Positions 1 to 64,000 of a stretch of DNA of 64,000 bases are shown here, in pieces (within the stretch, counting starts at the first letter, position 1; each line of letters starts with the position of its first letter). This DNA comes from Pseudomonadota bacterium (lineage in GTDB: Bacteria; Desulfobacterota; Desulfobulbia; Desulfobulbales; JAGXFP01). Location: the NCBI GenBank assembly GCA_018814305.1, contig JAHJAA010000058.1, positions 1-64,000 of the forward strand. Direction: 5' to 3'. The notes under the pieces were generated by a model. The model saw only the letters and a list, made by a program, of their open reading frames with translations. It had not been told where the DNA came from and did no database searches. The translations under genes were made by a program, and so were the position numbers.

Positions 1-1
1 C

Positions 2-133
2 AAAGGTAGCCTGATTGCAGCGATCAAAGCATTTACCGAGCGGCACAACGAGAACCCAACCCCGTTCAAGTGGAAAAAACGAGAAGTGCGCGGCAGCCAG
101 TTGCGTAATACAATAAAGAACTTTCGCAATTAA
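2..133 (+). CDS. IS630-family transposase, C-terminal end (partial at window edge)
   Basis: An open frame enters from the left edge and ends at the TAA at 131-133, giving 43 residues. The fragment contains a phenylalanine-rich stretch around AFTERHNENPTPFKWKK followed by a basic tail. This resembles the extreme C-terminus of IS630/Tc1-mariner-type transposases, where an aromatic-Pro-Phe-x-Trp motif closes the DDE domain. The catalytic core lies outside the window, so completeness cannot be judged. No terminal inverted repeat was recognised between the stop and the next gene. Confidence 0.6.
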   Translation, partial: KGSLIAAIKAFTERHNENPTPFKWKKREVRGSQLRNTIKNFRN

Positions 134-162
134 ACACTAGCAAGGAAATCAACCTGGTAGAC

Positions 163-1425
163 ATGGAGGTCCCTGAAGGTTTTTATTACAATAAAGACCT
201 TGGGCTGCCAACCATTATCAGCAAACACCGGGAAATCGAGGATATCCTCATCAAACTCCAATACATGGCCTGCATAACCGTACAGGTCAGCCACTTGAAT
301 AAGATCGAATATCTTTACGGCAGTGTCGTCTACAATGAACTACTCAAATACGTCACCGACGTACTCATGGATATCCGAGACAAGGAACTCCGTAAGGATG
401 ATATTTTTGTCATCGATTTGTTTGATGTGGACACCTTCATCATCTTCCTCTCCGCCCCCCGAGAAAACCGAACCAAACTGCTCAGTTTTCTGGAACCCAT
501 CGCCGAAAGAATCAGGGTCCTCATTGAACGGAAAGTGTTCGAGACCTTTTATCCATACCTCAAAGAAAACATTCGTCCTGCCATTGGCTTCTCCCTGGTC
601 ATCAACAATCCGATGGTCAATAATCTGCGATTGATTACCCAGTTGATCAACAACGCCAAGCAGATGGGATCCTTCATGTCCATGAAGCAGGATTACTCCA
701 GCAAATTCGAACTCCAACGAATTATTATCGAACATGAGATCAGCACAGTTTTCCAACCCATAGTTGATTTAGCTGATAAATCGGTGATCGGTTACGAAGC
801 CCTCTCACGAGGGCCGGATGACAGTGAATTTTTCACGCCTCAGATCCTTTTCCTCACCGCCGCTGCCTGCGGCCTCTCCTTTGAACTTGACCGCCTCTGC
901 CGCCGGAAGGCCCTGGAACGAGTGCGCCATCTCCATACCGACAAAAAGATCTTTGTGAACACCTTGACCATGACCATCCATGACCCTGAATTTCGGGGAA
1001 CCTATCTCAAGGACCTGCTGGAAGACCTGAAAATCAAACCGGAAAACGTGGTCTTCGAGGTCAGTGAAAAACTGGCCATCGATAATTATGATATCTTCCG
1101 AGGAGCCCTCCAGGATTACAAGGATATCGGGATCGTCCATGCCAATGACGATATCGGCAAGGGCTATTCGGACCTGGAGCGAGTGATGGAATTGCGTCCC
1201 GGATTCATGAAGATCGACATCTCCTTTGTCCGGGGAGTTTCCCACAGTTATATCAAGCAGGAAATCATCAAATCACTGGTTAATCTGGCCAAAGGAATCG
1301 GTTCGGAAGTCATTGCCGAGGGAATTGAAACCATTGATGAATATGAGAAGGTGAAAGAGTTAGGTGTGTCTTTCGGTCAGGGCTATCTTTTTGGTCGTCC
1401 GGTGGAAACCATAGGAAGTAGGTAA
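163..1425 (+). CDS. EAL-domain protein (probable c-di-GMP phosphodiesterase) with degenerate GGDEF-like N-terminus
   Basis: 420 residues, no membrane segment. The N-terminal third (about 35-150) has the layout of a GGDEF domain, but the signature is replaced by a sequence around DVDTF, so cyclase activity is unlikely. The C-terminal EAL domain runs from about 185 to 415. Visible motifs are EALSR at 212-216, Asn266, a Glu in FEVSE near 299-302, the Asp pair at 329-330, MKID with Lys350, AEGIE at 385-389 and GQGY with Gln406. These match the metal-binding and catalytic residues of active c-di-GMP phosphodiesterases. The family hydrolyses c-di-GMP to pGpG and affects motility and biofilm. The Shine-Dalgarno sequence is poor (AAGGA about 17 nt upstream), so the exact start is uncertain. 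Transcription ends at a strong hairpin shared with the convergent symporter gene. Confidence 0.85.
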   Translation: MEVPEGFYYNKDLGLPTIISKHREIEDILIKLQYMACITVQVSHLNKIEYLYGSVVYNELLKYVTDVLMDIRDKELRKDDIFVIDLFDVDTFIIFLSAPRENRTKLLSFLEPIAERIRVLIERKVFETFYPYLKENIRPAIGFSLVINNPMVNNLRLITQLINNAKQMGSFMSMKQDYSSKFELQRIIIEHEISTVFQPIVDLADKSVIGYEALSRGPDDSEFFTPQILFLTAAACGLSFELDRLCRRKALERVRHLHTDKKIFVNTLTMTIHDPEFRGTYLKDLLEDLKIKPENVVFEVSEKLAIDNYDIFRGALQDYKDIGIVHANDDIGKGYSDLERVMELRPGFMKIDISFVRGVSHSYIKQEIIKSLVNLAKGIGSEVIAEGIETIDEYEKVKELGVSFGQGYLFGRPVETIGSR

Positions 1426-1501
1426 TCAAAGGATAAAAAGCAGGGGTGCACCATCCCCAACCAGCAGATAAACAACCGAACAAAACTCCATTGCCAACAA
1501 A

Positions 1502-1545
1502 AACGGCGTGACGGCTAAGAAGCCGTCACGCCGTTCATTTTTATT
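1502..1545. terminator. Bidirectional rho-independent terminator
   Basis: A perfect 15-bp inverted repeat (arms 1502-1516 and 1521-1535, 4-nt loop) is followed by a T-rich run on the plus strand and, read the other way, by TTTTTG on the minus strand. It lies between the convergent EAL gene and symporter gene and can terminate both. Confidence 0.9.
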
Positions 1546-1562
1546 CTTTTTGCAACAATTAC

Positions 1563-3344
1563 TTAATGATCAACAGCCGATCTGGCTCCGGAAGGAATCC
1601 GAATATCTTCAACCATGGCCCGAATATGTTCGGGCACCGGCTTGGTCATACTGGAAACGGTCAGAGCAACGGCAAAGTTGATCAACGCGCCAACGGCCCC
1701 GAAAGACTGGGGAGAGATCCCCAGTAACCAGTTGTCAGCGGTGTCGGGCAACATAGCGGTAGACTTGATGAATAACCAACCCTTAAACCAGAAGATATAA
1801 ACCAGGGTCGAGGTCAGACCGGCCATCATCCCGCAGATCGCACCAGTGTTATTGACCCGGCGGGAGAAAATCCCCATCATCAAGGCCGGGAAGATCGAGG
1901 AGGCGGCCAGACCAAAGGCCAGCGCCACCACCTGGGCCGCAAACCCCGGAGGATTCAAACCCAGATAACCGGCCACTATGATAGCACCACCCATGGCAAC
2001 CCGGCTGTACAGCAACTCCTGCTTTTCAGTGATGTCCGGCATGAACACCCCTTTCAGCAGATCATGGGAAACCGCCGAGGAAATCGCCAGAAGCAGACCT
2101 GCGGCGGTGGAGAGGGCGGCAGCGATACCACCAGCCGCCACCAGAGCGACTACCCAGTTAGGCAGGCCGGCAATCTCCGGGTTGGCCAGAACCATGATGT
2201 CATTATCAACCTTGATCATCTCATTGCCTTTCCAACCGAAACCAGCTGCCTTGGCCGCAAATGCCTTGTTTTTCTCATTGTAATACTGAATCCGGCCATC
2301 TCCGTTCTTGTCTTCAAACTTCAGCAGTCCGGTGCCTTCCCATTTTTTGAACCATTCGGGCCGGGCACTGTACTCAAGGTTACCATTCACAGAACCAATA
2401 ACGCCTGGCTGAGTAGTGTGCATCAGATTCAGATAGGCCATGGCCCCAACCGCCGGAGCGGTGGTATAAAGGATCGCAATGAAGACCAGAGCCCACCCGG
2501 CTGAGGAACGAGCATCCTTGACCTTGGGAACCGTAAAAAACCTGGTAATAACGTGGGGCAGACCGGCGGTGCCGATCATTAATGAAAGTGTCAGTAGAAA
2601 AATATCCAGAGTACTCATTTTCTGGCTGGTGTAGGCCGCAAATCCAAGATCGGTGGAGATAAGATCAAGTTTATCCAGCAGATACGTTCCACTACCATCG
2701 GCCAGGGTAGACCCTAATCCAAGTTGCGGGACCGGGTTGCCGGTCAGATGCAGGGAGATGAAAACAGCAGGCACCGTATAGGCAAAGATCAACACGCAAT
2801 ACTGGGCGATCTGGGTATAGGTGATACCCTTCATCCCACCGAGAACCGCGTAGATAAAGACGATGGCCATCCCGGCAACCAACCCGACCTGGAAGGGTAC
2901 TTCCAGGAAGCGGGAGAAGGCCACGCCGATCCCCTTCATCTGCCCGATAACATAGGTCAGCGAGGCTACGACCAGACAGACAATGGCAACCAGACGGGCG
3001 CCCTTGGAATAGTACCGGTCACCGATAAACTCGGGCACCGTATACTTGCCGTATTTTCGCAGATAGGGAGCCAATAGCATAGCCAGAAGGACGTACCCAC
3101 CGGTCCACCCCATCAGGTAAACCGAGGCGTCATAACCCTTGAAGGCAATGAGACCAGCCATGGAGATGAAGGAAGCAGCACTCATCCAGTCGGCACCGGT
3201 GGCCATTCCGTTCAGAATCGGATGGACGCCGGTACCAGCTACGTAAAATTCTGAAGTGGTCCGGGCCCGGGCCTTAATGGCAATATAGATATAAAGGGCA
3301 AAGGTGGCGCCAACCACCAAAAAGGTCAATGCTCTTAAAGACAT
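1563..3344 (-). CDS. Sodium:solute symporter, VC_2705/ActP-like (probable acetate/cation symporter)
   Basis: 593 residues, multi-pass membrane protein of the sodium:solute symporter family, with N-terminal TM1, a GADWMSAASFISMAG segment near residues 50-65, and roughly 13 hydrophobic helices. It resembles the ActP/VC_2705 subfamily, which imports short carboxylates with Na+. A soluble extracellular loop near residues 325-385 contains an EF-hand-like stretch DKNGDGRIQYY. The gene follows the 83-residue DUF4212 small subunit, which typically accompanies this subfamily. The divergent acs gene two loci away supports acetate as substrate; that is inferred from context. The start is supported by a GAGGTAAG ribosome site. 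Transcription ends at the shared terminator at 1502-1545. Confidence 0.85.
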   Translation of the reverse strand: MSLRALTFLVVGATFALYIYIAIKARARTTSEFYVAGTGVHPILNGMATGADWMSAASFISMAGLIAFKGYDASVYLMGWTGGYVLLAMLLAPYLRKYGKYTVPEFIGDRYYSKGARLVAIVCLVVASLTYVIGQMKGIGVAFSRFLEVPFQVGLVAGMAIVFIYAVLGGMKGITYTQIAQYCVLIFAYTVPAVFISLHLTGNPVPQLGLGSTLADGSGTYLLDKLDLISTDLGFAAYTSQKMSTLDIFLLTLSLMIGTAGLPHVITRFFTVPKVKDARSSAGWALVFIAILYTTAPAVGAMAYLNLMHTTQPGVIGSVNGNLEYSARPEWFKKWEGTGLLKFEDKNGDGRIQYYNEKNKAFAAKAAGFGWKGNEMIKVDNDIMVLANPEIAGLPNWVVALVAAGGIAAALSTAAGLLLAISSAVSHDLLKGVFMPDITEKQELLYSRVAMGGAIIVAGYLGLNPPGFAAQVVALAFGLAASSIFPALMMGIFSRRVNNTGAICGMMAGLTSTLVYIFWFKGWLFIKSTAMLPDTADNWLLGISPQSFGAVGALINFAVALTVSSMTKPVPEHIRAMVEDIRIPSGARSAVDH

Positions 3345-3389
3345 ATATCTTACCTCACTTGATTTATTATTTAAATTAAGGGATAGGTC

Positions 3390-3641
3390 TTAATCTTCGT
3401 GGACATTATGCTCGCGATCAAGCTTGTCCATCTTCTTGGCATAGAAAAAGATCAAGGCCACAAAGACATATATCGAACCTTGCTGGGCAAACCAGAAGCC
3501 CAATTTATAGCCGCCCAGCCGAATTGAGTTCAAGGAATCAACCATCAAAATCCCGAAACCGTATGAAACCACAAACCAGATGACCAGACAGATAATAATC
3601 AGGCGAAGATTCGCCTTCCAGTACTCCACACCATCCCTCAT
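3390..3641 (-). CDS. DUF4212 small subunit of sodium/solute symporter
   Basis: 83 residues with two hydrophobic helices (about 12-35 and 46-68) and a charged C-terminus. Size, topology and position directly upstream of a VC_2705-type symporter match the DUF4212 'putative solute:sodium symporter small subunit' family. The start has an AGGAGGAT ribosome site 5-8 nt upstream. It is 45 nt ahead of the large subunit and presumably co-transcribed and part of the same membrane complex. The molecular role of the small subunit is not settled in the family. Confidence 0.85.
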   Translation of the reverse strand: MRDGVEYWKANLRLIIICLVIWFVVSYGFGILMVDSLNSIRLGGYKLGFWFAQQGSIYVFVALIFFYAKKMDKLDREHNVHED

Positions 3642-3963
3642 TTTTCATCCTCCTGCTGGGTTTACAATTACCCCGTCATGATCTTCAACGGGATTCCTGA
3701 CGACCAACCTTCACTCCAAAAACCCTTCCCCATGAATCAGAAGCCCTGGCATAACCAAAAACAGACGCCACAACTCCAGAATCGAGGAAAAGATACTGTA
3801 TTTAAGTTCCCAAGTCAAAACAAAAACTACCACATTGTGGCAATCACACCTACAACATCAACACCCTGAAAACCACTGTTAATAAGCTCCCTTAAAAGCA
3901 GCGCCAAGGGTGGTTCGTATGTAATTTCCCAAGCAATTCAGGCATGATAGCTGAATACCTTAT
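3642..3963. other. Intergenic region upstream of the symporter operon
   Basis: 322 nt between the DUF4212 gene and the end of the DnaQ-like exonuclease gene, both minus strand. It should contain the symporter promoter. A GG/GC-type sigma-54 match was sought on the minus strand and only a poor one (TGGC with no correctly spaced GC) was seen. A 63-codon plus-strand reading frame here lacks a ribosome site and coding character. Nothing else recognised. Confidence 0.5.
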
Positions 3964-4674
3964 TCACATCAAGCGAAAATGCCGGCCAGCTCGATAAAGC
4001 TGTTGCAATGTTTTCACTCCGCCCTTTTGCATCTTCTTGATCAGATACAAAAAAAGATAGGCCGACTGCAGTGCATCTTCCAAAGCATCATGGGATTTAA
4101 ACCGAGGCAACTTGAATTCCTCGCTCAGATCATCAAGCTGATACGAAAAGCTCCGGTCATGGTACCCGTAATCCAGAGCCCCCCCCGACTCCTTGTATCC
4201 CCTGGCCAATCGCATGGTATCAACACTTGGATTGGCCAAGGCCCCACCCAAAATTTTCCTGGTCGCCCGGTTTAAAAAATACATGTCCAGCTCGACAAAA
4301 TGACCGACCAACAGGCTATTGCCGCAAAAGGAAATAAAATCGCGTAAAACGTGGTCGAGGGGAGGCGCCTCAGCCAACTGCTCAGGGGTAATCTGATGAA
4401 TCAGGGTCGCCTGATTATGGTTAAGATTGACCGGTTTGACCAGGCAATGAAAGGTTTCACCCAAGACGATCTGCATCCGGTGAATCCGGACAGCACCAAT
4501 GGAAATGATCTCATCACGTTTTTTGTTCAGTCCGGTCAGTTCAGTATCAAAGACCACGAAATCATAATCGGTCAATGGTCCGGTTTGGTCAAAAGTATAG
4601 AACCGGGCATGATTCTCCACGATAATCTGATGGGGTTTCCGAAACCATTTCAATCCGCTGAGTGATAGATTCAT
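3964..4674 (-). CDS. DnaQ-like DEDDh 3'-5' exonuclease
   Basis: 236 residues. The exonuclease I motif FDTELTGL (Asp43, Glu45), a central GHFVELD segment carrying the second Asp, and a late His-x4-Asp in SHDALEDAL give the full DEDDh set used by PolIII epsilon/RNase T-type nucleases. The 40-residue N-terminal extension has no recognised domain. The gene sits between the symporter operon and the cNMP/CBS/DUF294 gene. I recall this exonuclease/DUF294/symporter/acs grouping as recurrent in proteobacteria, but the role of the nuclease in it is unknown. Replication proofreading is possible but not indicated by context. Confidence 0.8.
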   Translation of the reverse strand: MNLSLSGLKWFRKPHQIIVENHARFYTFDQTGPLTDYDFVVFDTELTGLNKKRDEIISIGAVRIHRMQIVLGETFHCLVKPVNLNHNQATLIHQITPEQLAEAPPLDHVLRDFISFCGNSLLVGHFVELDMYFLNRATRKILGGALANPSVDTMRLARGYKESGGALDYGYHDRSFSYQLDDLSEEFKLPRFKSHDALEDALQSAYLFLYLIKKMQKGGVKTLQQLYRAGRHFRLM

Positions 4675-4754
4675 CGGTCCGTGATCATCTCTAGGGGTAA
4701 ATAAGTCCTTCCATTGTGACTGACTCGCATCAACTGACCTGTCTTGTTGAAAAT

Positions 4755-6692
4755 TCAGGGGGTAGGAAAGTTCGTCGCCAGATGGCTTTGGAGTCGATCA
4801 ATGACTTCAAAGGCCTCTTTAAGCATCTTTTTTTCCAAATCGGTCATCCGGGAGGGGGCAATATAATTATCAGGTTCAATGCCTTCTTCAAGCTGCTGCA
4901 ATTGGTGGATCAGCCGAAATTGCATCTGCAGTTCATAGGCCCGGCTGGCCGTTGCCCAAAGCTCCTCGGAAATATGTTTCCCATCAAAAAGCATCTGCAA
5001 CCGCCCAAGGGTGTTGGTCTCCTTCACCCCGAATTTCAAAGCCAGTATCCGACTAAAAGCCACAAAGGAGTTGAGCCCTTGTCGCTTAAGATCAAGTTGG
5101 TCTTTATGCTCACCGTTTTTATCAACGATAATATTCTTAAAAAAGGAGAGCGGCGCCCGACTGGCCATACAGTCCCGAGCCAGATGAAGGAGATAAATTT
5201 CATTTCTACGGGTCTGTTGCAAGAGATGATTCCGGAGTGCATCGACCAAGGATACGTCGCCGTATCCGGCCCGAAAGTCGAAAAAGATTGATACGTTTAA
5301 GACCTCCTGGGGATCAGGAGAGCCGATCCAGGTATCAAAATACCTTTGCCAGACAGAAGAGGGCTGACACCAGCGAGGGTTGGTGGCCATGATTTCACCG
5401 GGGCAGAGGGGATAGCCACAGGCCACCAGATGGCCAATGGCCCGTCCGGCGAATTCTTTAAAATATTGCGCAGCAGCCGCCCGCAGTTCGTCTGAATCCG
5501 GATCGGCATAAATAATGGCATTATCCTGATCGGTTTTAAAGGTCTGCTCCCTTCTCCCCTCACTTCCCATCAACAGCCAGCAATAGCGAACCGGCGGCGG
5601 CCCCATCTCCGCTTCCAGCAGGGTCAGCATTCGGTCGAGAATATGATCATTAAGAATGGCGATCATTCGAGTAATATTACCGGCCTTGCCCCCCTCCCGG
5701 ATCATATTACGCACCACATCCGGAATCTTCCCGGCCAGGGGGTAAAGGCCTTCAATTTCCTGCTGAGCCACTATTTCCTTAAAAAGATAGTACGGCGAAT
5801 GCCCCTGAAGCAGCATGATATCGTGGGAGGTAATCACTCCGATAATCTTCCCTCCCCGCTCCACAGGCAGATGATGGATCCCGGTATCCATCATCTGCAG
5901 AAGGACATCGAAGCAGATGGCCTGGGCAAAGACACTTTTCACGGGGGTACTCATTATCGCTGAAACGGGCTGACCATAGTCAAGGCCGGAGGCCACCACC
6001 TTGGTACGAAGATCGCGGTCGGTGATAATGCCAACGATTTGATCCGGATCGTCATCGAGATGAACCAGAAGGGAACCGACCTTCTTCCTGGTCATTTCCA
6101 GGGCGGCCTGTTGTACTGAAGCCGAAGTCCCTAGCTTTCGAGGCTTGTGTTTGACGATGTCCCCAGCCGTCACCGAAAAGAGATAGAGATCTTCATGATT
6201 CCGTCGATTCATCCGATGATGACGGAGTTCGTTGTAGGCAGTATGAACGATCTTTTCTGAAAAACTTTTCAGATAGTACTGGGCAACCGCGGCATGTTTC
6301 GCAATAAGTCCCTGGAAAATTTCACGAGGTAAAAGAAAAAAGAAGGTGTCTTCAACTGTTTCCACATTGAGATTGGCCCGGGTGCCGCGAATTATCCCCA
6401 AGGCTCCCACCGAGGCGCCTTCACCTCGATAATCCTTCAGAGTCACTTCACCATCATCGTCGGTGATGAAGGACTTGACCCCGCCCCGCTGAATCAGATA
6501 GAGGTCGGTAAGTTCCGTTTCATCAATGGTAAAGACCCGGCTGCCCTTAGGAAAAAAATCCACCCGGCAGCTCCTGGCAAGCCCCTTCAGGGTCTCGACA
6601 TCCAGTTCATTAAAGGGCATGGTTTCCCGTAAAAAAGAAAGGACCATTTCGGGTGATGCCTCACGTCCTGCTTTGGGCTTGGAAAAGACCAT
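4755..6692 (-). CDS. cNMP-binding/CBS/DUF294 putative nucleotidyltransferase
   Basis: 645 residues in the order: cyclic-nucleotide-binding-like domain (about 20-150), two CBS domains (about 170-300), a DUF294 nucleotidyltransferase domain (about 325-470) with GSEGRREQ and a downstream D-Q-D pair resembling the GlnD/KNTase active site, and the DUF294 C-terminal helical domain (about 490-640). The family is thought to sense adenylates or cyclic nucleotides and modify a partner, often predicted as a regulator of the neighbouring acetate genes. The target is unknown. The start has an AGAGAGG ribosome site. It is divergent from acs, with a sigma-70-like promoter at 6745-6774. Confidence 0.85.
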   Translation of the reverse strand: MVFSKPKAGREASPEMVLSFLRETMPFNELDVETLKGLARSCRVDFFPKGSRVFTIDETELTDLYLIQRGGVKSFITDDDGEVTLKDYRGEGASVGALGIIRGTRANLNVETVEDTFFFLLPREIFQGLIAKHAAVAQYYLKSFSEKIVHTAYNELRHHRMNRRNHEDLYLFSVTAGDIVKHKPRKLGTSASVQQAALEMTRKKVGSLLVHLDDDPDQIVGIITDRDLRTKVVASGLDYGQPVSAIMSTPVKSVFAQAICFDVLLQMMDTGIHHLPVERGGKIIGVITSHDIMLLQGHSPYYLFKEIVAQQEIEGLYPLAGKIPDVVRNMIREGGKAGNITRMIAILNDHILDRMLTLLEAEMGPPPVRYCWLLMGSEGRREQTFKTDQDNAIIYADPDSDELRAAAAQYFKEFAGRAIGHLVACGYPLCPGEIMATNPRWCQPSSVWQRYFDTWIGSPDPQEVLNVSIFFDFRAGYGDVSLVDALRNHLLQQTRRNEIYLLHLARDCMASRAPLSFFKNIIVDKNGEHKDQLDLKRQGLNSFVAFSRILALKFGVKETNTLGRLQMLFDGKHISEELWATASRAYELQMQFRLIHQLQQLEEGIEPDNYIAPSRMTDLEKKMLKEAFEVIDRLQSHLATNFPTP

Positions 6693-6744
6693 AATGCCTC
6701 TCTTATTTTTATCCGAATCAAAATTCCATGATGGTATTCAGGAC

Positions 6745-6774
6745 AGTCTATGATGCAGCTTCCGATTTTGTCAA
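6745..6774 (-). promoter_or_regulatory. Candidate sigma-70 promoter for the cNMP/CBS/DUF294 gene
   Basis: On the minus strand TTGACA (6774-6769) is followed after 18 nt by TAGACT (6750-6745), about 50 nt ahead of the start codon at 6692. The -35 is perfect and the -10 fair. Confidence 0.45.
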
Positions 6775-6879
6775 TCAATACAACACAAGCCTGGGCGTGA
6801 TCACCAGTGCTTCAGGTGAGCAAACAACGTTTAAACAGAACGGCATTTAGAGCTATTCGCAGTCAACTGCAATTTTCCC

Positions 6880-6909
6880 TTGACCGGACAAGCAGGCGAT
6901 TGGTATCAA
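6880..6909 (+). promoter_or_regulatory. Candidate sigma-70 promoter for acs
   Basis: TTGACC (6880-6885), 18-nt spacer, TATCAA (6904-6909). It lies about 100 nt before the acs start at 7012 and overlaps the first in-frame upstream codons, which supports the downstream start. Confidence 0.35.
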
Positions 6910-7011
6910 ATTACGATAACGGATATTTTTTCCAGCTTGGTCGGCAAGAATTCCGTTATGCTATCCAATGAAGAATCACCACTGGTAATGATAAATCGCA
7001 AGGAGGCAACC

Positions 7012-9006
7012 ATGAGCACAACCGATCAGAAAATCACCAGCCTGTCAACCGAAGCCAGGGTATTTAATCCTCCCACGGACGGACAAGACCAGGCCTGCAT
7101 TAAGAGCATGGATGAATATCGGGCCCAGTATAAACGCTCCATTGATGACCCAGAAGGCTACTGGGGTGATCGCGCTGCGGAATTACTGACTTGGGATAAG
7201 AAATGGGATAAGGTTCTCGATGCGGATATGGTCAAGCCGGAGATCAAGTGGTTTGTCAACGGCAAGCTCAACATCTCCGCCAACTGCCTCGACCGTCACC
7301 TAACCGACGGCCGCCGAAATAAAGCAGCCATCATCTGGCAAGGTGAACCGGAAAACGATGTCAGGGTCTATACCTATCAGATGCTCCATACTGAAGTCTG
7401 CCGCTTTGCCAACGTCTTAAAAAAGATGGGGGTCAAGAAAGGAGACCGGGTTTCCATCTATCTGCCGATGATTCCCGAACTGTCCATTGCCTTGCTGGCC
7501 TGTACCCGCATCGGGGCGGTCCACAGTGTAGTCTTTGCCGGTTTCTCCGCCCAGAGCCTCAAGAGCCGAATCCAGGACTGCGAGGCCAAGGTGCTGGTCA
7601 CCTCCGATGCGGTCATCAGGGCTGGCAAGACCATTCCTTTAAAACCAAGTGCCGATAACGCCCTGGCCGAGTGTCCATCCGTGGAAAAATGCATCGTGGT
7701 CAAACGGGCTGGTAATGATGTGGCAATGAAAGAAGGCCGTGATGTCTGGTACCATGAGGAAATGGTCGCCGACGGGATCACTGACAAATGTACTCCAGAA
7801 CCCATGGACTCCGAGGATATGAGCTTTATCCTCTACACCAGCGGCAGTACCGGCAAACCCAAGGGCGTGGTCCATACTACCGGCGGCTACCTGACCTATG
7901 CTGCCCACACCTGCCAGTGGGTCTTCGACATGAAAGACAACGATGTCTACTGGTGCACGGCGGACATCGGCTGGATCACCGGCCATACATACATCCTCTA
8001 TGGCCCGTTGGCCTTGGGCGCCACCTCGTTAATGTTCGAAGGAGTACCCTCCTACCCTAACGCCGCCAGATTCTGGCAGATCTGTGAAAAATTCAAGGTC
8101 AATATCTTCTATACCGCCCCCACCGTCATCCGAGCCCTGATGCGGGAGGGTGCCCAATGGCCGCAGAAACATGATCTCTCAAGTCTCCGCATCCTGGGTT
8201 CAGTTGGTGAACCGATCAACCCCGAGGCCTGGATGTGGTATCATGAGCATATCGGCGCCAATAAACTCCCCGTGGTCGACACGTGGTGGCAGACTGAAAC
8301 CGGTGGAATCATGATCTCCGCCCTGCCCTATGCCACGCCGCTGAAACCTGGTTCAGCCACCTTTCCCCTGCCGGGGATTGATGCTGCTATTTATAACGAG
8401 GAAGGCAAAGAGGCTGCCCCCAATGAAGGTGGGCATCTGGTTATCAAACGACCCTGGCCAGGGATGCTGCGGGGAGTCTTCGGTGACCCGGCCCGCTACA
8501 AAAAGGCCTACTTCTCGCGATATGAAGGGATTTATGACCCGGAAGACGGAGCCCGCTGCGATGAAGACGGCTACTTCTGGATCATGGGTCGCCTCGATGA
8601 CGTCATCAATGTCTCCGGCCACCGCCTGGGTACTGCCGAGATCGAGTCCGCCCTGGTCGCCCATCCGGACGTGGCTGAAGCGGCAGTGGTTGGCGCCCCC
8701 CATGAGATCAAGGGTCAGACCATCTACTCCTTTGTCTCTTTGAAGGCTGGAATCACTCCATCAGACGAACTCCGCGGCGCCCTGAAAAAACATGTCCGGG
8801 CAGAAATCGGCCCCATCGCCACCCCGGAATTCATCCAGTTCTCCGATGGCCTGCCCAAAACCAGGAGCGGTAAAATCATGCGCCGGATTCTCCGCAAAAT
8901 TGCCGCCGGTCAGACCGAACCCCATGACTTCGGTGACACTTCCACCCTGGCCGATCCCTCGGTAGTCGACAACCTGGTAGCCGGCAGTAAGGAGTTCGTC
9001 AAATAA
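7012..9006 (+). CDS. acs: Acetyl-CoA synthetase (AMP-forming)
   Basis: 664 residues, close to the usual length of about 650. It converts acetate, ATP and CoA to acetyl-CoA, AMP and PPi in the cytoplasm. Visible ANL-superfamily motifs are the P-loop-like [11 protein letters not shown] near residues 275-285, WWQTETGG near 425-432, the hinge/CoA region [11 protein letters not shown], and [11 protein letters not shown] with the catalytic, acetylation-prone Lys near 620. The open frame reaches back to 6880, but the ATG at 7012 has an AAGGAGG site 5 nt upstream and the protein then starts like other Acs proteins, so 7012 is chosen. It is divergent from the DUF294 gene and functionally linked to the symporter pair. 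Confidence 0.95.
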
Positions 9007-9110
9007 AAAGGCCTTCGTCAGTTTCCACATTCAGATCGACCCGGCTATTTTCTCCGGGCCGATCTAACCTGGCCCCGACGACGCGCCCATCATCAAGGTT
9101 TATATCAAAT

Positions 9111-9143
9111 AAAAAAGGAAGCCTCTTCTCGGCTTCCTTTTTT
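9111..9143 (+). terminator. Rho-independent terminator after acs
   Basis: Stem GGAAGCC (9117-9123)/GGCTTCC (9131-9137), extended by flanking A and T runs, then TTTTTTATTTT. A second GC-rich hairpin without a T-run lies at 9033-9065. Confidence 0.85.
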
Positions 9144-9175
9144 ATTTTCCAAACCCAACCCAAGGACCACTTGCC

Positions 9176-10006
9176 ATGCTGCCCCACACCTTCATGCATA
9201 TCCAGGGTATAGGCCCAAAAACCGAAGCCCGACTCTGGCAGGACGGCCTCACCACCTGGGATGATCTCTATAAACAGTCCCCAAAACTCTACTCCCCAGC
9301 CCGAGCCCGATATATCCGCACCTGTCTTGACGAAAGCCGTATCAACCAGGACACCCCATCCGCTATGTCTGCGCTGCTGCCCACCAGCCAGCATTGGCGC
9401 CTCTTTCCCCACTTCCGTGAACGCACAGTCTATCTCGATATCGAAACAACCGGCCTTGGTGAGTTTGCCGACATCACCACCATCGCCCTCTATGACGGAA
9501 CCAGTATCCGCTGGTATATCAACGGAGATAACCTGGATGATTTTCCCCGGGACATCAACGATTCAAAAGTCATCGTCACATACAACGGCAAGTCATTCGA
9601 CATCCCGGTGATCGAACGTTTTTTTAATATGAAATTACCCCAAACCCAACTGGACCTTCGTCATATTCTAAGACAACTGGGGTATTCAGGAGGACTGAAG
9701 GGGTGTGAACAAAAACTGGGATTAAATCGAGGAGAATTGAGCGGGTTTGACGGGAGCCTAGCAGTCATTCTCTGGCACACCTACAGGAGAACCGGCGACC
9801 AGCGAGCCCTTGCGACTCTACTGGCCTATAACATACTCGATACAGTCAATCTGGAAATCCTGATGGTCGAGGCCTACAACCGGAATGTAGCAAAAACCCC
9901 TTTCGCAGAAAGTCTCACACTCCCTCCCCCGATCTCGCCCACCCTCCCCTTTGTAGCGGACCACGACCTATTGGAGACCATCCGGCGCCAACATTTCCGC
10001 TGGTAG
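9176..10006 (+). CDS. RNase H-like (YprB/RNase_H_2-type) 3'-5' exonuclease-like protein
   Basis: 276 residues. The N-terminal 10-45 region contains a helix-hairpin-helix-like IQGIGPKTEARLW element. The main domain (about 80-255) shows LDIETTGL (acidic motif I), TYNGKSFDIPVIERFF (motif II) and a late YNILDTVNLE (motif III), as in the RNase_H_2/YprB family of DEDD-type nucleases. The family is poorly studied; a nucleic-acid processing role is inferred. The gene begins about 40 nt past the acs terminator and converges on the trxC-like gene with only 10 nt between them. Confidence 0.75.
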   Translation: MLPHTFMHIQGIGPKTEARLWQDGLTTWDDLYKQSPKLYSPARARYIRTCLDESRINQDTPSAMSALLPTSQHWRLFPHFRERTVYLDIETTGLGEFADITTIALYDGTSIRWYINGDNLDDFPRDINDSKVIVTYNGKSFDIPVIERFFNMKLPQTQLDLRHILRQLGYSGGLKGCEQKLGLNRGELSGFDGSLAVILWHTYRRTGDQRALATLLAYNILDTVNLEILMVEAYNRNVAKTPFAESLTLPPPISPTLPFVADHDLLETIRRQHFRW

Positions 10007-10016
10007 CCCTCTTTCC

Positions 10017-10463
10017 TCAAGGACATAATTCGTAACGACGAAACCAGGCAAGCACCGCTTCAGGCGATTGTGCCCCGGACATTTGATCCACAATCTTTCC
10101 CCGACTGAGTAAAACCAGCGCAGGGATACCTCGGACTCCAAACCTTTGACCCAGATTAGGATTCTCCTGGGTATTCACCTGGACCACCACCGCACATCCG
10201 GCCAACGCCATTGCCACCTTTTGCACCGCCGGTGCAAATGAGACACAGTGAGGTCACCATGGCGCCCAGAACTCGGCCAGCACCGGACCGGAATACCCAG
10301 CAACGAAGCCGTCAAAATTTGACTCGGACAGAGGCTTGGGTTGGGAATACAAGGGAGACAAAACAGTACGGCATTGCCCACAGCGCCCAACTATTCCTTC
10401 TTTCTCGCCCGGAATCCTATTGCCTTTCCCACAGCCAGGACATTTGACAATAAATGAAGCCAT
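10017..10463 (-). CDS. trxC: TrxC-type thioredoxin, apparent selenoprotein (Sec at residue 70, UxxC active site)
   Basis: The reading frame is interrupted once, by TGA at 10256-10254, exactly where the first Cys of the thioredoxin active site belongs: EFWAPW-[TGA]-PHC. Reading it as Sec gives 148 residues. A zinc-ribbon N-terminus has CPGC at 8-11 and CGQC at 28-31, as in thioredoxin 2. Then come the U70-P-H-C73 active site, VNTQENP, and the cis-proline loop GIP at 112-114. Protein homology continues in the same frame on both sides, so this is not a frameshift. A hairpin beginning 15 nt after the TGA fits a bacterial SECIS. The ATG at 10463 is chosen because GGAGGA lies 6 nt upstream and the protein then aligns with TrxC. 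The alternative is a recent nonsense mutation or sequencing error. Confidence 0.85.
10220..10256 (-). promoter_or_regulatory. Candidate bacterial SECIS element with the recoded UGA
   Basis: Minus-strand RNA reads UGA (10256-10254), a 15-nt spacer, then a perfect 8-bp stem UUUGCACC/GGUGCAAA (10238-10231 and 10227-10220) with a GGC apical loop. The loop lies about 24 nt after the UGA and begins with GG. Spacing and loop resemble the E. coli fdhF SECIS, as known for SelB recruitment. Confidence 0.75.
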
Positions 10464-10716
10464 AATTTCCTCCATCGGTTTTGCCAAGCATCCTTTCCAA
10501 GGCCAATCAAATCTCCAGGACAGGATCCTGACAAACAGCACCAATTCAGCAGCTCCAAACCACCACTGAAATCTGCCGACTACAAGAAGTTCTATCCTTT
10601 CCGACTATCAACCACCCTCTTGTCGTCATGCCCCGAAATAAAATCAGTTCGGGTAAAAAAAGAAAAAGGACAACTAACCAACGACACTCATAAAAAGACC
10701 GGGCCTTCTGGATATT

Positions 10717-11787
10717 TCAGGAAGTATGGAAGCATGGAAGCATGACATAAAAACAGGCGCCCTGTCCCGATCCTTTACTCTCGGCAGTCAGTTGTCCGCC
10801 AAAATCCTCAATGGTCGCCTTGCACCAGTGCAATCCCAAACGGGAATCCTTGATCTCTTTCGTAGTAAATCCTTCCTGAAAGACCTTCCCAAGATCGTCC
10901 GGATCAAGACCGGAGCCGTTATCACAAACCGATAGCCGGAGATACTCGGTCTCATCTTTACAGAGAAGATCCGCACTCACCCGGATGACACCCTTGCCTC
11001 CAGATGTCCTAAGAATTGCCTCCACACCATTAATCAACAGATAACGAAAGACCAGCTGAAGAGAAAGCTGTTCCGCGCTGACTTTGGACCCTTCAATGCT
11101 GTCCAAATCAAGCTCCAGCCTGATCCCTTGCTGCCGGGAAAGAAACTTACTGGCAGCAACCTCATTAATTATCGCGCGGAGATTTAGCTCCTGCCGAACT
11201 TCACGGTTGACGGCAAACTGCTCATGAGCAGAGATAACCTGATCAATCCCTTCAAGCCGCTCAATAGAATCCTTATATTTTGTCCTGGTATCCTCCAAAA
11301 GCTTCCCCAAGTGATCAACACCTGCCAGGAGATAGGCATGAAGCTTCTCTCTCCGTTCAGCATTAAGGTCCGCAGCTTGCAGTTCCTGTAAGGCGGTATT
11401 GAGTTCTCTCACATTAAAACCGGACAGATTCTCCTGACTCAGATCCAGATTGATCAATACGGGATTAATGGCATTACGCAGATTATGCATGGTGGCGGCA
11501 ATGATCTCTGCCATCGCGCTATCAAGGGGTTGCGGCGGGATAGCCGGGATAGATTGAGCGGTTCCCTCGTTAGAGCTTACTCCAAAATCCATCGCCCAAA
11601 GCCGCCAAAGAACAACGCTGATCCCAAGAGTGATTCCAATTGAGAGACCAATCAAGAAAAGCGTTGAGCTGAAAAATCCCAAACCAAGACACCTCACGCC
11701 ACCATCATTCACAAAAATTATAGCCAAGACGATCAAGAGGGCGCCGGCAAGAACGACAAGAGGAGTGAGAGGACGATTGAATCTCAT
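10717..11787 (-). CDS. Membrane sensor histidine kinase
   Basis: 356 residues. Two membrane helices (about 8-26 and 36-62) leave almost no periplasmic domain. A cytoplasmic dimerisation/phosphoacceptor region near 95-110 contains HNLRNAINP as the H box. The ATPase domain has an N box around LLINGVEA, a G1 box DNGSGLD, an F-like GFTTK and a G2-like LGLHWCKA followed by GSGQGACF. No response regulator lies next to it, so it is an orphan kinase with unknown signal. The ATG at 11787 has only a weak ribosome site. Confidence 0.8.
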   Translation of the reverse strand: MRFNRPLTPLVVLAGALLIVLAIIFVNDGGVRCLGLGFFSSTLFLIGLSIGITLGISVVLWRLWAMDFGVSSNEGTAQSIPAIPPQPLDSAMAEIIAATMHNLRNAINPVLINLDLSQENLSGFNVRELNTALQELQAADLNAERREKLHAYLLAGVDHLGKLLEDTRTKYKDSIERLEGIDQVISAHEQFAVNREVRQELNLRAIINEVAASKFLSRQQGIRLELDLDSIEGSKVSAEQLSLQLVFRYLLINGVEAILRTSGGKGVIRVSADLLCKDETEYLRLSVCDNGSGLDPDDLGKVFQEGFTTKEIKDSRLGLHWCKATIEDFGGQLTAESKGSGQGACFYVMLPCFHTS

Positions 11788-12151
11788 TTTTTTCGACTTG
11801 AGCTGAGTTGGTTTATATACGAGTGTTTAAGCTGACGATTAAATCAACAAACCATACCTGACGCTGAGAGGGCAAGTATTTTGTCCTTTTGCGCTCCGTT
11901 TATCAGGATAACCAGAATCAGTAATGTCGTTGTGATAGAATTTCCAATAGATTAAACTGTTGTAACTGTCCAGGAAAGCGCAGACTCCTGATGCACAACA
12001 TCTTCGGAGTCTGGACAGTTATAGTGCTGGAGTTGGAGCCCCTTTATGCTTCGAACTGGATAATTACATACTGTTACGTATAAATTTAACCTTGTGGATC
12101 CGCCCCTCATCCCTTTATCTGAATAGGGCTGCCCAGCAGCAGGAAATGATC
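11788..12151. other. Intergenic region between divergent kinase and solute-binding-protein genes
   Basis: About 360 nt that should carry two divergent promoters. Its notable content is a compact inverted-repeat structure at 11964-12020, listed separately. No coding frame with a convincing ribosome site was seen. Confidence 0.5.
11964..12020 (+). repeat. Bulged inverted repeat, possible structured leader RNA
   Basis: AACTGTCCAG (11964-11973) pairs perfectly with CTGGACAGTT (12011-12020). Inside, ACTCC (11984-11988) pairs with GGAGT (12006-12010), leaving a 10-nt bulge on the left side and a 17-nt loop. No T-run follows, so it is not a typical terminator. It lies about 130 nt upstream of the solute-binding-protein start. 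Confidence 0.4.
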
Positions 12152-12994
12152 ATGCTAAACTTTCATTGTCCATCTCGTCCGCTCTTCAAACAATTTTTGC
12201 CTTTCTTTCTGGCCCTCAATTTACTACTGGCCCCATCCTGGGCCGGGGCTGAGGAAGTAACCATTGGCGGGACCGGTGCCGCACTGGGTGCCATAAAGAT
12301 TCTAGCGGAAACCTTCCAGCAAAAAAACCCCGGCATTACCGTTACGATCTTACCAAGTTTAGGAAGCGGCGGTGGAATCAAGGCGGTTACCCAAAAAGCC
12401 ATCGATATCGCAGTTACGGGGCGCCCCCCGAAAGAAAAAGAATTAACGAGCCCTCTCAACACCAGACTTTTCGGGCGAACCCCGTTTCTCTTTGCCGTCA
12501 ACTCCCAAAATAAAACCATTGATAATGTCTCACATAACGATCTGGTCGATATCATCACTGGCGCTCGGAAAACCTGGGATAACGGCGAGACCATTTTCGT
12601 GGTCTTCCGTTCCCCCCGGGAGTCCGATTCACGTTTTATTATCTCAATTTCACCAAAAATTGAAACAGCCCTGAATGACGCCTACAAAAAACCCGGCCTT
12701 TATATCCCGGTCAATGACCAAGAAAATGCCGAATATCTTGAAAAGACACCAGGGGCCTTTGGAGTAACGACCTTAAGCCAGATGATCACCGAAAAAAGAT
12801 CTATCAGGAGCTTAAGCATCGAGGGAATCTCTCCAACCCCAGAAAATGTAAGCAACAACAGCTACCCATACTTCAAATCTTTTTATGTCGTCACCAGAGC
12901 AGAAATCTCAGGCGCCGGGCAGAAGTTTCTCGATTTTATATTCTCCGACAAGGGCAAGGAACTTCTCGCTCAGACCGGTCACGCTATCAACTGA
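12152..12994 (+). CDS. PstS-like periplasmic substrate-binding protein
   Basis: 280 residues with a signal peptide (basic start, hydrophobic FFLALNLLLAPSWAGA ending near residue 33). The mature protein starts with VTIGGTGAALGAIKILAETF and contains PSLGSGGGIKA and DIAVTGRPP, features of the PBP-like/PstS fold that binds oxyanions. The conserved tail has FIFSDKGKELL. No ABC permease or ATPase is nearby; instead a hybrid histidine kinase follows 77 nt downstream, so the protein probably feeds a sensor. The frame opens at 12092, but AGGA precedes the ATG at 12152 by 7 nt, and the signal peptide then has normal length. Confidence 0.75.
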   Translation: MLNFHCPSRPLFKQFLPFFLALNLLLAPSWAGAEEVTIGGTGAALGAIKILAETFQQKNPGITVTILPSLGSGGGIKAVTQKAIDIAVTGRPPKEKELTSPLNTRLFGRTPFLFAVNSQNKTIDNVSHNDLVDIITGARKTWDNGETIFVVFRSPRESDSRFIISISPKIETALNDAYKKPGLYIPVNDQENAEYLEKTPGAFGVTTLSQMITEKRSIRSLSIEGISPTPENVSNNSYPYFKSFYVVTRAEISGAGQKFLDFIFSDKGKELLAQTGHAIN

Positions 12995-13071
12995 ACGCCT
13001 TGAGTCAGGGAGTAAAGGCTCCCCGACGACTGGAAAGTTGCGCCTTCAGCTACCGGCAACAGTGAATCGTT

Positions 13072-15153
13072 ATGCAAACACTTTCCGCAGAAAAAAATAT
13101 AAAGCTGAGAACAACCGCAGTAGCCCTGTCCGTTGCCCTCTTTATGGCCCTTTTATTGCCGACGCTCTTCTTCTTTTTCTCTTTTAATCATATTTCAATC
13201 GTAACCAGAATCGAAGCGGAGATGACCGCAGAGAGAATCAGCAAGGTCGTCAGCAGAAATCCAAACATGTGGATGTTTCTGGAAGATCGAATTTATGACC
13301 AACTCACCCTCCGTCCACTCACCAAAGATGAAGAAGTTCAATACATTGTGTATGATCTGAATTCCGACCTGGTTTTCGCCTCGGACAAAATCATCTCCGG
13401 CCCTAAGACCTCCAAGTCCAGCAATATCTACAATGCCGGAATCCCGGTAGGACGAGTTACGGTCAGCCGTTCGACCAGGCCTCTCATCCTCGAATCATTA
13501 CTTGCCTTTTGTCTCAGTTCCCTGTTGGGGCTGCTGATCTTCTTCTTCCTTCGCAACATCCCCCTCAAGGCCCTTGAACAGAGCATCGCACTCCTCGTGG
13601 CCGAGAAAGAACGGTTACGCGTTACCCTTGAGAATATCGGAGAGGGTGTGCTGACCACCGATTCTTCCGGAAGAATACTTTTATGCAACCAGGAGTTTAT
13701 GGATATTGTAGAACTTTCTCGGGCTGAGGCCGCCCAATACAGCTTTGAAGAACTGGTGGCAGAATTACTCAAATTGGCACAAAGAGTTGAGAGGCGAGTA
13801 CACCTGATCAAAAGGGTAATGCAAAGTACCGGGGCGACAGAAATATTTCGTTCGACGGAGATCATGACCAAGAACGGCAACCGCAAAACTATTTCATGCC
13901 TGGGAGCCCCCCTCAAAAGAGAAGATGAACACGCTGGCGCGGTCTTTGTTGTCAAGGATATTACCGAACAGATTCAGATTCAGCAGAAGATCAACAAGGT
14001 AGAACAACTGGAGGCCCTCGGGATCGTGGCCGGAGGGATTGCCCATGATTTCAATAATTTTTTAGCCACAATTCTCATAAATATTTCAAATATAAGAATG
14101 ATGACCCCCCCGACAGATCAGTCATATCAACTGCTGGCAAACAGCGAAGAGTCAATTATCCGAGCCCAGGACCTCACTCAACAACTGATCACCTTCAGTC
14201 GGGGCGGAGAGTTGCAACGACAAACTGAAGATGTTGCCGTTTTAATCAAACGTGAAACAGATTTCATGCTCAGTGGTTCAAATATCCAAATCCACTACCA
14301 GATCCACAAAGACCTCTGGGTTGTGGATATTGACCCTGTCCAGTTCTGCCAGGTCATCCAGAATCTGGTCATTAATGCCAACCAGGCCATGCCCGGTGGG
14401 GGAGTATTGAATATCAGGGCCAACAATATAACCTTAAATGAAAAGCACGGTTCTTCCCATTTACCTCCGGGCAACTATATTGAAATCAGTTTTGAAGATA
14501 CCGGGATTGGAATTTCACCGGAAAAACTCCAGAATATCTTCACTCCTTTTTATACCGACAAAAAAGGGGGCACCGGGCTCGGCCTCGCAGTCAGCCACTC
14601 GGTGATTAACCGTCATCAAGGTGACCTGTCGGTCTCTTCGATTCCAGGCAAAGGATCAACCTTCACCATCCTCCTCCCAGCCGAACCAGGAAAAGAGGTC
14701 CCTAAAACGGCTGAATACTCAATGAAAGAGCCGATGCTGCCCCCAACCGCCGGGGAAGGAAAAATTCTGTTGATGGATGACAATGAGGATCTGGTCAAGG
14801 CCTTGACTCCGGCCTTAACGAATAAAGGCTACCAAGTCGTCCACGCTCCGGATGGCCTGGCCGCACTTGATCTCTACCAGAAGTCCCGGACCGAAGGGGT
14901 GCCTTTTGACCTGGTAATTCTCGATCTCACAGTCCCGGGTGGCTTGGGAGGGAAGAAAACCATGGAAAAACTTCGGGAAATTGATCCTGAGGTCAAAGCC
15001 CTGGTTTCAAGCGGGTATTCAAAAGACCCCGTGATGGCCAACTATGAAGAATATGGGTTCAAAGGAGCGATACGAAAACCCTTCCGAATTGTGGTGCTGA
15101 CCGAATTGATCAAAAAGACCTTGAGCGAAAGAGCTGCAGAGTCCGCTGGCTGA
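13072..15153 (+). CDS. Hybrid sensor histidine kinase (PAS-HisKA-HATPase-REC)
   Basis: 693 residues. TM1 about 17-40, a periplasmic region of about 100 residues, TM2 about 143-162, a PAS domain about 180-300 ending in VVKDITEQ, HisKA with GGIAHDFNN near 320, and an ATPase domain with an NLVINANQAMP N box, FEDTGIGI, FTPFYTDK and GTGLGLAVS. A C-terminal receiver (about 560-680) has the acidic LLMDDNED, phospho-Asp in VILDLTVPG and Lys in IRKPF. It is probably co-transcribed with the upstream PstS-like protein, whose ligand it may sense. The output partner is unknown. Confidence 0.9.
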   Translation: MQTLSAEKNIKLRTTAVALSVALFMALLLPTLFFFFSFNHISIVTRIEAEMTAERISKVVSRNPNMWMFLEDRIYDQLTLRPLTKDEEVQYIVYDLNSDLVFASDKIISGPKTSKSSNIYNAGIPVGRVTVSRSTRPLILESLLAFCLSSLLGLLIFFFLRNIPLKALEQSIALLVAEKERLRVTLENIGEGVLTTDSSGRILLCNQEFMDIVELSRAEAAQYSFEELVAELLKLAQRVERRVHLIKRVMQSTGATEIFRSTEIMTKNGNRKTISCLGAPLKREDEHAGAVFVVKDITEQIQIQQKINKVEQLEALGIVAGGIAHDFNNFLATILINISNIRMMTPPTDQSYQLLANSEESIIRAQDLTQQLITFSRGGELQRQTEDVAVLIKRETDFMLSGSNIQIHYQIHKDLWVVDIDPVQFCQVIQNLVINANQAMPGGGVLNIRANNITLNEKHGSSHLPPGNYIEISFEDTGIGISPEKLQNIFTPFYTDKKGGTGLGLAVSHSVINRHQGDLSVSSIPGKGSTFTILLPAEPGKEVPKTAEYSMKEPMLPPTAGEGKILLMDDNEDLVKALTPALTNKGYQVVHAPDGLAALDLYQKSRTEGVPFDLVILDLTVPGGLGGKKTMEKLREIDPEVKALVSSGYSKDPVMANYEEYGFKGAIRKPFRIVVLTELIKKTLSERAAESAG

Positions 15154-15162
15154 TACAAATTC

Positions 15163-15232
15163 GCTGTTCCCTACCCTGCCAAATTTGAGACCATCATGAA
15201 AATTACTTCTTCCACAACCAGCAGGGAACAGC
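15163..15232. repeat. 10-bp inverted repeat between convergent genes
   Basis: GCTGTTCCCT (15163-15172) and AGGGAACAGC (15223-15232) are perfect inverted copies separated by 50 nt, between the hybrid kinase and the convergent Maf-type gene. There is no T-run; it may help stop convergent transcription. Confidence 0.3.
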
Positions 15233-15270
15233 CTTGCCCATAAGGCTATCCCCATTACTATCGCAACCAA

Positions 15271-18255
15271 TCAATGCTCCACCTCCCCTGCCTCGACCAA
15301 CTCCCTGACCTGGGTCATGGCCTCGCTCATTCGAGTTTCGTCAGGCAACATCCGGACCACCTGCTGGTAGGCGGTACGGGCGGCGGCCAGACTCCCGGTC
15401 TGATAGAGGCAATCGCCCATCTTCTTGAGTGCCGACCATTGCTGGGGCAAAGCAGTAAAACATTGTTCATAGGCAGTAATCGCGGAGGCAGGATCACCGG
15501 CAGCAGCCAGGAGATCGCCCACATCCTCCCACATCTCTGCCTGGGATGAATCCAGGGCCACAGCTTCCCGCAGAAAGTCAATCCCCTCCTGATACCGTCC
15601 GGTCTCGATCATCAACTTGGCCAGCCTGGCTGCATCCTCGGCCAGGCCAGGTTCCATGGCCCGCGCCCGGCCCAGATGCTCTTCGGCTTCAATGTTCTGG
15701 CCCTTAAGCAAATCAAGTTCCGCCTTCAGTCGATAATATCCGGCCGGGAGGTGTTCTTCAACCACACGCCATGGATCAAGTTTGATGGTGGCTTCCTCCA
15801 CAGCACCTGAGGTAAGATCCCTGACCAGGGATGGCGAGAGGATTTTCCACAGAGGAGCAAGCGCCCCCCTGAGCGCCTCGGGATCATCGATCATCCGAGC
15901 GATCCGGGCTAGCCAAATCTGTAACAGATGGGGATACATTTCACCGTGCTTCTTCCCAATCCCGATCCAAAAAGACGCCGCCCGCAATCGAATCCTTTGA
16001 AGCTCATCAGCCTTTCCAAGCTCCGTCGCAGCCACCCGGCAAAAGAATTGCTCCGCCCGAGTAAAATCCAGCAGACATAAAAATATTTCTCCTCCGACCA
16101 AGGCTTCTTCAACATCACCCTCGGGATCCGCGAGAAGCTCCTCAAAGGTCTGCCGAGCCAGATTCAGATCACCAACCCTCAGATAGAGTTCAGCCAACTG
16201 GCGAGCAGCCTGCCGATCGCCGGCGGTGGCCTTTACCAACAGAACTTTTTCACGCCGATTATGTTCCTGCAGGGAGGACAACAACCGCCGATATTCGCTC
16301 AACCCCTCACCCCGGATTGCGTTCACCTTATTGATCCGCCGGATCTCCCCCCCCAGCCAGGCAAGATATCCTTCCTCGCGGAGGATCTCATCATTGGTGA
16401 TTTTCAGGCGATCATTCTCGCCCAGAGAATGAAAGGTCAGTTCCATGACCTGCTGCCACAGATCATTTTTCCCGTCAATCTTCTTATTGGTGCGGTCAAA
16501 ATCCACCAAGACCTGACGGACCTCAGTGGGGAGGTCTTCCAGACTACGCACGTTCAGATCCTTCATCCGGGCAAATTTTCGTTCAACCCCGGCCGCGAGT
16601 TTATTAGCCCGGCTGATCAACCGTTCCATCTCTCTGATATCACGGCGCACCTGATCAACCCTTCCAGATAATCGAGTAATGGAAATTTTAGGAACCGTGG
16701 CAACGATCTTCTCAACAATGGCAGGAACCACGACCGAATCGGCAAAAAATCGCGATTTCGCAGCCTCAATCCGCAAAGGAGGGGCTCCGACAATATCGGC
16801 ACCGGCGGCGGTTCCGTTGTAAAACTGCCGATCATACTCAGCAAAGACATCCTCAAAGATCTTCTTAGAGACCAGATGATTACGGCTGGTTGCCACCTTG
16901 CCCCCGCCGATGGCATCCACATAAACCATGTCCTCCTGGGCCGGAACATCGACCCCGGTAAACACGGTGCCACCGGCATGATCCATCACACGGTCGGTGA
17001 AGGCCAGATCCTGGCCGGTAAGAAAAATTGGATCGGCCCCGATCACCAGAGCCAGCCCCAGAGAAAGATGGACCACTGAAGAGGCATCCACCTTGAGCTC
17101 CGGAATCCCCAGGGCATCGACCAACCATTTATGGGGCCGATCCTCGGGAAAGGCGAAAAAAAGATGTTTAGCCGGCAGATATTTCGGCACCTGGGGAGTA
17201 GCCTTGATCATGGCCACCAGAGAGAAAGGAAGTTTCTCCCCTAAAGACCCGGTAAATTTTTCAAAATTGACTGCCTGGAAATCGAGGGAAGTGACAAAGT
17301 CGGGCATAATCCCGGCCTTTCTTAATGGGGCCAGGGCTGAATCTGCGGCAATCAACACACAACAATCCCGAACCGCCCGGATCTCCGGCAAAGTCCGGTC
17401 CAGAGAAGGCCCCGCCGCCACCAGAACCGCCGGCTTGCCCCGGAAACTATCCCGTAAGGCCTCAATATCATGGCTATGGGGCAATAAAGTCAGATTCTCC
17501 AGGCGATTCCGAAAGAATTCCCGCCCACATTTGGAGGTGGTACCACCATGGGCGTTAATATGATTGACCGACATGAAGATTCGATTGTCCAGCGGCGCAT
17601 AGAGATCCTCCCGCCATTGGTAGCTGGGAACCTGCCGAAGCACCGAGGTATCTTCCAGCGCCGCCAGCCGGCCAACGGCCCCCTCGAACCGCTGCAGTTG
17701 ATTGGTATCTTCACCCACAAAAAAAGCCACTCGGGAAGAACGAATCAGCGGGGTCAAGTCAAGGGCACGGAGGGCCAGACAAAAAAGATCAAGGGACGGT
17801 TCGAAGACCATGATCATCCGGACCATGGGCCGCTCCCGGGCGATCAACAGCGGGCCATAGCCCAAACCCATACCAACAAAGACCACCAACCCGCGGGCAT
17901 CGGCCGGGACATTTTCAAAATGCCCCGCAGCGTCCTCCCAAGGGTCTTTTAAACCATAGGCCAGCACCTCACGCCCATCCTCCATGGCCAGAGCCACCGA
18001 TGGAAATCCCGCCTCGCTATTCAATAACCGTCCCACCGGGGCAGCCTGATGCTCCCGCACCATTTGTGCCAATCGGGGATCGCACGCCCCCAGGCAGACA
18101 AGATTACTCTCCCAATACTCTCGCCCGGAAAGATCGTACGGAGTCAACTGCCCTGAAACATCTGAACGCGACCCAAAGTTGGTTGAAGTATTACGCTGCC
18201 CTGTCACATTCAAACCCCGATTTATTTTTATTTTAAAAGTGGCGCAAAGTTTCAT
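15271..18255 (-). CDS. Maf/DUF115-family (MptE-like) flagellin glycosyltransferase with C-terminal TPRs
   Basis: 994 residues. The central region has GKPAVLVAAGPSLDRTLPEI and, about 45 residues later, MPDFVTSLDFQ, the hallmarks of the DUF115/6-hydroxymethylpterin pyrophosphokinase-like fold shared by motility accessory factors (Maf). Those proteins transfer pseudaminic or legionaminic acid onto flagellin in the cytoplasm. A second half (about 640-990) is built of helical TPR-like repeats, including a clear pair near 890-960. Its position at the end of the nonulosonate cluster supports flagellin glycosylation. The ATG at 18255 has no good ribosome site; a GTG about 16 codons downstream preceded by GGGG is an alternative. 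Confidence 0.8.
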   Translation of the reverse strand: MKLCATFKIKINRGLNVTGQRNTSTNFGSRSDVSGQLTPYDLSGREYWESNLVCLGACDPRLAQMVREHQAAPVGRLLNSEAGFPSVALAMEDGREVLAYGLKDPWEDAAGHFENVPADARGLVVFVGMGLGYGPLLIARERPMVRMIMVFEPSLDLFCLALRALDLTPLIRSSRVAFFVGEDTNQLQRFEGAVGRLAALEDTSVLRQVPSYQWREDLYAPLDNRIFMSVNHINAHGGTTSKCGREFFRNRLENLTLLPHSHDIEALRDSFRGKPAVLVAAGPSLDRTLPEIRAVRDCCVLIAADSALAPLRKAGIMPDFVTSLDFQAVNFEKFTGSLGEKLPFSLVAMIKATPQVPKYLPAKHLFFAFPEDRPHKWLVDALGIPELKVDASSVVHLSLGLALVIGADPIFLTGQDLAFTDRVMDHAGGTVFTGVDVPAQEDMVYVDAIGGGKVATSRNHLVSKKIFEDVFAEYDRQFYNGTAAGADIVGAPPLRIEAAKSRFFADSVVVPAIVEKIVATVPKISITRLSGRVDQVRRDIREMERLISRANKLAAGVERKFARMKDLNVRSLEDLPTEVRQVLVDFDRTNKKIDGKNDLWQQVMELTFHSLGENDRLKITNDEILREEGYLAWLGGEIRRINKVNAIRGEGLSEYRRLLSSLQEHNRREKVLLVKATAGDRQAARQLAELYLRVGDLNLARQTFEELLADPEGDVEEALVGGEIFLCLLDFTRAEQFFCRVAATELGKADELQRIRLRAASFWIGIGKKHGEMYPHLLQIWLARIARMIDDPEALRGALAPLWKILSPSLVRDLTSGAVEEATIKLDPWRVVEEHLPAGYYRLKAELDLLKGQNIEAEEHLGRARAMEPGLAEDAARLAKLMIETGRYQEGIDFLREAVALDSSQAEMWEDVGDLLAAAGDPASAITAYEQCFTALPQQWSALKKMGDCLYQTGSLAAARTAYQQVVRMLPDETRMSEAMTQVRELVEAGEVEH

Positions 18256-18361
18256 TAAACGAGGATCAATCCTCCAGATGCAGACGAGCAGGACAGCACG
18301 CTAAAGCAATTCCATGCGGGCCAACCAGACGAATCCCGTCTAGAGGGGTACTGAAAGACGT

Positions 18362-19006
18362 TTAACGTTTCTCAAAAAGCCACCAATTCAAGTTATCGAA
18401 AATCCGAAACTCCTCCTGCCAGAGAAAGCCATAGTCAACGCAGGTCAGTTGTGGATAACGATCCTTGTAGAACTTGCCAAAATCACGTTTATAAAGAAGT
18501 CCCTGTTGCCCATGATAGGGAATCTCCTCGGGTCGATGGGAAAAATATTCGACACAGAGGACATAGCGGGAGGCTACCCGGACAATTTCATCGGTAGCCC
18601 GGGGCAGATCGCCCGGGGCGATATGAATCAGAACCCCGGAGGTTAAAACCAGATCAATAGCACCGTCGTCCAGGGGCACATCGAAGGCGCTGGTATTCCA
18701 AGCCCCAGCCAGCTCGATGCCGGGACGGGCCTTCAACTCCTCCAGGGCCTCCCCGTTAGGCTCCACCCCATGGAGTTTGACTACTCCCCCGAACAGTTCA
18801 TTAATATAGGAGAGGTTCAAGCCAATATTGCAACCGACCTCCAGAATCGACCGAACCTCAAGCCCCCCGATCATCCGCCGGTAGGCCTCAACCCCCAAGG
18901 GCATTTTCCAGGGGGCGAAATCATTTCGTTCCCGGTAGCCGGTGCCGAACTCGCCGGTCCAATGCTGGAGCTGAGCAGTGGTTTCTTCGTGATCAACTTG
19001 TTGCAT
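18362..19006 (-). CDS. SAM-dependent methyltransferase, pseudaminic acid biosynthesis-associated type
   Basis: 214 residues. Class I methyltransferase with motif I ILEVGCNIGLNL, an acidic VEPN after strand 2 and a DLVLTSGVLIHI motif. The opening segment (tryptophan, then YRERND) matches the methylase family found in pseudaminic acid/flagellin glycan clusters. The acceptor is unknown; O- or N-methylation of a nonulosonate is a reasonable inference. The frame extends to 19048, where the ATG overlaps the upstream stop as ATGA, but AAAGGGAG 8 nt before the ATG at 19006 makes this start more likely. Confidence 0.8.
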   Translation of the reverse strand: MQQVDHEETTAQLQHWTGEFGTGYRERNDFAPWKMPLGVEAYRRMIGGLEVRSILEVGCNIGLNLSYINELFGGVVKLHGVEPNGEALEELKARPGIELAGAWNTSAFDVPLDDGAIDLVLTSGVLIHIAPGDLPRATDEIVRVASRYVLCVEYFSHRPEEIPYHGQQGLLYKRDFGKFYKDRYPQLTCVDYGFLWQEEFRIFDNLNWWLFEKR

Positions 19007-19044
19007 GTGTTGTCTCCCTTTCTGAAAATTCCCACACCGATCGA

Positions 19045-20346
19045 TCATAATACAATGATCCTACGGGCGGCCTTTTTCTCCTGCCGGGCCATTTTTTTGG
19101 CAGCCGCATCGGCCAGATCGTCGCGCCAGTAATACTTGCGATTATTTTTACCGAAGGTCCGATCCGCCTTAGCTACCAGGGGAACCCGAGCCTCGTTGAC
19201 CCCAAAATCGTTGACGTGCTTGGCGATACTGTCCGTGACCACCCATTTCCCCTTGGAAGTCCTCCGCCAGATCTCCTCATCGCGCATCCCGTCAAGGCAG
19301 CTATAAAATTCTTCTTCAGTGATTCCCATAAAATCGAGATAGATATCGAGGCTTGAGGGTCGGGCTGCGTCGTACTTCTTGACCAGTTCAATCCCCTCTT
19401 CCCTGGTCATCCTACCATGCCGAATCTCCATGCTGGCGTCATCGGTGGCCCGACCGTAGCCGAACTTCAAATATTTGAGATAATCATGGACATCGTTGGC
19501 ATGATCCTCGATCTTACCGTGAAGAATAAAGGTCCGTTCCCGCATCCCGGGATGGAGGTTAAAGCCGAACTCCTCATGCATCTTCTTGGCCTGGGGCAGA
19601 GCATCCCAATAGAAAAAATTGCTCATGTAAAGCCCCCGCACCCCCACCTTTTCAATCTCTTCATCCGGGGGATAAACGTAGGGAGAGAGGTCATGCCGAG
19701 TGATACCGCTCTCTTCGTTGATCAACTGGTTGGGCTCGATCCCCCGCATATCGTGCTCCTGGCGGGACCACTTGGTATGCTCCACCAGATCATCGATGCT
19801 GACCAGACCGGTCAATTCGGCAAAGCCATGTTCACCTAAGATAACCAGAGGAATCTTGTATTTGACCGCAATCTGGAAGGGAAAGGTCCGGATTCCGGCG
19901 TGGTAATGCCAGGTCATATCCCCCACCCTTTTCAGCATGTAGCGAGAGATCTTCCGGGCCGCCTCGGGACTGGCCGTAAACCGGACCAGATCCATGCCGA
20001 ACTTCTTGACAATATTACGCAGGTTCTCATTGCCGAGCCGGGTGTTGTAGGAATGATTGAAGGTGACCAGCAAGGGATTCATCCCGTAGACATGCTTCAT
20101 CAGATAGGCCTGATAGTGGCTGTCCTTCCCGCCGCTTACCGGGATGATGCAGTCATAGGGATTCCCTGCCTCACGGGCCCGGGCCTTCTGCTCTTCAAGG
20201 ACCGCCCGGAGCAGCCGTTCACGATCTCCCCAGTTGACGTTCTGGCGGGATTCATGATATCGACATCCGCTGCAGACTCCTTCGTCGTCAAAGATAATAG
20301 TTGGTCTGGCATTGGCCGGATAGCAACAGCGTGCACAGTATTCCAT
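19045..20346 (-). CDS. N-acetyl sugar amidotransferase (PseA/WbpG-like)
   Basis: 433 residues. It starts with a zinc-binding-type CARCC...CSGC cluster (residues 4-28) and a PP-loop ATP-pyrophosphatase motif SGGKDS at 71-76. The rest matches the N-acetyl sugar amidotransferase family (PseA, WbpG, WbuX). These enzymes use ammonia delivered by dedicated HisH/HisF homologues to turn an acetamido group into an acetamidino group on pseudaminic or legionaminic acid or related sugars. The HisF- and HisH-like genes lie directly upstream. The ribosome site GGGAGG is 5 nt before the ATG. The exact acceptor sugar is inferred. Confidence 0.85.
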   Translation of the reverse strand: MEYCARCCYPANARPTIIFDDEGVCSGCRYHESRQNVNWGDRERLLRAVLEEQKARAREAGNPYDCIIPVSGGKDSHYQAYLMKHVYGMNPLLVTFNHSYNTRLGNENLRNIVKKFGMDLVRFTASPEAARKISRYMLKRVGDMTWHYHAGIRTFPFQIAVKYKIPLVILGEHGFAELTGLVSIDDLVEHTKWSRQEHDMRGIEPNQLINEESGITRHDLSPYVYPPDEEIEKVGVRGLYMSNFFYWDALPQAKKMHEEFGFNLHPGMRERTFILHGKIEDHANDVHDYLKYLKFGYGRATDDASMEIRHGRMTREEGIELVKKYDAARPSSLDIYLDFMGITEEEFYSCLDGMRDEEIWRRTSKGKWVVTDSIAKHVNDFGVNEARVPLVAKADRTFGKNNRKYYWRDDLADAAAKKMARQEKKAARRIIVL

Positions 20347-20384
20347 AAAAACCTCCCTGGTGGTTCATAGCTCTTTTAAAACGG

Positions 20385-21143
20385 TTAACGGACATCAATG
20401 CCGTGTTCCCGCATGTAATTCTTGGCCTTCTTGGTACTGTGCTCGGTGTAATGAAGGATATTGGCCGCAGCCACCGCATCGGCGCCGCCGATGGTGACCC
20501 CTTCGACCAGATGATCCCAGGTAAAGACCCCACCCATGGCGATCACCGGGATCTCAACAGCGTCCACCACCTGCCTTAAAAGTTCCAGATCGTACCCCTT
20601 ACGAAAGCCGTCATGGTCGATACAGTTTAAAAAGATTTCACCGGCGCCCAGTTCCTGAACCGTAGCGGCCCAACTGATCGGCGAAAGCCCGGTGGGCGTC
20701 CGCCCCCGGTCACTGTAGACCTCGTATTCCCCTCCGGCCTGTTTCTTGGCATCCATGGAGACCACCACGCACTGATTCCCAAAAATCCGGGCACACTCAG
20801 TGATCAGCGCCGGTCGCTCGATGGCCGCAGTATTGATCGACACCTTGTCCGCTCCCATCCGCAAAAGAGAACGAACCTCATCGGTGCTGGTGATCCAGCC
20901 GCCGACGGTTAAAGGCACAAAGCATTTCTCCGAGAGTTTGGAGATCACCTCATAAAATTTCTCACGTTTCTGCTGGGTCCGACTTACATCCAGCACAACA
21001 ATCTCATCCACCGCCCATTTATTGAAAAAATCAACCGCCGTGGCCGGCATGGAGTGAATGATATTGGTATGCTTGAACTGGACGCTCTGAACCACCTGCC
21101 CGTCCCTGATGATCAGGACTGGAATCAGTCTTTTCTTCAGCAT
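20385..21143 (-). CDS. hisF: HisF-like cyclase subunit dedicated to sugar amidation
   Basis: 252 residues, the normal HisF size, with a beta/alpha barrel layout. It has VLDVSRTQ early, [21 protein letters not shown] and VVSMDAKK, then the late glycine phosphate-binding motif AMGGVF. In HisF the first barrel strand carries a catalytic Asp in a CLD context, which here reads IPVLIIRDG; this fits the specialised paralogues that channel ammonia to an amidotransferase rather than making histidine. The frame opens at 21179, but GGGGAAG before the ATG at 21143 and family length favour this start. It overlaps the HisH-like gene by 113 nt. Confidence 0.8.
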
Positions 21144-21774
21144 GATCTTCCCCATGAATAAGTGTCGCAAAGTTCTCAAGAATTTTCAAACCGCATTGCT
21201 GGCTTTTTTCCGGATGGAACTGAACCGCATGGATATTATTCTTTTGAATACTCGCGGTGATTTCGATGCCGTGCATACAGGTTGAGGTGACCACCGCCTC
21301 GGGATCGTCTTCCAGCACCAGATGATAACTGTGGACAAAATAGACCACCGGCTCCTCGGCAATCCCCTTGAACAACGGAGAGGATTCCTTAAGCTCAATA
21401 GTGTTCCACCCGATGTGGGGTACCCGATATTGCCGATCGCCCGTCTCAATCTTTTTGACGGTTGCCTTGACCCAGCCCAAACCCTGATGTTCACCATGCT
21501 CCAGACTTCTTTCGGCCAGAAACTGAAGACCGAGACAGATCCCCAGAAAGGGTTTTTTTTCAACCACAACCTGCTGGGTAAGCACCTCGACCAAATTCTG
21601 CCGTCGCAACGAGGCCATGCAATCACCAAAGGCGCCGACCCCAGGCAGAATGATCGCTGAGGCAGCACCAATCACCTGGGGATCGCCGGAAATCACCGCC
21701 GGTTGCCCGATGGCGGCCAGGGCGTTCATCACCGAACGGAGATTACCTGCTTCATAATCAATGACCACAATCAT
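21031..21774 (-). CDS. hisH: HisH-like glutamine amidotransferase with out-of-frame C-terminal extension
   Basis: 247 residues. It is a class I glutaminase with the nucleophile Cys80 in GICLGLQF and the His/Glu pair in QFHPEKS. It should release ammonia from glutamine for the HisF-like partner and the PseA-like amidotransferase. HisH proteins normally end near residue 205. Here the frame continues about 40 residues into the hisF coding region with a low-complexity polar tail, giving a 113-nt overlap. The start overlaps the pseI stop as ATGA and has a GGAGGAGAAGG ribosome site. The long tail suggests loss of the original stop codon. Confidence 0.85.
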   Translation of the reverse strand: MIVVIDYEAGNLRSVMNALAAIGQPAVISGDPQVIGAASAIILPGVGAFGDCMASLRRQNLVEVLTQQVVVEKKPFLGICLGLQFLAERSLEHGEHQGLGWVKATVKKIETGDRQYRVPHIGWNTIELKESSPLFKGIAEEPVVYFVHSYHLVLEDDPEAVVTSTCMHGIEITASIQKNNIHAVQFHPEKSQQCGLKILENFATLIHGEDHAEEKTDSSPDHQGRAGGSERPVQAYQYHSLHAGHGG

Positions 21775-22847
21775 CCTTCTCCTCCAACAAGAGTCCAGGT
21801 CAGGGGCGTCCCCGGCTCGATATCTGCGGTCGCCCTCCGGCCCAGAACCGTATCCAGGAGGACCGGCTCCATACCATGACCCGGACGAATGGACCGGACA
21901 TTATTTCGAGTAAAGATTTCGTCGGCCTTCATCCCGGCCACCACAAACAGTGAACGCCGGAACACCCTGCCGGCAGCCTCCTTGGCTCCCACCTCATAAC
22001 TGATCCGGCCCAGGGCCTGCTCCGCAACCCGGACCGCTTTGACCATGGCGGCAAATTCTGCTGGCTCCATGGAAAAAGAACTATCCGGTCCGGCAATGGC
22101 CCGACTGAGAGTCAGATGTTTTTCAATGATTGCCGCTCCTAAAGCCACCGCGGCCACCGGAACCGCCGGCCCCATGGAATGATCGGACAAACCCACCGGC
22201 AGACCAAAGGCCCCGGCCAGATGCGGGATGGTTTTAAGATTCATCTCCTCGGGAGGAGCCGGATAGGCACTGGTGCATTTCAACAGGGCGACTCCATCGG
22301 CCCCGGCCAACCGGGCGGTCCTAACCGCCTGGTCAATCTCGGATAAACTCGCCATCCCGGTGGAGATGATCAGGGGCTTACCGGTTGCAGCAGCCTTTTG
22401 AATCAATGGCAGATCGCCGTTCTCAAAGGAGGCAATCTTATGGACCGGGACTTCAAGCTCCTCAAGAAAATCCACCGCAGTGGCATCAAAAGCGGCGGAA
22501 AAGAAATCCAGCCCTTCTTCCCGGGCCACCTTCCTGAGCTGGACATGCCATTCCCAGGGGGTCATGGCCTCTTCATAGAGTTCATATAATCCCCGACCCT
22601 CCCAGATGGTTCCGGCTCCGATCTGAAACTCCGGGCGATTGCTCCGGATGGTCATGGTATCGGGGGTATAGGTCTGGAGCTTAATGGCATCGGCCCCGGA
22701 CTCCTTGGCCGCCCGGATGATTTCCACCGCCTGATTAAAATCCCCGTGATGGTTGGCCGACATCTCGGCAATGATATAGACCGGTGCACCAGGCCCAATC
22801 CGCCGACCATTGATGGTTATAAACTCAGCCGATCCCGAAGCACCCAT
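21771..22847 (-). CDS. pseI: Pseudaminic acid synthase
   Basis: 358 residues. NeuB-family PEP-condensing synthase with IAEMSANHHGD, IKLQTYTPDTMTI, IWEGRGLYELYEEA and TPWEWH, which mark the PseI subgroup. It condenses PEP with 2,4-diacetamido-2,4,6-trideoxy-altropyranose to give pseudaminic acid. The two histidines that bind the metal in characterised NeuB are present as His223 (SDH) and His244 (EKH). A C-terminal SAF (antifreeze-like) domain follows with RRSLFV. The ATG at 22847 shares its A with the stop of the deacetylase gene (TGATG) and has GGAGGT 6 nt upstream; the longer frame would start at a GTG. Confidence 0.9.
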   Translation of the reverse strand: MGASGSAEFITINGRRIGPGAPVYIIAEMSANHHGDFNQAVEIIRAAKESGADAIKLQTYTPDTMTIRSNRPEFQIGAGTIWEGRGLYELYEEAMTPWEWHVQLRKVAREEGLDFFSAAFDATAVDFLEELEVPVHKIASFENGDLPLIQKAAATGKPLIISTGMASLSEIDQAVRTARLAGADGVALLKCTSAYPAPPEEMNLKTIPHLAGAFGLPVGLSDHSMGPAVPVAAVALGAAIIEKHLTLSRAIAGPDSSFSMEPAEFAAMVKAVRVAEQALGRISYEVGAKEAAGRVFRRSLFVVAGMKADEIFTRNNVRSIRPGHGMEPVLLDTVLGRRATADIEPGTPLTWTLVGGEG

Positions 22848-23527
22848 CAGCACACCTCCCGGATCAATTCAAAGGCCTCGGCAGCGGCCACTCCGGCCAC
22901 ACTGCCCCACCGTTCGGCAATGGCCCGCAAGGCTTGGGCCGACCGGGGATGGGGAAATTCCCGAGCCTCTCCCTCGTAAATCTGCATGGCGGCAAGCTTG
23001 GTTTCAAGGGTCTCGCCGACTTCGAAAAAGGTATTGGGGGTGAAGACTGGGGTCATCTTTTGAAACGACCACTCGGTGGAGGAGGGCACCTCATAGGTAT
23101 AGAGCTTCTTGACCGACTGCCCCGGGATGGTCCGCAGGGCCGTCATCACCGCCCGAAAGACCAGGGTATGATCGATATTGAGGTCTCCGCCATGATGGCA
23201 GAAAACCGTTGCCGGCTTAACCCGACCCACCAGCTCCTCCACCGTTTTCACCAGGTCGAGCAAAGGGACAGTATCGAACCGGTTATCGGGAAAAGAATAG
23301 GTCAGCAGTTCATGAACCCCGATCAAATGAGCGGCTCGCTCTGAACAGGCTCGGAGCTTGTTCAATTCATCCTCACCAGCCTGATCCCGCTCAGCATAAC
23401 GCGAGGTGATCCCCTCACCCAGAATGGCGACGGAGATCTGGTGCCCCTCCCGGCTATAGCGGGCCATGGTTGCACCACATCCCAAGACCTCGTCATCGGG
23501 ATGGGCGGCAATCACCAGCATTTTCAT
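22847..23527 (-). CDS. PIG-L/LmbE-family deacetylase
   Basis: 226 residues. It opens with IAAHPDDEVLGCG, the zinc-binding and catalytic motif of PIG-L/LmbE N-deacetylases, with a second site HHGGDLNIDHT supplying further histidines. The family removes N-acetyl groups from amino sugars. Its start overlaps the formyltransferase stop (ATGA), so the two are translationally coupled. This suggests acetyl removal followed by formylation on one amino group of the nonulosonate or its UDP-sugar precursor. That order is inference. Confidence 0.85.
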   Translation of the reverse strand: MKMLVIAAHPDDEVLGCGATMARYSREGHQISVAILGEGITSRYAERDQAGEDELNKLRACSERAAHLIGVHELLTYSFPDNRFDTVPLLDLVKTVEELVGRVKPATVFCHHGGDLNIDHTLVFRAVMTALRTIPGQSVKKLYTYEVPSSTEWSFQKMTPVFTPNTFFEVGETLETKLAAMQIYEGEAREFPHPRSAQALRAIAERWGSVAGVAAAEAFELIREVC

Positions 23528-24219
23528 ACCGTGTCCCCTGGTAACGGAACAATAGTAACATCAGCTTCGACCCGACCATCATAGAACCCGGCCCGGCGGA
23601 AGGTGTAGCGAAACCCGTCATGATCAAGAAAGGCCGCCGGATAACCCTCGGCATCCAACATGCGGATGTGGTCATAAACCCCCAGGAGATTATCCTGGCC
23701 GGCGATCACACTCTGAGCCGGTTTACGCCGGGGAAATTCTACCACCTCACCGGTCTGCTCCACCGGCTGAGGATTTTCGGTAATAATGAAGCGTATCATC
23801 TCCGCCGACAGCGCTGAGGCCCGGATATAGATCTCTTCAGCATTACCCTCAATAGAGAGATCCCTTTTCAGGTAGACCGGACCAGCATCCATTTCATTCA
23901 CCATTTTCAGGGCGGTCAACTTGGTGGCCCGATGCCCCCGGACAATTAGATTCTGCAAGGGACTGCCCCCCCGGGCATAAGGCACATCCGCCATATGGAA
24001 GCAGACACAGGGGAAGATTGACAGCAGACTTTCCGGAACAATCCAATTCCAATGCAAAAAGAAAATATATTTCGGTTCCTGCCTCTCGGTGGCGGCGGCC
24101 AGTTTCTCTCGGTTATTGACAAAGACCCACTCTCCGGGATAGGAGCTGATGGTATCTTCAAAGGTTCTCCGATTCCACGGCCGACACCCTGCTACGATAT
24201 AATAATTATTTTTCTTCAT
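23524..24219 (-). CDS. Formyltransferase-like enzyme (sugar N-formyltransferase candidate)
   Basis: 231 residues of the methionyl-tRNA formyltransferase-like fold. The signature region reads CFHMADVPYARGGSPLQNLI, aligned with the usual NxHPSLLPxYRGPxPIQ; His is kept, but the usual catalytic Asn appears as Cys. EMDAGPVY supplies the catalytic Asp. It is shorter than tRNA formyltransferases (about 310) and sits in the sugar cluster, so a role in N-formylating an amino sugar from 10-formyl-THF is inferred. The ribosome site GGAGGACAGG overlaps the end of the GNAT gene. Confidence 0.7.
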   Translation of the reverse strand: MKKNNYYIVAGCRPWNRRTFEDTISSYPGEWVFVNNREKLAAATERQEPKYIFFLHWNWIVPESLLSIFPCVCFHMADVPYARGGSPLQNLIVRGHRATKLTALKMVNEMDAGPVYLKRDLSIEGNAEEIYIRASALSAEMIRFIITENPQPVEQTGEVVEFPRRKPAQSVIAGQDNLLGVYDHIRMLDAEGYPAAFLDHDGFRYTFRRAGFYDGRVEADVTIVPLPGDTV

Positions 24220-24736
24220 TCCCTGTCCTCCTCACACAATGGATTGCCTTACTCCCCCCAACCACGACCGTTTCCTCCCCCGAGAAACCCGCCCGCTTAA
24301 AGGCCGCCAGAGAGGCCTGATTTTCAGGTTTGATATGGGCATGGATGGCAACGATCTGCGGTTGTTCTACTACCAGCCGCGCAACTCCCTCGCCAATCAA
24401 GGCCGCCCCCAAACCACGCCCCCGTTGGTCCGAAGCAAGGGTGACATCGATTTCCGCCTCCGTTCCCTCCCAATCGAAGCGAACCTGACCGACCGACATC
24501 CCTTGACCATTTTCGGCCAGGTAGATCCGACAGTGGGGATCGACCATTTTTCGAGCAAACCAGGCCTGGTGCTCCTCACTATCGATAATGGCGGTCGAAA
24601 AGGCTGAGGCCCTGACCGCCGGATCATTGCCCCAGGCCAAAAGCAGCTCGCTGTCCGCTGGGCCACAGTCCCGGAGTGAGATGGACGGGGCAACCATTTC
24701 ACCCATTATTGATTGTTGCCGTTCAGGCTGCGACAT
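24206..24736 (-). CDS. pseH: GNAT N-acetyltransferase, PseH-like
   Basis: 176 residues. SISLRDCGPADSELLLAWGNDP, an EHQAWFARKM segment, VGQVRFDW and the acetyl-CoA loop SDQRGRGLGAAL match the PseH/PseG-linked acetyltransferases. These acetylate the 4-amino group of the UDP-sugar produced by PseC. All other steps of the CMP-pseudaminate pathway are present in the cluster, so this gene is the natural PseH. The start at 24736 lies inside the end of the radical SAM gene and has AAGGT about 8 nt upstream; an ATG two codons earlier is possible. Confidence 0.7.
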   Translation of the reverse strand: MSQPERQQSIMGEMVAPSISLRDCGPADSELLLAWGNDPAVRASAFSTAIIDSEEHQAWFARKMVDPHCRIYLAENGQGMSVGQVRFDWEGTEAEIDVTLASDQRGRGLGAALIGEGVARLVVEQPQIVAIHAHIKPENQASLAAFKRAGFSGEETVVVGGSKAIHCVRRTGNEEK

Positions 24737-26066
24737 GTTCACTGACCTTTTCAGGGACGGTTTCAGGCATGATCAACAGTTCACCGGTAAAGCGTTCACA
24801 GGACCGGCAGAGCGGAGTGAGACCGGAACCTGATCCTTGAAGAATCCCCTGCCGTAGGGCCTCATACTCAGGACTTCTCCAGATCTCCAACAGGGACTGT
24901 TGCCCGACATTGCCCATAACCTGGCGGCTCAAGAGATCGTAACAGCAGATCACCACATCACCATTGGCCCGAACCGCCATTTCGGTGAAGGGCATCTGAC
25001 AGAAGCCCCTGGGTTCCCCAGCCAACACTCCCACTCCGGGGAGGGCGGAACGATTCAACTCAAATCCCGGCCACTTCATGGCATAGATGGTCTGAATGCC
25101 GAATCCGGCAAAGTCCCGCGCCAGGAACTCGCCCACTTGTGGGACCTCGGGATCGCCCACCTGCTTGACGATCACGTTGGAAATGATGATCTCGGTATCC
25201 GGCAGATACTCCTTGAGCAGATGAACATTTCTGACAATGGCGGCATAATCGGCACCCTGACGGACCCGGTCATTTTCTGCGGGGGAACGGCCATCAACCG
25301 AGACCAGAATCCGGTCGAGCTTTGCCGTGGCCAAACCCCGGCAGATCTCCTCGTTAAGCAGCATGGCATTGGTGGTAAAATGGGTGTAATGGATCCCGGT
25401 TTCTTCCTTGATCCTCCGGCACATCAGGGGAAGCTCTTTATGCAGCAGGGGTTCGCCACCAAGATAGAAGATCCCGTCACTTGCCACCGGCAGTTCCTTG
25501 AGCTGAGCGAGTACCCGGTCGAAGGTCGCCATGGGCATCAGTTGCCGCATAGCCCCCCGGTAGTTGGTCCCGGTGGGGCAATGCTGACAGCGGAGGTTAC
25601 AGACACTGGAGACCTCAATCCGGATCCGGCGAGGACCTAAGTTTTTTATCGTTTGATTTTCATGGAGCCGACGATAGACCCTGGGCGCCAAGCCATGATC
25701 CTCTTCGGCCAGAGAGAGAAAAACGGTTAAATTGGTATGGGCATTCGGATACTCCGGGCGGCATTCAATGGCCCGCACCATGCTCTCGATTGCCTCGCCG
25801 ATCCGACCCTCCCGATAGAAGGCGATACCCAGTTCGAAATAGACCTCAGCCTGCCCTCCTCTGAGTTGCAGGGAATCCTGAAAACTGAAAATTGCCGCGT
25901 CATGGCGACCAATCTCCTTGAAGCCAAGGCCGCACTTATAATGGAGGTCAGGATTCCTCGGATTAAGGAGTCGAGCCTTCTGCAGGAGCTGGGCGGCATT
26001 CTCCCGGTGACCATTGGTAATTTCGTGAACTGCGGCGGTGAAGGTTTCCTGCCAGGTCATACTCAT
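24723..26066 (-). CDS. TPR-radical SAM-SPASM protein
   Basis: 447 residues. The N-terminal 130 residues form TPR repeats (for example AEVYFELGIAFYREGRIGEA). A radical SAM domain follows with the cluster motif CNLRCQHC at 156-163 and a GGEPLL segment. A C-terminal SPASM-like region has GFCQMPF, VICCYD and CRSCERF to bind auxiliary Fe-S clusters. Such proteins modify peptides or sugars by radical chemistry; the TPR part could dock flagellin or another cluster enzyme. It overlaps the CMP-sugar synthetase gene by ATGA and has a GGGAGG ribosome site. Its substrate is unknown, and it is not part of the standard pseudaminate pathway. Confidence 0.8.
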   Translation of the reverse strand: MSMTWQETFTAAVHEITNGHRENAAQLLQKARLLNPRNPDLHYKCGLGFKEIGRHDAAIFSFQDSLQLRGGQAEVYFELGIAFYREGRIGEAIESMVRAIECRPEYPNAHTNLTVFLSLAEEDHGLAPRVYRRLHENQTIKNLGPRRIRIEVSSVCNLRCQHCPTGTNYRGAMRQLMPMATFDRVLAQLKELPVASDGIFYLGGEPLLHKELPLMCRRIKEETGIHYTHFTTNAMLLNEEICRGLATAKLDRILVSVDGRSPAENDRVRQGADYAAIVRNVHLLKEYLPDTEIIISNVIVKQVGDPEVPQVGEFLARDFAGFGIQTIYAMKWPGFELNRSALPGVGVLAGEPRGFCQMPFTEMAVRANGDVVICCYDLLSRQVMGNVGQQSLLEIWRSPEYEALRQGILQGSGSGLTPLCRSCERFTGELLIMPETVPEKVSEHVAA

Positions 26067-26788
26067 ATCATCCTCCCGGATCCCTGTGCCGCCTGATTCC
26101 TCGCTATATGTGCAATGAGAAACTCAGCCCACAACAGATCAATCGGTTGATCGATGTCCACCGAATGTTCCGGGGGAAGCACAAATGGGGCAACCCGCCC
26201 GCCATAGAATTCCCCCCCCGCCAGAAAGGGCTCAACCCGACCGAAGATAAACGAGCCATCATGTCGGTAGAGGGGCTCCAAGAGCTGGGTCTGTTTCATC
26301 TGCTCACCATCGAGAAAGGGGGTGACCCTGCCACCGGAGAGCCGCACCGCTCGTTGGGGCGGATGGGAAAAAGGAACCAGACTCATCAGGGTATCGGCAT
26401 CTCCATCCTGAAAGACCTGGTAGGCCTCCTTTAGATCCTCGGCAGTCCGCAGGGGATTGGTTACCAACAACACGGCAAACTCCTGGTAATGTTCACCACG
26501 TTGGGCCAGGTTCAGCAAGAGTTCACGACACACGGTCTTGACCTGGGCGGTATCGGTGGCAAGCTCCGGCGCCCGCCGATCAATGGCCGCTCCGTATTGG
26601 GAGGCGACCTTTAAGATCTCGGAATCTTCCGAACTGACCACAATCCAGTCGAAGAGACCACTGTCCCGGGCCGCTTCAATGGCATAGGCCAGCAGGGGCT
26701 TCCCGGCAAGAAGCGCAATATTCTTCCGGGGCAGCCGCTTGGACCCACCCCGGGCCGGAATGATGCATACTGGACGAAGTTTGCTCAT
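26063..26788 (-). CDS. pseF: CMP-nonulosonate cytidylyltransferase (PseF/NeuA family)
   Basis: 241 residues. The N-terminus IIPARGGSKRLPRKNI is the CTP-binding signature of CMP-sialic/pseudaminic/legionaminic acid synthetases. It is followed by GKPLLAYAIEAA and IVVSSEDSEI. It activates the nonulosonate with CTP before transfer. The middle part is not diagnostic of PseF rather than NeuA/LegF, so the symbol rests on cluster context. It overlaps the downstream radical SAM gene by 4 nt and lies 57 nt after the second NeuB-like gene. Confidence 0.8.
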   Translation of the reverse strand: MSKLRPVCIIPARGGSKRLPRKNIALLAGKPLLAYAIEAARDSGLFDWIVVSSEDSEILKVASQYGAAIDRRAPELATDTAQVKTVCRELLLNLAQRGEHYQEFAVLLVTNPLRTAEDLKEAYQVFQDGDADTLMSLVPFSHPPQRAVRLSGGRVTPFLDGEQMKQTQLLEPLYRHDGSFIFGRVEPFLAGGEFYGGRVAPFVLPPEHSVDIDQPIDLLWAEFLIAHIARNQAAQGSGRMI

Positions 26789-26845
26789 TTTAGACTCTCA
26801 TCAACTGGCCACCCGGCCCTTTACTTAAAGGACAATGGTCTGTGT

Positions 26846-27889
26846 TCACAGATCTTCCCAGGCCAGATCTTCATCTTTGGCCAGGTCCCGCCGAGCGGTA
26901 CGACCAACCACCAAGTCAAGATGCTCCGGTGAGATCCCGGCCTCGCCCCGTTTGCCTTCGACCATGGCGGCAGTCAACACTGTTCCCGCCAGGATGTCCT
27001 CATTGGCCACCAAATGCCGGAACCACTTCTTTCGCTCGGACAAGTCACCTTTACTGGGCATCAGGACCTCCTCACCAAGGGCCGCCTGCACCGTCCGAAT
27101 CATCTTGATATAGGCGGTAAACTCCTCGGGATTTTTGGAAAGGAAATGATGATGGCCCGGCAGATCGCGGCTCATGGTCAACCGTTTTTCAATCACGGAG
27201 GCGCCCAGGGCCACTGCCATAACATCGGTCTCGTCTTCCCGACCGCTGGAGGAAAACCCGGACGGTGTTCCGAAGGCCTTAGCCAGGTAAGGAATGGTCC
27301 GCATATTCTTTTCAGCAGGATCGTCGGTATGAAAACAGTGGATCAGCACAGCCTGATCATTATCGGCCTCAGCCATGACCCGCATCACCTTGGCCACATC
27401 CAGGATGGTAACCGGCCCGGTATCGATGATCAGGGGCTTGCCCATGGCGGCGATACTCCGCCACAACGGCAGATAATTAAAATCCCAGGAACTCAGTTTA
27501 TAGGCGGCAAGTTCCAGTTCCTCGGCATAGCTGATCCCACTGGGTGAATTGACCGTGGCAAACATCAGCAGTTGCCGGCTGTCGGCATAGGCCTTAATCT
27601 CACGCCACTGATCGAGATTGAAGCGCAGTTTCGAGAGCATCTCGAACATGTTCTCGGTCCGGGGACCATTGACCGTCTGATAGGAATAGGTCACCGAACG
27701 ATCGGCCATGATCTCTTCCGGAAACCAGAAGATAAACTTGATGGCATCGGCCCCAGCGTCGGCGGCCACATCGATCAGATCCCGGGTAATGGCCATGTCG
27801 TAGTTACAGGTCACTCCGGTTTCAGCAATGATGAAGAGGTCATGGCCCGGACCGATGATTTTATTCCCTATGGTGATGTGCTTTTGCAT
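26846..27889 (-). CDS. Divergent NeuB/PseI-like synthase lacking the metal-ligand histidines
   Basis: 347 residues with a NeuB-type barrel (FIIAETGVTCN at 19-29, DAIKFIFWFP, AVALGASVIEK) and a C-terminal SAF-like domain. It aligns without gaps to PseI over the metal site, but PseI His223 corresponds to Ser215 and PseI His244 to Arg236 (EKR). In characterised Neisseria NeuB these two histidines hold the catalytic Mn2+. The PEP-site neighbourhood also differs (IKFI for IKLQ, DTGPV for STGMA). Either the enzyme does different chemistry, or it is a structural or regulatory partner. The start has an AAGGGA ribosome site. Confidence 0.75.
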   Translation of the reverse strand: MQKHITIGNKIIGPGHDLFIIAETGVTCNYDMAITRDLIDVAADAGADAIKFIFWFPEEIMADRSVTYSYQTVNGPRTENMFEMLSKLRFNLDQWREIKAYADSRQLLMFATVNSPSGISYAEELELAAYKLSSWDFNYLPLWRSIAAMGKPLIIDTGPVTILDVAKVMRVMAEADNDQAVLIHCFHTDDPAEKNMRTIPYLAKAFGTPSGFSSSGREDETDVMAVALGASVIEKRLTMSRDLPGHHHFLSKNPEEFTAYIKMIRTVQAALGEEVLMPSKGDLSERKKWFRHLVANEDILAGTVLTAAMVEGKRGEAGISPEHLDLVVGRTARRDLAKDEDLAWEDL

Positions 27890-27929
27890 AAAATTCCCTT
27901 ACCGAGCCTTTTGCAAAAGGCTCTTACCG

Positions 27930-28970
27930 TTAAGCCGCAGCCATCAGTTGATCGGCAACCCGACCGGCCCCACCGCCGTCCACCAGTTGTCGGCCGATCT
28001 CCGCCATCAACCGGCGATGAGGACCGTCATTGATCAATGTTTTGATCCGATCAGCCAACTGAGCCACCGTCAAGGTATGAAACCAGCCGCAATTTGCAGC
28101 CATCCCTGCCCGGTCGATCCCGGCCGCCAGTGCAATTTGGTTATCGGCAACAATAACAACCAGGGCTGGAATCCCCAGCAGGGCCAATTCCCAGCAAGTA
28201 CTGCCCCCTGCAACTACGGCCAACTCAGCCCAGGAAAGAAGTGAAGCTATGTCGATCACCTCGGTGAGCAGTTCAGCCTTAAATGAAGTCACAGTCAAAG
28301 ATCGGCGAAGTGTCTCAATATGACGATTCAATGGACCGACGACGACCTTCACCTCCAGGTCATCAAGACCTGTTTCTTTGAGGGCGTTGACCGCCAGACC
28401 CGTGACATTATCAGGGTCCCCAGCTCCGAAACTGACGAGAATTTTCCGGGCCCGCTCCGGCACCACCGGTGGGCCGGAGGGTTTCCTACCCAAAAATTCC
28501 GGGCGGATCATGGCGTACTCCGAGCCAAGCAACAGTCGCCCGTCACATTCATTTCGATACCGGAGGGTTTTCCCGTAAATATTCTGATTGATGATCAAAT
28601 CGGCATGGTAGGTCGGATGATGGGCAGTATCGTCAATAACCACGACCTTGACTCCCAAGGCGCTGATTTTCTGCTGATAGGCCAGGTCAAACAGGTATCC
28701 GTCGAGAACCACCAAGGGCACATAAACTGTCTTCTCGACCAGTTCCGCCATGACGATCAGATCTTCATAGGAGGGCCAGACCATGGTCAGAGGCACATGG
28801 TTAAAACCGTCGTCAGCGATCCGGCGGCGCATCAATTCACTATCGATCCGGCCGACAAAGGTCACATCGACCTGCCGTTCTTTCAAGGCGTGGGCCAGGG
28901 CCAGACAACGCATGACGTGCCCTGCCCCGATTTCCGGATATGCATCCGCCCTGATCAGGATATCCATCAT
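27930..28970 (-). CDS. pseG: UDP-2,4-diacetamido-2,4,6-trideoxy-altropyranose hydrolase
   Basis: 346 residues, GT-B-like. The opening ILIRADAYPEIGAGHVMRCLALA is the PseG signature, including the catalytic His in GHVMRC. VVLDGYLFD and VVVIDDTAHH follow, and VVAGGSTCWELALLGIP marks the UDP-binding half. It removes UDP to release the free sugar for PseI. The start overlaps the pseC stop (ATGA), so it is coupled to pseC. Confidence 0.9.
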   Translation of the reverse strand: MMDILIRADAYPEIGAGHVMRCLALAHALKERQVDVTFVGRIDSELMRRRIADDGFNHVPLTMVWPSYEDLIVMAELVEKTVYVPLVVLDGYLFDLAYQQKISALGVKVVVIDDTAHHPTYHADLIINQNIYGKTLRYRNECDGRLLLGSEYAMIRPEFLGRKPSGPPVVPERARKILVSFGAGDPDNVTGLAVNALKETGLDDLEVKVVVGPLNRHIETLRRSLTVTSFKAELLTEVIDIASLLSWAELAVVAGGSTCWELALLGIPALVVIVADNQIALAAGIDRAGMAANCGWFHTLTVAQLADRIKTLINDGPHRRLMAEIGRQLVDGGGAGRVADQLMAAA

Positions 28971-30163
28971 TCATCACACCGGCCGGCCAAATCCCCGACT
29001 TCTTTGATCACCCGGGCCACCGCTCGATCATCAAGGCCGTGATGCATGGGGAGAGAAATAATCGTCTCATAGGCCGCCTCCGCAACAGGGCAAAGTCCGG
29101 AAGCAAAACCGAACCGTTGCCGGTAGTGAGGGTGGAGATAAACCGGTTGATAATGGACATTGACCCCGATACCCCGCTCCCGCATCCCGCCAAAAAATGT
29201 CTTCCGATGAATGGACCGGTCCAGACGGATAACGTAGAGATGGAAGGCATGGGCGACCTCGGGCCGAACTTCCAGGGGCTGGACCAAGGGATTTTTACTA
29301 AAAGAAGTCGTATATTGACGGGCAATCTCCCGCCTTCTAGCTAACCAACCGGGAAGTTTTGCAAGCTGGCTCATCCCCAGGGCGCACTGCAGATCACTCA
29401 ACCGATAGTTCATCCCGAGTTCGACCATTTCATAATGCCAGACCCCCTTCTCCTCCCGCTGGCGATGATCGGTATCGATCCCGTGGTTACGGAAGCGCCG
29501 GACCGAAGCGGCCAGTTCACCATCATCGGTCACCACCATCCCTCCCTCACCGGTGGTGATATGCTTGACCGGATGGAAACTGAACACGGTGAGATCGGCC
29601 AGAGTTCCAACCCTGCCGGTTGCGGTAGCGCCACCAAGTGAATGACAGGCATCAGCCACCAGGGCCAGACCATATTCATCGGCGATCTGCCGCAACCGCT
29701 CATAGCGACAGGGCTGCCCGGCATAATCCACTGCGATAATCGCCCGGGTCATGGGGGTAATCCTAGTGCGGACCGCCTCGGGATCAATCAACAGGGTCCC
29801 AGGCTCCACATCGGCAAATACCGGGGTAGCGCCTTGGTACAGCACGGCATTGGCCGTGGCTACAAAGGTGATGGCCGGCACGATAACCTCATCGCCTGGC
29901 CCGATCCCCAGGGCATGGAGAGCTGCATGCAGGGCGGCGGTGCCACTGCTCACTGCCGCTCCATAACCTGCCCCGGTAAATGCGGCCACCGCCTCCTCAA
30001 AGGCTGCGACCATCGGTCCGGTGGTCAACCAGTCGGAACGGAGGACTGCGCTGACTGCGGCGATATCATCCTCGTCGATCAATTGACGTCCGTAGGATAT
30101 CGGTTTCGCCTGGATTCCCTGCTCTAACTCATCGTAAGGAACGATCTTGCATGCATCAGCCAT
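28967..30163 (-). CDS. pseC: UDP-4-amino-4,6-dideoxy-N-acetyl-altrosamine transaminase
   Basis: 398 residues, DegT/DnrJ/EryC1/StrS aminotransferase. SYGRQLIDEDDI and DWLTTGPMVAAFE are typical of PseC. Asp171 in VADACHS binds the PLP ring, and Lys200 in FHPVKHITTGEGG forms the Schiff base. It adds the 4-amino group to the PseB product using glutamate. The open frame extends to 30274, but GGTGGAGA before the ATG at 30163 and the normal family length of about 390 decide the start. It lies 19 nt after pseB. Confidence 0.92.
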   Translation of the reverse strand: MADACKIVPYDELEQGIQAKPISYGRQLIDEDDIAAVSAVLRSDWLTTGPMVAAFEEAVAAFTGAGYGAAVSSGTAALHAALHALGIGPGDEVIVPAITFVATANAVLYQGATPVFADVEPGTLLIDPEAVRTRITPMTRAIIAVDYAGQPCRYERLRQIADEYGLALVADACHSLGGATATGRVGTLADLTVFSFHPVKHITTGEGGMVVTDDGELAASVRRFRNHGIDTDHRQREEKGVWHYEMVELGMNYRLSDLQCALGMSQLAKLPGWLARRREIARQYTTSFSKNPLVQPLEVRPEVAHAFHLYVIRLDRSIHRKTFFGGMRERGIGVNVHYQPVYLHPHYRQRFGFASGLCPVAEAAYETIISLPMHHGLDDRAVARVIKEVGDLAGRCDE

Positions 30164-30182
30164 TACTGGTCTCCACCAAGTC

Positions 30183-31451
30183 TTATCCAGCCACCGCCAC
30201 TTCCCTTTCCCGGGGCAATTCACGAACTGCCGGCGTTTGCTCGCCGTAAACGATCCGGCGCAGTTGCTCCACACTCATCCAGGAATCATTCTGATCGCTG
30301 GTATAGACAAAATTTTCGGGCAACTTAGTGGCTTCCTTATAGTTTTCCCGTTCCCACCAGGAGTAGTTGGGCAGAATTACATACATCCCCTTATAGCTGA
30401 TGGTGTTGCGGCCCTCATCCTCACCGGTCAAGGCCTCATGGAGTTTTTCCCCGGGACGAATCCCGATCACCTTGAGTTCACAATCAGGATCGATGGCCTC
30501 GGCCAGATCGGTAATCAACATACTGGGAATCCGGGGGACAAAGATCTCACCACCCTCCATATAGGTGAAACCCTTAATCACCAGCTCCACCGCCTCGTCC
30601 AGGGTAATCCAGAAGCGGGTCATCCGGGGGTCGGTAACGGTCAGGACACCGCTCTCTTTCTGTTTAAGAAACAACGGAATCACACTCCCCCGGCTGCCAA
30701 TAACATTACCATACCGGACACAGGAAAAACGGGTGCCCTTGGTGGCGGAATAGGCATTGCCCTGGGTAAACAGCTTATCGGAACAAAGCTTGGTGGCCCC
30801 ATAGAGATTGACCGGGTTGACCGCTTTGTCGGTGGAGAGGGCGATGACCTTCTTGACCCGGGTATCGATGGCCGCATCAATCACATTGCGGGCCCCGTGG
30901 ATATTGGTTTTAACCGCCTCAAAGGGATTGTACTCGCAAGCCGGAACCTGCTTCAAGGCTGCAGCATGAACCACCATGTCCACCCCTTCCATGGCCCGGC
31001 GCAAACGGTCACCATCCCGGACGTCGCCGATGAAAAATCGCAACCGCTCATCATCGCCGAACTCAATCCGCATCTCATGTTGCTTCAGTTCATCACGACT
31101 GAATATTCGAATGACCTTGGGATGATATTTTTTCAACATGGTCCGGCAAAAATGCTTGCCGAAGGAACCGGTCCCGCCGGTGATCAGAATGGATTTGTCG
31201 GTCCAGTCGATGCCGGCCTCGCCACCACCGCCTTGGCGGAGAATCTTCCGGGCCCGCTCGATCTGCATCTTCCGACCGTAAACCAGTTCCTTGATCTTAC
31301 CGAAGGTTTCAATATCCTTTGAAGAATAACGGCGCTGACCGCCATCGGTTCTCTCCGGATTGACCAGATCGGCAAACATGGTCTGCCAATACCGAACCGT
31401 CGATACCGGCACTTCCAATTGATTACTCACATCCTTGATTTTGAATCCCAT
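30183..31451 (-). CDS. pseB: MerR-type DNA-binding domain fused to UDP-GlcNAc 4,6-dehydratase (inverting)
   Basis: 422 residues against about 330 for ordinary PseB. Residues 2-72 are a MerR-like winged helix: IKDVSNQLEVPVSTVRYWQ, then NPERTDGGQRRYSSKDIE and a helical KMQIERARKIL. A short GGGGEAG linker leads into a full PseB domain: Rossmann GGTGSFG at 92-98, STDKA at 206-210, and the YxxxK pair Tyr217/Lys221. PseB starts pseudaminate synthesis by 4,6-dehydration and C5 epimerisation of UDP-GlcNAc. The join is in one uninterrupted frame. The ATG at 31451 has GAGGGA 7 nt upstream; the frame extends to 31478 without a ribosome site. Direct operon regulation by the fused domain is inference. Confidence 0.9.
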   Translation of the reverse strand: MGFKIKDVSNQLEVPVSTVRYWQTMFADLVNPERTDGGQRRYSSKDIETFGKIKELVYGRKMQIERARKILRQGGGGEAGIDWTDKSILITGGTGSFGKHFCRTMLKKYHPKVIRIFSRDELKQHEMRIEFGDDERLRFFIGDVRDGDRLRRAMEGVDMVVHAAALKQVPACEYNPFEAVKTNIHGARNVIDAAIDTRVKKVIALSTDKAVNPVNLYGATKLCSDKLFTQGNAYSATKGTRFSCVRYGNVIGSRGSVIPLFLKQKESGVLTVTDPRMTRFWITLDEAVELVIKGFTYMEGGEIFVPRIPSMLITDLAEAIDPDCELKVIGIRPGEKLHEALTGEDEGRNTISYKGMYVILPNYSWWERENYKEATKLPENFVYTSDQNDSWMSVEQLRRIVYGEQTPAVRELPREREVAVAG

Positions 31452-31532
31452 AGCCGCTCCCTCGGTTACTCTCTTCATGCCAGGGCCTGACCCACCGGAA
31501 AGACCTCCATGTTCTTTCGATTACAAAAGACT

Positions 31533-31551
31533 CTTCGGACGTTGTCCGGAA
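31533..31551. repeat. Short palindrome in the pseB leader
   Basis: CGGAC (31536-31540), GTT, GTCCG (31544-31548), with partly symmetric flanks. It lies between the sigma-54-like promoter and pseB, and could be an operator for the MerR domain or a small leader hairpin. Confidence 0.25.
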
Positions 31552-31586
31552 AAAGTTTAATGAAACTTTCTCATCAACTTCACTTT

Positions 31587-31602
31587 AGCAAGGAGCATGC
31601 CA
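31587..31602 (-). promoter_or_regulatory. Candidate sigma-54 (RpoN) promoter for the pse cluster
   Basis: On the minus strand TGGCATG-CTCC-TTGCT matches the -24/-12 consensus TGGCACG-N4-TTGCW at all but one position, with exact GG-GC spacing. It lies about 135 nt upstream of pseB. RpoN control is common for flagellar and flagellin-glycosylation genes. Confidence 0.6.
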
Positions 31603-31768
31603 CGACCAGCCCATCAACCTTAACCTCGGAGATACAGAAAGATGCGCTGCATAAACGCCGCAGGAATCAAATAAAAGGGGGAAAATAATTCCCGGCAACC
31701 ACAGGAAAATTCAACCGGAAAACAAGGAGGGAGAGAAAAACTTGCAGGGGAAGAAGCTCAGGGCTCGA

Positions 31769-32523
31769 TCATTCGGCAGAAACAGTGCCTGCCAGTCGTC
31801 GCCCAAACAGACCAACCGCCAGGATACTGACCTCGTACAAAATAACCAGGGGTCCGGCCATCAGGATCTGATTGACCACGTCGGGGGTGGGAGTAAGAAT
31901 GGCGGCAATGACAAAGGAGAGCAGAAAGGCATACTTCCGGTTCCGCCGCAGAAAGGGGGCATCGACCAGGCCAAGCTTGGCCAGAAAAACCATCAAAACG
32001 GGGAGTTCAAAGATAGCGCCAAAGGCAATCAGCAGACGGATACAGAGGGAAAAATATTCATCCACCGCCGGCATGGCGACAAGATGTTCGTTCCCATATC
32101 CAATCAAAAACCGAAAGGCCGGGGGAAGAACCACCAGATACCCAAAGAGCGCACCACCCAAAAAGCAGAGCGTGGACAACAGGGTAAAAGGCAATAGGGC
32201 CTTTTTTTCATGCTGATAGAGACCCGGCGCAATAAACCTCCAGAGCTGGAAAAAAATCACGGGACTGGCCAGCAACACCCCACAGACCAAGGCAAGCTTC
32301 AGATAAAAAAAAAGGCCTCCTGGTAGGAAGTGAAGATCAGAGAAGAATGCTCGGGCAGGACTTCGGCAAGGGGCTTCAGGAACCAGAACCCGATTTCCCG
32401 AATAAAGGAATAGCAAACGGCAAAGCCGGCAGTTACTGCCAACAATGAAACGATCAGGCAACTGCGAAGCTCCCGCAGGTGATCGGTAAGGGACTGTTCC
32501 TCAAACTCTTCCATTATATCCAA
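31769..32523 (-). CDS. tatC: Sec-independent translocase TatC, split by a -1 frame change at a T9 run
   Basis: The N-terminal frame (32523 to 32299) encodes SLTDHLRELR, TM1 and ends in SYQEAFFFI-stop. The C-terminal frame (from about 32310 to 31769) continues with YLKLALV, PVIFFQLWRFIAPGLYQHEK and the remaining helices of TatC, up to TPTPDVVNQ and the last TM. Together they make one complete TatC, the twin-arginine receptor subunit. The switch falls on nine consecutive T in the mRNA sense; one extra T or a -1 slip restores the frame. This could be a lesion, a homopolymer sequencing error, or transcriptional/ribosomal slippage. No tatA or tatB is in the window. Confidence 0.8.
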
Positions 32524-32714
32524 CCCGGATCTTTATCTCGGCAAAAACGATCAGAATACGGTATTATATTGGTCGGGGTGTATGATCGCACTCAGATGAA
32601 ACAAGCACAAGCCCAACCCCGCCAATCACAGGGATCGAGAGTGGACGCCACGAAGCAGGCCTATTCACAATCTCGCCCATACTACCTATAAAGAGCCAAA
32701 TCAACAACTGCAAA

Positions 32715-33599
32715 ATGTCCCTACCCGAAAACGACTTCAAACCCGGCCTTGACCTGCTGAAAAGCCCCATCCTGCCGTTGGTCCGGCTGGCCCAGCTTCT
32801 CTATCTGACCGGCCCCTTTGACCGGGTCGAAGAGCTTCTCGCCGAACTTCACGAACCCTTGGAAACAGCGACCATCAGCTATGAAAATCCCGGTAACGAA
32901 CTCAAGCCTTACCTGGCCCCGCTGAAAACGATAGAATCCCTGAAGTTCCCCCGGGAAGAGAATCGGGTGATCCGGGATGAGACCGGCGCCCCGGTCGCTC
33001 CTCTGGAAGCCCTGGATGCCTGGATTGCCCAAGAAATCCTCACCATGGAACTGGAGACCATCAATAGTCTTCTCTGTCGTCCTTGTGGTTGCATGCTCTG
33101 CTGCATCGGACCTGATGGCGAGCTGAGCCAGGAATATTTTGAAATCCCTCTGGATGCGGCAGAGACCTCCCTCTTTGATCTTCCGGTATTAGACACACCC
33201 AGTTCACGGTCGTCGACTCCCGAAGATGAACCGCCCTTTGCACCGACCGGGAGACCCTTCTACCGGGAACCGAGCGGGCTCTACCACTGGCAATCAGGTT
33301 GGTCATTGGTCCTGCCACGGGGGACATCCTGCCCTGCCCTTACCGCCGGGACCGGAAGCTGTCGAATCTATCCAGAACGCCCCCTGGTCTGTCGCAGGCC
33401 GCAAATCTTTCCATACATGCTGGAACGTCTACCGAAACGAGACCCACAGGCGCCCATGGACCTGACTCCTGAATACACGCTCCGGCGAAAAATCCTGGCA
33501 GTCTGGGACTGCCCCTACGTGAAACGATTTCAGGACCAGATCACCCGGTATGCCGAACTCTGTGAGATGGAAATACTCTTTCGTGAAAATAAAGCCTGA
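32715..33599 (+). CDS. YkgJ-like cysteine-cluster protein
   Basis: 294 residues, soluble. A cysteine cluster CRPCGCMLCC sits near residues 121-130, and a second conserved element SCRIYPERPLVCRRPQIFP near 215-233. This is the arrangement of the YkgJ/UPF0153 family, which is predicted to bind Zn2+ or Fe-S. The N-terminal 100 residues and the C-terminal part carry no recognised domain. The function of the family is unknown. The ribosome site is weak, so the start is approximate. Confidence 0.65.
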   Translation: MSLPENDFKPGLDLLKSPILPLVRLAQLLYLTGPFDRVEELLAELHEPLETATISYENPGNELKPYLAPLKTIESLKFPREENRVIRDETGAPVAPLEALDAWIAQEILTMELETINSLLCRPCGCMLCCIGPDGELSQEYFEIPLDAAETSLFDLPVLDTPSSRSSTPEDEPPFAPTGRPFYREPSGLYHWQSGWSLVLPRGTSCPALTAGTGSCRIYPERPLVCRRPQIFPYMLERLPKRDPQAPMDLTPEYTLRRKILAVWDCPYVKRFQDQITRYAELCEMEILFRENKA

Positions 33600-33726
33600 G
33601 TTCTGGACTTATGGTTCACTTCCTACTATATCTAATAAGAATCTATCGAACCATGCGCTGACCATGCCCATGGCAAATTTCCTTGCCAAACAGATCCATC
33701 GTTGTCCAAATCGGGGGATTGGACAT

Positions 33727-34596
33727 ATGCCCAATACTGAATTGACTGAATTTATCAAAAAGGCGATCGGCAAGGTCCCTGTTTTTTCAATGCGGGCGCT
33801 GCAACTGCTCAAGCTGGCCGCAGATCCTGCCCACCACCTGACCGACATAATCAACATTGTCAAACAAGACATCGGGCTCACCGCCAGAGTCCTCAAGACC
33901 GTAAACTCCGCCGCCTTCATCCGTCACGCCGAGATCACCACCATTGACCGGGCCATCACCCAACTGGGTGAAACTATTGTGGTTGGACTCGCGGTCATGG
34001 AGGCTGCCTCCAGACAATTCAAAACTGATCTTTCAGGTTATGACGGCCTCCCCGGAGATCTCTGGCGGCACAGCCTTAAAACCGCCATCGCCGCCAAAAA
34101 AATCGGGCATTTTTCAGTTGGGACCGTGAAAGAGAATATGGCCTATACGGGGGGATTGCTCCATGACATCGGCAAAAGCCTGACCAGCGACTTCCTCCAG
34201 AACACCGCCCAAGGGATCTCCGAACAAATTAATGAAGGGAAGTTTGGTGAGTACTGTGCGGCCGAACGGGAAATCATGGGCCAGGACCATGCCGAGACCG
34301 GCTTTCTTCTTGCCACTCACTGGCACCTGCCGCCACCCCTGCCCCAGGTTATTCGCTTTCATCACCATCCGGCCGACAGCCCCGAACCGATTCGTCCCCT
34401 GGTCTACACGGTTCATCTGGCAGATATTCTGGCCATGATGACCGGCTGTGGCACCGGCGCCGATACCCTGCAATATCGACTCGACCCCAAATATTCAGAG
34501 TATCTTCAAATCACCGAAGATGACCTGCCCCGACTGATCCTGGAAATTGATGAAGAGTTCACTTCGCTTCTGGATACCTTTCAATCCCCTGCCTAA
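33727..34596 (+). CDS. HDOD-domain signalling protein
   Basis: 289 residues. IGKVPVFSMRALQLLKLAADP opens the HDOD fold, with DIGLTARVLKTVNSAAF and a later LLHDIGKSL keeping an HD pair; FHHHPADS follows. HDOD proteins are HD-related regulators often linked to c-di-GMP signalling or stress; output and partner are unknown. The frame is open from 33550, overlapping the upstream gene, but GGGGA 8 nt before the ATG at 33727 and the domain boundary favour this start. It ends 4 nt inside the convergent cyclo-ligase-like gene. Confidence 0.85.
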   Translation: MPNTELTEFIKKAIGKVPVFSMRALQLLKLAADPAHHLTDIINIVKQDIGLTARVLKTVNSAAFIRHAEITTIDRAITQLGETIVVGLAVMEAASRQFKTDLSGYDGLPGDLWRHSLKTAIAAKKIGHFSVGTVKENMAYTGGLLHDIGKSLTSDFLQNTAQGISEQINEGKFGEYCAAEREIMGQDHAETGFLLATHWHLPPPLPQVIRFHHHPADSPEPIRPLVYTVHLADILAMMTGCGTGADTLQYRLDPKYSEYLQITEDDLPRLILEIDEEFTSLLDTFQSPA

Positions 34597-35297
34597 CGAG
34601 CAGATTTTTGATCGCGGCGTTTATTGTACAGTTGCCAGAGAGGATTCATCCGCTTAATCCTCCTTTTATCCAGAATATCCCAAAGGAGACCCGGAGAATT
34701 ATTCACCTCAGTAAAGTGATGTTCCCCGCCTGGGGTAACCACATATCCACATTTTACATCCCAGGGATCAACCGGCAGCGTGTCAATCAGTCGCTCGTCG
34801 TCGGGCAACACCCCAAGAATAGCACAACGATTCTGCAAGGCCTGCTGTTCACTGAGGGCGGCGACGGCAAGATCGAAAAGCCCCAGTCCATCTCCCAATC
34901 GATTGCCCTGCCGATCAATGGCCCTGGCCTCATCAATCAATAATCCGATCCGCAACCGAGCCACATCGTCTTCACCGAGTCTCTTGCCAAATTGAGCGAG
35001 CCCCTTATAGGTCACCGCCAGGGAAAGTTGCCGAAATGAGATGGTATACGGAGACAGCAAAAAGAAACCCTCTCTCAGACCGGCTCCCGGCATAACCACC
35101 TCCTTACCGTCCAACAGGGCATTAATCCTGACCTGGCGCAGCAAAATTGATGGAGAAATAAAAATCTGCAGGGCTTCACGGTATATGCCGAGGCCCCTGA
35201 TCTTTTCAGCCAGACGTCCTTGAACGGCCTTGATGAGGGCAAAATCCGGTTCTAAAAAGCATTGCCTCAGTTCATTTTTTTGTTGGACAGAATCCAT
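34593..35297 (-). CDS. 5-formyltetrahydrofolate cyclo-ligase-like protein
   Basis: 234 residues. The N-terminal KNELRQ, a GKEVVMPG strand, then AIDRQGNRLGDGLGLFDLAV correspond to the KxxLR, the mid-domain strand and the RLGyGgGyYD signature of 5-FTHF cyclo-ligases. LPVDPWDVKCGYVVTP matches the closing hD...vvT element. The signature is changed (DGLGLFD for YGGGYYD), so it may be a divergent paralogue rather than the housekeeping enzyme, which makes methenyl-THF from 5-formyl-THF. The neighbours do not help. Confidence 0.6.
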   Translation of the reverse strand: MDSVQQKNELRQCFLEPDFALIKAVQGRLAEKIRGLGIYREALQIFISPSILLRQVRINALLDGKEVVMPGAGLREGFFLLSPYTISFRQLSLAVTYKGLAQFGKRLGEDDVARLRIGLLIDEARAIDRQGNRLGDGLGLFDLAVAALSEQQALQNRCAILGVLPDDERLIDTLPVDPWDVKCGYVVTPGGEHHFTEVNNSPGLLWDILDKRRIKRMNPLWQLYNKRRDQKSAR

Positions 35298-35542
35298 GAG
35301 GACACCAGCATTAATGGTTTACGGAAAAATCAAGATGATTCACACCATACAATCCCGAGGGGTCAATAACAACAAGCTTTACCCTCGGGGTCTGGACTGA
35401 TCTTTTCATACTGTATCAGCATTTTCCGATCCCCTCAGCGGCGTAATTTGCTTTCCAGCTTATCTTTGGTTGGGAATGCTACAGAATTTCCGATTGAATC
35501 CGGCAGTGGAGTTCACACCGGCAAAAAGGCATGAGCAAGAGC

Positions 35543-36625
35543 TCACAGACTGGAGAGTTTGTACCGTTCCGACAAAACAGTCAAGGCATATGGGTTGGGA
35601 GAAACACCCACCGGGGCTGGAAGTTGCCGTCGGTTATCGGCGGTTCGATGAGATCCGGCCCCATTGCTCTTGGCAAAACCATATTCAACCAGTCGTTTGA
35701 TGTCATCCCACATGGTCTCACTACCAAGGACAGCAACAACCAACTCATCATCTCCACGCTTAAACTTCCCGACATAGGTTTGCCGTGCAGCCCTGGTATA
35801 ACCGGTTTTCCCCCCTTCAGCGCCGTCAACCTGCCAGAGGGCCCGATTATGATTCCGCAACAATTTCCCGTAACCGGTGCGAACCTTGATTCTGGCAATT
35901 CGTGCGGCAAATTCAGAATTATCCATGGCCTCTCGGAACAACACTGCGAGGTCACTGGCTGTTGTATACTGACCATGGGCAGTCAAACCGGTGGCGGTGC
36001 GACAGGCGGTACTCTTTGCGCCCAACTCGCGAGCGGTCCGGGTCATCAGTTTGGCAAAGGTCTTTTCCGAACCGGAAATTTTCTCTGCCAGGGCAACACT
36101 TGCATCATTGGCCGACGACAAGAGCACCGCATTAATCAAATCACCAGCCCGATAGGATTTCCCCTTACGCAAATACACTTTAGATCGGGGCATTCCCGCA
36201 GCCCTCCGACTCGCTGACACCCAGTCGTTATCATCCAAGGTTTTAATAGCGATCAAACCGGTTAGAATTTTGATGGTACTGGCTGGTTGCGCAGGTCGAT
36301 AAGGATTATGGGCATAGATGATTTCCCCCGATTGAGCATCCATCACAATGGCGCTCCGAGAGGTTAGCTGTTGGCGGAAAAGATCATCACCCAAAGGAGG
36401 TACTGAAATATCCTCGGGAGAGTTCTTTGAATCGCCGTCAAGCCGGACAAGAGCCTGGGATGGTACAACCAAAGCTTCCTTGACCGGCTCAGGGGAAAAT
36501 TTATGGGTGGTATCAACGAGGGGAATCCCTCCTTGCTGTCGAGCAAAAGAGAGTGCAGGAAACAACAATAGGAAAAACAGAATCGACAATTGCACATACA
36601 TGAATTTTGAAACATGTACCATCAT
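35543..36625 (-). CDS. D-alanyl-D-alanine carboxypeptidase (S11, DacA-like)
   Basis: 360 residues with a signal peptide (hydrophobic stretch ending FPALSFA). The three penicillin-binding motifs are present: STIK (Ser116-Lys119), SxN as SSANDAS, and KTG in GGKTGYT. These are the catalytic elements of low-molecular-weight PBPs, which trim the terminal D-Ala of peptidoglycan stem peptides in the periplasm. The C-terminus is short and lacks an obvious amphipathic anchor. The annotated frame would start with GTG at 36631; the ATG at 36625 is used. An 8-bp inverted repeat without a T-run lies downstream at 35354-35389. Confidence 0.88.
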   Translation of the reverse strand: MMVHVSKFMYVQLSILFFLLLFPALSFARQQGGIPLVDTTHKFSPEPVKEALVVPSQALVRLDGDSKNSPEDISVPPLGDDLFRQQLTSRSAIVMDAQSGEIIYAHNPYRPAQPASTIKILTGLIAIKTLDDNDWVSASRRAAGMPRSKVYLRKGKSYRAGDLINAVLLSSANDASVALAEKISGSEKTFAKLMTRTARELGAKSTACRTATGLTAHGQYTTASDLAVLFREAMDNSEFAARIARIKVRTGYGKLLRNHNRALWQVDGAEGGKTGYTRAARQTYVGKFKRGDDELVVAVLGSETMWDDIKRLVEYGFAKSNGAGSHRTADNRRQLPAPVGVSPNPYALTVLSERYKLSSL

Positions 36626-37120
36626 GATCACTCAGATAGAACTGGTGAAAAAAAATGTTCACCAAATTGATCAAATGTACCAACCGAAACGAAACGGAAA
36701 GGACGCATTGATCAACACCAGATTCAATCTGATAGTGCAGGAATAACCCTGAAAAATCAAGGGGTTTCTTCAACAACAGCCCGATATCCCTTGTTTTTTT
36801 ATAAATAAATCAAAAACAATCTCATTTCTATCTAAAATTCTACGACAATCTCCATAAAAAAACGAAACTGGGGCGATCAATGCCCAAATTAATTTCTCAT
36901 TCAAATTATCACGTATAAACAACCTCCTTTCGTTAAAGAAGCTGACGGGTTGAAAAAATATCGGCTTGAATTATTCGAAAATTCAATATCATGACCGCTT
37001 AATATTCTGTTTTTTTTACATTTGCATCTTCAATGAACTGTGGTGTATCGTACTAATGCTCAGTTGTTCTTTTATTAAAACAGGCAGGGGTTTCTGGTTT
37101 TAAAAATTCGGAGGTGTCGT
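36626..37120. other. AT-rich divergent intergenic region
   Basis: 495 nt between the carboxypeptidase and the first polyglycine lipoprotein. AT-rich from about 36780 to 37080. It must hold two divergent promoters. No RNA structure, repeat or credible small gene was recognised. Confidence 0.5.
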
Positions 37121-38764
37121 ATGAGAAAAATGATGAAGTCATTCGCCAGTCTGGCCGTGGCAGTAACACTTTTCATGCTGTTGCCCGCTTGCGGCGGCGG
37201 CGGTGGCGGGGATGACAATGGCACCACCACAACAACAACCACGACCGGCGGTAACACTACTACAACGACAACTTCTTCTGCGTCCGCCCAGGCAGTATCG
37301 GGGGTGGTTGTTGATCCGACGACTAATGCCCCGGTTGGCGGAGCATATATCGCGGCCCTCGAACAGCTTTCAAGCCTGGTCCGCGTTGCCGGCGGAACAC
37401 CGGTGGCAACCGCCACCACTGACGCCAACGGCAACTACACCATGACGGGCCTGCAGGCCGGGGTAACCTATTATTTCCAGATAGAAGCCACCGGCTATGA
37501 AACATTTAATTATTATGATATCCAACCGGACGCAGCAAGCCCCTTGACCCTTGAAAATGCCCGGACCATTCCCACGGCCCTGGCAGGGCAAACCACCTCG
37601 GTCAGCGGCACCGTCAAAAATGCCTCCACCAACACTGGCCTCCCCAGTATGACAGTGAACCTGCGGGGCGGGGTAAACAACCGCACCGGCACCGTCATCA
37701 CGACCGACGTCACCGATACGACGGGTGGATATTCCTTCGATAATTTGGGAGCAGGGTCTTATACCGCCGAGATCAACGGTAATATCGGCAACGCCCCGAT
37801 TGTAACCGCCTACTATACCCTGACAGCAATTCCAGGTGGAAGTGCGAATGACAATCAAGACTTCCCGGTAACGGCAGGAGTCAATTCCAATCAGTACCGA
37901 ATCGTTCTCAGCTGGGGCGATAATCCGAGTGATCTGGACAGCCACTTCACCGGCCCAGCCCAGGACGGGACGCGCTTCCATGTGTCTTACGGCATGGGCG
38001 ATTATCCTTACGGCACGGCAACGTACGAAAGTGGGAACAGGGCTGCTGGCCCGGATACCGAAGTATTCCTGGATGTGGACAATACCAGTCACGGCTATGA
38101 CAACGGTCCGGAAACAACGACAATCGTCGTGCCGCGCTCAGGATCATACAATTTTTATGTCCATCACTACAGCGGCAGCAGCAACCTTTCCTCCTCCGGT
38201 GCCCAGGTAAAGGTCTATAAGGGAAGCTCACTGCTGGCTACCTACAACCCGCCTTCCGGAGCGGTGGGCGACGATGATGTCTGGGCGGTCTTCAGCATGG
38301 CGGTGACTTCCTCCGGGCAGACCATCACCTCGGTGAACCAGATATTCGTCGGTGCCGGGACTTACAGCGACCTTGATAGTCTGATCGGCGGTTCCTCGGG
38401 AACCTATACCAACCGACTGCTGATCGGCTCTGGTTTTGATGGAGCTGCCGTGACCGGTACCGGCACCAGTTTTTCACTGGCATCATTGAGTAACGGTGGC
38501 GATCTCTACGCCCATATAGAAAGCGGGGCTGCATTTGAAACCAAATTCGCCCGACTGTATATTAACGATGGTCTTTACGGCCAGAAGGATTATTGCACCT
38601 CCTGCAACTCCGTTCCCCTGGTCAACGGCACCAACGTGAAGGTGGGAGCCTTCCGGATCACCGATCCGGGGAGCTATACCCTCAAGGCCTATGCCGTGGG
38701 AACGGTGGTTGACATCGGCGTTGAAACCCTGCTGGGGACGGCAACTCTTTCCATAACCCAATAG
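37121..38764 (+). CDS. Polyglycine-lipobox lipoprotein with carboxypeptidase-regulatory-like and YfaP-like domains
   Basis: 547 residues. Signal peptide with lipobox LLPAC followed by six Gly and a Thr-rich linker. Two carboxypeptidase-regulatory-like beta domains (about 62-130 and 150-225) carry DANGNYTM and DTTGGYSF turns. Then comes a domain beginning VLSWGDNPSDLDSHF with DTEVFLDVD, similar to YfaP-type surface proteins, and a final beta domain. It is an outer-membrane or surface lipoprotein; the ligand is unknown. GGAGGTG precedes the ATG, and a perfect terminator follows. Confidence 0.8.
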   Translation: MRKMMKSFASLAVAVTLFMLLPACGGGGGGDDNGTTTTTTTTGGNTTTTTTSSASAQAVSGVVVDPTTNAPVGGAYIAALEQLSSLVRVAGGTPVATATTDANGNYTMTGLQAGVTYYFQIEATGYETFNYYDIQPDAASPLTLENARTIPTALAGQTTSVSGTVKNASTNTGLPSMTVNLRGGVNNRTGTVITTDVTDTTGGYSFDNLGAGSYTAEINGNIGNAPIVTAYYTLTAIPGGSANDNQDFPVTAGVNSNQYRIVLSWGDNPSDLDSHFTGPAQDGTRFHVSYGMGDYPYGTATYESGNRAAGPDTEVFLDVDNTSHGYDNGPETTTIVVPRSGSYNFYVHHYSGSSNLSSSGAQVKVYKGSSLLATYNPPSGAVGDDDVWAVFSMAVTSSGQTITSVNQIFVGAGTYSDLDSLIGGSSGTYTNRLLIGSGFDGAAVTGTGTSFSLASLSNGGDLYAHIESGAAFETKFARLYINDGLYGQKDYCTSCNSVPLVNGTNVKVGAFRITDPGSYTLKAYAVGTVVDIGVETLLGTATLSITQ

Positions 38765-38827
38765 AACGCCGACTCCAGAACTCCGTACCCACCCCAATCT
38801 CCCGGGTTGGATACGGATAACTCTACG

Positions 38828-38864
38828 AGGATAGCCTTTCTCCCGAAAGGCTATCCTTTTTTTT
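38828..38864 (+). terminator. Strong rho-independent terminator
   Basis: Perfect 13-bp stem (38828-38840 with 38845-38857), TCCC loop, then T8. It follows the lipoprotein gene by 64 nt. Confidence 0.92.
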
Positions 38865-38986
38865 GATTCGGGGAGGTGAGGCCAGTCGGAAAGAGTCGAG
38901 ACATGGGAGGGAGGATCTGCTCTTTTTTCTGTTCATGGAAGCGTCAGGAGAAAAAATAAACCGGTCAGACAACTTTGAACAGCTCG

Positions 38987-40246
38987 TCAATCTAAATCAC
39001 TGTCCTTGAATTTCTGATAGCAATCCGGACAGACACTATGACTGAATTGAGCCTCTGAGTGGGAACATATATAGGCTTCGATTATATCCCATGCCCCCTC
39101 ATCATCTCTGATTTTCTTGCAATAGGAACATATTGGAATAATACCCCTGAGCGTTTTAACTTCATCAAGAGCCCTATTAAGTTCGGCAATGAGTACTTCT
39201 TTTTCCTCCTCGGCCTGCTTGCGTTTACTCACATCACGGGCAATTGCATACGTAACACCCTCATCAAGAATGGGGCGAGAGATCCACTCAAGCCATTTAT
39301 ACGTCCCATCTTTACACCTGTATCGATTTTCAAAATTAAAGACAGGTTCACCCTTACCAAGCTTCTCTTTAATCACTTCGAGGGTCCTGGCTTGATCTTC
39401 AGGATGAATAAAATCCAATAATGGTTTTTCTAGTAGTTCAATTTCCTGATACCCAAGAATCGTATTCCACGCAGGATTAATTTTCCTGAAAGAACCCTTA
39501 ATATCGGCAATACAGACCATATCAAGAGAAAGCTCAAATATTCGCTTAAAGGCCTCCTCGGCCTGCTTCCGTTCTTCCAACGACAGCTTGAGTTGATGCG
39601 TCATACTGTTAAATTTTTTGCACAACATTGAAATTTCATCAGAGCCACTCGAATCTATCCGAATATCGAAATTTCCTTGGGCAACGGCATTAACTGCATC
39701 AACCAATCTACTCAGACGACGGGTTACAAAGTAGACCAGGAGAATGGTTACAGCGACGATGAAAATCATAAACAGCAAAGCACTGTTAATGGCCCGCGTA
39801 CGCCCTTCTTTATAAGCCTTGAAAAGCAATTCGTTGGAAAACTCGACGGCAAGCGTTCCGACCAGGCCCGCTTTATTTAAAAGTTGCTGGCGCAACCAGT
39901 AATTGTGTCCATAATCTTCCAACTCAGGAAGTGGCCTCCCAAGGGTTCCAGGCTCACTGCTTGCAACAATTACATTAGATCGATCAGAAAGGTAAATCGT
40001 CTTGATCCTCTTTTGTCGCTGGATATTTTCTAAATATGGCTGCAACTCTTTGTATTCATCATTTATTATGGCAAACCGGCAGGTATCACTCATCATTGCC
40101 AGCACCGATTGATTGTCGTTCTTAGCCTGGATATGGACCATATTAAACGACACCTGATCGAACTGATATAGAACAAGACCAACCATTAACGATTCGAATA
40201 GAATAATGAAGATGGCAGTTTTATATTTGAGAGAATGCAAATTCAT
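38987..40246 (-). CDS. Membrane HAMP-PAS sensor with C-terminal cysteine module, no kinase domain
   Basis: 419 residues. TM1 about 10-27, a periplasmic sensor region of about 120 residues, TM2 about 155-175, HAMP about 175-225, a PAS domain about 235-350 ending in ARDVSKRK, and a coiled coil. The last 50 residues hold GIIPICSYCKK and HSVCPDCYQKF, two CxxC pairs that probably bind zinc. This C-terminal module is usually seen next to kinase or GGDEF domains; here it is the end of the protein and no output domain is present. It starts 1 nt after the PhnD-like gene stop, so the two form an operon. Confidence 0.8.
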   Translation of the reverse strand: MNLHSLKYKTAIFIILFESLMVGLVLYQFDQVSFNMVHIQAKNDNQSVLAMMSDTCRFAIINDEYKELQPYLENIQRQKRIKTIYLSDRSNVIVASSEPGTLGRPLPELEDYGHNYWLRQQLLNKAGLVGTLAVEFSNELLFKAYKEGRTRAINSALLFMIFIVAVTILLVYFVTRRLSRLVDAVNAVAQGNFDIRIDSSGSDEISMLCKKFNSMTHQLKLSLEERKQAEEAFKRIFELSLDMVCIADIKGSFRKINPAWNTILGYQEIELLEKPLLDFIHPEDQARTLEVIKEKLGKGEPVFNFENRYRCKDGTYKWLEWISRPILDEGVTYAIARDVSKRKQAEEEKEVLIAELNRALDEVKTLRGIIPICSYCKKIRDDEGAWDIIEAYICSHSEAQFSHSVCPDCYQKFKDSDLD

Positions 40247-40247
40247 T

Positions 40248-41126
40248 TTATTGAGTGTTTAACCTCTGCCAATATGTATAAATGACATCATAATCCTGAT
40301 CAGTTGCAGGAATAAAAGGGCTTTCCTTATTTGCCCCAAAAATCAATTTGAGATCATCTGGTACACCGGGGAGAGACGTGTTCAGAAGGGTTTTGGAGAT
40401 TATATCCTTATCCCGCGCGGAAACGTTGGGGTGAACTACAAACAGAATGTCCGGTATGGTTGGGGTTCTGGCCAGTATTTTTAACTGCATCATCATTTTT
40501 TTTTCAAAGATCCTCAAGGCGGGTTCACCAGTTGCACACGCCGCGGCTTTAGCGGTAGCAACCTGTTGCAGACAGGAATGATGTCCATCCTGATATTTAA
40601 TGGTTACATCCTTGGTAAGATCAAGGCCGGCTTCAACCAAGGCGCTCTTGGCAAGATAACTTAATGCTGCCACTTCCGGGGCCATGGCGATGGTTTTTTG
40701 CTTTAAATCCTGCAGGGACTGCAATGGACTGTCTTGCAGAACAACAAAAACTGCGCCCAGTTTACCGTTTCTGGCAACAACCGGTTGATATCCGGCAGGT
40801 ACTGCAATTTTCACATAATCAAATGGCTGCACCAAAGCGACATCAAAATCCCCCATCGAGAGCTTTTTCATGAATTTTTCAAAAGACGAGGCACTCTTAT
40901 AATCGACTCTCTTGCCTAAATTTCCACTCAATTCTGCAGCAATTGGCGCAAAGATACCTTCAAGCCTGGCAGAGGGCAGAAAAGGGAAAACACCCATTGA
41001 ATAAGAATCCTTCATGGTGTCTTTCGGTTGTTCTGCTTGTGCCGGAGAGAACGAATTGCCCACCACACACATCATTAAAGAGAAGAAAACCACCCTGATC
41101 TGCATGAGGATAAATTTTGATTTCAT
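40248..41126 (-). CDS. PhnD-like phosphate/phosphonate-type periplasmic binding protein
   Basis: 292 residues with a signal peptide ending near FSPAQA. GVFPFLPSARLEGIFAPIAAEL, a DFDVALVQPFDYVKI segment and KTIAMAPEVAALSYL match the PhnD/SsuA-like family used for phosphonates, phosphite or related anions. No transporter genes are present. The next gene is the HAMP-PAS sensor in tight operon, so a sensory role is inferred. The frame would begin with TTG at 41132; the ATG at 41126 is chosen. Confidence 0.75.
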   Translation of the reverse strand: MKSKFILMQIRVVFFSLMMCVVGNSFSPAQAEQPKDTMKDSYSMGVFPFLPSARLEGIFAPIAAELSGNLGKRVDYKSASSFEKFMKKLSMGDFDVALVQPFDYVKIAVPAGYQPVVARNGKLGAVFVVLQDSPLQSLQDLKQKTIAMAPEVAALSYLAKSALVEAGLDLTKDVTIKYQDGHHSCLQQVATAKAAACATGEPALRIFEKKMMMQLKILARTPTIPDILFVVHPNVSARDKDIISKTLLNTSLPGVPDDLKLIFGANKESPFIPATDQDYDVIYTYWQRLNTQ

Positions 41127-41563
41127 GCTCAATTTGCCTCAAGATACGTGTTGTGAGAAGCAAGAAAACACCTGACCTTTTTTATGATGTTCGCACAGAG
41201 AATAAACCTTGTCAATTTTTGATGCTCAGATAGAAGGTCAAACGGGAAACGTGAGTCGGTAGCCCCTCAGATTCAACTTCAGAGAGATATCTTAATTTTC
41301 TTAGCGAGTGGATAAAACATGACAAGAATGTTGATTTAATCTTGTTTGACTGAGATAAATTGTGAGACAAATATAAAAGGGGAGAAAAACCAATACTCAT
41401 CAATGATAAGACCAAACTTTCCCTGAGACTGAAAACCACGGTTTTCCATATGCAAAATCCGGGCAACTGGATTGACCGGCGAGTTGTCTACAAAGAGGAT
41501 ATCGGATCCTTTTTGTATGCAAGCAGCATCCAAAACTGTCGAAGAGATAGCCACGGGGGGAAA
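41127..41563. other. Divergent intergenic region between two binding-protein/sensor loci
   Basis: About 440 nt. A minus-strand TTGACA near 41214 has no well-spaced -10. A longer plus-strand frame from 41450 lacks a ribosome site and is treated as the untranslated start of the next gene. Nothing else recognised. Confidence 0.45.
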
Positions 41564-42298
41564 ATGTTTCTCAATAAAACAATCATTTTCTGTCTGCTTT
41601 TAATGCTCTTATTTTCTCCTTGCACCGCCAGCGAAGAAGATACTCATACCATAGGCAGCGACGCTGCCGTTCCACTTTCAACTCCGGAACAGACCGGCAT
41701 GCTTGACCTGATTGTCAAGGAGGCCTTTGCCCGGGTGGGAGAAAAAGTTACTATAATTGGACTCCCCTCAGAACGGTCGCTGCTGAATGCCAACCAGGGA
41801 GTAACCGATGGCGATTTAGTCAGGATTGTCGGCCTGGAAAATCAGTATCCAAACCTGGTTATGGTGCCGGAAAAGATATGGGATTTTGAATTTGTCGCCT
41901 TCAGCAAAAACCGGAATATTACGTTGTCTCGGGAATGGAAGAGCCTTGATCCCTACAGCGTCGGGATAATAACTGGATGGAAAATCCTCGAACAGAATAT
42001 CCATGCCCGGGAAATATCAAAAGTTTCAACCCCGGAACTTCTTTTCACCCTGCTCGATAAAGACCGGGTTGACCTGGTCATCTACAACCGGATCGAGGGG
42101 TATGGCACAATCAAAACAATGCATCTGCAAGGCATATCCGTTATTGAACCTACCATCGAAAGTCGTGAAATGTTCCTGTACCTCAACAAAAAACATGGCG
42201 AATTAGCCCAGCGGCTCGCTGAAGCAATCAGGCAGATGAAAGAGGATGGGACCTTTGCCGATATAGTGAACAAATCACTGCAGGACTACCTGCCCTGA
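41564..42298 (+). CDS. Family 3 (amino-acid-type) periplasmic solute-binding protein
   Basis: 244 residues with a signal peptide (TIIFCLLLMLLFSPCTA). IVKEAFARVGEKVTI, PSERSLLNANQGVTDGDLVRI and the late LYLNKKHGELAQRLAEAI with MKEDGTFADI are typical of SBP_bac_3 proteins. No transporter is nearby. A hybrid kinase begins 7 nt after the stop, so it likely acts as a periplasmic sensor component. A GGGGGG ribosome site precedes the ATG at 41564; the frame extends to 41450 without support. Confidence 0.75.
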   Translation: MFLNKTIIFCLLLMLLFSPCTASEEDTHTIGSDAAVPLSTPEQTGMLDLIVKEAFARVGEKVTIIGLPSERSLLNANQGVTDGDLVRIVGLENQYPNLVMVPEKIWDFEFVAFSKNRNITLSREWKSLDPYSVGIITGWKILEQNIHAREISKVSTPELLFTLLDKDRVDLVIYNRIEGYGTIKTMHLQGISVIEPTIESREMFLYLNKKHGELAQRLAEAIRQMKEDGTFADIVNKSLQDYLP

Positions 42299-42304
42299 GA
42301 AGAT

Positions 42305-44980
42305 ATGCCCTCTGATTCCATACAAAACAGATCAAGCCTGAACGGGATAGGCCGCAAACTTTTCCTGCGGATTCTTTTCTACAGTCTAATCATCTCAGTA
42401 GCATCCACCGGCATCCATATTTTCTGGGAATACCGGAAAGAAATCCAGCACCAGAACAATGTAGTTGATGAATTTGAATATACGCACAAGAGGGAAATAA
42501 CGGAAGCGGCCTGGGTCTCCGACATACCGCTGCTCAAGATCCAGCTTGACGGACTCGTCCACTCCCAACATTTCCAGTTTGCCCAACTCCAACTCCCCGG
42601 CCAACCTCCCCTCTCTGCTGGAGAACCCGGCGCCCCGCACAACATGATCCGGGAATATCAGCTGGAACACCTTCACAATGGCAGAAAAATCCAGCTCGGA
42701 ATACTCAAGATATTCTTAGGCTTGGAGCATCATGACGGGTCAATTTTTAGTACAGCAAAAAGCCTTTTTGCAATCCAGACCTTCACTGTCTTTTTTATTT
42801 CTATCCTGATTTTTTATCTTTTCCAACGCATGGTGGGGCGACACCTGACTAAGATAACCGCATATACCAGGCACATCAACCCGCAAACCCTTGCAGAACC
42901 ACTTGTTCTCGCCTCCCCTTATGACCGGCCAACTCATAATGATGAGATTTCCGTACTCATGAAATCCATAAATTCTATGCGAGTGAATCTGTTGGCCGAT
43001 ATCACCGAGCGCCATCGGTCAAAAAAGGCCTTACAGGAGAGCGAGAATAATTATCGAGACTTTGTCGAAGGAACAGATGATTTGATAGCACGAGTGGATA
43101 ACCAAGGATGTTTCTCCTTTGTCAATAATAAGGCTGAGAAGTATTTAGGTCTGAGCCCGAAAGAATGCATCGGGGTACCAGCCTTTAATTTTGTCCATCC
43201 CGATGACCGGCAGATGACAATCGAATGGTTCCAGCAATGCGCAGCGCAGAAACTGCGTAAAGCAACCATTGAAAATCGCCAGGTGAATTCAAAAACAGCG
43301 GCAGTTTTCAACATTTTGTGGACAACAAACTTTGAATACGATGAGCAGGGGAATGCAACAAGCAATAAGGGCATTGGGCGCGATATTACCGCGCGTAAAC
43401 AGGCAGAGAGTGAACTTCTAACCGAGAAAGAGAAATCCCAGAAATATTTGAATCTGGCTGGCTTCATGTTTTGTGCCCTTGATACAAAAGGGGAAATCAC
43501 CCTTATCAACCCGAAAGGTTGTCAAATATTGAACATCAACACCAAGGAGGATGCACTTGGCAAAAACTGGTTCGACCATTTTTTGCCCAAAAGGATGGTT
43601 ACGGAAGTAAAAGAAGTTTTCAGAAAGCTCATGTCCGGAGACAACAAGCCGGTTGAATATTATGAAAATCCTATTCTGACGGCAGACGGTCAAGAACGGA
43701 TCATCGCCTTTAATAACACCATCTTAAAAAATAATGCCGGCAACATTACCGGGATTCTTTTCTCCGGCGAAGACGTCACTGATCTCAGACATGCCGAGCA
43801 GGAAAAAGCTAAACTGGAAGCCCAACTCCGCCAGGTCTACAAAATGGATGCACTTGGAACTATGGCCGGAGGAATCGCTCACGATTTCAACAACATCCTC
43901 GCGATAATCCTAGGTAATGCGGAACTCATCATGGATGAGATCTCTCCCGGAAGCGATACCATGCAATCTGTTGGGCAAATCCAGCAAGCCTCCCTCCGGG
44001 CAAAAGATCTCATAAGCCAGATCCTCGCCTTCAGTCGCAAAGAAAAAATGGAGCTTATTCCAATCCGCCCCCAATCACTGATCAAAGAAACCCTTAAGCT
44101 TCTTCGTTCTACTACTCCGACCACCGTTTCAATCATCCAGGATATACCTGAAGATTGTGGTGTGATTATGGCAGATCCCACCCAACTCCATCAATTGACC
44201 ATGAACCTTTTCACCAATGCTGTTCATGCCATGAATGAGAAAGGTGAGTTGACCATCAGTTTGCGTCAGGTCGAGATTAATGGGGATGACCTTAATCATG
44301 TTTCGATGGTGTTACTGGCGACCATGAAGGAAGCGGGCAAATACGTCAGGCTCTCGATAACTGATACCGGGAGAGGCATACCCAAAAGAATAATCGCCAG
44401 AATTTTTGACCCTTTTTATACCACCAAAGAGGTAGGCAAGGGGACCGGGATGGGGTTGGCGGTTGTACATGGGATTATTGAAAGCCATGGCGGCTTTATA
44501 ACTGTTGAAAGCGATGAGGGTAAAGGGAGTACCTTTAACGTATTCTTCCCGGTCACCGAAAAAGCAGATGATTTAGAAATTCAAGTTACGTCCGACCTTC
44601 AAGGCGGCACTGAATCTATACTTCTCGTTGACGATGAAGAAAGCATCTTGAAAATGGCCCTTAGAATGCTGGAAAAACTTGGTTACAAGGTTGTGCCAAA
44701 AATAAGCAGCACAGAAGCCCTTGAACTATTCAAGTCCAACCCCGATGAATTCGACCTCCTCATTACCGATCAGTCAATGCCGAATCTTTCCGGTACCGAC
44801 CTTATTGCCGAGATGTTAAAAATCAGACCGGATCTGCCGATCATTCTCTGCACCGGGTACAGCTCAGTCGTATCGAAGGAAAATGCTCGCGAGAAAGGAA
44901 TCAGCCAATTAATCAATAAACCTTATGACAAGAAGTCTTTGGCCAAAGCCATCCGGGAAGTTATGGACGGTCAGGAATAG
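42305..44980 (+). CDS. Hybrid sensor histidine kinase (two PAS, HisKA, HATPase, REC)
   Basis: 891 residues. TM1 about 19-40, a periplasmic region, TM2 about 153-175, a HAMP-like linker, PAS1 about 245-365, PAS2 about 375-495, HisKA with GGIAHDFNN near 521, and an ATPase with NLFTNAVHAM, DTGRGIP, FDPFYTTK and GTGMGLAVV. The C-terminal receiver has LLVDDEES, phospho-Asp in LITDQSMP and Lys in INKPY. It is tightly linked to the upstream solute-binding protein. No separate response regulator is adjacent. It ends at a strong terminator. Confidence 0.9.
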   Translation: MPSDSIQNRSSLNGIGRKLFLRILFYSLIISVASTGIHIFWEYRKEIQHQNNVVDEFEYTHKREITEAAWVSDIPLLKIQLDGLVHSQHFQFAQLQLPGQPPLSAGEPGAPHNMIREYQLEHLHNGRKIQLGILKIFLGLEHHDGSIFSTAKSLFAIQTFTVFFISILIFYLFQRMVGRHLTKITAYTRHINPQTLAEPLVLASPYDRPTHNDEISVLMKSINSMRVNLLADITERHRSKKALQESENNYRDFVEGTDDLIARVDNQGCFSFVNNKAEKYLGLSPKECIGVPAFNFVHPDDRQMTIEWFQQCAAQKLRKATIENRQVNSKTAAVFNILWTTNFEYDEQGNATSNKGIGRDITARKQAESELLTEKEKSQKYLNLAGFMFCALDTKGEITLINPKGCQILNINTKEDALGKNWFDHFLPKRMVTEVKEVFRKLMSGDNKPVEYYENPILTADGQERIIAFNNTILKNNAGNITGILFSGEDVTDLRHAEQEKAKLEAQLRQVYKMDALGTMAGGIAHDFNNILAIILGNAELIMDEISPGSDTMQSVGQIQQASLRAKDLISQILAFSRKEKMELIPIRPQSLIKETLKLLRSTTPTTVSIIQDIPEDCGVIMADPTQLHQLTMNLFTNAVHAMNEKGELTISLRQVEINGDDLNHVSMVLLATMKEAGKYVRLSITDTGRGIPKRIIARIFDPFYTTKEVGKGTGMGLAVVHGIIESHGGFITVESDEGKGSTFNVFFPVTEKADDLEIQVTSDLQGGTESILLVDDEESILKMALRMLEKLGYKVVPKISSTEALELFKSNPDEFDLLITDQSMPNLSGTDLIAEMLKIRPDLPIILCTGYSSVVSKENAREKGISQLINKPYDKKSLAKAIREVMDGQE

Positions 44981-45083
44981 ATCCTGCTCTTTATGGAAGG
45001 GTGGGTTTTTTTGCCTTAATATTTAAAATAGCTATCCTCACTGTTCTGGAGGTGATCTCCCCAGGTCGCCCTCCGAGAGAATA

Positions 45084-45123
45084 AAAAAGGCGTTGAGTCA
45101 TTTGATGACTCAACGCCTTTTTT
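45084..45123. terminator. Bidirectional rho-independent terminator
   Basis: A 17-bp perfect stem including GGCGTTGAGTCA/TGACTCAACGCC, loop TTTGA, flanked by A6 and T6. It serves the hybrid kinase on plus and the TSP3 lipoprotein on minus. Confidence 0.92.
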
Positions 45124-45152
45124 AATAGGGGACCACTCCTTTCGGTTCGGGA

Positions 45153-46778
45153 TCAGGGGGTATCGCAAATCCTGTTATAACCGTTATCGCTGAGTCGACA
45201 GCTTGATTTACACATTGTTTCATCATCGTAATGATAATCATAGAAATCATACCCAGCATACTGGCAGAAACTGTCCTTATTTGATTCGAATTCAAAATCA
45301 AGGGAGGTCCCATTATACATCACACACCCATAATGCTTGGTGCTGCCGAGTAACTGGGTGCAGAGAATCGAGGCCTTTACATTTTGGGTATCACAGACAT
45401 CCCCGATACCATTGTGATCGCTGTCGGCCTGATCGGCATTGGCGATGGACGGACAATTATCGTTCGTGTCGTCGACCCCGTCATCATCACTGTCGGTCAG
45501 CCCATCACAGGCATCACCCATGCCGTCACCATCAGTATCCTTCTGACTGGAATTGGCAGTAGACGGGCAATTATCGGTCGCGTCATCGATCCCATCATCG
45601 TCACTATCGGTCAGGCCATCGCAGGCATCTCCCATACCATCGCCATCGGTATCCTTCTGGCTTGAGTTGGCAGTGGACGGACAGTTATCGGCACTGTCGG
45701 CGATTCCGTCTTTATCACTGTCGGTCAGATCATCACAGGCATCCCCTTTCCCGTCGCCATCGGTGTCAGTTTGGCTGGCATTGGCCGTGGTGGGGCAATT
45801 GTCCGTTGCATCAAACACCCCATCATCGTCGGCATCGGCGGTGGGATCGGAACCGACATTGGTCGGGGTGGCATTAGAGATTTGAATCTTGTTGATAATG
45901 ACTTCCGTGGTCCCACTGGCAACGGCAATATCCGTGACCTGCGCTCGGGCCATAGAACCACCGGAAACAGCAATTTCGATCTCCCCGGCCGGGGCCTTTG
46001 CCATACCGGTCGCATCGGTAGTTGTAGCGCCGATCTTGCAATCCGTTGCATCATAACCATTCCGGCAGTCTGTGCTGGCGGAGAGGACATTCATCCCACT
46101 TTCTATGACATTCCCGGCGGCATCTTTTAGAATGACCCCGACAACGGTGGTGGGATTCGCCACAGCCAGAGTCATTTCAGTGACAGCCTTGGTCGTAATT
46201 TCATCCATGGCTTCAAGCCCTTTAGCCTTCCGGGTTTGTCGCGCGGTATCCCGTTTTTCCAGGCCGCCATCAACATTGTTCATGATATCGTCGTTGGCAT
46301 CACCTTCGTCGCGGTAGGCCTGAATCTGGTCATCACTCAAACTTTTCAATTTGTCTTTCAGTTTTTTGGCGGCATAACAAAAAAGCAAAGTACCGACAAA
46401 GGTTACGCCGAAATCCCTTTGGACACCATGGAACACTGAGGCATCCAAGCTTCGCTCAACCAACGTTTCGGCGGTTTCAAGATCGGTCAGGGACTGCTCA
46501 AGACTCTTCAAGTTGACCTCCTGGGCATCAAGAAGAGCTGCCGCCGAATCATAATCGTCGGCATTAAGATCGGTCCCGATATCGATGGCGTACTCGGCGG
46601 CAAGATCAAGTAAGGAAACAACCTCCTCTGCCGCCGAATTATAATCGGTCAAACTGCTCTGGAAGGTGGCAGTTTCGGTTTTAGAATCGGAACTGTCTCC
46701 CCCGCCGCCACAACTGATCATCTGGATTGAAAATAAAAAGAGTGTCAACACCACTATAATTTTTTTGAATCTTTTCAT
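45153..46778 (-). CDS. Polyglycine-lipobox lipoprotein with thrombospondin type 3 repeats
   Basis: 541 residues. Lipobox MISC followed by four Gly. A helical region about 30-190 is rich in Asp/Ala/Leu, a beta domain lies about 205-300, and four calcium-binding thrombospondin type 3 repeats (DSDDDGxxDxxDNCP...DTDGDGxGDACD) occupy about 310-465. A short Cys-containing tail follows. TSP3 repeats are Ca2+-loaded rigid spacers, as in OmpA-like and surface proteins. The ribosome site GGAGAT precedes the ATG. The function is unknown. Confidence 0.82.
   Translation of the reverse strand: MKRFKKIIVVLTLFLFSIQMISCGGGGDSSDSKTETATFQSSLTDYNSAAEEVVSLLDLAAEYAIDIGTDLNADDYDSAAALLDAQEVNLKSLEQSLTDLETAETLVERSLDASVFHGVQRDFGVTFVGTLLFCYAAKKLKDKLKSLSDDQIQAYRDEGDANDDIMNNVDGGLEKRDTARQTRKAKGLEAMDEITTKAVTEMTLAVANPTTVVGVILKDAAGNVIESGMNVLSASTDCRNGYDATDCKIGATTTDATGMAKAPAGEIEIAVSGGSMARAQVTDIAVASGTTEVIINKIQISNATPTNVGSDPTADADDDGVFDATDNCPTTANASQTDTDGDGKGDACDDLTDSDKDGIADSADNCPSTANSSQKDTDGDGMGDACDGLTDSDDDGIDDATDNCPSTANSSQKDTDGDGMGDACDGLTDSDDDGVDDTNDNCPSIANADQADSDHNGIGDVCDTQNVKASILCTQLLGSTKHYGCVMYNGTSLDFEFESNKDSFCQYAGYDFYDYHYDDETMCKSSCRLSDNGYNRICDTP
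45430..45835 (-). repeat. Tandem coding repeats (TSP3, about 105-nt units)
   Basis: Four tandem units encode the Asp-rich repeats of the lipoprotein. The two central units are almost identical at the DNA level, which suggests recent expansion or homogenisation. Confidence 0.75.
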
Positions 46779-47124
46779 ACGGTATATCTCCTAAATAATT
46801 ATCTCAGCAGGTTGAAGAAATATAAAATTCGACATCCCCCTTTCGCGCCGGCAGATCGGCTAGTCAGCACCCCCTCGAATTCCGCCAGGCCGATTGCGCA
46901 AAAGAGGGCCACATCCAGAAATGCACCAGAAACAACATCATCGATCTACTGGTAACACAAGCATTTCGAGCCGGTTTACTCCCAAAATCACTATTCTCTT
47001 TTTTCCTGGGAGATGCAAGTCGGGAAATTTAAAGAAGTAGTACTTACAAAAAGGATAAGGCACGGGACAGGTACGCGGCGGAAAAATGATTTTCTCATCA
47101 CAAGGGCTTGACATTTTATTTTGG
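46779..47124. other. Intergenic region upstream of the TSP3 lipoprotein
   Basis: 346 nt with a GC-rich patch at about 46840-46920 and AT-rich flanks. It marks the shift into a lower-GC accessory stretch. A c-di-GMP-type aptamer was sought on the minus strand and not found. No gene seen. Confidence 0.45.
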
Positions 47125-47595
47125 TTATACCCTAGAGTTAGCTTTTTCCATGAAAACTAAGGTTAACTTTTCTGATAACATTTCATCCCTGAATATTCGG
47201 TAGCCATTCTTTTTGTATAGGTATAGGTTCTTTTCGCTCTGTTGACCAGTGAACAGTTCATATCTCTCTGCATCAGGGAATTGATTTTCTGCCTCTTTTA
47301 AGAGCTTGGTGCCAATGCCAGAGTTTTGGTTTTCCGGGTGCACGATTAGCTTACCAATATAGCACGTAGAGCCCTTACTATAGCACCTAACTGAGCCAAT
47401 GATTTTGTTCGCAAGTTCGACTTTGAGCAAGACTTGGTTGTTTAGCTCTGCATGGATTTCATCAATTGTCTGATGAAGGGGGGGTATTGTGAAATCGTTA
47501 ATTAACTCTGCTTCACTGATATAGGCTAGTTTTTGGAGGTCAAGGATTTCCTCCGCATTTTCAGCTGAAGCTCTTTCGATTAAAATGTTTTGCAT
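47125..47595 (-). CDS. GNAT-family N-acetyltransferase
   Basis: 156 residues. IERASAENAEEILDLQKLAY is the usual N-terminus, IGKLIVHPENQNSGIGTKLL the acetyl-CoA loop (Q-x-x-G-I-G), and LYLYKKNGYRIFRDE the C-terminal element. The substrate is unknown. Base composition is visibly lower in GC than the flanking core genes, and it sits next to an attC-like element and VapBC, so it may be a captured cassette gene. Confidence 0.82.
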   Translation of the reverse strand: MQNILIERASAENAEEILDLQKLAYISEAELINDFTIPPLHQTIDEIHAELNNQVLLKVELANKIIGSVRCYSKGSTCYIGKLIVHPENQNSGIGTKLLKEAENQFPDAERYELFTGQQSEKNLYLYKKNGYRIFRDEMLSEKLTLVFMEKANSRV

Positions 47596-47617
47596 TAAGA
47601 TCTCTTATTGTTCGGCG

Positions 47618-47683
47618 GCATAACGTCTTTCGTCCGCGGTGGCACCACCAGAACTTACCGCGTCAGCGCCGCGATGTTGAGGT
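47618..47683 (-). repeat. Integron attC-like (59-base-element-like) site
   Basis: On the minus strand, starting 8 nt after the vapC stop, ACCTCAAC acts as an R''-like box. An internal CGCGGT/ACCGCG stem follows, and GTTATGC (47624-47618) closes as an R'-like box 23 nt before the GNAT start. The position between two cassette-type genes and the length of about 66 nt fit attC; the R boxes are imperfect. Confidence 0.4.
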
Positions 47684-47690
47684 GTACGGA

Positions 47691-48098
47691 CTATACTCTT
47701 GGTCTATGGAACTCAATCGGCAAAATTGATTGGTAATTAATAAAATCTTTATCAGTTGTTAATATTGGCATTTTGTATCGTTTAGAAATGGCACAAATTA
47801 GAAAGTCAGTATTTGAGCCTCGAATGCCTTTGCTTCTGGCTGTGTTAAAATATTCTGCCGCCAATTCATAGTCTTCTGTGGTTATTTCTGGCCCTAGGAA
47901 CGAGCGCAGGTGTTTTTTGAGAAGATTAAATTGTTTTTTTGCTTTAATTCCATTTAAAAGTTCTTGTCGGACTGGGCCTATGAGTTGGGCACGTACTTCT
48001 TTTATTAGTTCCTTTAATTCAAGAACATATTCATTGTCTATAGGCTCATTTCTCCTGAGGGCAAGCGACCACACACTGGTGTCTATTATGACTTTCAT
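47691..48098 (-). CDS. vapC: VapC-like PIN-domain toxin
   Basis: 135 residues. PIN-domain acidic residues are visible in IIDTSVW (Asp6), VRQELLNG (Glu), NTDFLICA (Asp) and TTDKDF (Asp). VapC toxins are Mg2+-dependent RNases, many of which cut tRNA. Its start overlaps the stop of the antitoxin gene by ATGA, the classical coupled arrangement. Confidence 0.88.
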   Translation of the reverse strand: MKVIIDTSVWSLALRRNEPIDNEYVLELKELIKEVRAQLIGPVRQELLNGIKAKKQFNLLKKHLRSFLGPEITTEDYELAAEYFNTARSKGIRGSNTDFLICAISKRYKMPILTTDKDFINYQSILPIEFHRPRV

Positions 48099-48295
48099 TT
48101 AACAGCTCTCTGTTTTTTGTAATCATAATCTTCATCATACTCTATCGTGTTGAAAACATTAAAAATTTCAGTTTGCTTTCGTCTTTGGATGTATTCTTGT
48201 AGGGCTTCGGTGACAGCCCCTTTCTTCGTGCGATGTTTGCCAAGATTTTTTGCTTCCTCAATTAGCCAGTCGTCGATTGCGAGGTTGGTAGCCAT
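48095..48295 (-). CDS. vapB: VapB-like antitoxin
   Basis: 66 residues. TNLAIDDWLIEEAKNLGKHRTKKGAVTEALQEYIQRRKQ is a ribbon-helix-helix-type antitoxin region; the acidic C-terminus should wrap the toxin. GGGAGG lies 9 nt before the ATG. It probably autorepresses through the repeats directly upstream. Confidence 0.85.
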   Translation of the reverse strand: MATNLAIDDWLIEEAKNLGKHRTKKGAVTEALQEYIQRRKQTEIFNVFNTIEYDEDYDYKKQRAVK

Positions 48296-48346
48296 GTGTA
48301 TTCCTCCCTTTAATATTACACATTATTATAATTCGTATGATGTGTA
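48295..48346 (-). promoter_or_regulatory. Candidate VapBC promoter/operator
   Basis: TACACAT occurs at 48317-48323, inverted at 48340-48346, and a third copy overlaps the vapB start at about 48294-48300. A TATAAT-like -10 lies between the outer inverted pair on the minus strand. This fits an autoregulatory operator. Confidence 0.45.
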
Positions 48347-48549
48347 GAGTAAAGGTGGTTGTAGCCAATATTATTTACACAGAACGGCCAAGCTGAGTGG
48401 TGCGGCCATCATACTTTCGGAGGAGGATCATTCAGGAGAAATAGGTTGTTGTGGAAGCTGGGCCCCATGACATCCCGCGCCTTAATATGGTTTAAATTAT
48501 TACTCCAGAAGGCGTAACCAGTCAGCAGTCGCCGCATGAACTCTTTACC

Positions 48550-49449
48550 TTATTGTTTATCAAGCGAAACATTTTTGTATTCAACTGACGAAATTCCATC
48601 TGACCATGAACCGGACAAGGTATTGCCATCTGTCGATAATGAAAGAGAGAAGGAGATGTTTTCCGAGGAGTCCCAGGTGGAGGAGGTATGCAATTTGGAG
48701 TTCCCAGTGCCCGTGACGGTATTACCGATAAGATCATAGGTTCCCACCAAGTCGTAGTAATAGGTGGCACCGAAAAATGATGCCGCCTGGACTGCAGCCC
48801 ATTGCCCACTTGATAATAATTCGAGAACGAGTGGAGATGTATATTCTTTGTTGCCGTTGATATAAACATCCATGTCACCGCTCCAGCGCGCCACGAAGGA
48901 TGAAGTAGAAGCCTGAGGAACCGTTGTTGTCGGGGTGCTGATGGTGGTGGTTGTTTCCGATGCTGACGTCACCCCACTTCCACTTGTCAATTGCCCGGTC
49001 CATGCCCCAGACGTATAGTAATCTACAGAGGGACAACTCAAACTCCCATAACCGGACAGATAATCATTGCTAATATTTCCAGAAAAATTAACCGTACAGT
49101 TGGCTTGCTCTGTATCACCACCAGTGCAGACTCCTGAAACTTTCCCAGTTGCCCCATTGATTGCCATACTGGTGCCGGAAAGACTCACTGCCCCATTCAC
49201 AGTTCCGGTAATTTGACATTCTTCCCATTCGTCATAGTAGGTAAAATCAATTTTACTTGAAATACTGGATCCAGAACCATTTGTCAGGGTCATTTTCCCC
49301 AATTCGTCTGAATCTTCTCCTTTCAAACTCCATATTTCAGTGCCGTCAGAACCAGTTGTGGCAGTCCCTCCTCCACCGCCACCACAACCAGTGCCAATCA
49401 AAACGAATAGACCTAAGACAGCTAACAGCAATAGTTTTGTACTCCGCAT
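48550..49449 (-). CDS. Polyglycine-lipobox lipoprotein of unknown function
   Basis: 299 residues. Signal peptide with lipobox LIGTGC then six Gly. The mature part is Ser/Thr/Gly-rich and beta-like, with a Cys pair near 75 and 105 and a threonine-rich linker near 170. No known domain recognised. Two similar beta halves (each with LSGT or NTLSGSW strands) suggest a lipocalin-like or repeat fold. AAAGGAGG 7 nt before the ATG at 49449 sets the start; the frame extends to 49470. Confidence 0.7.
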   Translation of the reverse strand: MRSTKLLLLAVLGLFVLIGTGCGGGGGGTATTGSDGTEIWSLKGEDSDELGKMTLTNGSGSSISSKIDFTYYDEWEECQITGTVNGAVSLSGTSMAINGATGKVSGVCTGGDTEQANCTVNFSGNISNDYLSGYGSLSCPSVDYYTSGAWTGQLTSGSGVTSASETTTTISTPTTTVPQASTSSFVARWSGDMDVYINGNKEYTSPLVLELLSSGQWAAVQAASFFGATYYYDLVGTYDLIGNTVTGTGNSKLHTSSTWDSSENISFSLSLSTDGNTLSGSWSDGISSVEYKNVSLDKQ

Positions 49450-49566
49450 CAACGTTCCTCCTTTCTTCATTAATACTCCATCAATTATTACTGCTTTTGT
49501 GCAGTCCAGTTGTTGCTCCCCGAATCGCCATAACCACCAGTCAAGCCGACAACGCTCTTCGAAATT

Positions 49567-49835
49567 GCTATCAGTGGATCAGCGTATTTCGATCCCTGCC
49601 TCCTGAAGGTGCTTCTTCACGTCAACGATTGGCACTTCCTTTCTATGGAAGATACCGGCAGCCAAAGCCGCATCCGCATTTGTAGCCTCAAAAACCTCAG
49701 AGAAATGTTCAACCTTGCCAGCACCACTTGAGGCAATCACCGGTATGGTTACCTTGTCTTTGACCATTCTAATCAGTTCCAGGTCACGACCCTCGCGACC
49801 GCCTTTGATGGTACACTGATACCAACAAATCCTGA
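49567..49835 (-). pseudogene. Partial hisF copy (3' end of hisHF) with internal deletion
   Basis: This minus-strand segment is roughly 90% identical by eye to the last part of the hisHF gene at 54854-55213. It encodes the cyclase C-terminus ([17 protein letters not shown]...[10 protein letters not shown]). Relative to the full gene it lacks 99 nt between two copies of TCCAGGTCA (55062-55070 and 55161-55169 in the intact gene), an in-frame loss of 33 codons. Upstream homology stops near 49835. It lacks the barrel core and glutaminase, so it is non-functional. Confidence 0.85.
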
Positions 49836-49975
49836 AAAGGTCATCTCTAAATCGAGTATTTCCAAGGGCTTATGGAAATTTCGGAAGAATCATTTTTGCA
49901 GCCCACCTGCCACCCACCTATGATGATTGCAAAGCATCGATAGTGAGTGACTTCAATTGTGTTATGAATTTCAAA

Positions 49976-51631
49976 TTAATCTAAGAAATCTATCCTGATC
50001 TTCCCTACATTATATTTAGTTGTTATAGTTGTAGGTCTAGCCAACTCGACAAAGTATAATAATCCATTTGCAAACACAGCAGACTGAATCTCTGCATAGG
50101 CGCTAATTGGAAATGTAGCAAGGAGAGTCCCCTGCTGGTTATACTTGTTTATGTACACATGTTTATAGTTCGTATTTTTTGAATCAATAGTCCAAATGCT
50201 TGATCCATCAACTGCTATTGACCAAGCCCTGGAATTTACCGGAAAATATGAAATTATATTTCCTGACTTGTCAAATTGAACCGCCTTATCCGAGGCCAAA
50301 TCTATCGTCCAAAAGTATTGACCATCCCAAGCCAAACTTACTGGGTTTTGTAGTGATACTGAGAAAGAACTAATAACCTCCCCGGATTTATTGAATTGAG
50401 CAAAAACAGGCGACGTCCCATCATGTATCCAAAAATTTGATCCGTCATATGTAAAACCTGCGGTTAGACTATTGCCAATACTCGGATCTAAAATACATCC
50501 TGTCCCTTTAATTCCATTCAACGAATATGATGAAAATGAATAATTATCTGCGTATATCCCATAAGACCCTGTCCATAACGTATCGCCATCGTAAGCAATC
50601 ATTTTACTGTACGTGGGCACTTGAAAGTAAGAATAAGTGACTGGGTTTTCCATTGTAGTAAATGACCAGGTAGCACCTTGGCCAATAGGAATTCCGGATG
50701 AATCCAAAATGTCGCTTGGGATAGTAACTGTATATATTTGTTTGAAACTGAGTTCTTCTGTTGGGGTAAAAGTAATTTTGGATGGTTCAAATTTAAAGTT
50801 ACCAAAAACTTCTGCTCCGAGATATCCACTCATGGTGAATTTATTTGAGAATGAGCTTTGATTAACTTCTCCGTTAATATTAATTACGATGGCCTTAACA
50901 AAACTTACATCTGTTTCTTGATTTTGAGGAGTATAGCTGACTATAGAGAAAACATTTTTAGCCCCTGCCGTTACCACCATGGAATCATACATACTGGTAT
51001 ACACCCCATCGAAAACAACCAGTTGCACAGTGTAACTACCAGCAACATCAGGGGTAAAAGAGGCGTTTACAGAGGTAGCATTGGTGATACTTGCGGCGCT
51101 CCCTTCAGGTGTACTGCTTAAAATCCAGGTATAGGAAAGTTGAATGCCATCTGGGGAGGAACTGCCCGAACCATCCAAAACAACCTGGACACCAGCATCC
51201 ACGGACTGATCAACTCCGGCATTTGCGATGGGCGGCATGTTACCTGATCCTGAAGCTGTCACTACCAACGTGTCGGCTACGCTGACTACTATTCCATTGT
51301 TAACAACCAACTGAATCGTGTAACTACCTGCAATGTCAGGGATTAGGTAAGCTATGGTGGATGTGGCATTGGTAATGACCACAGAACTACCAGTAGGGAC
51401 ACTAATCAAAGTCCAGGAATAATTCAAAGCATTACCACCGGGATCATAACTTCCACTCCCATCGAGAACAACTAGACTCCCGACTAAGACTGCCTGGTCG
51501 ACCCCGGCAGCAGCTACAGGTTTCGTATCTGATTGAGGATTTGAAGTACTTGAGCCCCCTCCTCCACAGCCAGAAAGAGCCATAGAAAAGCAATAAAACA
51601 CCAAAAGAGAAAAAAGCATAAAACTACGCAT
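49976..51631 (-). CDS. Polyglycine-lipobox lipoprotein with PKD-like domains and beta-propeller-like C-terminus
   Basis: 551 residues. Lipobox ALSGC then four Gly. Two PKD/REJ-like domains (about 38-125 and 135-220) repeat the pattern AxAGVDQxVxxGxxVVLDGSGSxxP and DxAGSYTxQLVVxDG. An Ig-like Big_5-type domain (about 225-330) ends TWSFTTM. The last 220 residues contain repeats such as DGQYFWTIDLASDKAVQFDKSGNI, suggesting a beta-propeller. It is surface exposed; the ligand is unknown. The ATG at 51631 follows AAAGGGGG; the frame starts at a GTG two codons earlier. Paralogue of the gene at 52969. Confidence 0.8.
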   Translation of the reverse strand: MRSFMLFSLLVFYCFSMALSGCGGGGSSTSNPQSDTKPVAAAGVDQAVLVGSLVVLDGSGSYDPGGNALNYSWTLISVPTGSSVVITNATSTIAYLIPDIAGSYTIQLVVNNGIVVSVADTLVVTASGSGNMPPIANAGVDQSVDAGVQVVLDGSGSSSPDGIQLSYTWILSSTPEGSAASITNATSVNASFTPDVAGSYTVQLVVFDGVYTSMYDSMVVTAGAKNVFSIVSYTPQNQETDVSFVKAIVININGEVNQSSFSNKFTMSGYLGAEVFGNFKFEPSKITFTPTEELSFKQIYTVTIPSDILDSSGIPIGQGATWSFTTMENPVTYSYFQVPTYSKMIAYDGDTLWTGSYGIYADNYSFSSYSLNGIKGTGCILDPSIGNSLTAGFTYDGSNFWIHDGTSPVFAQFNKSGEVISSFSVSLQNPVSLAWDGQYFWTIDLASDKAVQFDKSGNIISYFPVNSRAWSIAVDGSSIWTIDSKNTNYKHVYINKYNQQGTLLATFPISAYAEIQSAVFANGLLYFVELARPTTITTKYNVGKIRIDFLD

Positions 51632-51874
51632 ACCCACCCCCTTTGACTAAATATAATTGTTAAACGGCAACCAAGAGTTGCCATCCTACATCTGCCAAAG
51701 GAAATCGCAAGATAATTTTATGAGGGCTGCTGATCTATATGAGAATATTTTTTCACCTGTTTACTATCACCAAACATCAAAAGCTTGACCAAAAGCATTT
51801 CAAGATATTCAGACATATAGGCACCACACCGCCCCCCCCCGACCCATCTAAAAAGATCGGGTGGGGCCATAACA

Positions 51875-52669
51875 TCAATCCACTCCAGAACGATTCATAC
51901 CAGTAGCCATGGCTGCAGCATCAACTGCCTCCAGCAAGGTCTCCTGAGATAAATGAGCGTATCTCTGAGTCATCTTCAACTGAGAATGCCCCAAGACCTT
52001 GGCAACCTCGTAGATCGAACGTCCCGAGTTGACCATATTGCTGGCCATGCTGTGTCGAAGGTCATGCATCCTCAATCCCGGTAGACCTGCGTCAGAACGA
52101 GCCTTCTCCCAACTTCGATGGATATTGTCATATGGTTTCAGGGTGTATGGATTAGGGATCACATAGGGACATCCTTCGAAACGAGGCAATTGATTCAAAA
52201 TCTCCACGGCTGCGATAGACAACGGAACATGACGGCTTTTTCCTGACTTTGCCAAGGGTATACGCCAAGTTCTTCGTTCAAGATCAAATTCCTCCCAACG
52301 ACTTCCCAATAGTTCATGTTTTCGGCATCCCAGGAGCAAGAGCAATGGAACTATATATTTCAATTGTGGATTTCCACTCTCAGGAAGGACATCAAACAAC
52401 CGTTGGGTTTCCTCTGCCGTCAGGAACCGCTCTCGGGCATTGTTTGCCTCGAACAACTTCACACCTGCTGCCGGATTTGAATCGACACCAGGAACACCCC
52501 ACTTCACTGCCATATTGAACATATACTTGATCAACACCAGCGCACGATTGGCTGTCCCCATGGCCAATCCTTTGGAGCGCAACGAATGATGGAAATCGGT
52601 AATGGCCTGTTGAGTGATCTTGTCGAGATATAGGGAACCGAACCTTGGCAATAGGTGGATTTTCAACAT
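51875..52669 (-). CDS. Tyrosine recombinase (phage-type integrase), N-terminally truncated
   Basis: 264 residues. The core-binding region (HLLPRFGSLYLDKITQQAITDF) is followed by a complete catalytic domain: Arg in LGCRKHELLGSRW, Lys in LAKSGKSRHVPL, HDLRH, LGHSQ and the nucleophile Tyr in TQRYAHLS. Integrases of this type are normally about 380-400 residues; the arm-binding N-terminus is missing, and an in-frame TGA lies about 14 codons upstream of the ATG. It is probably a remnant of the element that built this accessory region. Confidence 0.8.
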   Translation of the reverse strand: MLKIHLLPRFGSLYLDKITQQAITDFHHSLRSKGLAMGTANRALVLIKYMFNMAVKWGVPGVDSNPAAGVKLFEANNARERFLTAEETQRLFDVLPESGNPQLKYIVPLLLLLGCRKHELLGSRWEEFDLERRTWRIPLAKSGKSRHVPLSIAAVEILNQLPRFEGCPYVIPNPYTLKPYDNIHRSWEKARSDAGLPGLRMHDLRHSMASNMVNSGRSIYEVAKVLGHSQLKMTQRYAHLSQETLLEAVDAAAMATGMNRSGVD

Positions 52670-52968
52670 GCTGTGATCAGCTTGAATTGAACCGGGGCGC
52701 TTGTATCTTCAATGAAAGGCAAGTATTGCTTGATTGTGTAAAGGTGGGACATCCTTAACAAATTAAATAAATCGTTCAAATTTGTGAATTTGTGGCTACT
52801 GATCATAATTTCCATTCTTGGCACACATTTTATTTAGTTTTTTTAAGATGTCCCTCTTCAGACTGAAGATCTATTCTATAGCAATTATCTTGGCAATCCC
52901 CTTAAGCAGATGTATGATGACCGCCCTGATTCTCATACAACGATTATACTTAATCAATGGGAGGGGTT
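52670..52968. other. Intergenic region upstream of the truncated integrase
   Basis: 299 nt, AT-rich. The remaining coding-like codons just upstream of the integrase ATG end at an in-frame stop. No att-like repeat was recognised here. A plus-strand frame from 52818 is out of frame with the following lipoprotein and has no ribosome site. Confidence 0.4.
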
Positions 52969-54663
52969 ATGCGTCGCTTCATTTTTTATTCGCTGTTGTT
53001 TATGGCGTTTTCTTCGATTCTATCCGGTTGTGGTGGCGGGGGGGGGTCTGCGGGAACGACTACCGCATCAACTGATGTTGCCTTACCTGTAGCCATAGCT
53101 GGTGCCAATCAGTCAGTTTACACCGGCACACCAATAACACTTGAAGGTAATGCTAGTTATGACCAAGAAGGCAAACCCTTGTCGTATGCTTGGAGTTTAA
53201 CCAGTAAACCAATCGGAAGTTCAGCTGCTATAAGCAATGTTTCTTCAATCAACGCCATGCTAATTCCTGACATAGCAGGTGACTATACTGTCCAACTGAT
53301 TGTCAACAACGGCAAATATTCTAGCGGATCAGATACGATGGTTGTATCCGCAGTAGAAACCGGCAGCAATAGAATTCCAGTGGCCAATGCCGGGGAATAC
53401 CAGTCAGTACCCGTCGGTACAACGGTGACTTTGGATGGCGCAGGCAGCTTTGACCCTGACGGCGACCAATTAACCTACAAATGGAGTTTTGTTAGCGGAC
53501 CAGACTGGAGTTCAACTACCCAGAAAAATCTCACCAAAGTCAATGCCAATATTACTAGTGATCTTGCCGGTTGTTATACCATGCAATTGATTGTCAACGA
53601 TGGGTCTGCAGATAGCAAGCCTGATACTATAGAAGTGACTAACCTAGCAAATGGAAGCAATCACCCTCCAATAGCAAGGGCCGGTGATAACCAAATTATT
53701 ACTATTGGCAGCCAGGTGATGCTCGATGGAAGTAACAGCTACGACCCAGACAATGATCAGCTTACTTACTTTTGGTATCTAAGCAGTCAACCAGCTGGAA
53801 GTTCAGCCTATATCGTAAATACAAATTCTGTTACTACCAATTTTATTCCAGATATCGTAGGTAGCTACTATATCTACTTGATTGTAAAAGACGGGAGTAT
53901 CGCCAGTGAAGTGGCTACAACAAAGGTAACTGTAACAGGTACAACTGGCATATCCTCACCAACCGTGAGCACCTTCACAATCCCTGCAACCTCGAGTTCG
54001 CTGACTGTATCCATAACCCAGTTTACTGCAACTGATGCAGTCGGAGTTAGCGGTTACACGGTAACCGAAAGTTCAACCGCACCTTTGGCTTCAGCTTCGG
54101 GATGGACTGCATATGCACCAACAAGCTACACATTTGCCTCGGAGGGGAACAAAACACTCTATGCCTGGGCTAAAAATGCGGCCGGGTTGGTATCAACAAG
54201 CAAGAGTGCTTCGATTGTAATCACATTAACTTCAGCAAATTCAGTGGTGAAAACCATAACAGGTTATTTTAAGATTTCAGTAAGTAGTTCTGCTGGTGCT
54301 GCGGTACAAATACACAATGTTACGATACAGCTATACAATGACAATTCATGGTCATCTGTTGACAATATTTCCGCTGGTAGCACTAATCCAAGTTCTGGAT
54401 CATCTACTTCAAATGATAATGGAACATATCTTATTGATAGTTCAGGTAATAATGATGCCTATATTTCAAAAGAAGCGAACGGTGCTGTATTTATAGGCAC
54501 AACTCAATTTATGGCAGAATTTCCCAATAACACAACGACTGCAACAGCTGGCATTTGGCTGACTTCTTTGGGCACAGTCCTTTTTTCACCTAGTGGATGT
54601 AATCTATTCCTTGGAAATACCACTCTAATCAGAGCTTCGTCTTGTTCCTTTACTATCAATTAG
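52969..54663 (+). CDS. Polyglycine-lipobox lipoprotein with three PKD-like domains
   Basis: 564 residues. Lipobox ILSGC then five Gly. Three PKD/REJ-like repeats (about 40-130, 140-230, 240-330) carry VxLDGxxSxDPDxDQLTYxW and DxxGxYxxxLIVxDG. A beta domain (about 335-425) with a YTVTESSTAP segment follows, then a C-terminal domain with many Asn/Ser/Thr. Related to the lipoprotein at 49976-51631 on the other strand. GGGAGGGG before the ATG at 52969 decides the start. Confidence 0.8.
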   Translation: MRRFIFYSLLFMAFSSILSGCGGGGGSAGTTTASTDVALPVAIAGANQSVYTGTPITLEGNASYDQEGKPLSYAWSLTSKPIGSSAAISNVSSINAMLIPDIAGDYTVQLIVNNGKYSSGSDTMVVSAVETGSNRIPVANAGEYQSVPVGTTVTLDGAGSFDPDGDQLTYKWSFVSGPDWSSTTQKNLTKVNANITSDLAGCYTMQLIVNDGSADSKPDTIEVTNLANGSNHPPIARAGDNQIITIGSQVMLDGSNSYDPDNDQLTYFWYLSSQPAGSSAYIVNTNSVTTNFIPDIVGSYYIYLIVKDGSIASEVATTKVTVTGTTGISSPTVSTFTIPATSSSLTVSITQFTATDAVGVSGYTVTESSTAPLASASGWTAYAPTSYTFASEGNKTLYAWAKNAAGLVSTSKSASIVITLTSANSVVKTITGYFKISVSSSAGAAVQIHNVTIQLYNDNSWSSVDNISAGSTNPSSGSSTSNDNGTYLIDSSGNNDAYISKEANGAVFIGTTQFMAEFPNNTTTATAGIWLTSLGTVLFSPSGCNLFLGNTTLIRASSCSFTIN

Positions 54664-54862
54664 AACTATGAAGGGCTGGTAGCGGCCTATTACCCAATGG
54701 ACCAGTAAGTCTGAGGCTCCTGACCTTTTGCATTTTGCAATCTAGGCCTTTTGCGGAGTTCCGACTAGAGCAGAAAGAAGATATGGAACACTTCAGGCGC
54801 ACAAAAAAGGGGCAATCCATATGGAAAGCCCCTTCATTACTAATACAACCTCTATCAGTGTA

Positions 54863-56455
54863 TCAGCGTATCTCGATCCCTTCCTCCTGAAGATGCTTCT
54901 TCACTGCTTCAATCGGAACCTCCTTTCGATGGAAGATACCGGCAGCCAAAGCCGCATCCGCATTTGTAGCCTCAAAAACCTCAGAGAAATGCTCGACCTT
55001 GCCAGCACCACTTGAAGCAATGACCGGGATGGTTACCTGCTCTTTGACCATTGTGATCAGTTCCAGGTCATACCCCGAGTTGGTGCCATCTTTATCCATA
55101 CAGTTTAAAAGGATCTCTCCGGCCCCGAGTTTTTCACAGACTGTGACCAATTGGACGACATCCAGGTCACGACCCTCGCGTCCGCCTTTGATGGTACACT
55201 GATACCAGCAATATCTTTCGCCGTTTGGTCCTGGGAATTTTGTTTCAATAACGTGATGGGAGGTCTCATCAGGCAAGGTCACATAGACCCGCCGGGGATC
55301 AACCGAAACCACCACCGCCTGATTACCATAGACCCGAGAAATCTGTTCAAGGGATGTTTTGCCGGTTTTAGTGCCGATTTTCAGATATTCTTCCACCGCC
55401 AACACCGCGTCGCTGCCGATGGAGATCTTGTCAGCGCCTGAACGGAAATACTCCGAGGCTACATCCAGTGATGTATAGTGGACACCGTCTGAAGCGGTGT
55501 ATTCCCGGATACCGCCACCGATGGTGAGCGGCACAAAGACATTTTCGCTGGTCCTTTGCAGAACCTCGATCATTGGCTGGTCTCGTAGGGGAAAATCCCG
55601 GAAAGCGGTAATATTCAAAAAGGTGACTTCATCGGCACCTTCATCATAATATCGGCCGGCCAACTCAACCGGTTTCCCCAGGTTCCGGACCTCTCCGCCT
55701 TCACGGACGTCATACTGATCACCCTTCGTCACCACCAGATCACCCTGATCGTTGGTCCGAACATCGAGGCAGGCGATGATCCTTTTTGCCAAACGGGTCC
55801 CCGCAGGCACCGGCAACAACTCAGCCCCACTATCCGTAGCCAATTCAGGGATGGAGAGAAAATTCTTGAGGAGGTTAAGTCCGGCTTCCCCGCTCTTTTC
55901 AGGGTGAAACTGAAAGGCCACCACATTGCCCTTCTGGACACCACTGACAAACTCTTCACCGTAATCAGTGGTTGTTAATACCCATTCCCTATTCTCAGGG
56001 GTCATAGCTGCTCGAAATGAATGGACAAAATAAAGCTTCTGGTTTTCAAATCCATCAAAAAGCGATGATTTTCGGCGGATATTGATCCCGTTCCAACCAA
56101 TCTGCGGAACGGACATCCGCTTCTCATCAAATTTTCCGACCATCCCGGGAATAACCCCCAGTCCTTTGACTCCTAGAGATTCCTCACTCCCCTCAAAAAG
56201 GGTCTGCAGGCCGAGGCAGATCCCTAAAAACGGTTTGTTCGCCTTGATTCGGGCAATGAGCGGCTCGACAAATCCTTTTGCATGGAGTCGTTCCATGGCG
56301 CTACCGAAACTACCCACTCCAGGAAAGACAAGTTTGTCCGCTTGCAGAATATCGTCAGGATTAGTTACATCCCTGACTTCGAAACCCAATTTTCTAATGG
56401 CGTTCCGGACACTTCTGACATTACCGGCACCATAATCAAGAAGAGAAATAATCAT
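54863..56455 (-). CDS. hisHF: Bifunctional imidazole glycerol-phosphate synthase, fused HisH-HisF of eukaryotic HIS7 type
   Basis: 530 residues. The N-terminal glutaminase (about 1-205) has Cys80 in GICLGLQ and the QFHPEKS motif. The C-terminal cyclase (about 225-530) begins [21 protein letters not shown]. It includes the long insertions typical of yeast and plant HIS7/HISN4, such as [38 protein letters not shown] and [21 protein letters not shown]. It makes IGP and AICAR in histidine synthesis. Most bacteria use separate, shorter HisH and HisF. The start has AAAGG upstream. No other his gene is in the window. Confidence 0.92.
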
Positions 56456-56762
56456 CCTTTACACCATGCCCAAAACATACAAACGTCACCGAAAAACACC
56501 ATCATCGGGCAAACGCCATACGAATTTTAATGTTTGAAGTCACTTACGAGGAAGGAAGCCAATGAGAAGAGAAAAGCCCTTGTATATGCCCATGAAACTC
56601 CCCCAAAAAGAGGACATGGTACCTGAACGATCAGTGAAAAGCAAGATCTGCAAAGGCAATGTTCGAAGTCATCCAGAAGTCCGCAACCCAAGCATAAAAC
56701 CGTTGAGGATTAGGGGCATTATGGCCTCTAATCCATAACAAATCTAAACAGGGTGACACCCA
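56456..56762. other. Intergenic region after the hisHF start
   Basis: 307 nt. Apart from a small plus-strand frame at 56562-56738 (listed separately) nothing was recognised. Confidence 0.4.
56562..56738 (+). CDS. Possible small basic protein (58 aa), unrecognised
   Basis: An ATG with GAGGAAGG about 7 nt upstream opens a 58-codon frame ending TAA at 56736-56738. The product is basic (many Lys/Arg) with no hydrophobic segment or known motif. It may be chance; the ribosome site is the only support. Confidence 0.2.
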   Translation: MRREKPLYMPMKLPQKEDMVPERSVKSKICKGNVRSHPEVRNPSIKPLRIRGIMASNP

Positions 56763-57392
56763 TCACGACTCAAGTCGCTTACGGGTCTCGCTAATGATTG
56801 TTTTAAGATCATTCTTAAAGAGCTCGAAAACCTCAACATCAATCTGGACAGACTTTTGACTGGATGGGTTATAGAAATCAAGCAAATAGCGAACATTGAC
56901 CTCCATGCCCCGAAGTGGGGCAATCTTATGCCGCCGCTTCATAACAGAACCGAATAAAATCAGATCCGGAACCTCACTCAGTTTGAATGCCGCCTTGATC
57001 TGATCCGGGGTCAACGTTTTCATACGATCAACCGTGCCGGGCAGATCGTCATAATAGACCTCAAGATAGAGCTGGGTATCAAAGAGCCCTGCCTTTTTAA
57101 AGCCATCTGCAAACCGCTGGGCATCGTTGTATTTACTGACAAAAGAGATCTCGGCGTTGTAGGGGAAAACGCAATTCTCCCTGGGGACACACATGTGATG
57201 CTCTTCACCCGCGCCCAGAAACGGGCCGACCACCAGCAGATTGCCCCCCTGGTTCAGCTCATGTACATCTCCGACCGTAACCTCATAATTTTTTACGCCC
57301 TCAGTCAATCGCAACGCCTGACCATAAATAGGACCACAGGCATTCTGCATGAGGCACAACAAAACTACACCAAAAATATGGATCACTTTCAT
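56763..57392 (-). CDS. Small lipoprotein-like protein of unknown function
   Basis: 209 residues. A hydrophobic N-terminus ends LMQNAC, an imperfect lipobox, near residue 19. The mature part contains two Cys in HMCVPRENCVF, an alpha/beta pattern and a late EVNVRYLLDFYNP. No domain recognised. AAGGAGC 6-8 nt before the ATG at 57392 sets the start; the frame extends to 57518 without support. It is upstream of, and opposite in role to, nothing obvious; possibly a monocistronic envelope protein. Confidence 0.6.
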   Translation of the reverse strand: MKVIHIFGVVLLCLMQNACGPIYGQALRLTEGVKNYEVTVGDVHELNQGGNLLVVGPFLGAGEEHHMCVPRENCVFPYNAEISFVSKYNDAQRFADGFKKAGLFDTQLYLEVYYDDLPGTVDRMKTLTPDQIKAAFKLSEVPDLILFGSVMKRRHKIAPLRGMEVNVRYLLDFYNPSSQKSVQIDVEVFELFKNDLKTIISETRKRLES

Positions 57393-57622
57393 TGCCTGCT
57401 CCTTGTCTGTCAAATTTCCAGCTAACATCCCGCCATCTTTGGTTACGGCAACCCCCAAAGAAAAAAACATGAATACGATATTTTCGGTGAAAGTATCGTT
57501 ATGGATCAGACTTCTCATGAGATCCTTGTCGAATAGTAAGGCAGAACATCATAGATGGCAAATTAAAACAAAAATGATTCTCAATAAAAGAATCCTCTTC
57601 CACAAAGAACGCTTGTCTTTAT

Positions 57623-58153
57623 TTAAGTATAGGGAGGAAAACTCTGCAGTTTTCGTTGAAGTGTTCGGCGATGAACATTCAAACGTTTTGCAGCCTCGGA
57701 AATATTCCCTCCGCAATCATGGAGGACACGGTTAATATGTTCCCATTCCGCCCGAGCCAGAGACGGAGTCGGGAGTTCTTTTTTAACAGCAACTTCAAGT
57801 GCTGGATCGCGGGAAAAGGCGGCGAGAATATCATCAACATCGGCCGGTTTCGGGAGGTACGAAAGGGCACCCAGCCGAATTGATTCAATGGCGGTGGCGA
57901 TACTCCCGTAACCGGTCAATACCACAATTTTCAATTCGGGATGAACCTCCAAGGCGGCCTTAACCAATTCCAACCCTGAACGTCCGGGCATCCGGAGATC
58001 AAAAACCGCCAGATCCGGTCGGGTTTTATTCATCTCCTCCATAGCGCCCTCATATTCAGCGGCTTCCAGGACTTCATAACCCCTCTTGACAAATGCCCTT
58101 CCCATCCGTTCCCGGAAGTGAGCTTCGTCATCCACCAGCAGTATCGTCGTCAT
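57623..58153 (-). CDS. regA: RegA/ActR/PrrA-type response regulator
   Basis: 176 residues, the usual size. The receiver has LLVDDE, phospho-Asp52 in VFDLRMPG, Thr in VVLTGYGS and Lys in YLPKPAD. The C-terminal Fis-type helix-turn-helix (about 135-173: GGNISEAAKRLNVHRRTLQRKL) is the conserved RegA DNA-binding region. In proteobacteria RegBA controls energy metabolism in response to redox. GAGGG precedes the ATG. It lies 141 nt downstream of regB on the same strand. Confidence 0.9.
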   Translation of the reverse strand: MTTILLVDDEAHFRERMGRAFVKRGYEVLEAAEYEGAMEEMNKTRPDLAVFDLRMPGRSGLELVKAALEVHPELKIVVLTGYGSIATAIESIRLGALSYLPKPADVDDILAAFSRDPALEVAVKKELPTPSLARAEWEHINRVLHDCGGNISEAAKRLNVHRRTLQRKLQSFPPYT

Positions 58154-58294
58154 CTGCCCTCATCTCCCAACCAATTCAATGGTGGTTAAACTAATAATTC
58201 TTTCCTTCATTCTGCTTGAACTTGCTATGCACCGGCACCAATAACATTGTAACATCTGGCAGCCATCTCAAATCAAGCGACACCTTGACCCGGA

Positions 58295-59620
58295 TTAGGC
58301 AATTACTTGATCCACCAAAACCTTGAACATGGCAGAGGTCCCCCGACCGGGCATGGTCTCAAATGAGAGTTCTCCGCCAAACCGTTCAGCCAAAGTCCGT
58401 GCCAGAAAAAGCCCTAACCCCATACCCTGACCAGCCACCTTGGTCGTAAAAAAAGGCTCACCGGCCCGGGCCTTCACCTCATCATCCATCCCGCACCCCC
58501 TATCCGTAACCGTAAGGACCACCCAGTCCTCCATTACCGTTCCCTTAAAAACTAAAGGGGATTCCCCGCCGGCCTGAAGTCCGTTTTTAAGGAGCCCCTT
58601 CAGGGTTCGAACAAAGGTTCGAATCGGAATATTAATGACCAGATCATTTACCTCACAATTCACCTCAACGCGAACCCCGGTTTGATCTGTAAATTCCCGA
58701 CTTACCGTGGCCATCAAACTCCCCAAGGTGATTCCATGAAATGGTTCCCCCAGATGCTCCCCGGCATCAGCAGAAAGTTGGCCCAAAATCTCCCGACATC
58801 GGTTGACCTGTTCCCTAATCAATACTACATCATCAAGCAATGCAGAATCATCCCCTTCTTCATTTAAGGTATGAGCCATTTCACCAGCTGCAACGGCAAT
58901 GGTGGAAAGTGGTGTGGAAAATTCATGGGCCGCTCCAGCGGCTAGGGTTGCCAGAGAGGCCAGCTTCTCGCTCTTTACTTTTTCTTCTTCCAGTCGCAGG
59001 AGCGTCTGCTGATGGTCGGCCAGGGCCAGCTGGATGCGATTCACAAAAAACACCACAAAAAGTGCGGTTATCAAGAAGGCCGCCCACATTCCTTTCAGAT
59101 GGAGGGTCATATCGACCTCTCCTTCACAGATCAATCCCATTTCAACCGGTCGCCCCAAACTATCGTGCAGAAGCGGTTGTGGGACTAAAAAGATCAGGGC
59201 ATAGCAGATGATAGTAAAAAAAGCCAACCCCCAGGCCCACCTGGCTCGCATTAACAAAGCTCCCAGAACGACATGCACCAGATAGAGGAAGGTAAAGGGA
59301 TTCATTGGCCCCCCGCTCAAGTACAAGAGGAGGGTCAACAGAAGAATGTCCAGGGCCATGACCAGCCCAAACCATGACTGTTGAATAGTCCGTTGTTGTC
59401 GATTAAGAAAATAGAATAAGAGGTTACTGGCCGCCTGGAATGAGATCACCAGTAAAAGAATGATTGCCGGGACCTGGATATTAAAGAGGGGAACAACAAC
59501 CAAAATAATTAAAACTTGCGAGAGGACCGCCCCCCAACGCAACCGCAACAACCAAGAAAAGGCAATTTGGGCGGTCAGCCGATCTTCCACCGCATGGGAT
59601 ACTCCCTCAGTTTTCCGCAT
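58295..59620 (-). CDS. regB: RegB/PrrB-type redox-sensing histidine kinase
   Basis: 441 residues with about six N-terminal membrane helices. The quinone-site motif GGPMNPF is at 103-109, His232 in AAHEFSTPL is the phosphoacceptor, and Cys275 in NRCREIL corresponds to the redox-active cysteine of Rhodobacter RegB. ATPase motifs include DRGCGM, GEPFFTTK and GMGLGLFLA. It should phosphorylate the adjacent RegA when the quinone pool is reduced. AAGGA precedes the ATG at 59620. Confidence 0.9.
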   Translation of the reverse strand: MRKTEGVSHAVEDRLTAQIAFSWLLRLRWGAVLSQVLIILVVVPLFNIQVPAIILLLVISFQAASNLLFYFLNRQQRTIQQSWFGLVMALDILLLTLLLYLSGGPMNPFTFLYLVHVVLGALLMRARWAWGLAFFTIICYALIFLVPQPLLHDSLGRPVEMGLICEGEVDMTLHLKGMWAAFLITALFVVFFVNRIQLALADHQQTLLRLEEEKVKSEKLASLATLAAGAAHEFSTPLSTIAVAAGEMAHTLNEEGDDSALLDDVVLIREQVNRCREILGQLSADAGEHLGEPFHGITLGSLMATVSREFTDQTGVRVEVNCEVNDLVINIPIRTFVRTLKGLLKNGLQAGGESPLVFKGTVMEDWVVLTVTDRGCGMDDEVKARAGEPFFTTKVAGQGMGLGLFLARTLAERFGGELSFETMPGRGTSAMFKVLVDQVIA

Positions 59621-60061
59621 GTCATTCCTTTTTCCGATTCAATTTTCCCAGCCTGGGGAAATACGATCTAATGCTCATCTGACAGTACTAAAATATGTAC
59701 CCGCAAAAGCAAAAAAATACCCCTTTTACCGTGCAGTTCCGCAACGGCGAAGGGGATATTATTCTTAAAAATATATTGAACTTATGATCTGCTTTCTCCT
59801 TCTCTCCAGGTTTCTAGAAACTGAATAGAAAAGCGTTTACCCGAGGATACCATTTTCTCAAGCAGGCCTCACCTTGATTTGCGAAAACGGCATCCTCGGG
59901 CAACAGGAAGGAAAGCATGTGCTGTCACCGGATATGAAGCACAAATTCAATATACATAGCCGACTGCTCAAGGGGAATATGGCAAATTGTCGCACCTTTT
60001 ATTCCACCGATTTGCATTTATAAACCCCACCAACTCTACTCATTATTTCACCTGACCCCAT
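59621..60061. other. Intergenic region upstream of regB
   Basis: About 440 nt without a credible gene. It contains the regB promoter and a 61-nt hairpin at 59840-59900, annotated separately. Confidence 0.5.
59840..59900 (-). ncRNA. Long structured hairpin, candidate minus-strand RNA
   Basis: 59840-59848 pairs with 59892-59900 (9 bp), continues through 59849-59857 with 59883-59891, then, after a 5-nt bulge (59878-59882), 59858-59862 pairs with 59873-59877. The loop is 10 nt. Read as plus strand the helix has two A-C mismatches (59849/59891 and 59852/59888). On the minus strand both become G-U wobbles, so the RNA is likely transcribed from minus. It lies about 220 nt upstream of regB. No known riboswitch class recognised; a mobile hairpin is the alternative. 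Confidence 0.45.
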
Positions 60062-60095
60062 AAAAAAAGGGAATGGCTTTTCGGCCATCCCCTTT
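60062..60095 (-). terminator. Rho-independent terminator
   Basis: Minus-strand stem AAAGGGG-ATGGC/GCCAT-CCCTTT with a single G-U pair, then T7. It lies 27 nt after the stop of the small membrane protein gene. Confidence 0.85.
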
Positions 60096-60121
60096 AAAAA
60101 CAACACATTTTATTTAATAGA

Positions 60122-60568
60122 TTAGTGACCTACAGCCAACAATCCGCTGGCGGCAAGCGCCAAAATAAGCACTTCGGCTATTGCCATAATTCCGTATGCC
60201 TTATCTCCCCGTTGAAAGAGACCGGGAACAATAGCAGCGTAACAGATGATGGTCACCCCGGACAGGATAGCAATTGGTACGAAGTTCAAGAAATCCCCAT
60301 TGCCGATAAGTTTCATCCAGCTCCAACCGGTGGGTCCATGGGCCCAGCCGATATAATTATGATTAATGGTCTCAAGATATTCACCAACAGGCAAATTCCA
60401 ATACTCGGCAACCATATCTTTCGGAACGATGGCGGGCATAATCCCTAAAACATAGAGGGCAAAGGTTACAAACATCAACAGCAACCCAAAATACATCCCT
60501 TTTTCAAGAATTTTTGCATACAGCAACTGCTCTTCAGTGGCAGTAACACTAATATTTGTTGCAGACAT
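60122..60568 (-). CDS. Small membrane protein associated with TauE/SafE transporter
   Basis: 148 residues with three membrane helices (about 25-48, 93-115, 122-147) and an extracytoplasmic stretch containing NHNYIGWAHGPTGWSWMKLIG. No named family recognised with confidence. It follows the TauE/SafE gene by 20 nt, with GGAGGAGA before the ATG, so they are an operon and probably work together in export of an anion such as sulfite or a sulfonate. The substrate is inferred only from the partner family. Confidence 0.6.
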   Translation of the reverse strand: MSATNISVTATEEQLLYAKILEKGMYFGLLLMFVTFALYVLGIMPAIVPKDMVAEYWNLPVGEYLETINHNYIGWAHGPTGWSWMKLIGNGDFLNFVPIAILSGVTIICYAAIVPGLFQRGDKAYGIMAIAEVLILALAASGLLAVGH

Positions 60569-60588
60569 TTATTCTCCTCCGACTGTAA

Positions 60589-61563
60589 TTAAAACAATTC
60601 AACGCCAAGGCCCTTGGTCAACGCTTTGAGGCCGGCAAAAGAAAGGATAACAATGACCATCCACCGAATAAATGTAGGCTTAGCGACCTTAAGAATCCTG
60701 ACACCGACAAAGGAACCAAGCATGATACCGATGAGCGAAGGAACCACCATCATCGGAATAACACAACCCTTGTTAAGATAGATCCAGGCGGCAGAGGTAT
60801 CCGTGATGGAAAGCAGAAATTTGCTGGTGGCGACACTGATCTTCAGGGGTGCTCCCATCATCAGATTCAAAACCGGAACATTGGCCCAACCGGCGCCAAG
60901 TCCAAACATCCCGGCCATAAAGCCGATGACGATGAAGGTCAACAATCCGGGGATTGTTCGATGGATCTTCCAATTAATATCCTGCTTGGATGAGTACTCA
61001 TGATAGATCCCGCAGATCCTCAGGGCGGAGGACAAACTGTCGGCCTGGGGAACATCGGGGATATCGGATTTCTTGGCGGTGAACATGATCACCACGATTC
61101 CCAAGATGGTGGCTCCCAATAAAATCTGAACAATATTAGTGGGCAGAGCAAGACCGACCATGGCGCCGACAATGGCCATGGTCGAGGCAATCAGCGCGAC
61201 CGGCACAGCCAGTCGAAGGCTGGCAAGGTTTGCCTTCAGAAGCCCGGGGCCGGCGGCAAGCGCCCCGGACAGAGCAACCAATAACCCGGTGCCACGGACA
61301 AAATCAAGATGAAAAGGAAAAAATCCACTAATGATCGGTACATAGAGAACACCACCCCCAACCCCACCAAGAACGGCAATAATCCCCATGACAAAGGTGA
61401 CCACGAAAAGCACAACCGGCCAAACCCACCAGGCCGTACCGTCATTCATTGGGACCGGTGAAGCAGCTGTCGCTTCACTGGCATAGACCATGGCAGGTGA
61501 AAGGACCATGGTCAACCCTGACATCAGCCAGGCACCCCCCATTCTTAAAGCAAAATTTCTCAT
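60589..61563 (-). CDS. TauE/SafE-family anion exporter
   Basis: 324 residues. An N-terminal signal-like helix, then about eight membrane helices in two halves, with GGVGGGVLYVPIISGFFPF and GLGAGWANVPVLNLMMGAPLKISVATSK as the paired glycine-rich repeats of TauE/SafE (sulfite/organosulfonate exporters). A cytoplasmic loop of about 45 residues separates the halves. GGAGGGAG precedes the ATG. Co-transcribed with the 148-residue membrane protein. Confidence 0.85.
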   Translation of the reverse strand: MRNFALRMGGAWLMSGLTMVLSPAMVYASEATAASPVPMNDGTAWWVWPVVLFVVTFVMGIIAVLGGVGGGVLYVPIISGFFPFHLDFVRGTGLLVALSGALAAGPGLLKANLASLRLAVPVALIASTMAIVGAMVGLALPTNIVQILLGATILGIVVIMFTAKKSDIPDVPQADSLSSALRICGIYHEYSSKQDINWKIHRTIPGLLTFIVIGFMAGMFGLGAGWANVPVLNLMMGAPLKISVATSKFLLSITDTSAAWIYLNKGCVIPMMVVPSLIGIMLGSFVGVRILKVAKPTFIRWMVIVILSFAGLKALTKGLGVELF

Positions 61564-62006
61564 TATCTATCTCCCTCCAGAAATAGGGTTAAAAAATATT
61601 TATTCCAGGAATCAGAGGGATGGGTAACCATCCTTTCACAATCCACAACGGACCGGCTCCTCCCGAATAAAAAATCTGCCATTCACTTCGATCAAACTGA
61701 GGTATTCCTTCAACTCCATGGCACTCCGAAACAACGGGAACCCGTGAAATACAATTAATTTTTTTTGTTATGATTAACGCTCTTGCCAGCGGTGGTCAAG
61801 GGAAATAGTTCAAATATGAAACATCTGTGTTGCTTTATGAAACAAACCCGGGAGCATTGGAGGCAACTCCTCTTCTGGAGGAAATGCCTTTTGGTCGTGC
61901 AGATTTCACCTTTAATTAAATACTGCTTTGTTCTATTTATTCTTCAACCCGACCAGCTCACTACTCTAACGTTTGGAAATTTCGATCCAGAACCAACGAC
62001 GGGACA
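61564..62006. other. Intergenic region upstream of the TauE/SafE operon
   Basis: About 440 nt, AT-rich in the middle. A plus-strand 92-codon frame at 61783-62061 has no ribosome site and runs through the terminator at 62007-62046; it is not a gene. No other signal recognised. Confidence 0.5.
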
Positions 62007-62046
62007 AAGAAAAAGGCCCGACGGAAATCCGTCGGGCCTTTTTCTT
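62007..62046. terminator. Bidirectional rho-independent terminator
   Basis: A 14-15 bp stem (arms ending AAGGCCCGACGGA and TCCGTCGGGCCTT) with a 2-4 nt loop, flanked by A5 and T5. It is about 80 nt downstream of the universal stress protein gene on the minus strand. Confidence 0.9.
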
Positions 62047-62123
62047 TGCTGTTATGATTGAAAATCAATCCCCACCAAAAATCTCAAAGATCCTCGAAGG
62101 GGAATTTTTCTATTGAAGTACGT

Positions 62124-62975
62124 TTAATGGACGATCAAAACCGGTCGATCCGCATAACCGATCGTCCTTTCGGTCACACTACCCATCAAAATACGCCCAA
62201 AACCCATTCGGGCACGAGCACCCATGATAATCAAATCGGCATTCTGCTCCCCAGCCTGTCGATTGATCACCTCATGGGGTTCTCCCTCCCGTACCATGGG
62301 AATGATTGATATACCCTCTTGGCTACCCTTCTCAACCAGTTTTTCCAACTTCGCCTGACTCTTGAGCACCAACCCATGAATCATTTCATGGGCCAGGGCC
62401 ATAAACTCATCGTTGGTATAAACAACCGAAAGAACGGTCAGTCGAGAACCATACTCCTTGGCCAAGACCATAGCCTTGGTGGTGGCATTATCTGTCTGGC
62501 CTCCATTGTCAGTCGCCAACAGCAGATTAGTCCAATTGAGAGTGGCGCCCTCGGGGACCACGAGAACATCCCGGTTGGTGTGCCCGATAACCCGAGCAGT
62601 AACACTCCCCATCAATTCCCGCTCAAGGGGGCTTAATCCCTTGCGGCCCATGACGATAAGATCACAGTTTTCATCCTCGGCAACATGAACAATTCGATCA
62701 TACGGTTCACCCTGTTCCAGATTAGTCAGAATATGGAAGTCACCATCATCGGCGATCTGTTGAGCTTCGGCCAACAACTGACGCCCGGGGCCCTCCATGG
62801 TGTCCCTGATATTCTGGACCCCAATCAGTTCAAGATCACCTTCATAGTTTGGTAATACCGCAATGACCTTGATCCAGCTCTTGGAGACCTTGGCCATCTG
62901 ACTGGCGATGGCCAGGGCGTTTTTCGCAGGAGCGGAGCCGTCATAGGCAACCAGGATCTTTCGATACTTAGCCAT
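62124..62975 (-). CDS. Tandem universal stress protein
   Basis: 283 residues forming two UspA domains (about 1-145 and 150-283). Each ends with the ATP-binding signature: GRKGLSPLERELMGSVT in the first, GARARMGFGRILMGSVT in the second. Tandem Usp proteins are cytoplasmic stress and energy-status proteins. It overlaps the stop of the upstream TauE/SafE gene by 8 nt and is therefore probably translationally coupled to it. Confidence 0.9.
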   Translation of the reverse strand: MAKYRKILVAYDGSAPAKNALAIASQMAKVSKSWIKVIAVLPNYEGDLELIGVQNIRDTMEGPGRQLLAEAQQIADDGDFHILTNLEQGEPYDRIVHVAEDENCDLIVMGRKGLSPLERELMGSVTARVIGHTNRDVLVVPEGATLNWTNLLLATDNGGQTDNATTKAMVLAKEYGSRLTVLSVVYTNDEFMALAHEMIHGLVLKSQAKLEKLVEKGSQEGISIIPMVREGEPHEVINRQAGEQNADLIIMGARARMGFGRILMGSVTERTIGYADRPVLIVH

Positions 62976-64000
62976 GACTGACCGCCGTCTCCATCCGCTT
63001 CTCAGCTTTATCCTTCATCATGCCTACAATCATGGCCACGGTGATGATACCACCGGCGACGCCAAGGGCTAGGATCAGAGCCCAGAAACTGACACTGTTC
63101 AAGGTTACGGCAAGACCATGATCAAGTGGCGCTTGCCAACCGAGGTCTGCAATATAACCAGGAATCTTTGCGCCACGGCTGACCGCAACGATCAACATGG
63201 TCGCAGCCATAACAATTTTTATCATATAATCTTTTACATAGGTGGTACCCAAGGCACCAAGCTGCACCCCGATTAAAGAGGCGGAGAGGATCAACAGGGT
63301 CATCCGGATATCGATGAGACCGGAGAGCCCCCACTGGATGGACCCCCAGGCACCCATAATGAAAGCAATACCCAACTCGGTGGCAGAAGCAACCACGGCC
63401 GAGGCGCCGATAACATAGATCATACCGGGAACGCCAATGAACCCGCCAACGGCAATGGTGGCAGCCAACATACCGGTGGCCAAACCGACCGGCACGGTGA
63501 TCCAGGCAGAAATCCGAACCTTCGCTACCTTGAACTCTATCATGGGCCACAACTCGATTTTCTGCATCCGTAAAGCAAGACCAGAAACCTGATGGCCCTC
63601 ATTATTGTCTTGTTTCTTGGAGAGCTTATACGCGTCATAACAGACATATCCGCCGACGAAGACCAGCACGATAACAAAGATCACACTGACATAGAGATTC
63701 GAGCCGGCATTTCCCCATTGGCTGAGAATGTATTTCTGAATCTTGATCCCGATCTGGACACCGATGATGGCAGTGGATGCCATGACTGCGGCCAACTTCA
63801 GGTCAACCTGGCCGTACTTGAATCGCTTATAAGTACCAACCATAGCCTTGGGAAACTTATGACACATATTGCTGGCCACCGCCACCGCACCGGGAGCTCC
63901 CAGCGACATCATGGCCGGGGTCAACACGAAGGCACCACCCGATCCAATGAAGCCGGAGAGCAGTCCACCGATAAGACCAACCACGATCAGGGCGACAATC
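62968..64000 (-). CDS. TauE/SafE-family transporter (5' end beyond window)
   Basis: At least 343 residues. The frame continues open to the right edge, so the GTG at 63984 is not necessarily the start; upstream codons (IVALIV) extend a membrane helix. GLLSGFIGSGGAFVLTPAMMSLG and AATIAVGGFIGVPGMIYVIGA are the paired glycine-rich repeats, with about eight membrane helices. A cytoplasmic loop near 125-150 is charged. A second TauE/SafE in 4 kb suggests strong sulfite/sulfonate traffic. Coupled to the universal stress protein by an 8-nt overlap. Confidence 0.85.
   Translation of the reverse strand, partial: IVALIVVGLIGGLLSGFIGSGGAFVLTPAMMSLGAPGAVAVASNMCHKFPKAMVGTYKRFKYGQVDLKLAAVMASTAIIGVQIGIKIQKYILSQWGNAGSNLYVSVIFVIVLVFVGGYVCYDAYKLSKKQDNNEGHQVSGLALRMQKIELWPMIEFKVAKVRISAWITVPVGLATGMLAATIAVGGFIGVPGMIYVIGASAVVASATELGIAFIMGAWGSIQWGLSGLIDIRMTLLILSASLIGVQLGALGTTYVKDYMIKIVMAATMLIVAVSRGAKIPGYIADLGWQAPLDHGLAVTLNSVSFWALILALGVAGGIITVAMIVGMMKDKAEKRMETAVSHG

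Follow-up and report, generated by a model that had tools for sequence, protein, structure and literature searches.

Thioredoxins with selenocysteine (Sec) are already on record for the Geobacter group. The selenoproteins recorded for G. sulfurreducens, G. metallireducens, and G. uraniireducens include a thioredoxin, with one Sec thioredoxin given for the last of these (PMC1794560), and GSU3446 is cited as the TGA thioredoxin of Geobacter (PMC1914089). A selenothioredoxin has also been reported by Kim et al. (2015), as cited in PMC13188914. The gene considered here lies in a window of 64,000 nucleotides (the whole stretch of DNA that was analysed), and we are confident that it encodes a Sec thioredoxin: a zinc-ribbon protein resembling thioredoxin 2 (Trx2, or TrxC), belonging to a mostly Sec-containing family of the Geobacter group, and probably acquired horizontally. 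Its features are as follows.

10463..10017, minus strand: predicted zinc-ribbon Sec thioredoxin gene, 148 aa, UPHC active site; ATG at 10463, terminal TGA at 10019-10017
10371..10442, minus strand: N-terminal zinc ribbon, CxxC (residues 8 and 11) and CxxC (residues 28 and 31), from the family alignment
10254..10256, minus strand: in-frame TGA, codon 70 (the U of UPHC), very probably decoded as selenocysteine, from codon comparison among homologues
10220..10238, minus strand: SECIS hairpin, UUUGCACC-GGC-GGUGCAAA, from wobble constraint, pair covariation, a covariance model, and folding

A GGAGG ribosome-binding site stands upstream of the ATG at 10463. The first-pass annotation, made from the letters alone, had described a single in-frame stop falling exactly at the first Cys of a WAPW-C-x-x-C motif, with thioredoxin homology continuing unbroken across it. 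Both points are borne out: translation of 10463-10017 (minus strand) contains one internal stop, the TGA at residue 70 (WAPW-U-PHC), and the Pfam Thioredoxin match spans residues 44-140, TGA included (E 6e-24). The window holds 45 TGAs with at least 55 open codons on either side, so an open frame is by itself weak evidence; only the TGA at 10256-10254 sits at a recognisable redox motif. All four zinc-ribbon Cys residues are invariant in the family alignment, and Zn_ribbon_Thio2 matches residues 8-32 at a score under the Pfam cut-off. The structure model of the thioredoxin is of moderate confidence (pLDDT 73), and its best Foldseek matches are Trx2 structures. Five family loci were inspected for a conserved gene neighborhood, and none was seen. 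Elsewhere in the window, two near-identical ORF ends, KKHLQE(A/E)GIEIR-stop at 49581 and 54865 (minus strand), suggest from their sequence a duplicated gene.

The earlier annotation had proposed aligning TrxC homologues at the TGA codon, and this comparison is informative. A contig scan returned nine relatives at 57-66% identity, all from Geobacter, Geobacteraceae, or Desulfuromonadaceae MAGs; codon 70 is TGA in two of these, whose sequence here is near-identical, and TGC or TGT in seven. A profile search across 141 genomes, all from the order to which the best-matching Geobacter/Desulfuromonadaceae genomes belong, then yielded 89 loci spread over 84 genomes; 77 of these loci contain an in-frame TGA, of which 76 were read and one, a short fragment, was left out. 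Every one of the 76 has its TGA at codon 70, and the remaining homologues have TGC or TGT, encoding Cys. The sequence downstream of the TGA is conserved among homologues. Slightly different motifs occur in two TGA homologues (FWSPTUPHC and FWVPWUPHC), one genome (G117) carries one family member, with TGA, and a further homologue (L096) has additional stops and may be a decayed gene. No relatives were found in viral contigs. Two genomes (G059 and G060) hold a Cys copy of the thioredoxin (L033 and L034), and neither SelB nor tRNA-Sec scores above cut-off in them, a combination that fits loss of the Sec system.

A hairpin with a GG loop at SECIS distance had also been proposed, and here the comparative evidence is decisive, rather than the folding of a single sequence. 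The stem has eight pairs closed by a GGC loop, beginning 15 nt past the TGA, with the loop GG 23 nt past it. Folding in isolation gives z -0.98 for the 61-nt stretch, which does not stand out, and z -2.73 for the 27-nt hairpin. Across 65 distinct Sec genes (window gene excluded), however, the hairpin GCACC-GGY-GGTGC is nearly frozen, third codon positions included: entropy at its five wobble sites is 0-0.33 bits, whereas the majority of the other degenerate wobble positions around it have about 0.5-1.9 bits. In the Cys genes the same hairpin sites are relaxed (0.9-1.9 bits) and the pairs break. At the third stem pair, 61 of the 65 Sec genes have C:G and the other four T:A, with no mismatch; the window gene has T:A, and a pair count over 27 diverse genes agrees with this covariation. 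A covariance model built from those 27 genes, with the window gene left out, places the window site at the top of 213 kb (59.5 bits, E 8e-13). Cys homologues score 14-37 bits under the model, with the exceptions of L109 and L151; these two group with Sec genes in the tree and look like recent Cys replacements. No SECIS family in Rfam matched at the hairpin. The hairpin is clearly under RNA-level constraint, and its conservation in relatives, the absence of which had been named as grounds for abandoning the Sec reading, extends through the 65 Sec genes.

The genome also carries selA, selB, and selD. A full-length selB lies on contig C10, and C19 carries a second SelB, which is divergent and shares 28% identity with the one on C10. 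One selD is on C19, and a second on C18 (G000:C18:28023-28952; L178) has an in-frame TGA at the redox position (GLARTCG-U-AAK) followed by a GG-loop hairpin, indicating at least one further Sec gene in the genome. Of the four components that the first reading had advised looking for, three are thus present; the fourth, a canonical tRNA-Sec (selC), was not found in the assembly with an Rfam model, two DNA queries, or ARAGORN around selA, selB, selD, and the window contig. C45 and C10 gave short matches, which were rejected as they are not tRNAs. Canonical tRNA-Sec is present in 35 of 37 relatives searched and adjoins glyQ in all six relatives whose loci were read. Since glyQ, the usual neighbor, was likewise not found in the assembly (with a query from a same-family genome, in a search that had no positive control), the two absences likely represent one assembly gap. 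Two genomes of the same order contain 89-nt tRNA-Sec-like genes (G007:C61:757-845 and G012:C104:8240-8328), matching the selC*-type tRNA in length and scoring similarly; both also hold a canonical 94-nt tRNA-Sec.

Taken together, the conservation of the TGA, the RNA-constrained SECIS, and the presence of selA, selB, and selD support the central proposal of the first-pass annotation, that Sec replaces the first active-site Cys. SelB acting on the hairpin at 10238-10220 would direct decoding of the UGA at 10256-10254 as Sec. In the resulting UPHC redox centre, Sec would serve as the attacking residue and Cys73 as the resolving residue, and the N-terminal CxxC-CxxC ribbon would bind zinc. The selenothioredoxin mentioned at the outset is reportedly a plain thioredoxin, without a zinc ribbon. 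Disulfide-reductase or isomerase activity may be predicted for the window protein, with thiol-disulfide exchange suggested by its family membership. The PH dipeptide of DsbA is expected to raise redox potential over that of CGPC; by analogy, the same dipeptide here suggests a more oxidising centre.

A different decoding of the UGA must also be considered. A single UCA tRNA was found in the genome. It lies on C19, directly upstream of the second SelB, and does not look like a typical tRNA-Sec, having A1:U72 and U73, an acceptor of 8 bp, and a bulged A in a T stem of 4 bp. A selC* tRNA-Cys with the same features, likewise followed by a second selB, has been described (PMC7609411), and the C19 tRNA matches it in A1:U72, U73, acceptor, T stem, and following selB. 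This selC*-type tRNA-Cys(UCA) and its SelB (G000:C19:1967-3979; L175; L052) occur within a selenium cluster that also includes SelD, YedF, a double-cubane reductase and its activase, and a rhodanese-like protein. C19 is therefore a candidate for a UGA-to-Cys decoding system alongside the standard Sec system, and occasional insertion of Cys at UGA is possible. One UGA and one hairpin could conceivably serve both, with Sec inserted through SelB and tRNA-Sec, and Cys through selC* and SelB* under selenium scarcity; we regard such dual decoding as unlikely, but if true, the reactive residue of this zinc-ribbon thioredoxin would change with the supply of selenium. It is decidedly improbable that the UGA is read simply as Cys, the selC* tRNA-Cys and SelB* using the same SECIS to produce a CPHC thioredoxin, whether always or at low selenium. 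The features of the tRNA and the divergent SelB directly after it favor such a reading, but SelA, a full-length standard SelB, and a Sec-containing SelD are all present, relatives possess canonical tRNA-Sec, the hairpin was shaped in genomes that mostly show standard tRNA-Sec, and CysRS* is not adjacent to selB* on the piece read.

The Sec thioredoxin gene does not appear to be ancestral to its host. A 109-protein tree nests the window protein within a supported 65-row clade of the Geobacter-group family, and all 27 TrxC proteins from the organism's own order, its own family included, fall outside (support 100/97). The family occurs in only six of 395 genomes drawn across the phylum. The neighboring gene at 9176-10006 has its best matches (57-61%) in the organism's own family, indicating that the contig is native rather than foreign. 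These observations are most simply explained by transfer of the gene and its SECIS together, and the gene was probably transferred horizontally into this order from the Geobacter group, a direction suggested by the tree. Contamination of the gene or contig by a Geobacter-like genome would also place its closest kin in that group, but is very improbable given the affinity of the adjacent gene and an identity of at most 68% to any Geobacter-group member found. That the TGA is a true stop in a decayed or truncated gene is scarcely credible: under table 11 it is the only stop inside the gene, and a 96-aa ORF ends there, but the same codon is TGA in 76 homologues, the hairpin wobble sites are frozen, and conserved sequence continues beyond. 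Sequencing error and decay were likewise rejected, as TGA and hairpin are conserved.

Standard gene calling would cut this selenoprotein short at its TGA. The locus is a clear example of a gene that probably moved horizontally, along with the SECIS in its coding region, to a host that has a SelB of its own. The family, in which many members have Sec and several have Cys and a decaying hairpin, forms a good natural series for the study of Sec-to-Cys replacement, and the selC*/SelB* pair in the same genome provides a place to test in the cell whether UGA is read as Cys instead of Sec.

The TrxC-type label given initially holds in part. The window protein resembles Thioredoxin 2/TrxC (E. coli TrxC; 7d6l, 7ysi, 2ppt, and 3p2a) in its two CxxC pairs ahead of the thioredoxin domain and in its top Foldseek matches; its active site, however, is UPHC rather than CGPC, and it scores 91.4 bits against the NCBIfam TrxC cut-off of 125. 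It carries the marks of a Geobacter-group UPHC Sec-thioredoxin: nesting in that tree, a (W/T)-U-P-H-C motif, and the common SECIS. Given a family with TGA throughout the Geobacter-group order, the Geobacter Sec thioredoxins (GSU3446, matched by description rather than sequence) are very probably of the same family. The suggestion that a zinc-ribbon TrxC with a UxxC site is a new type is accordingly weakened, since a TGA thioredoxin was already listed for Geobacter; a literature search found no paper combining selenocysteine, thioredoxin, and zinc ribbon, and thus the zinc-ribbon and UPHC features of this known kind may be undescribed. The window protein shares a UxxC site with the selenothioredoxin of Kim et al. 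(2015), for which, as cited in PMC13188914, there is biochemical evidence of a Sec advantage. It shares with the Sec thioredoxin of Geobacter (GSU3446; PMC1914089, PMC1794560) both TGA encoding and the bacterial group of its family, but resides in an organism of another order.
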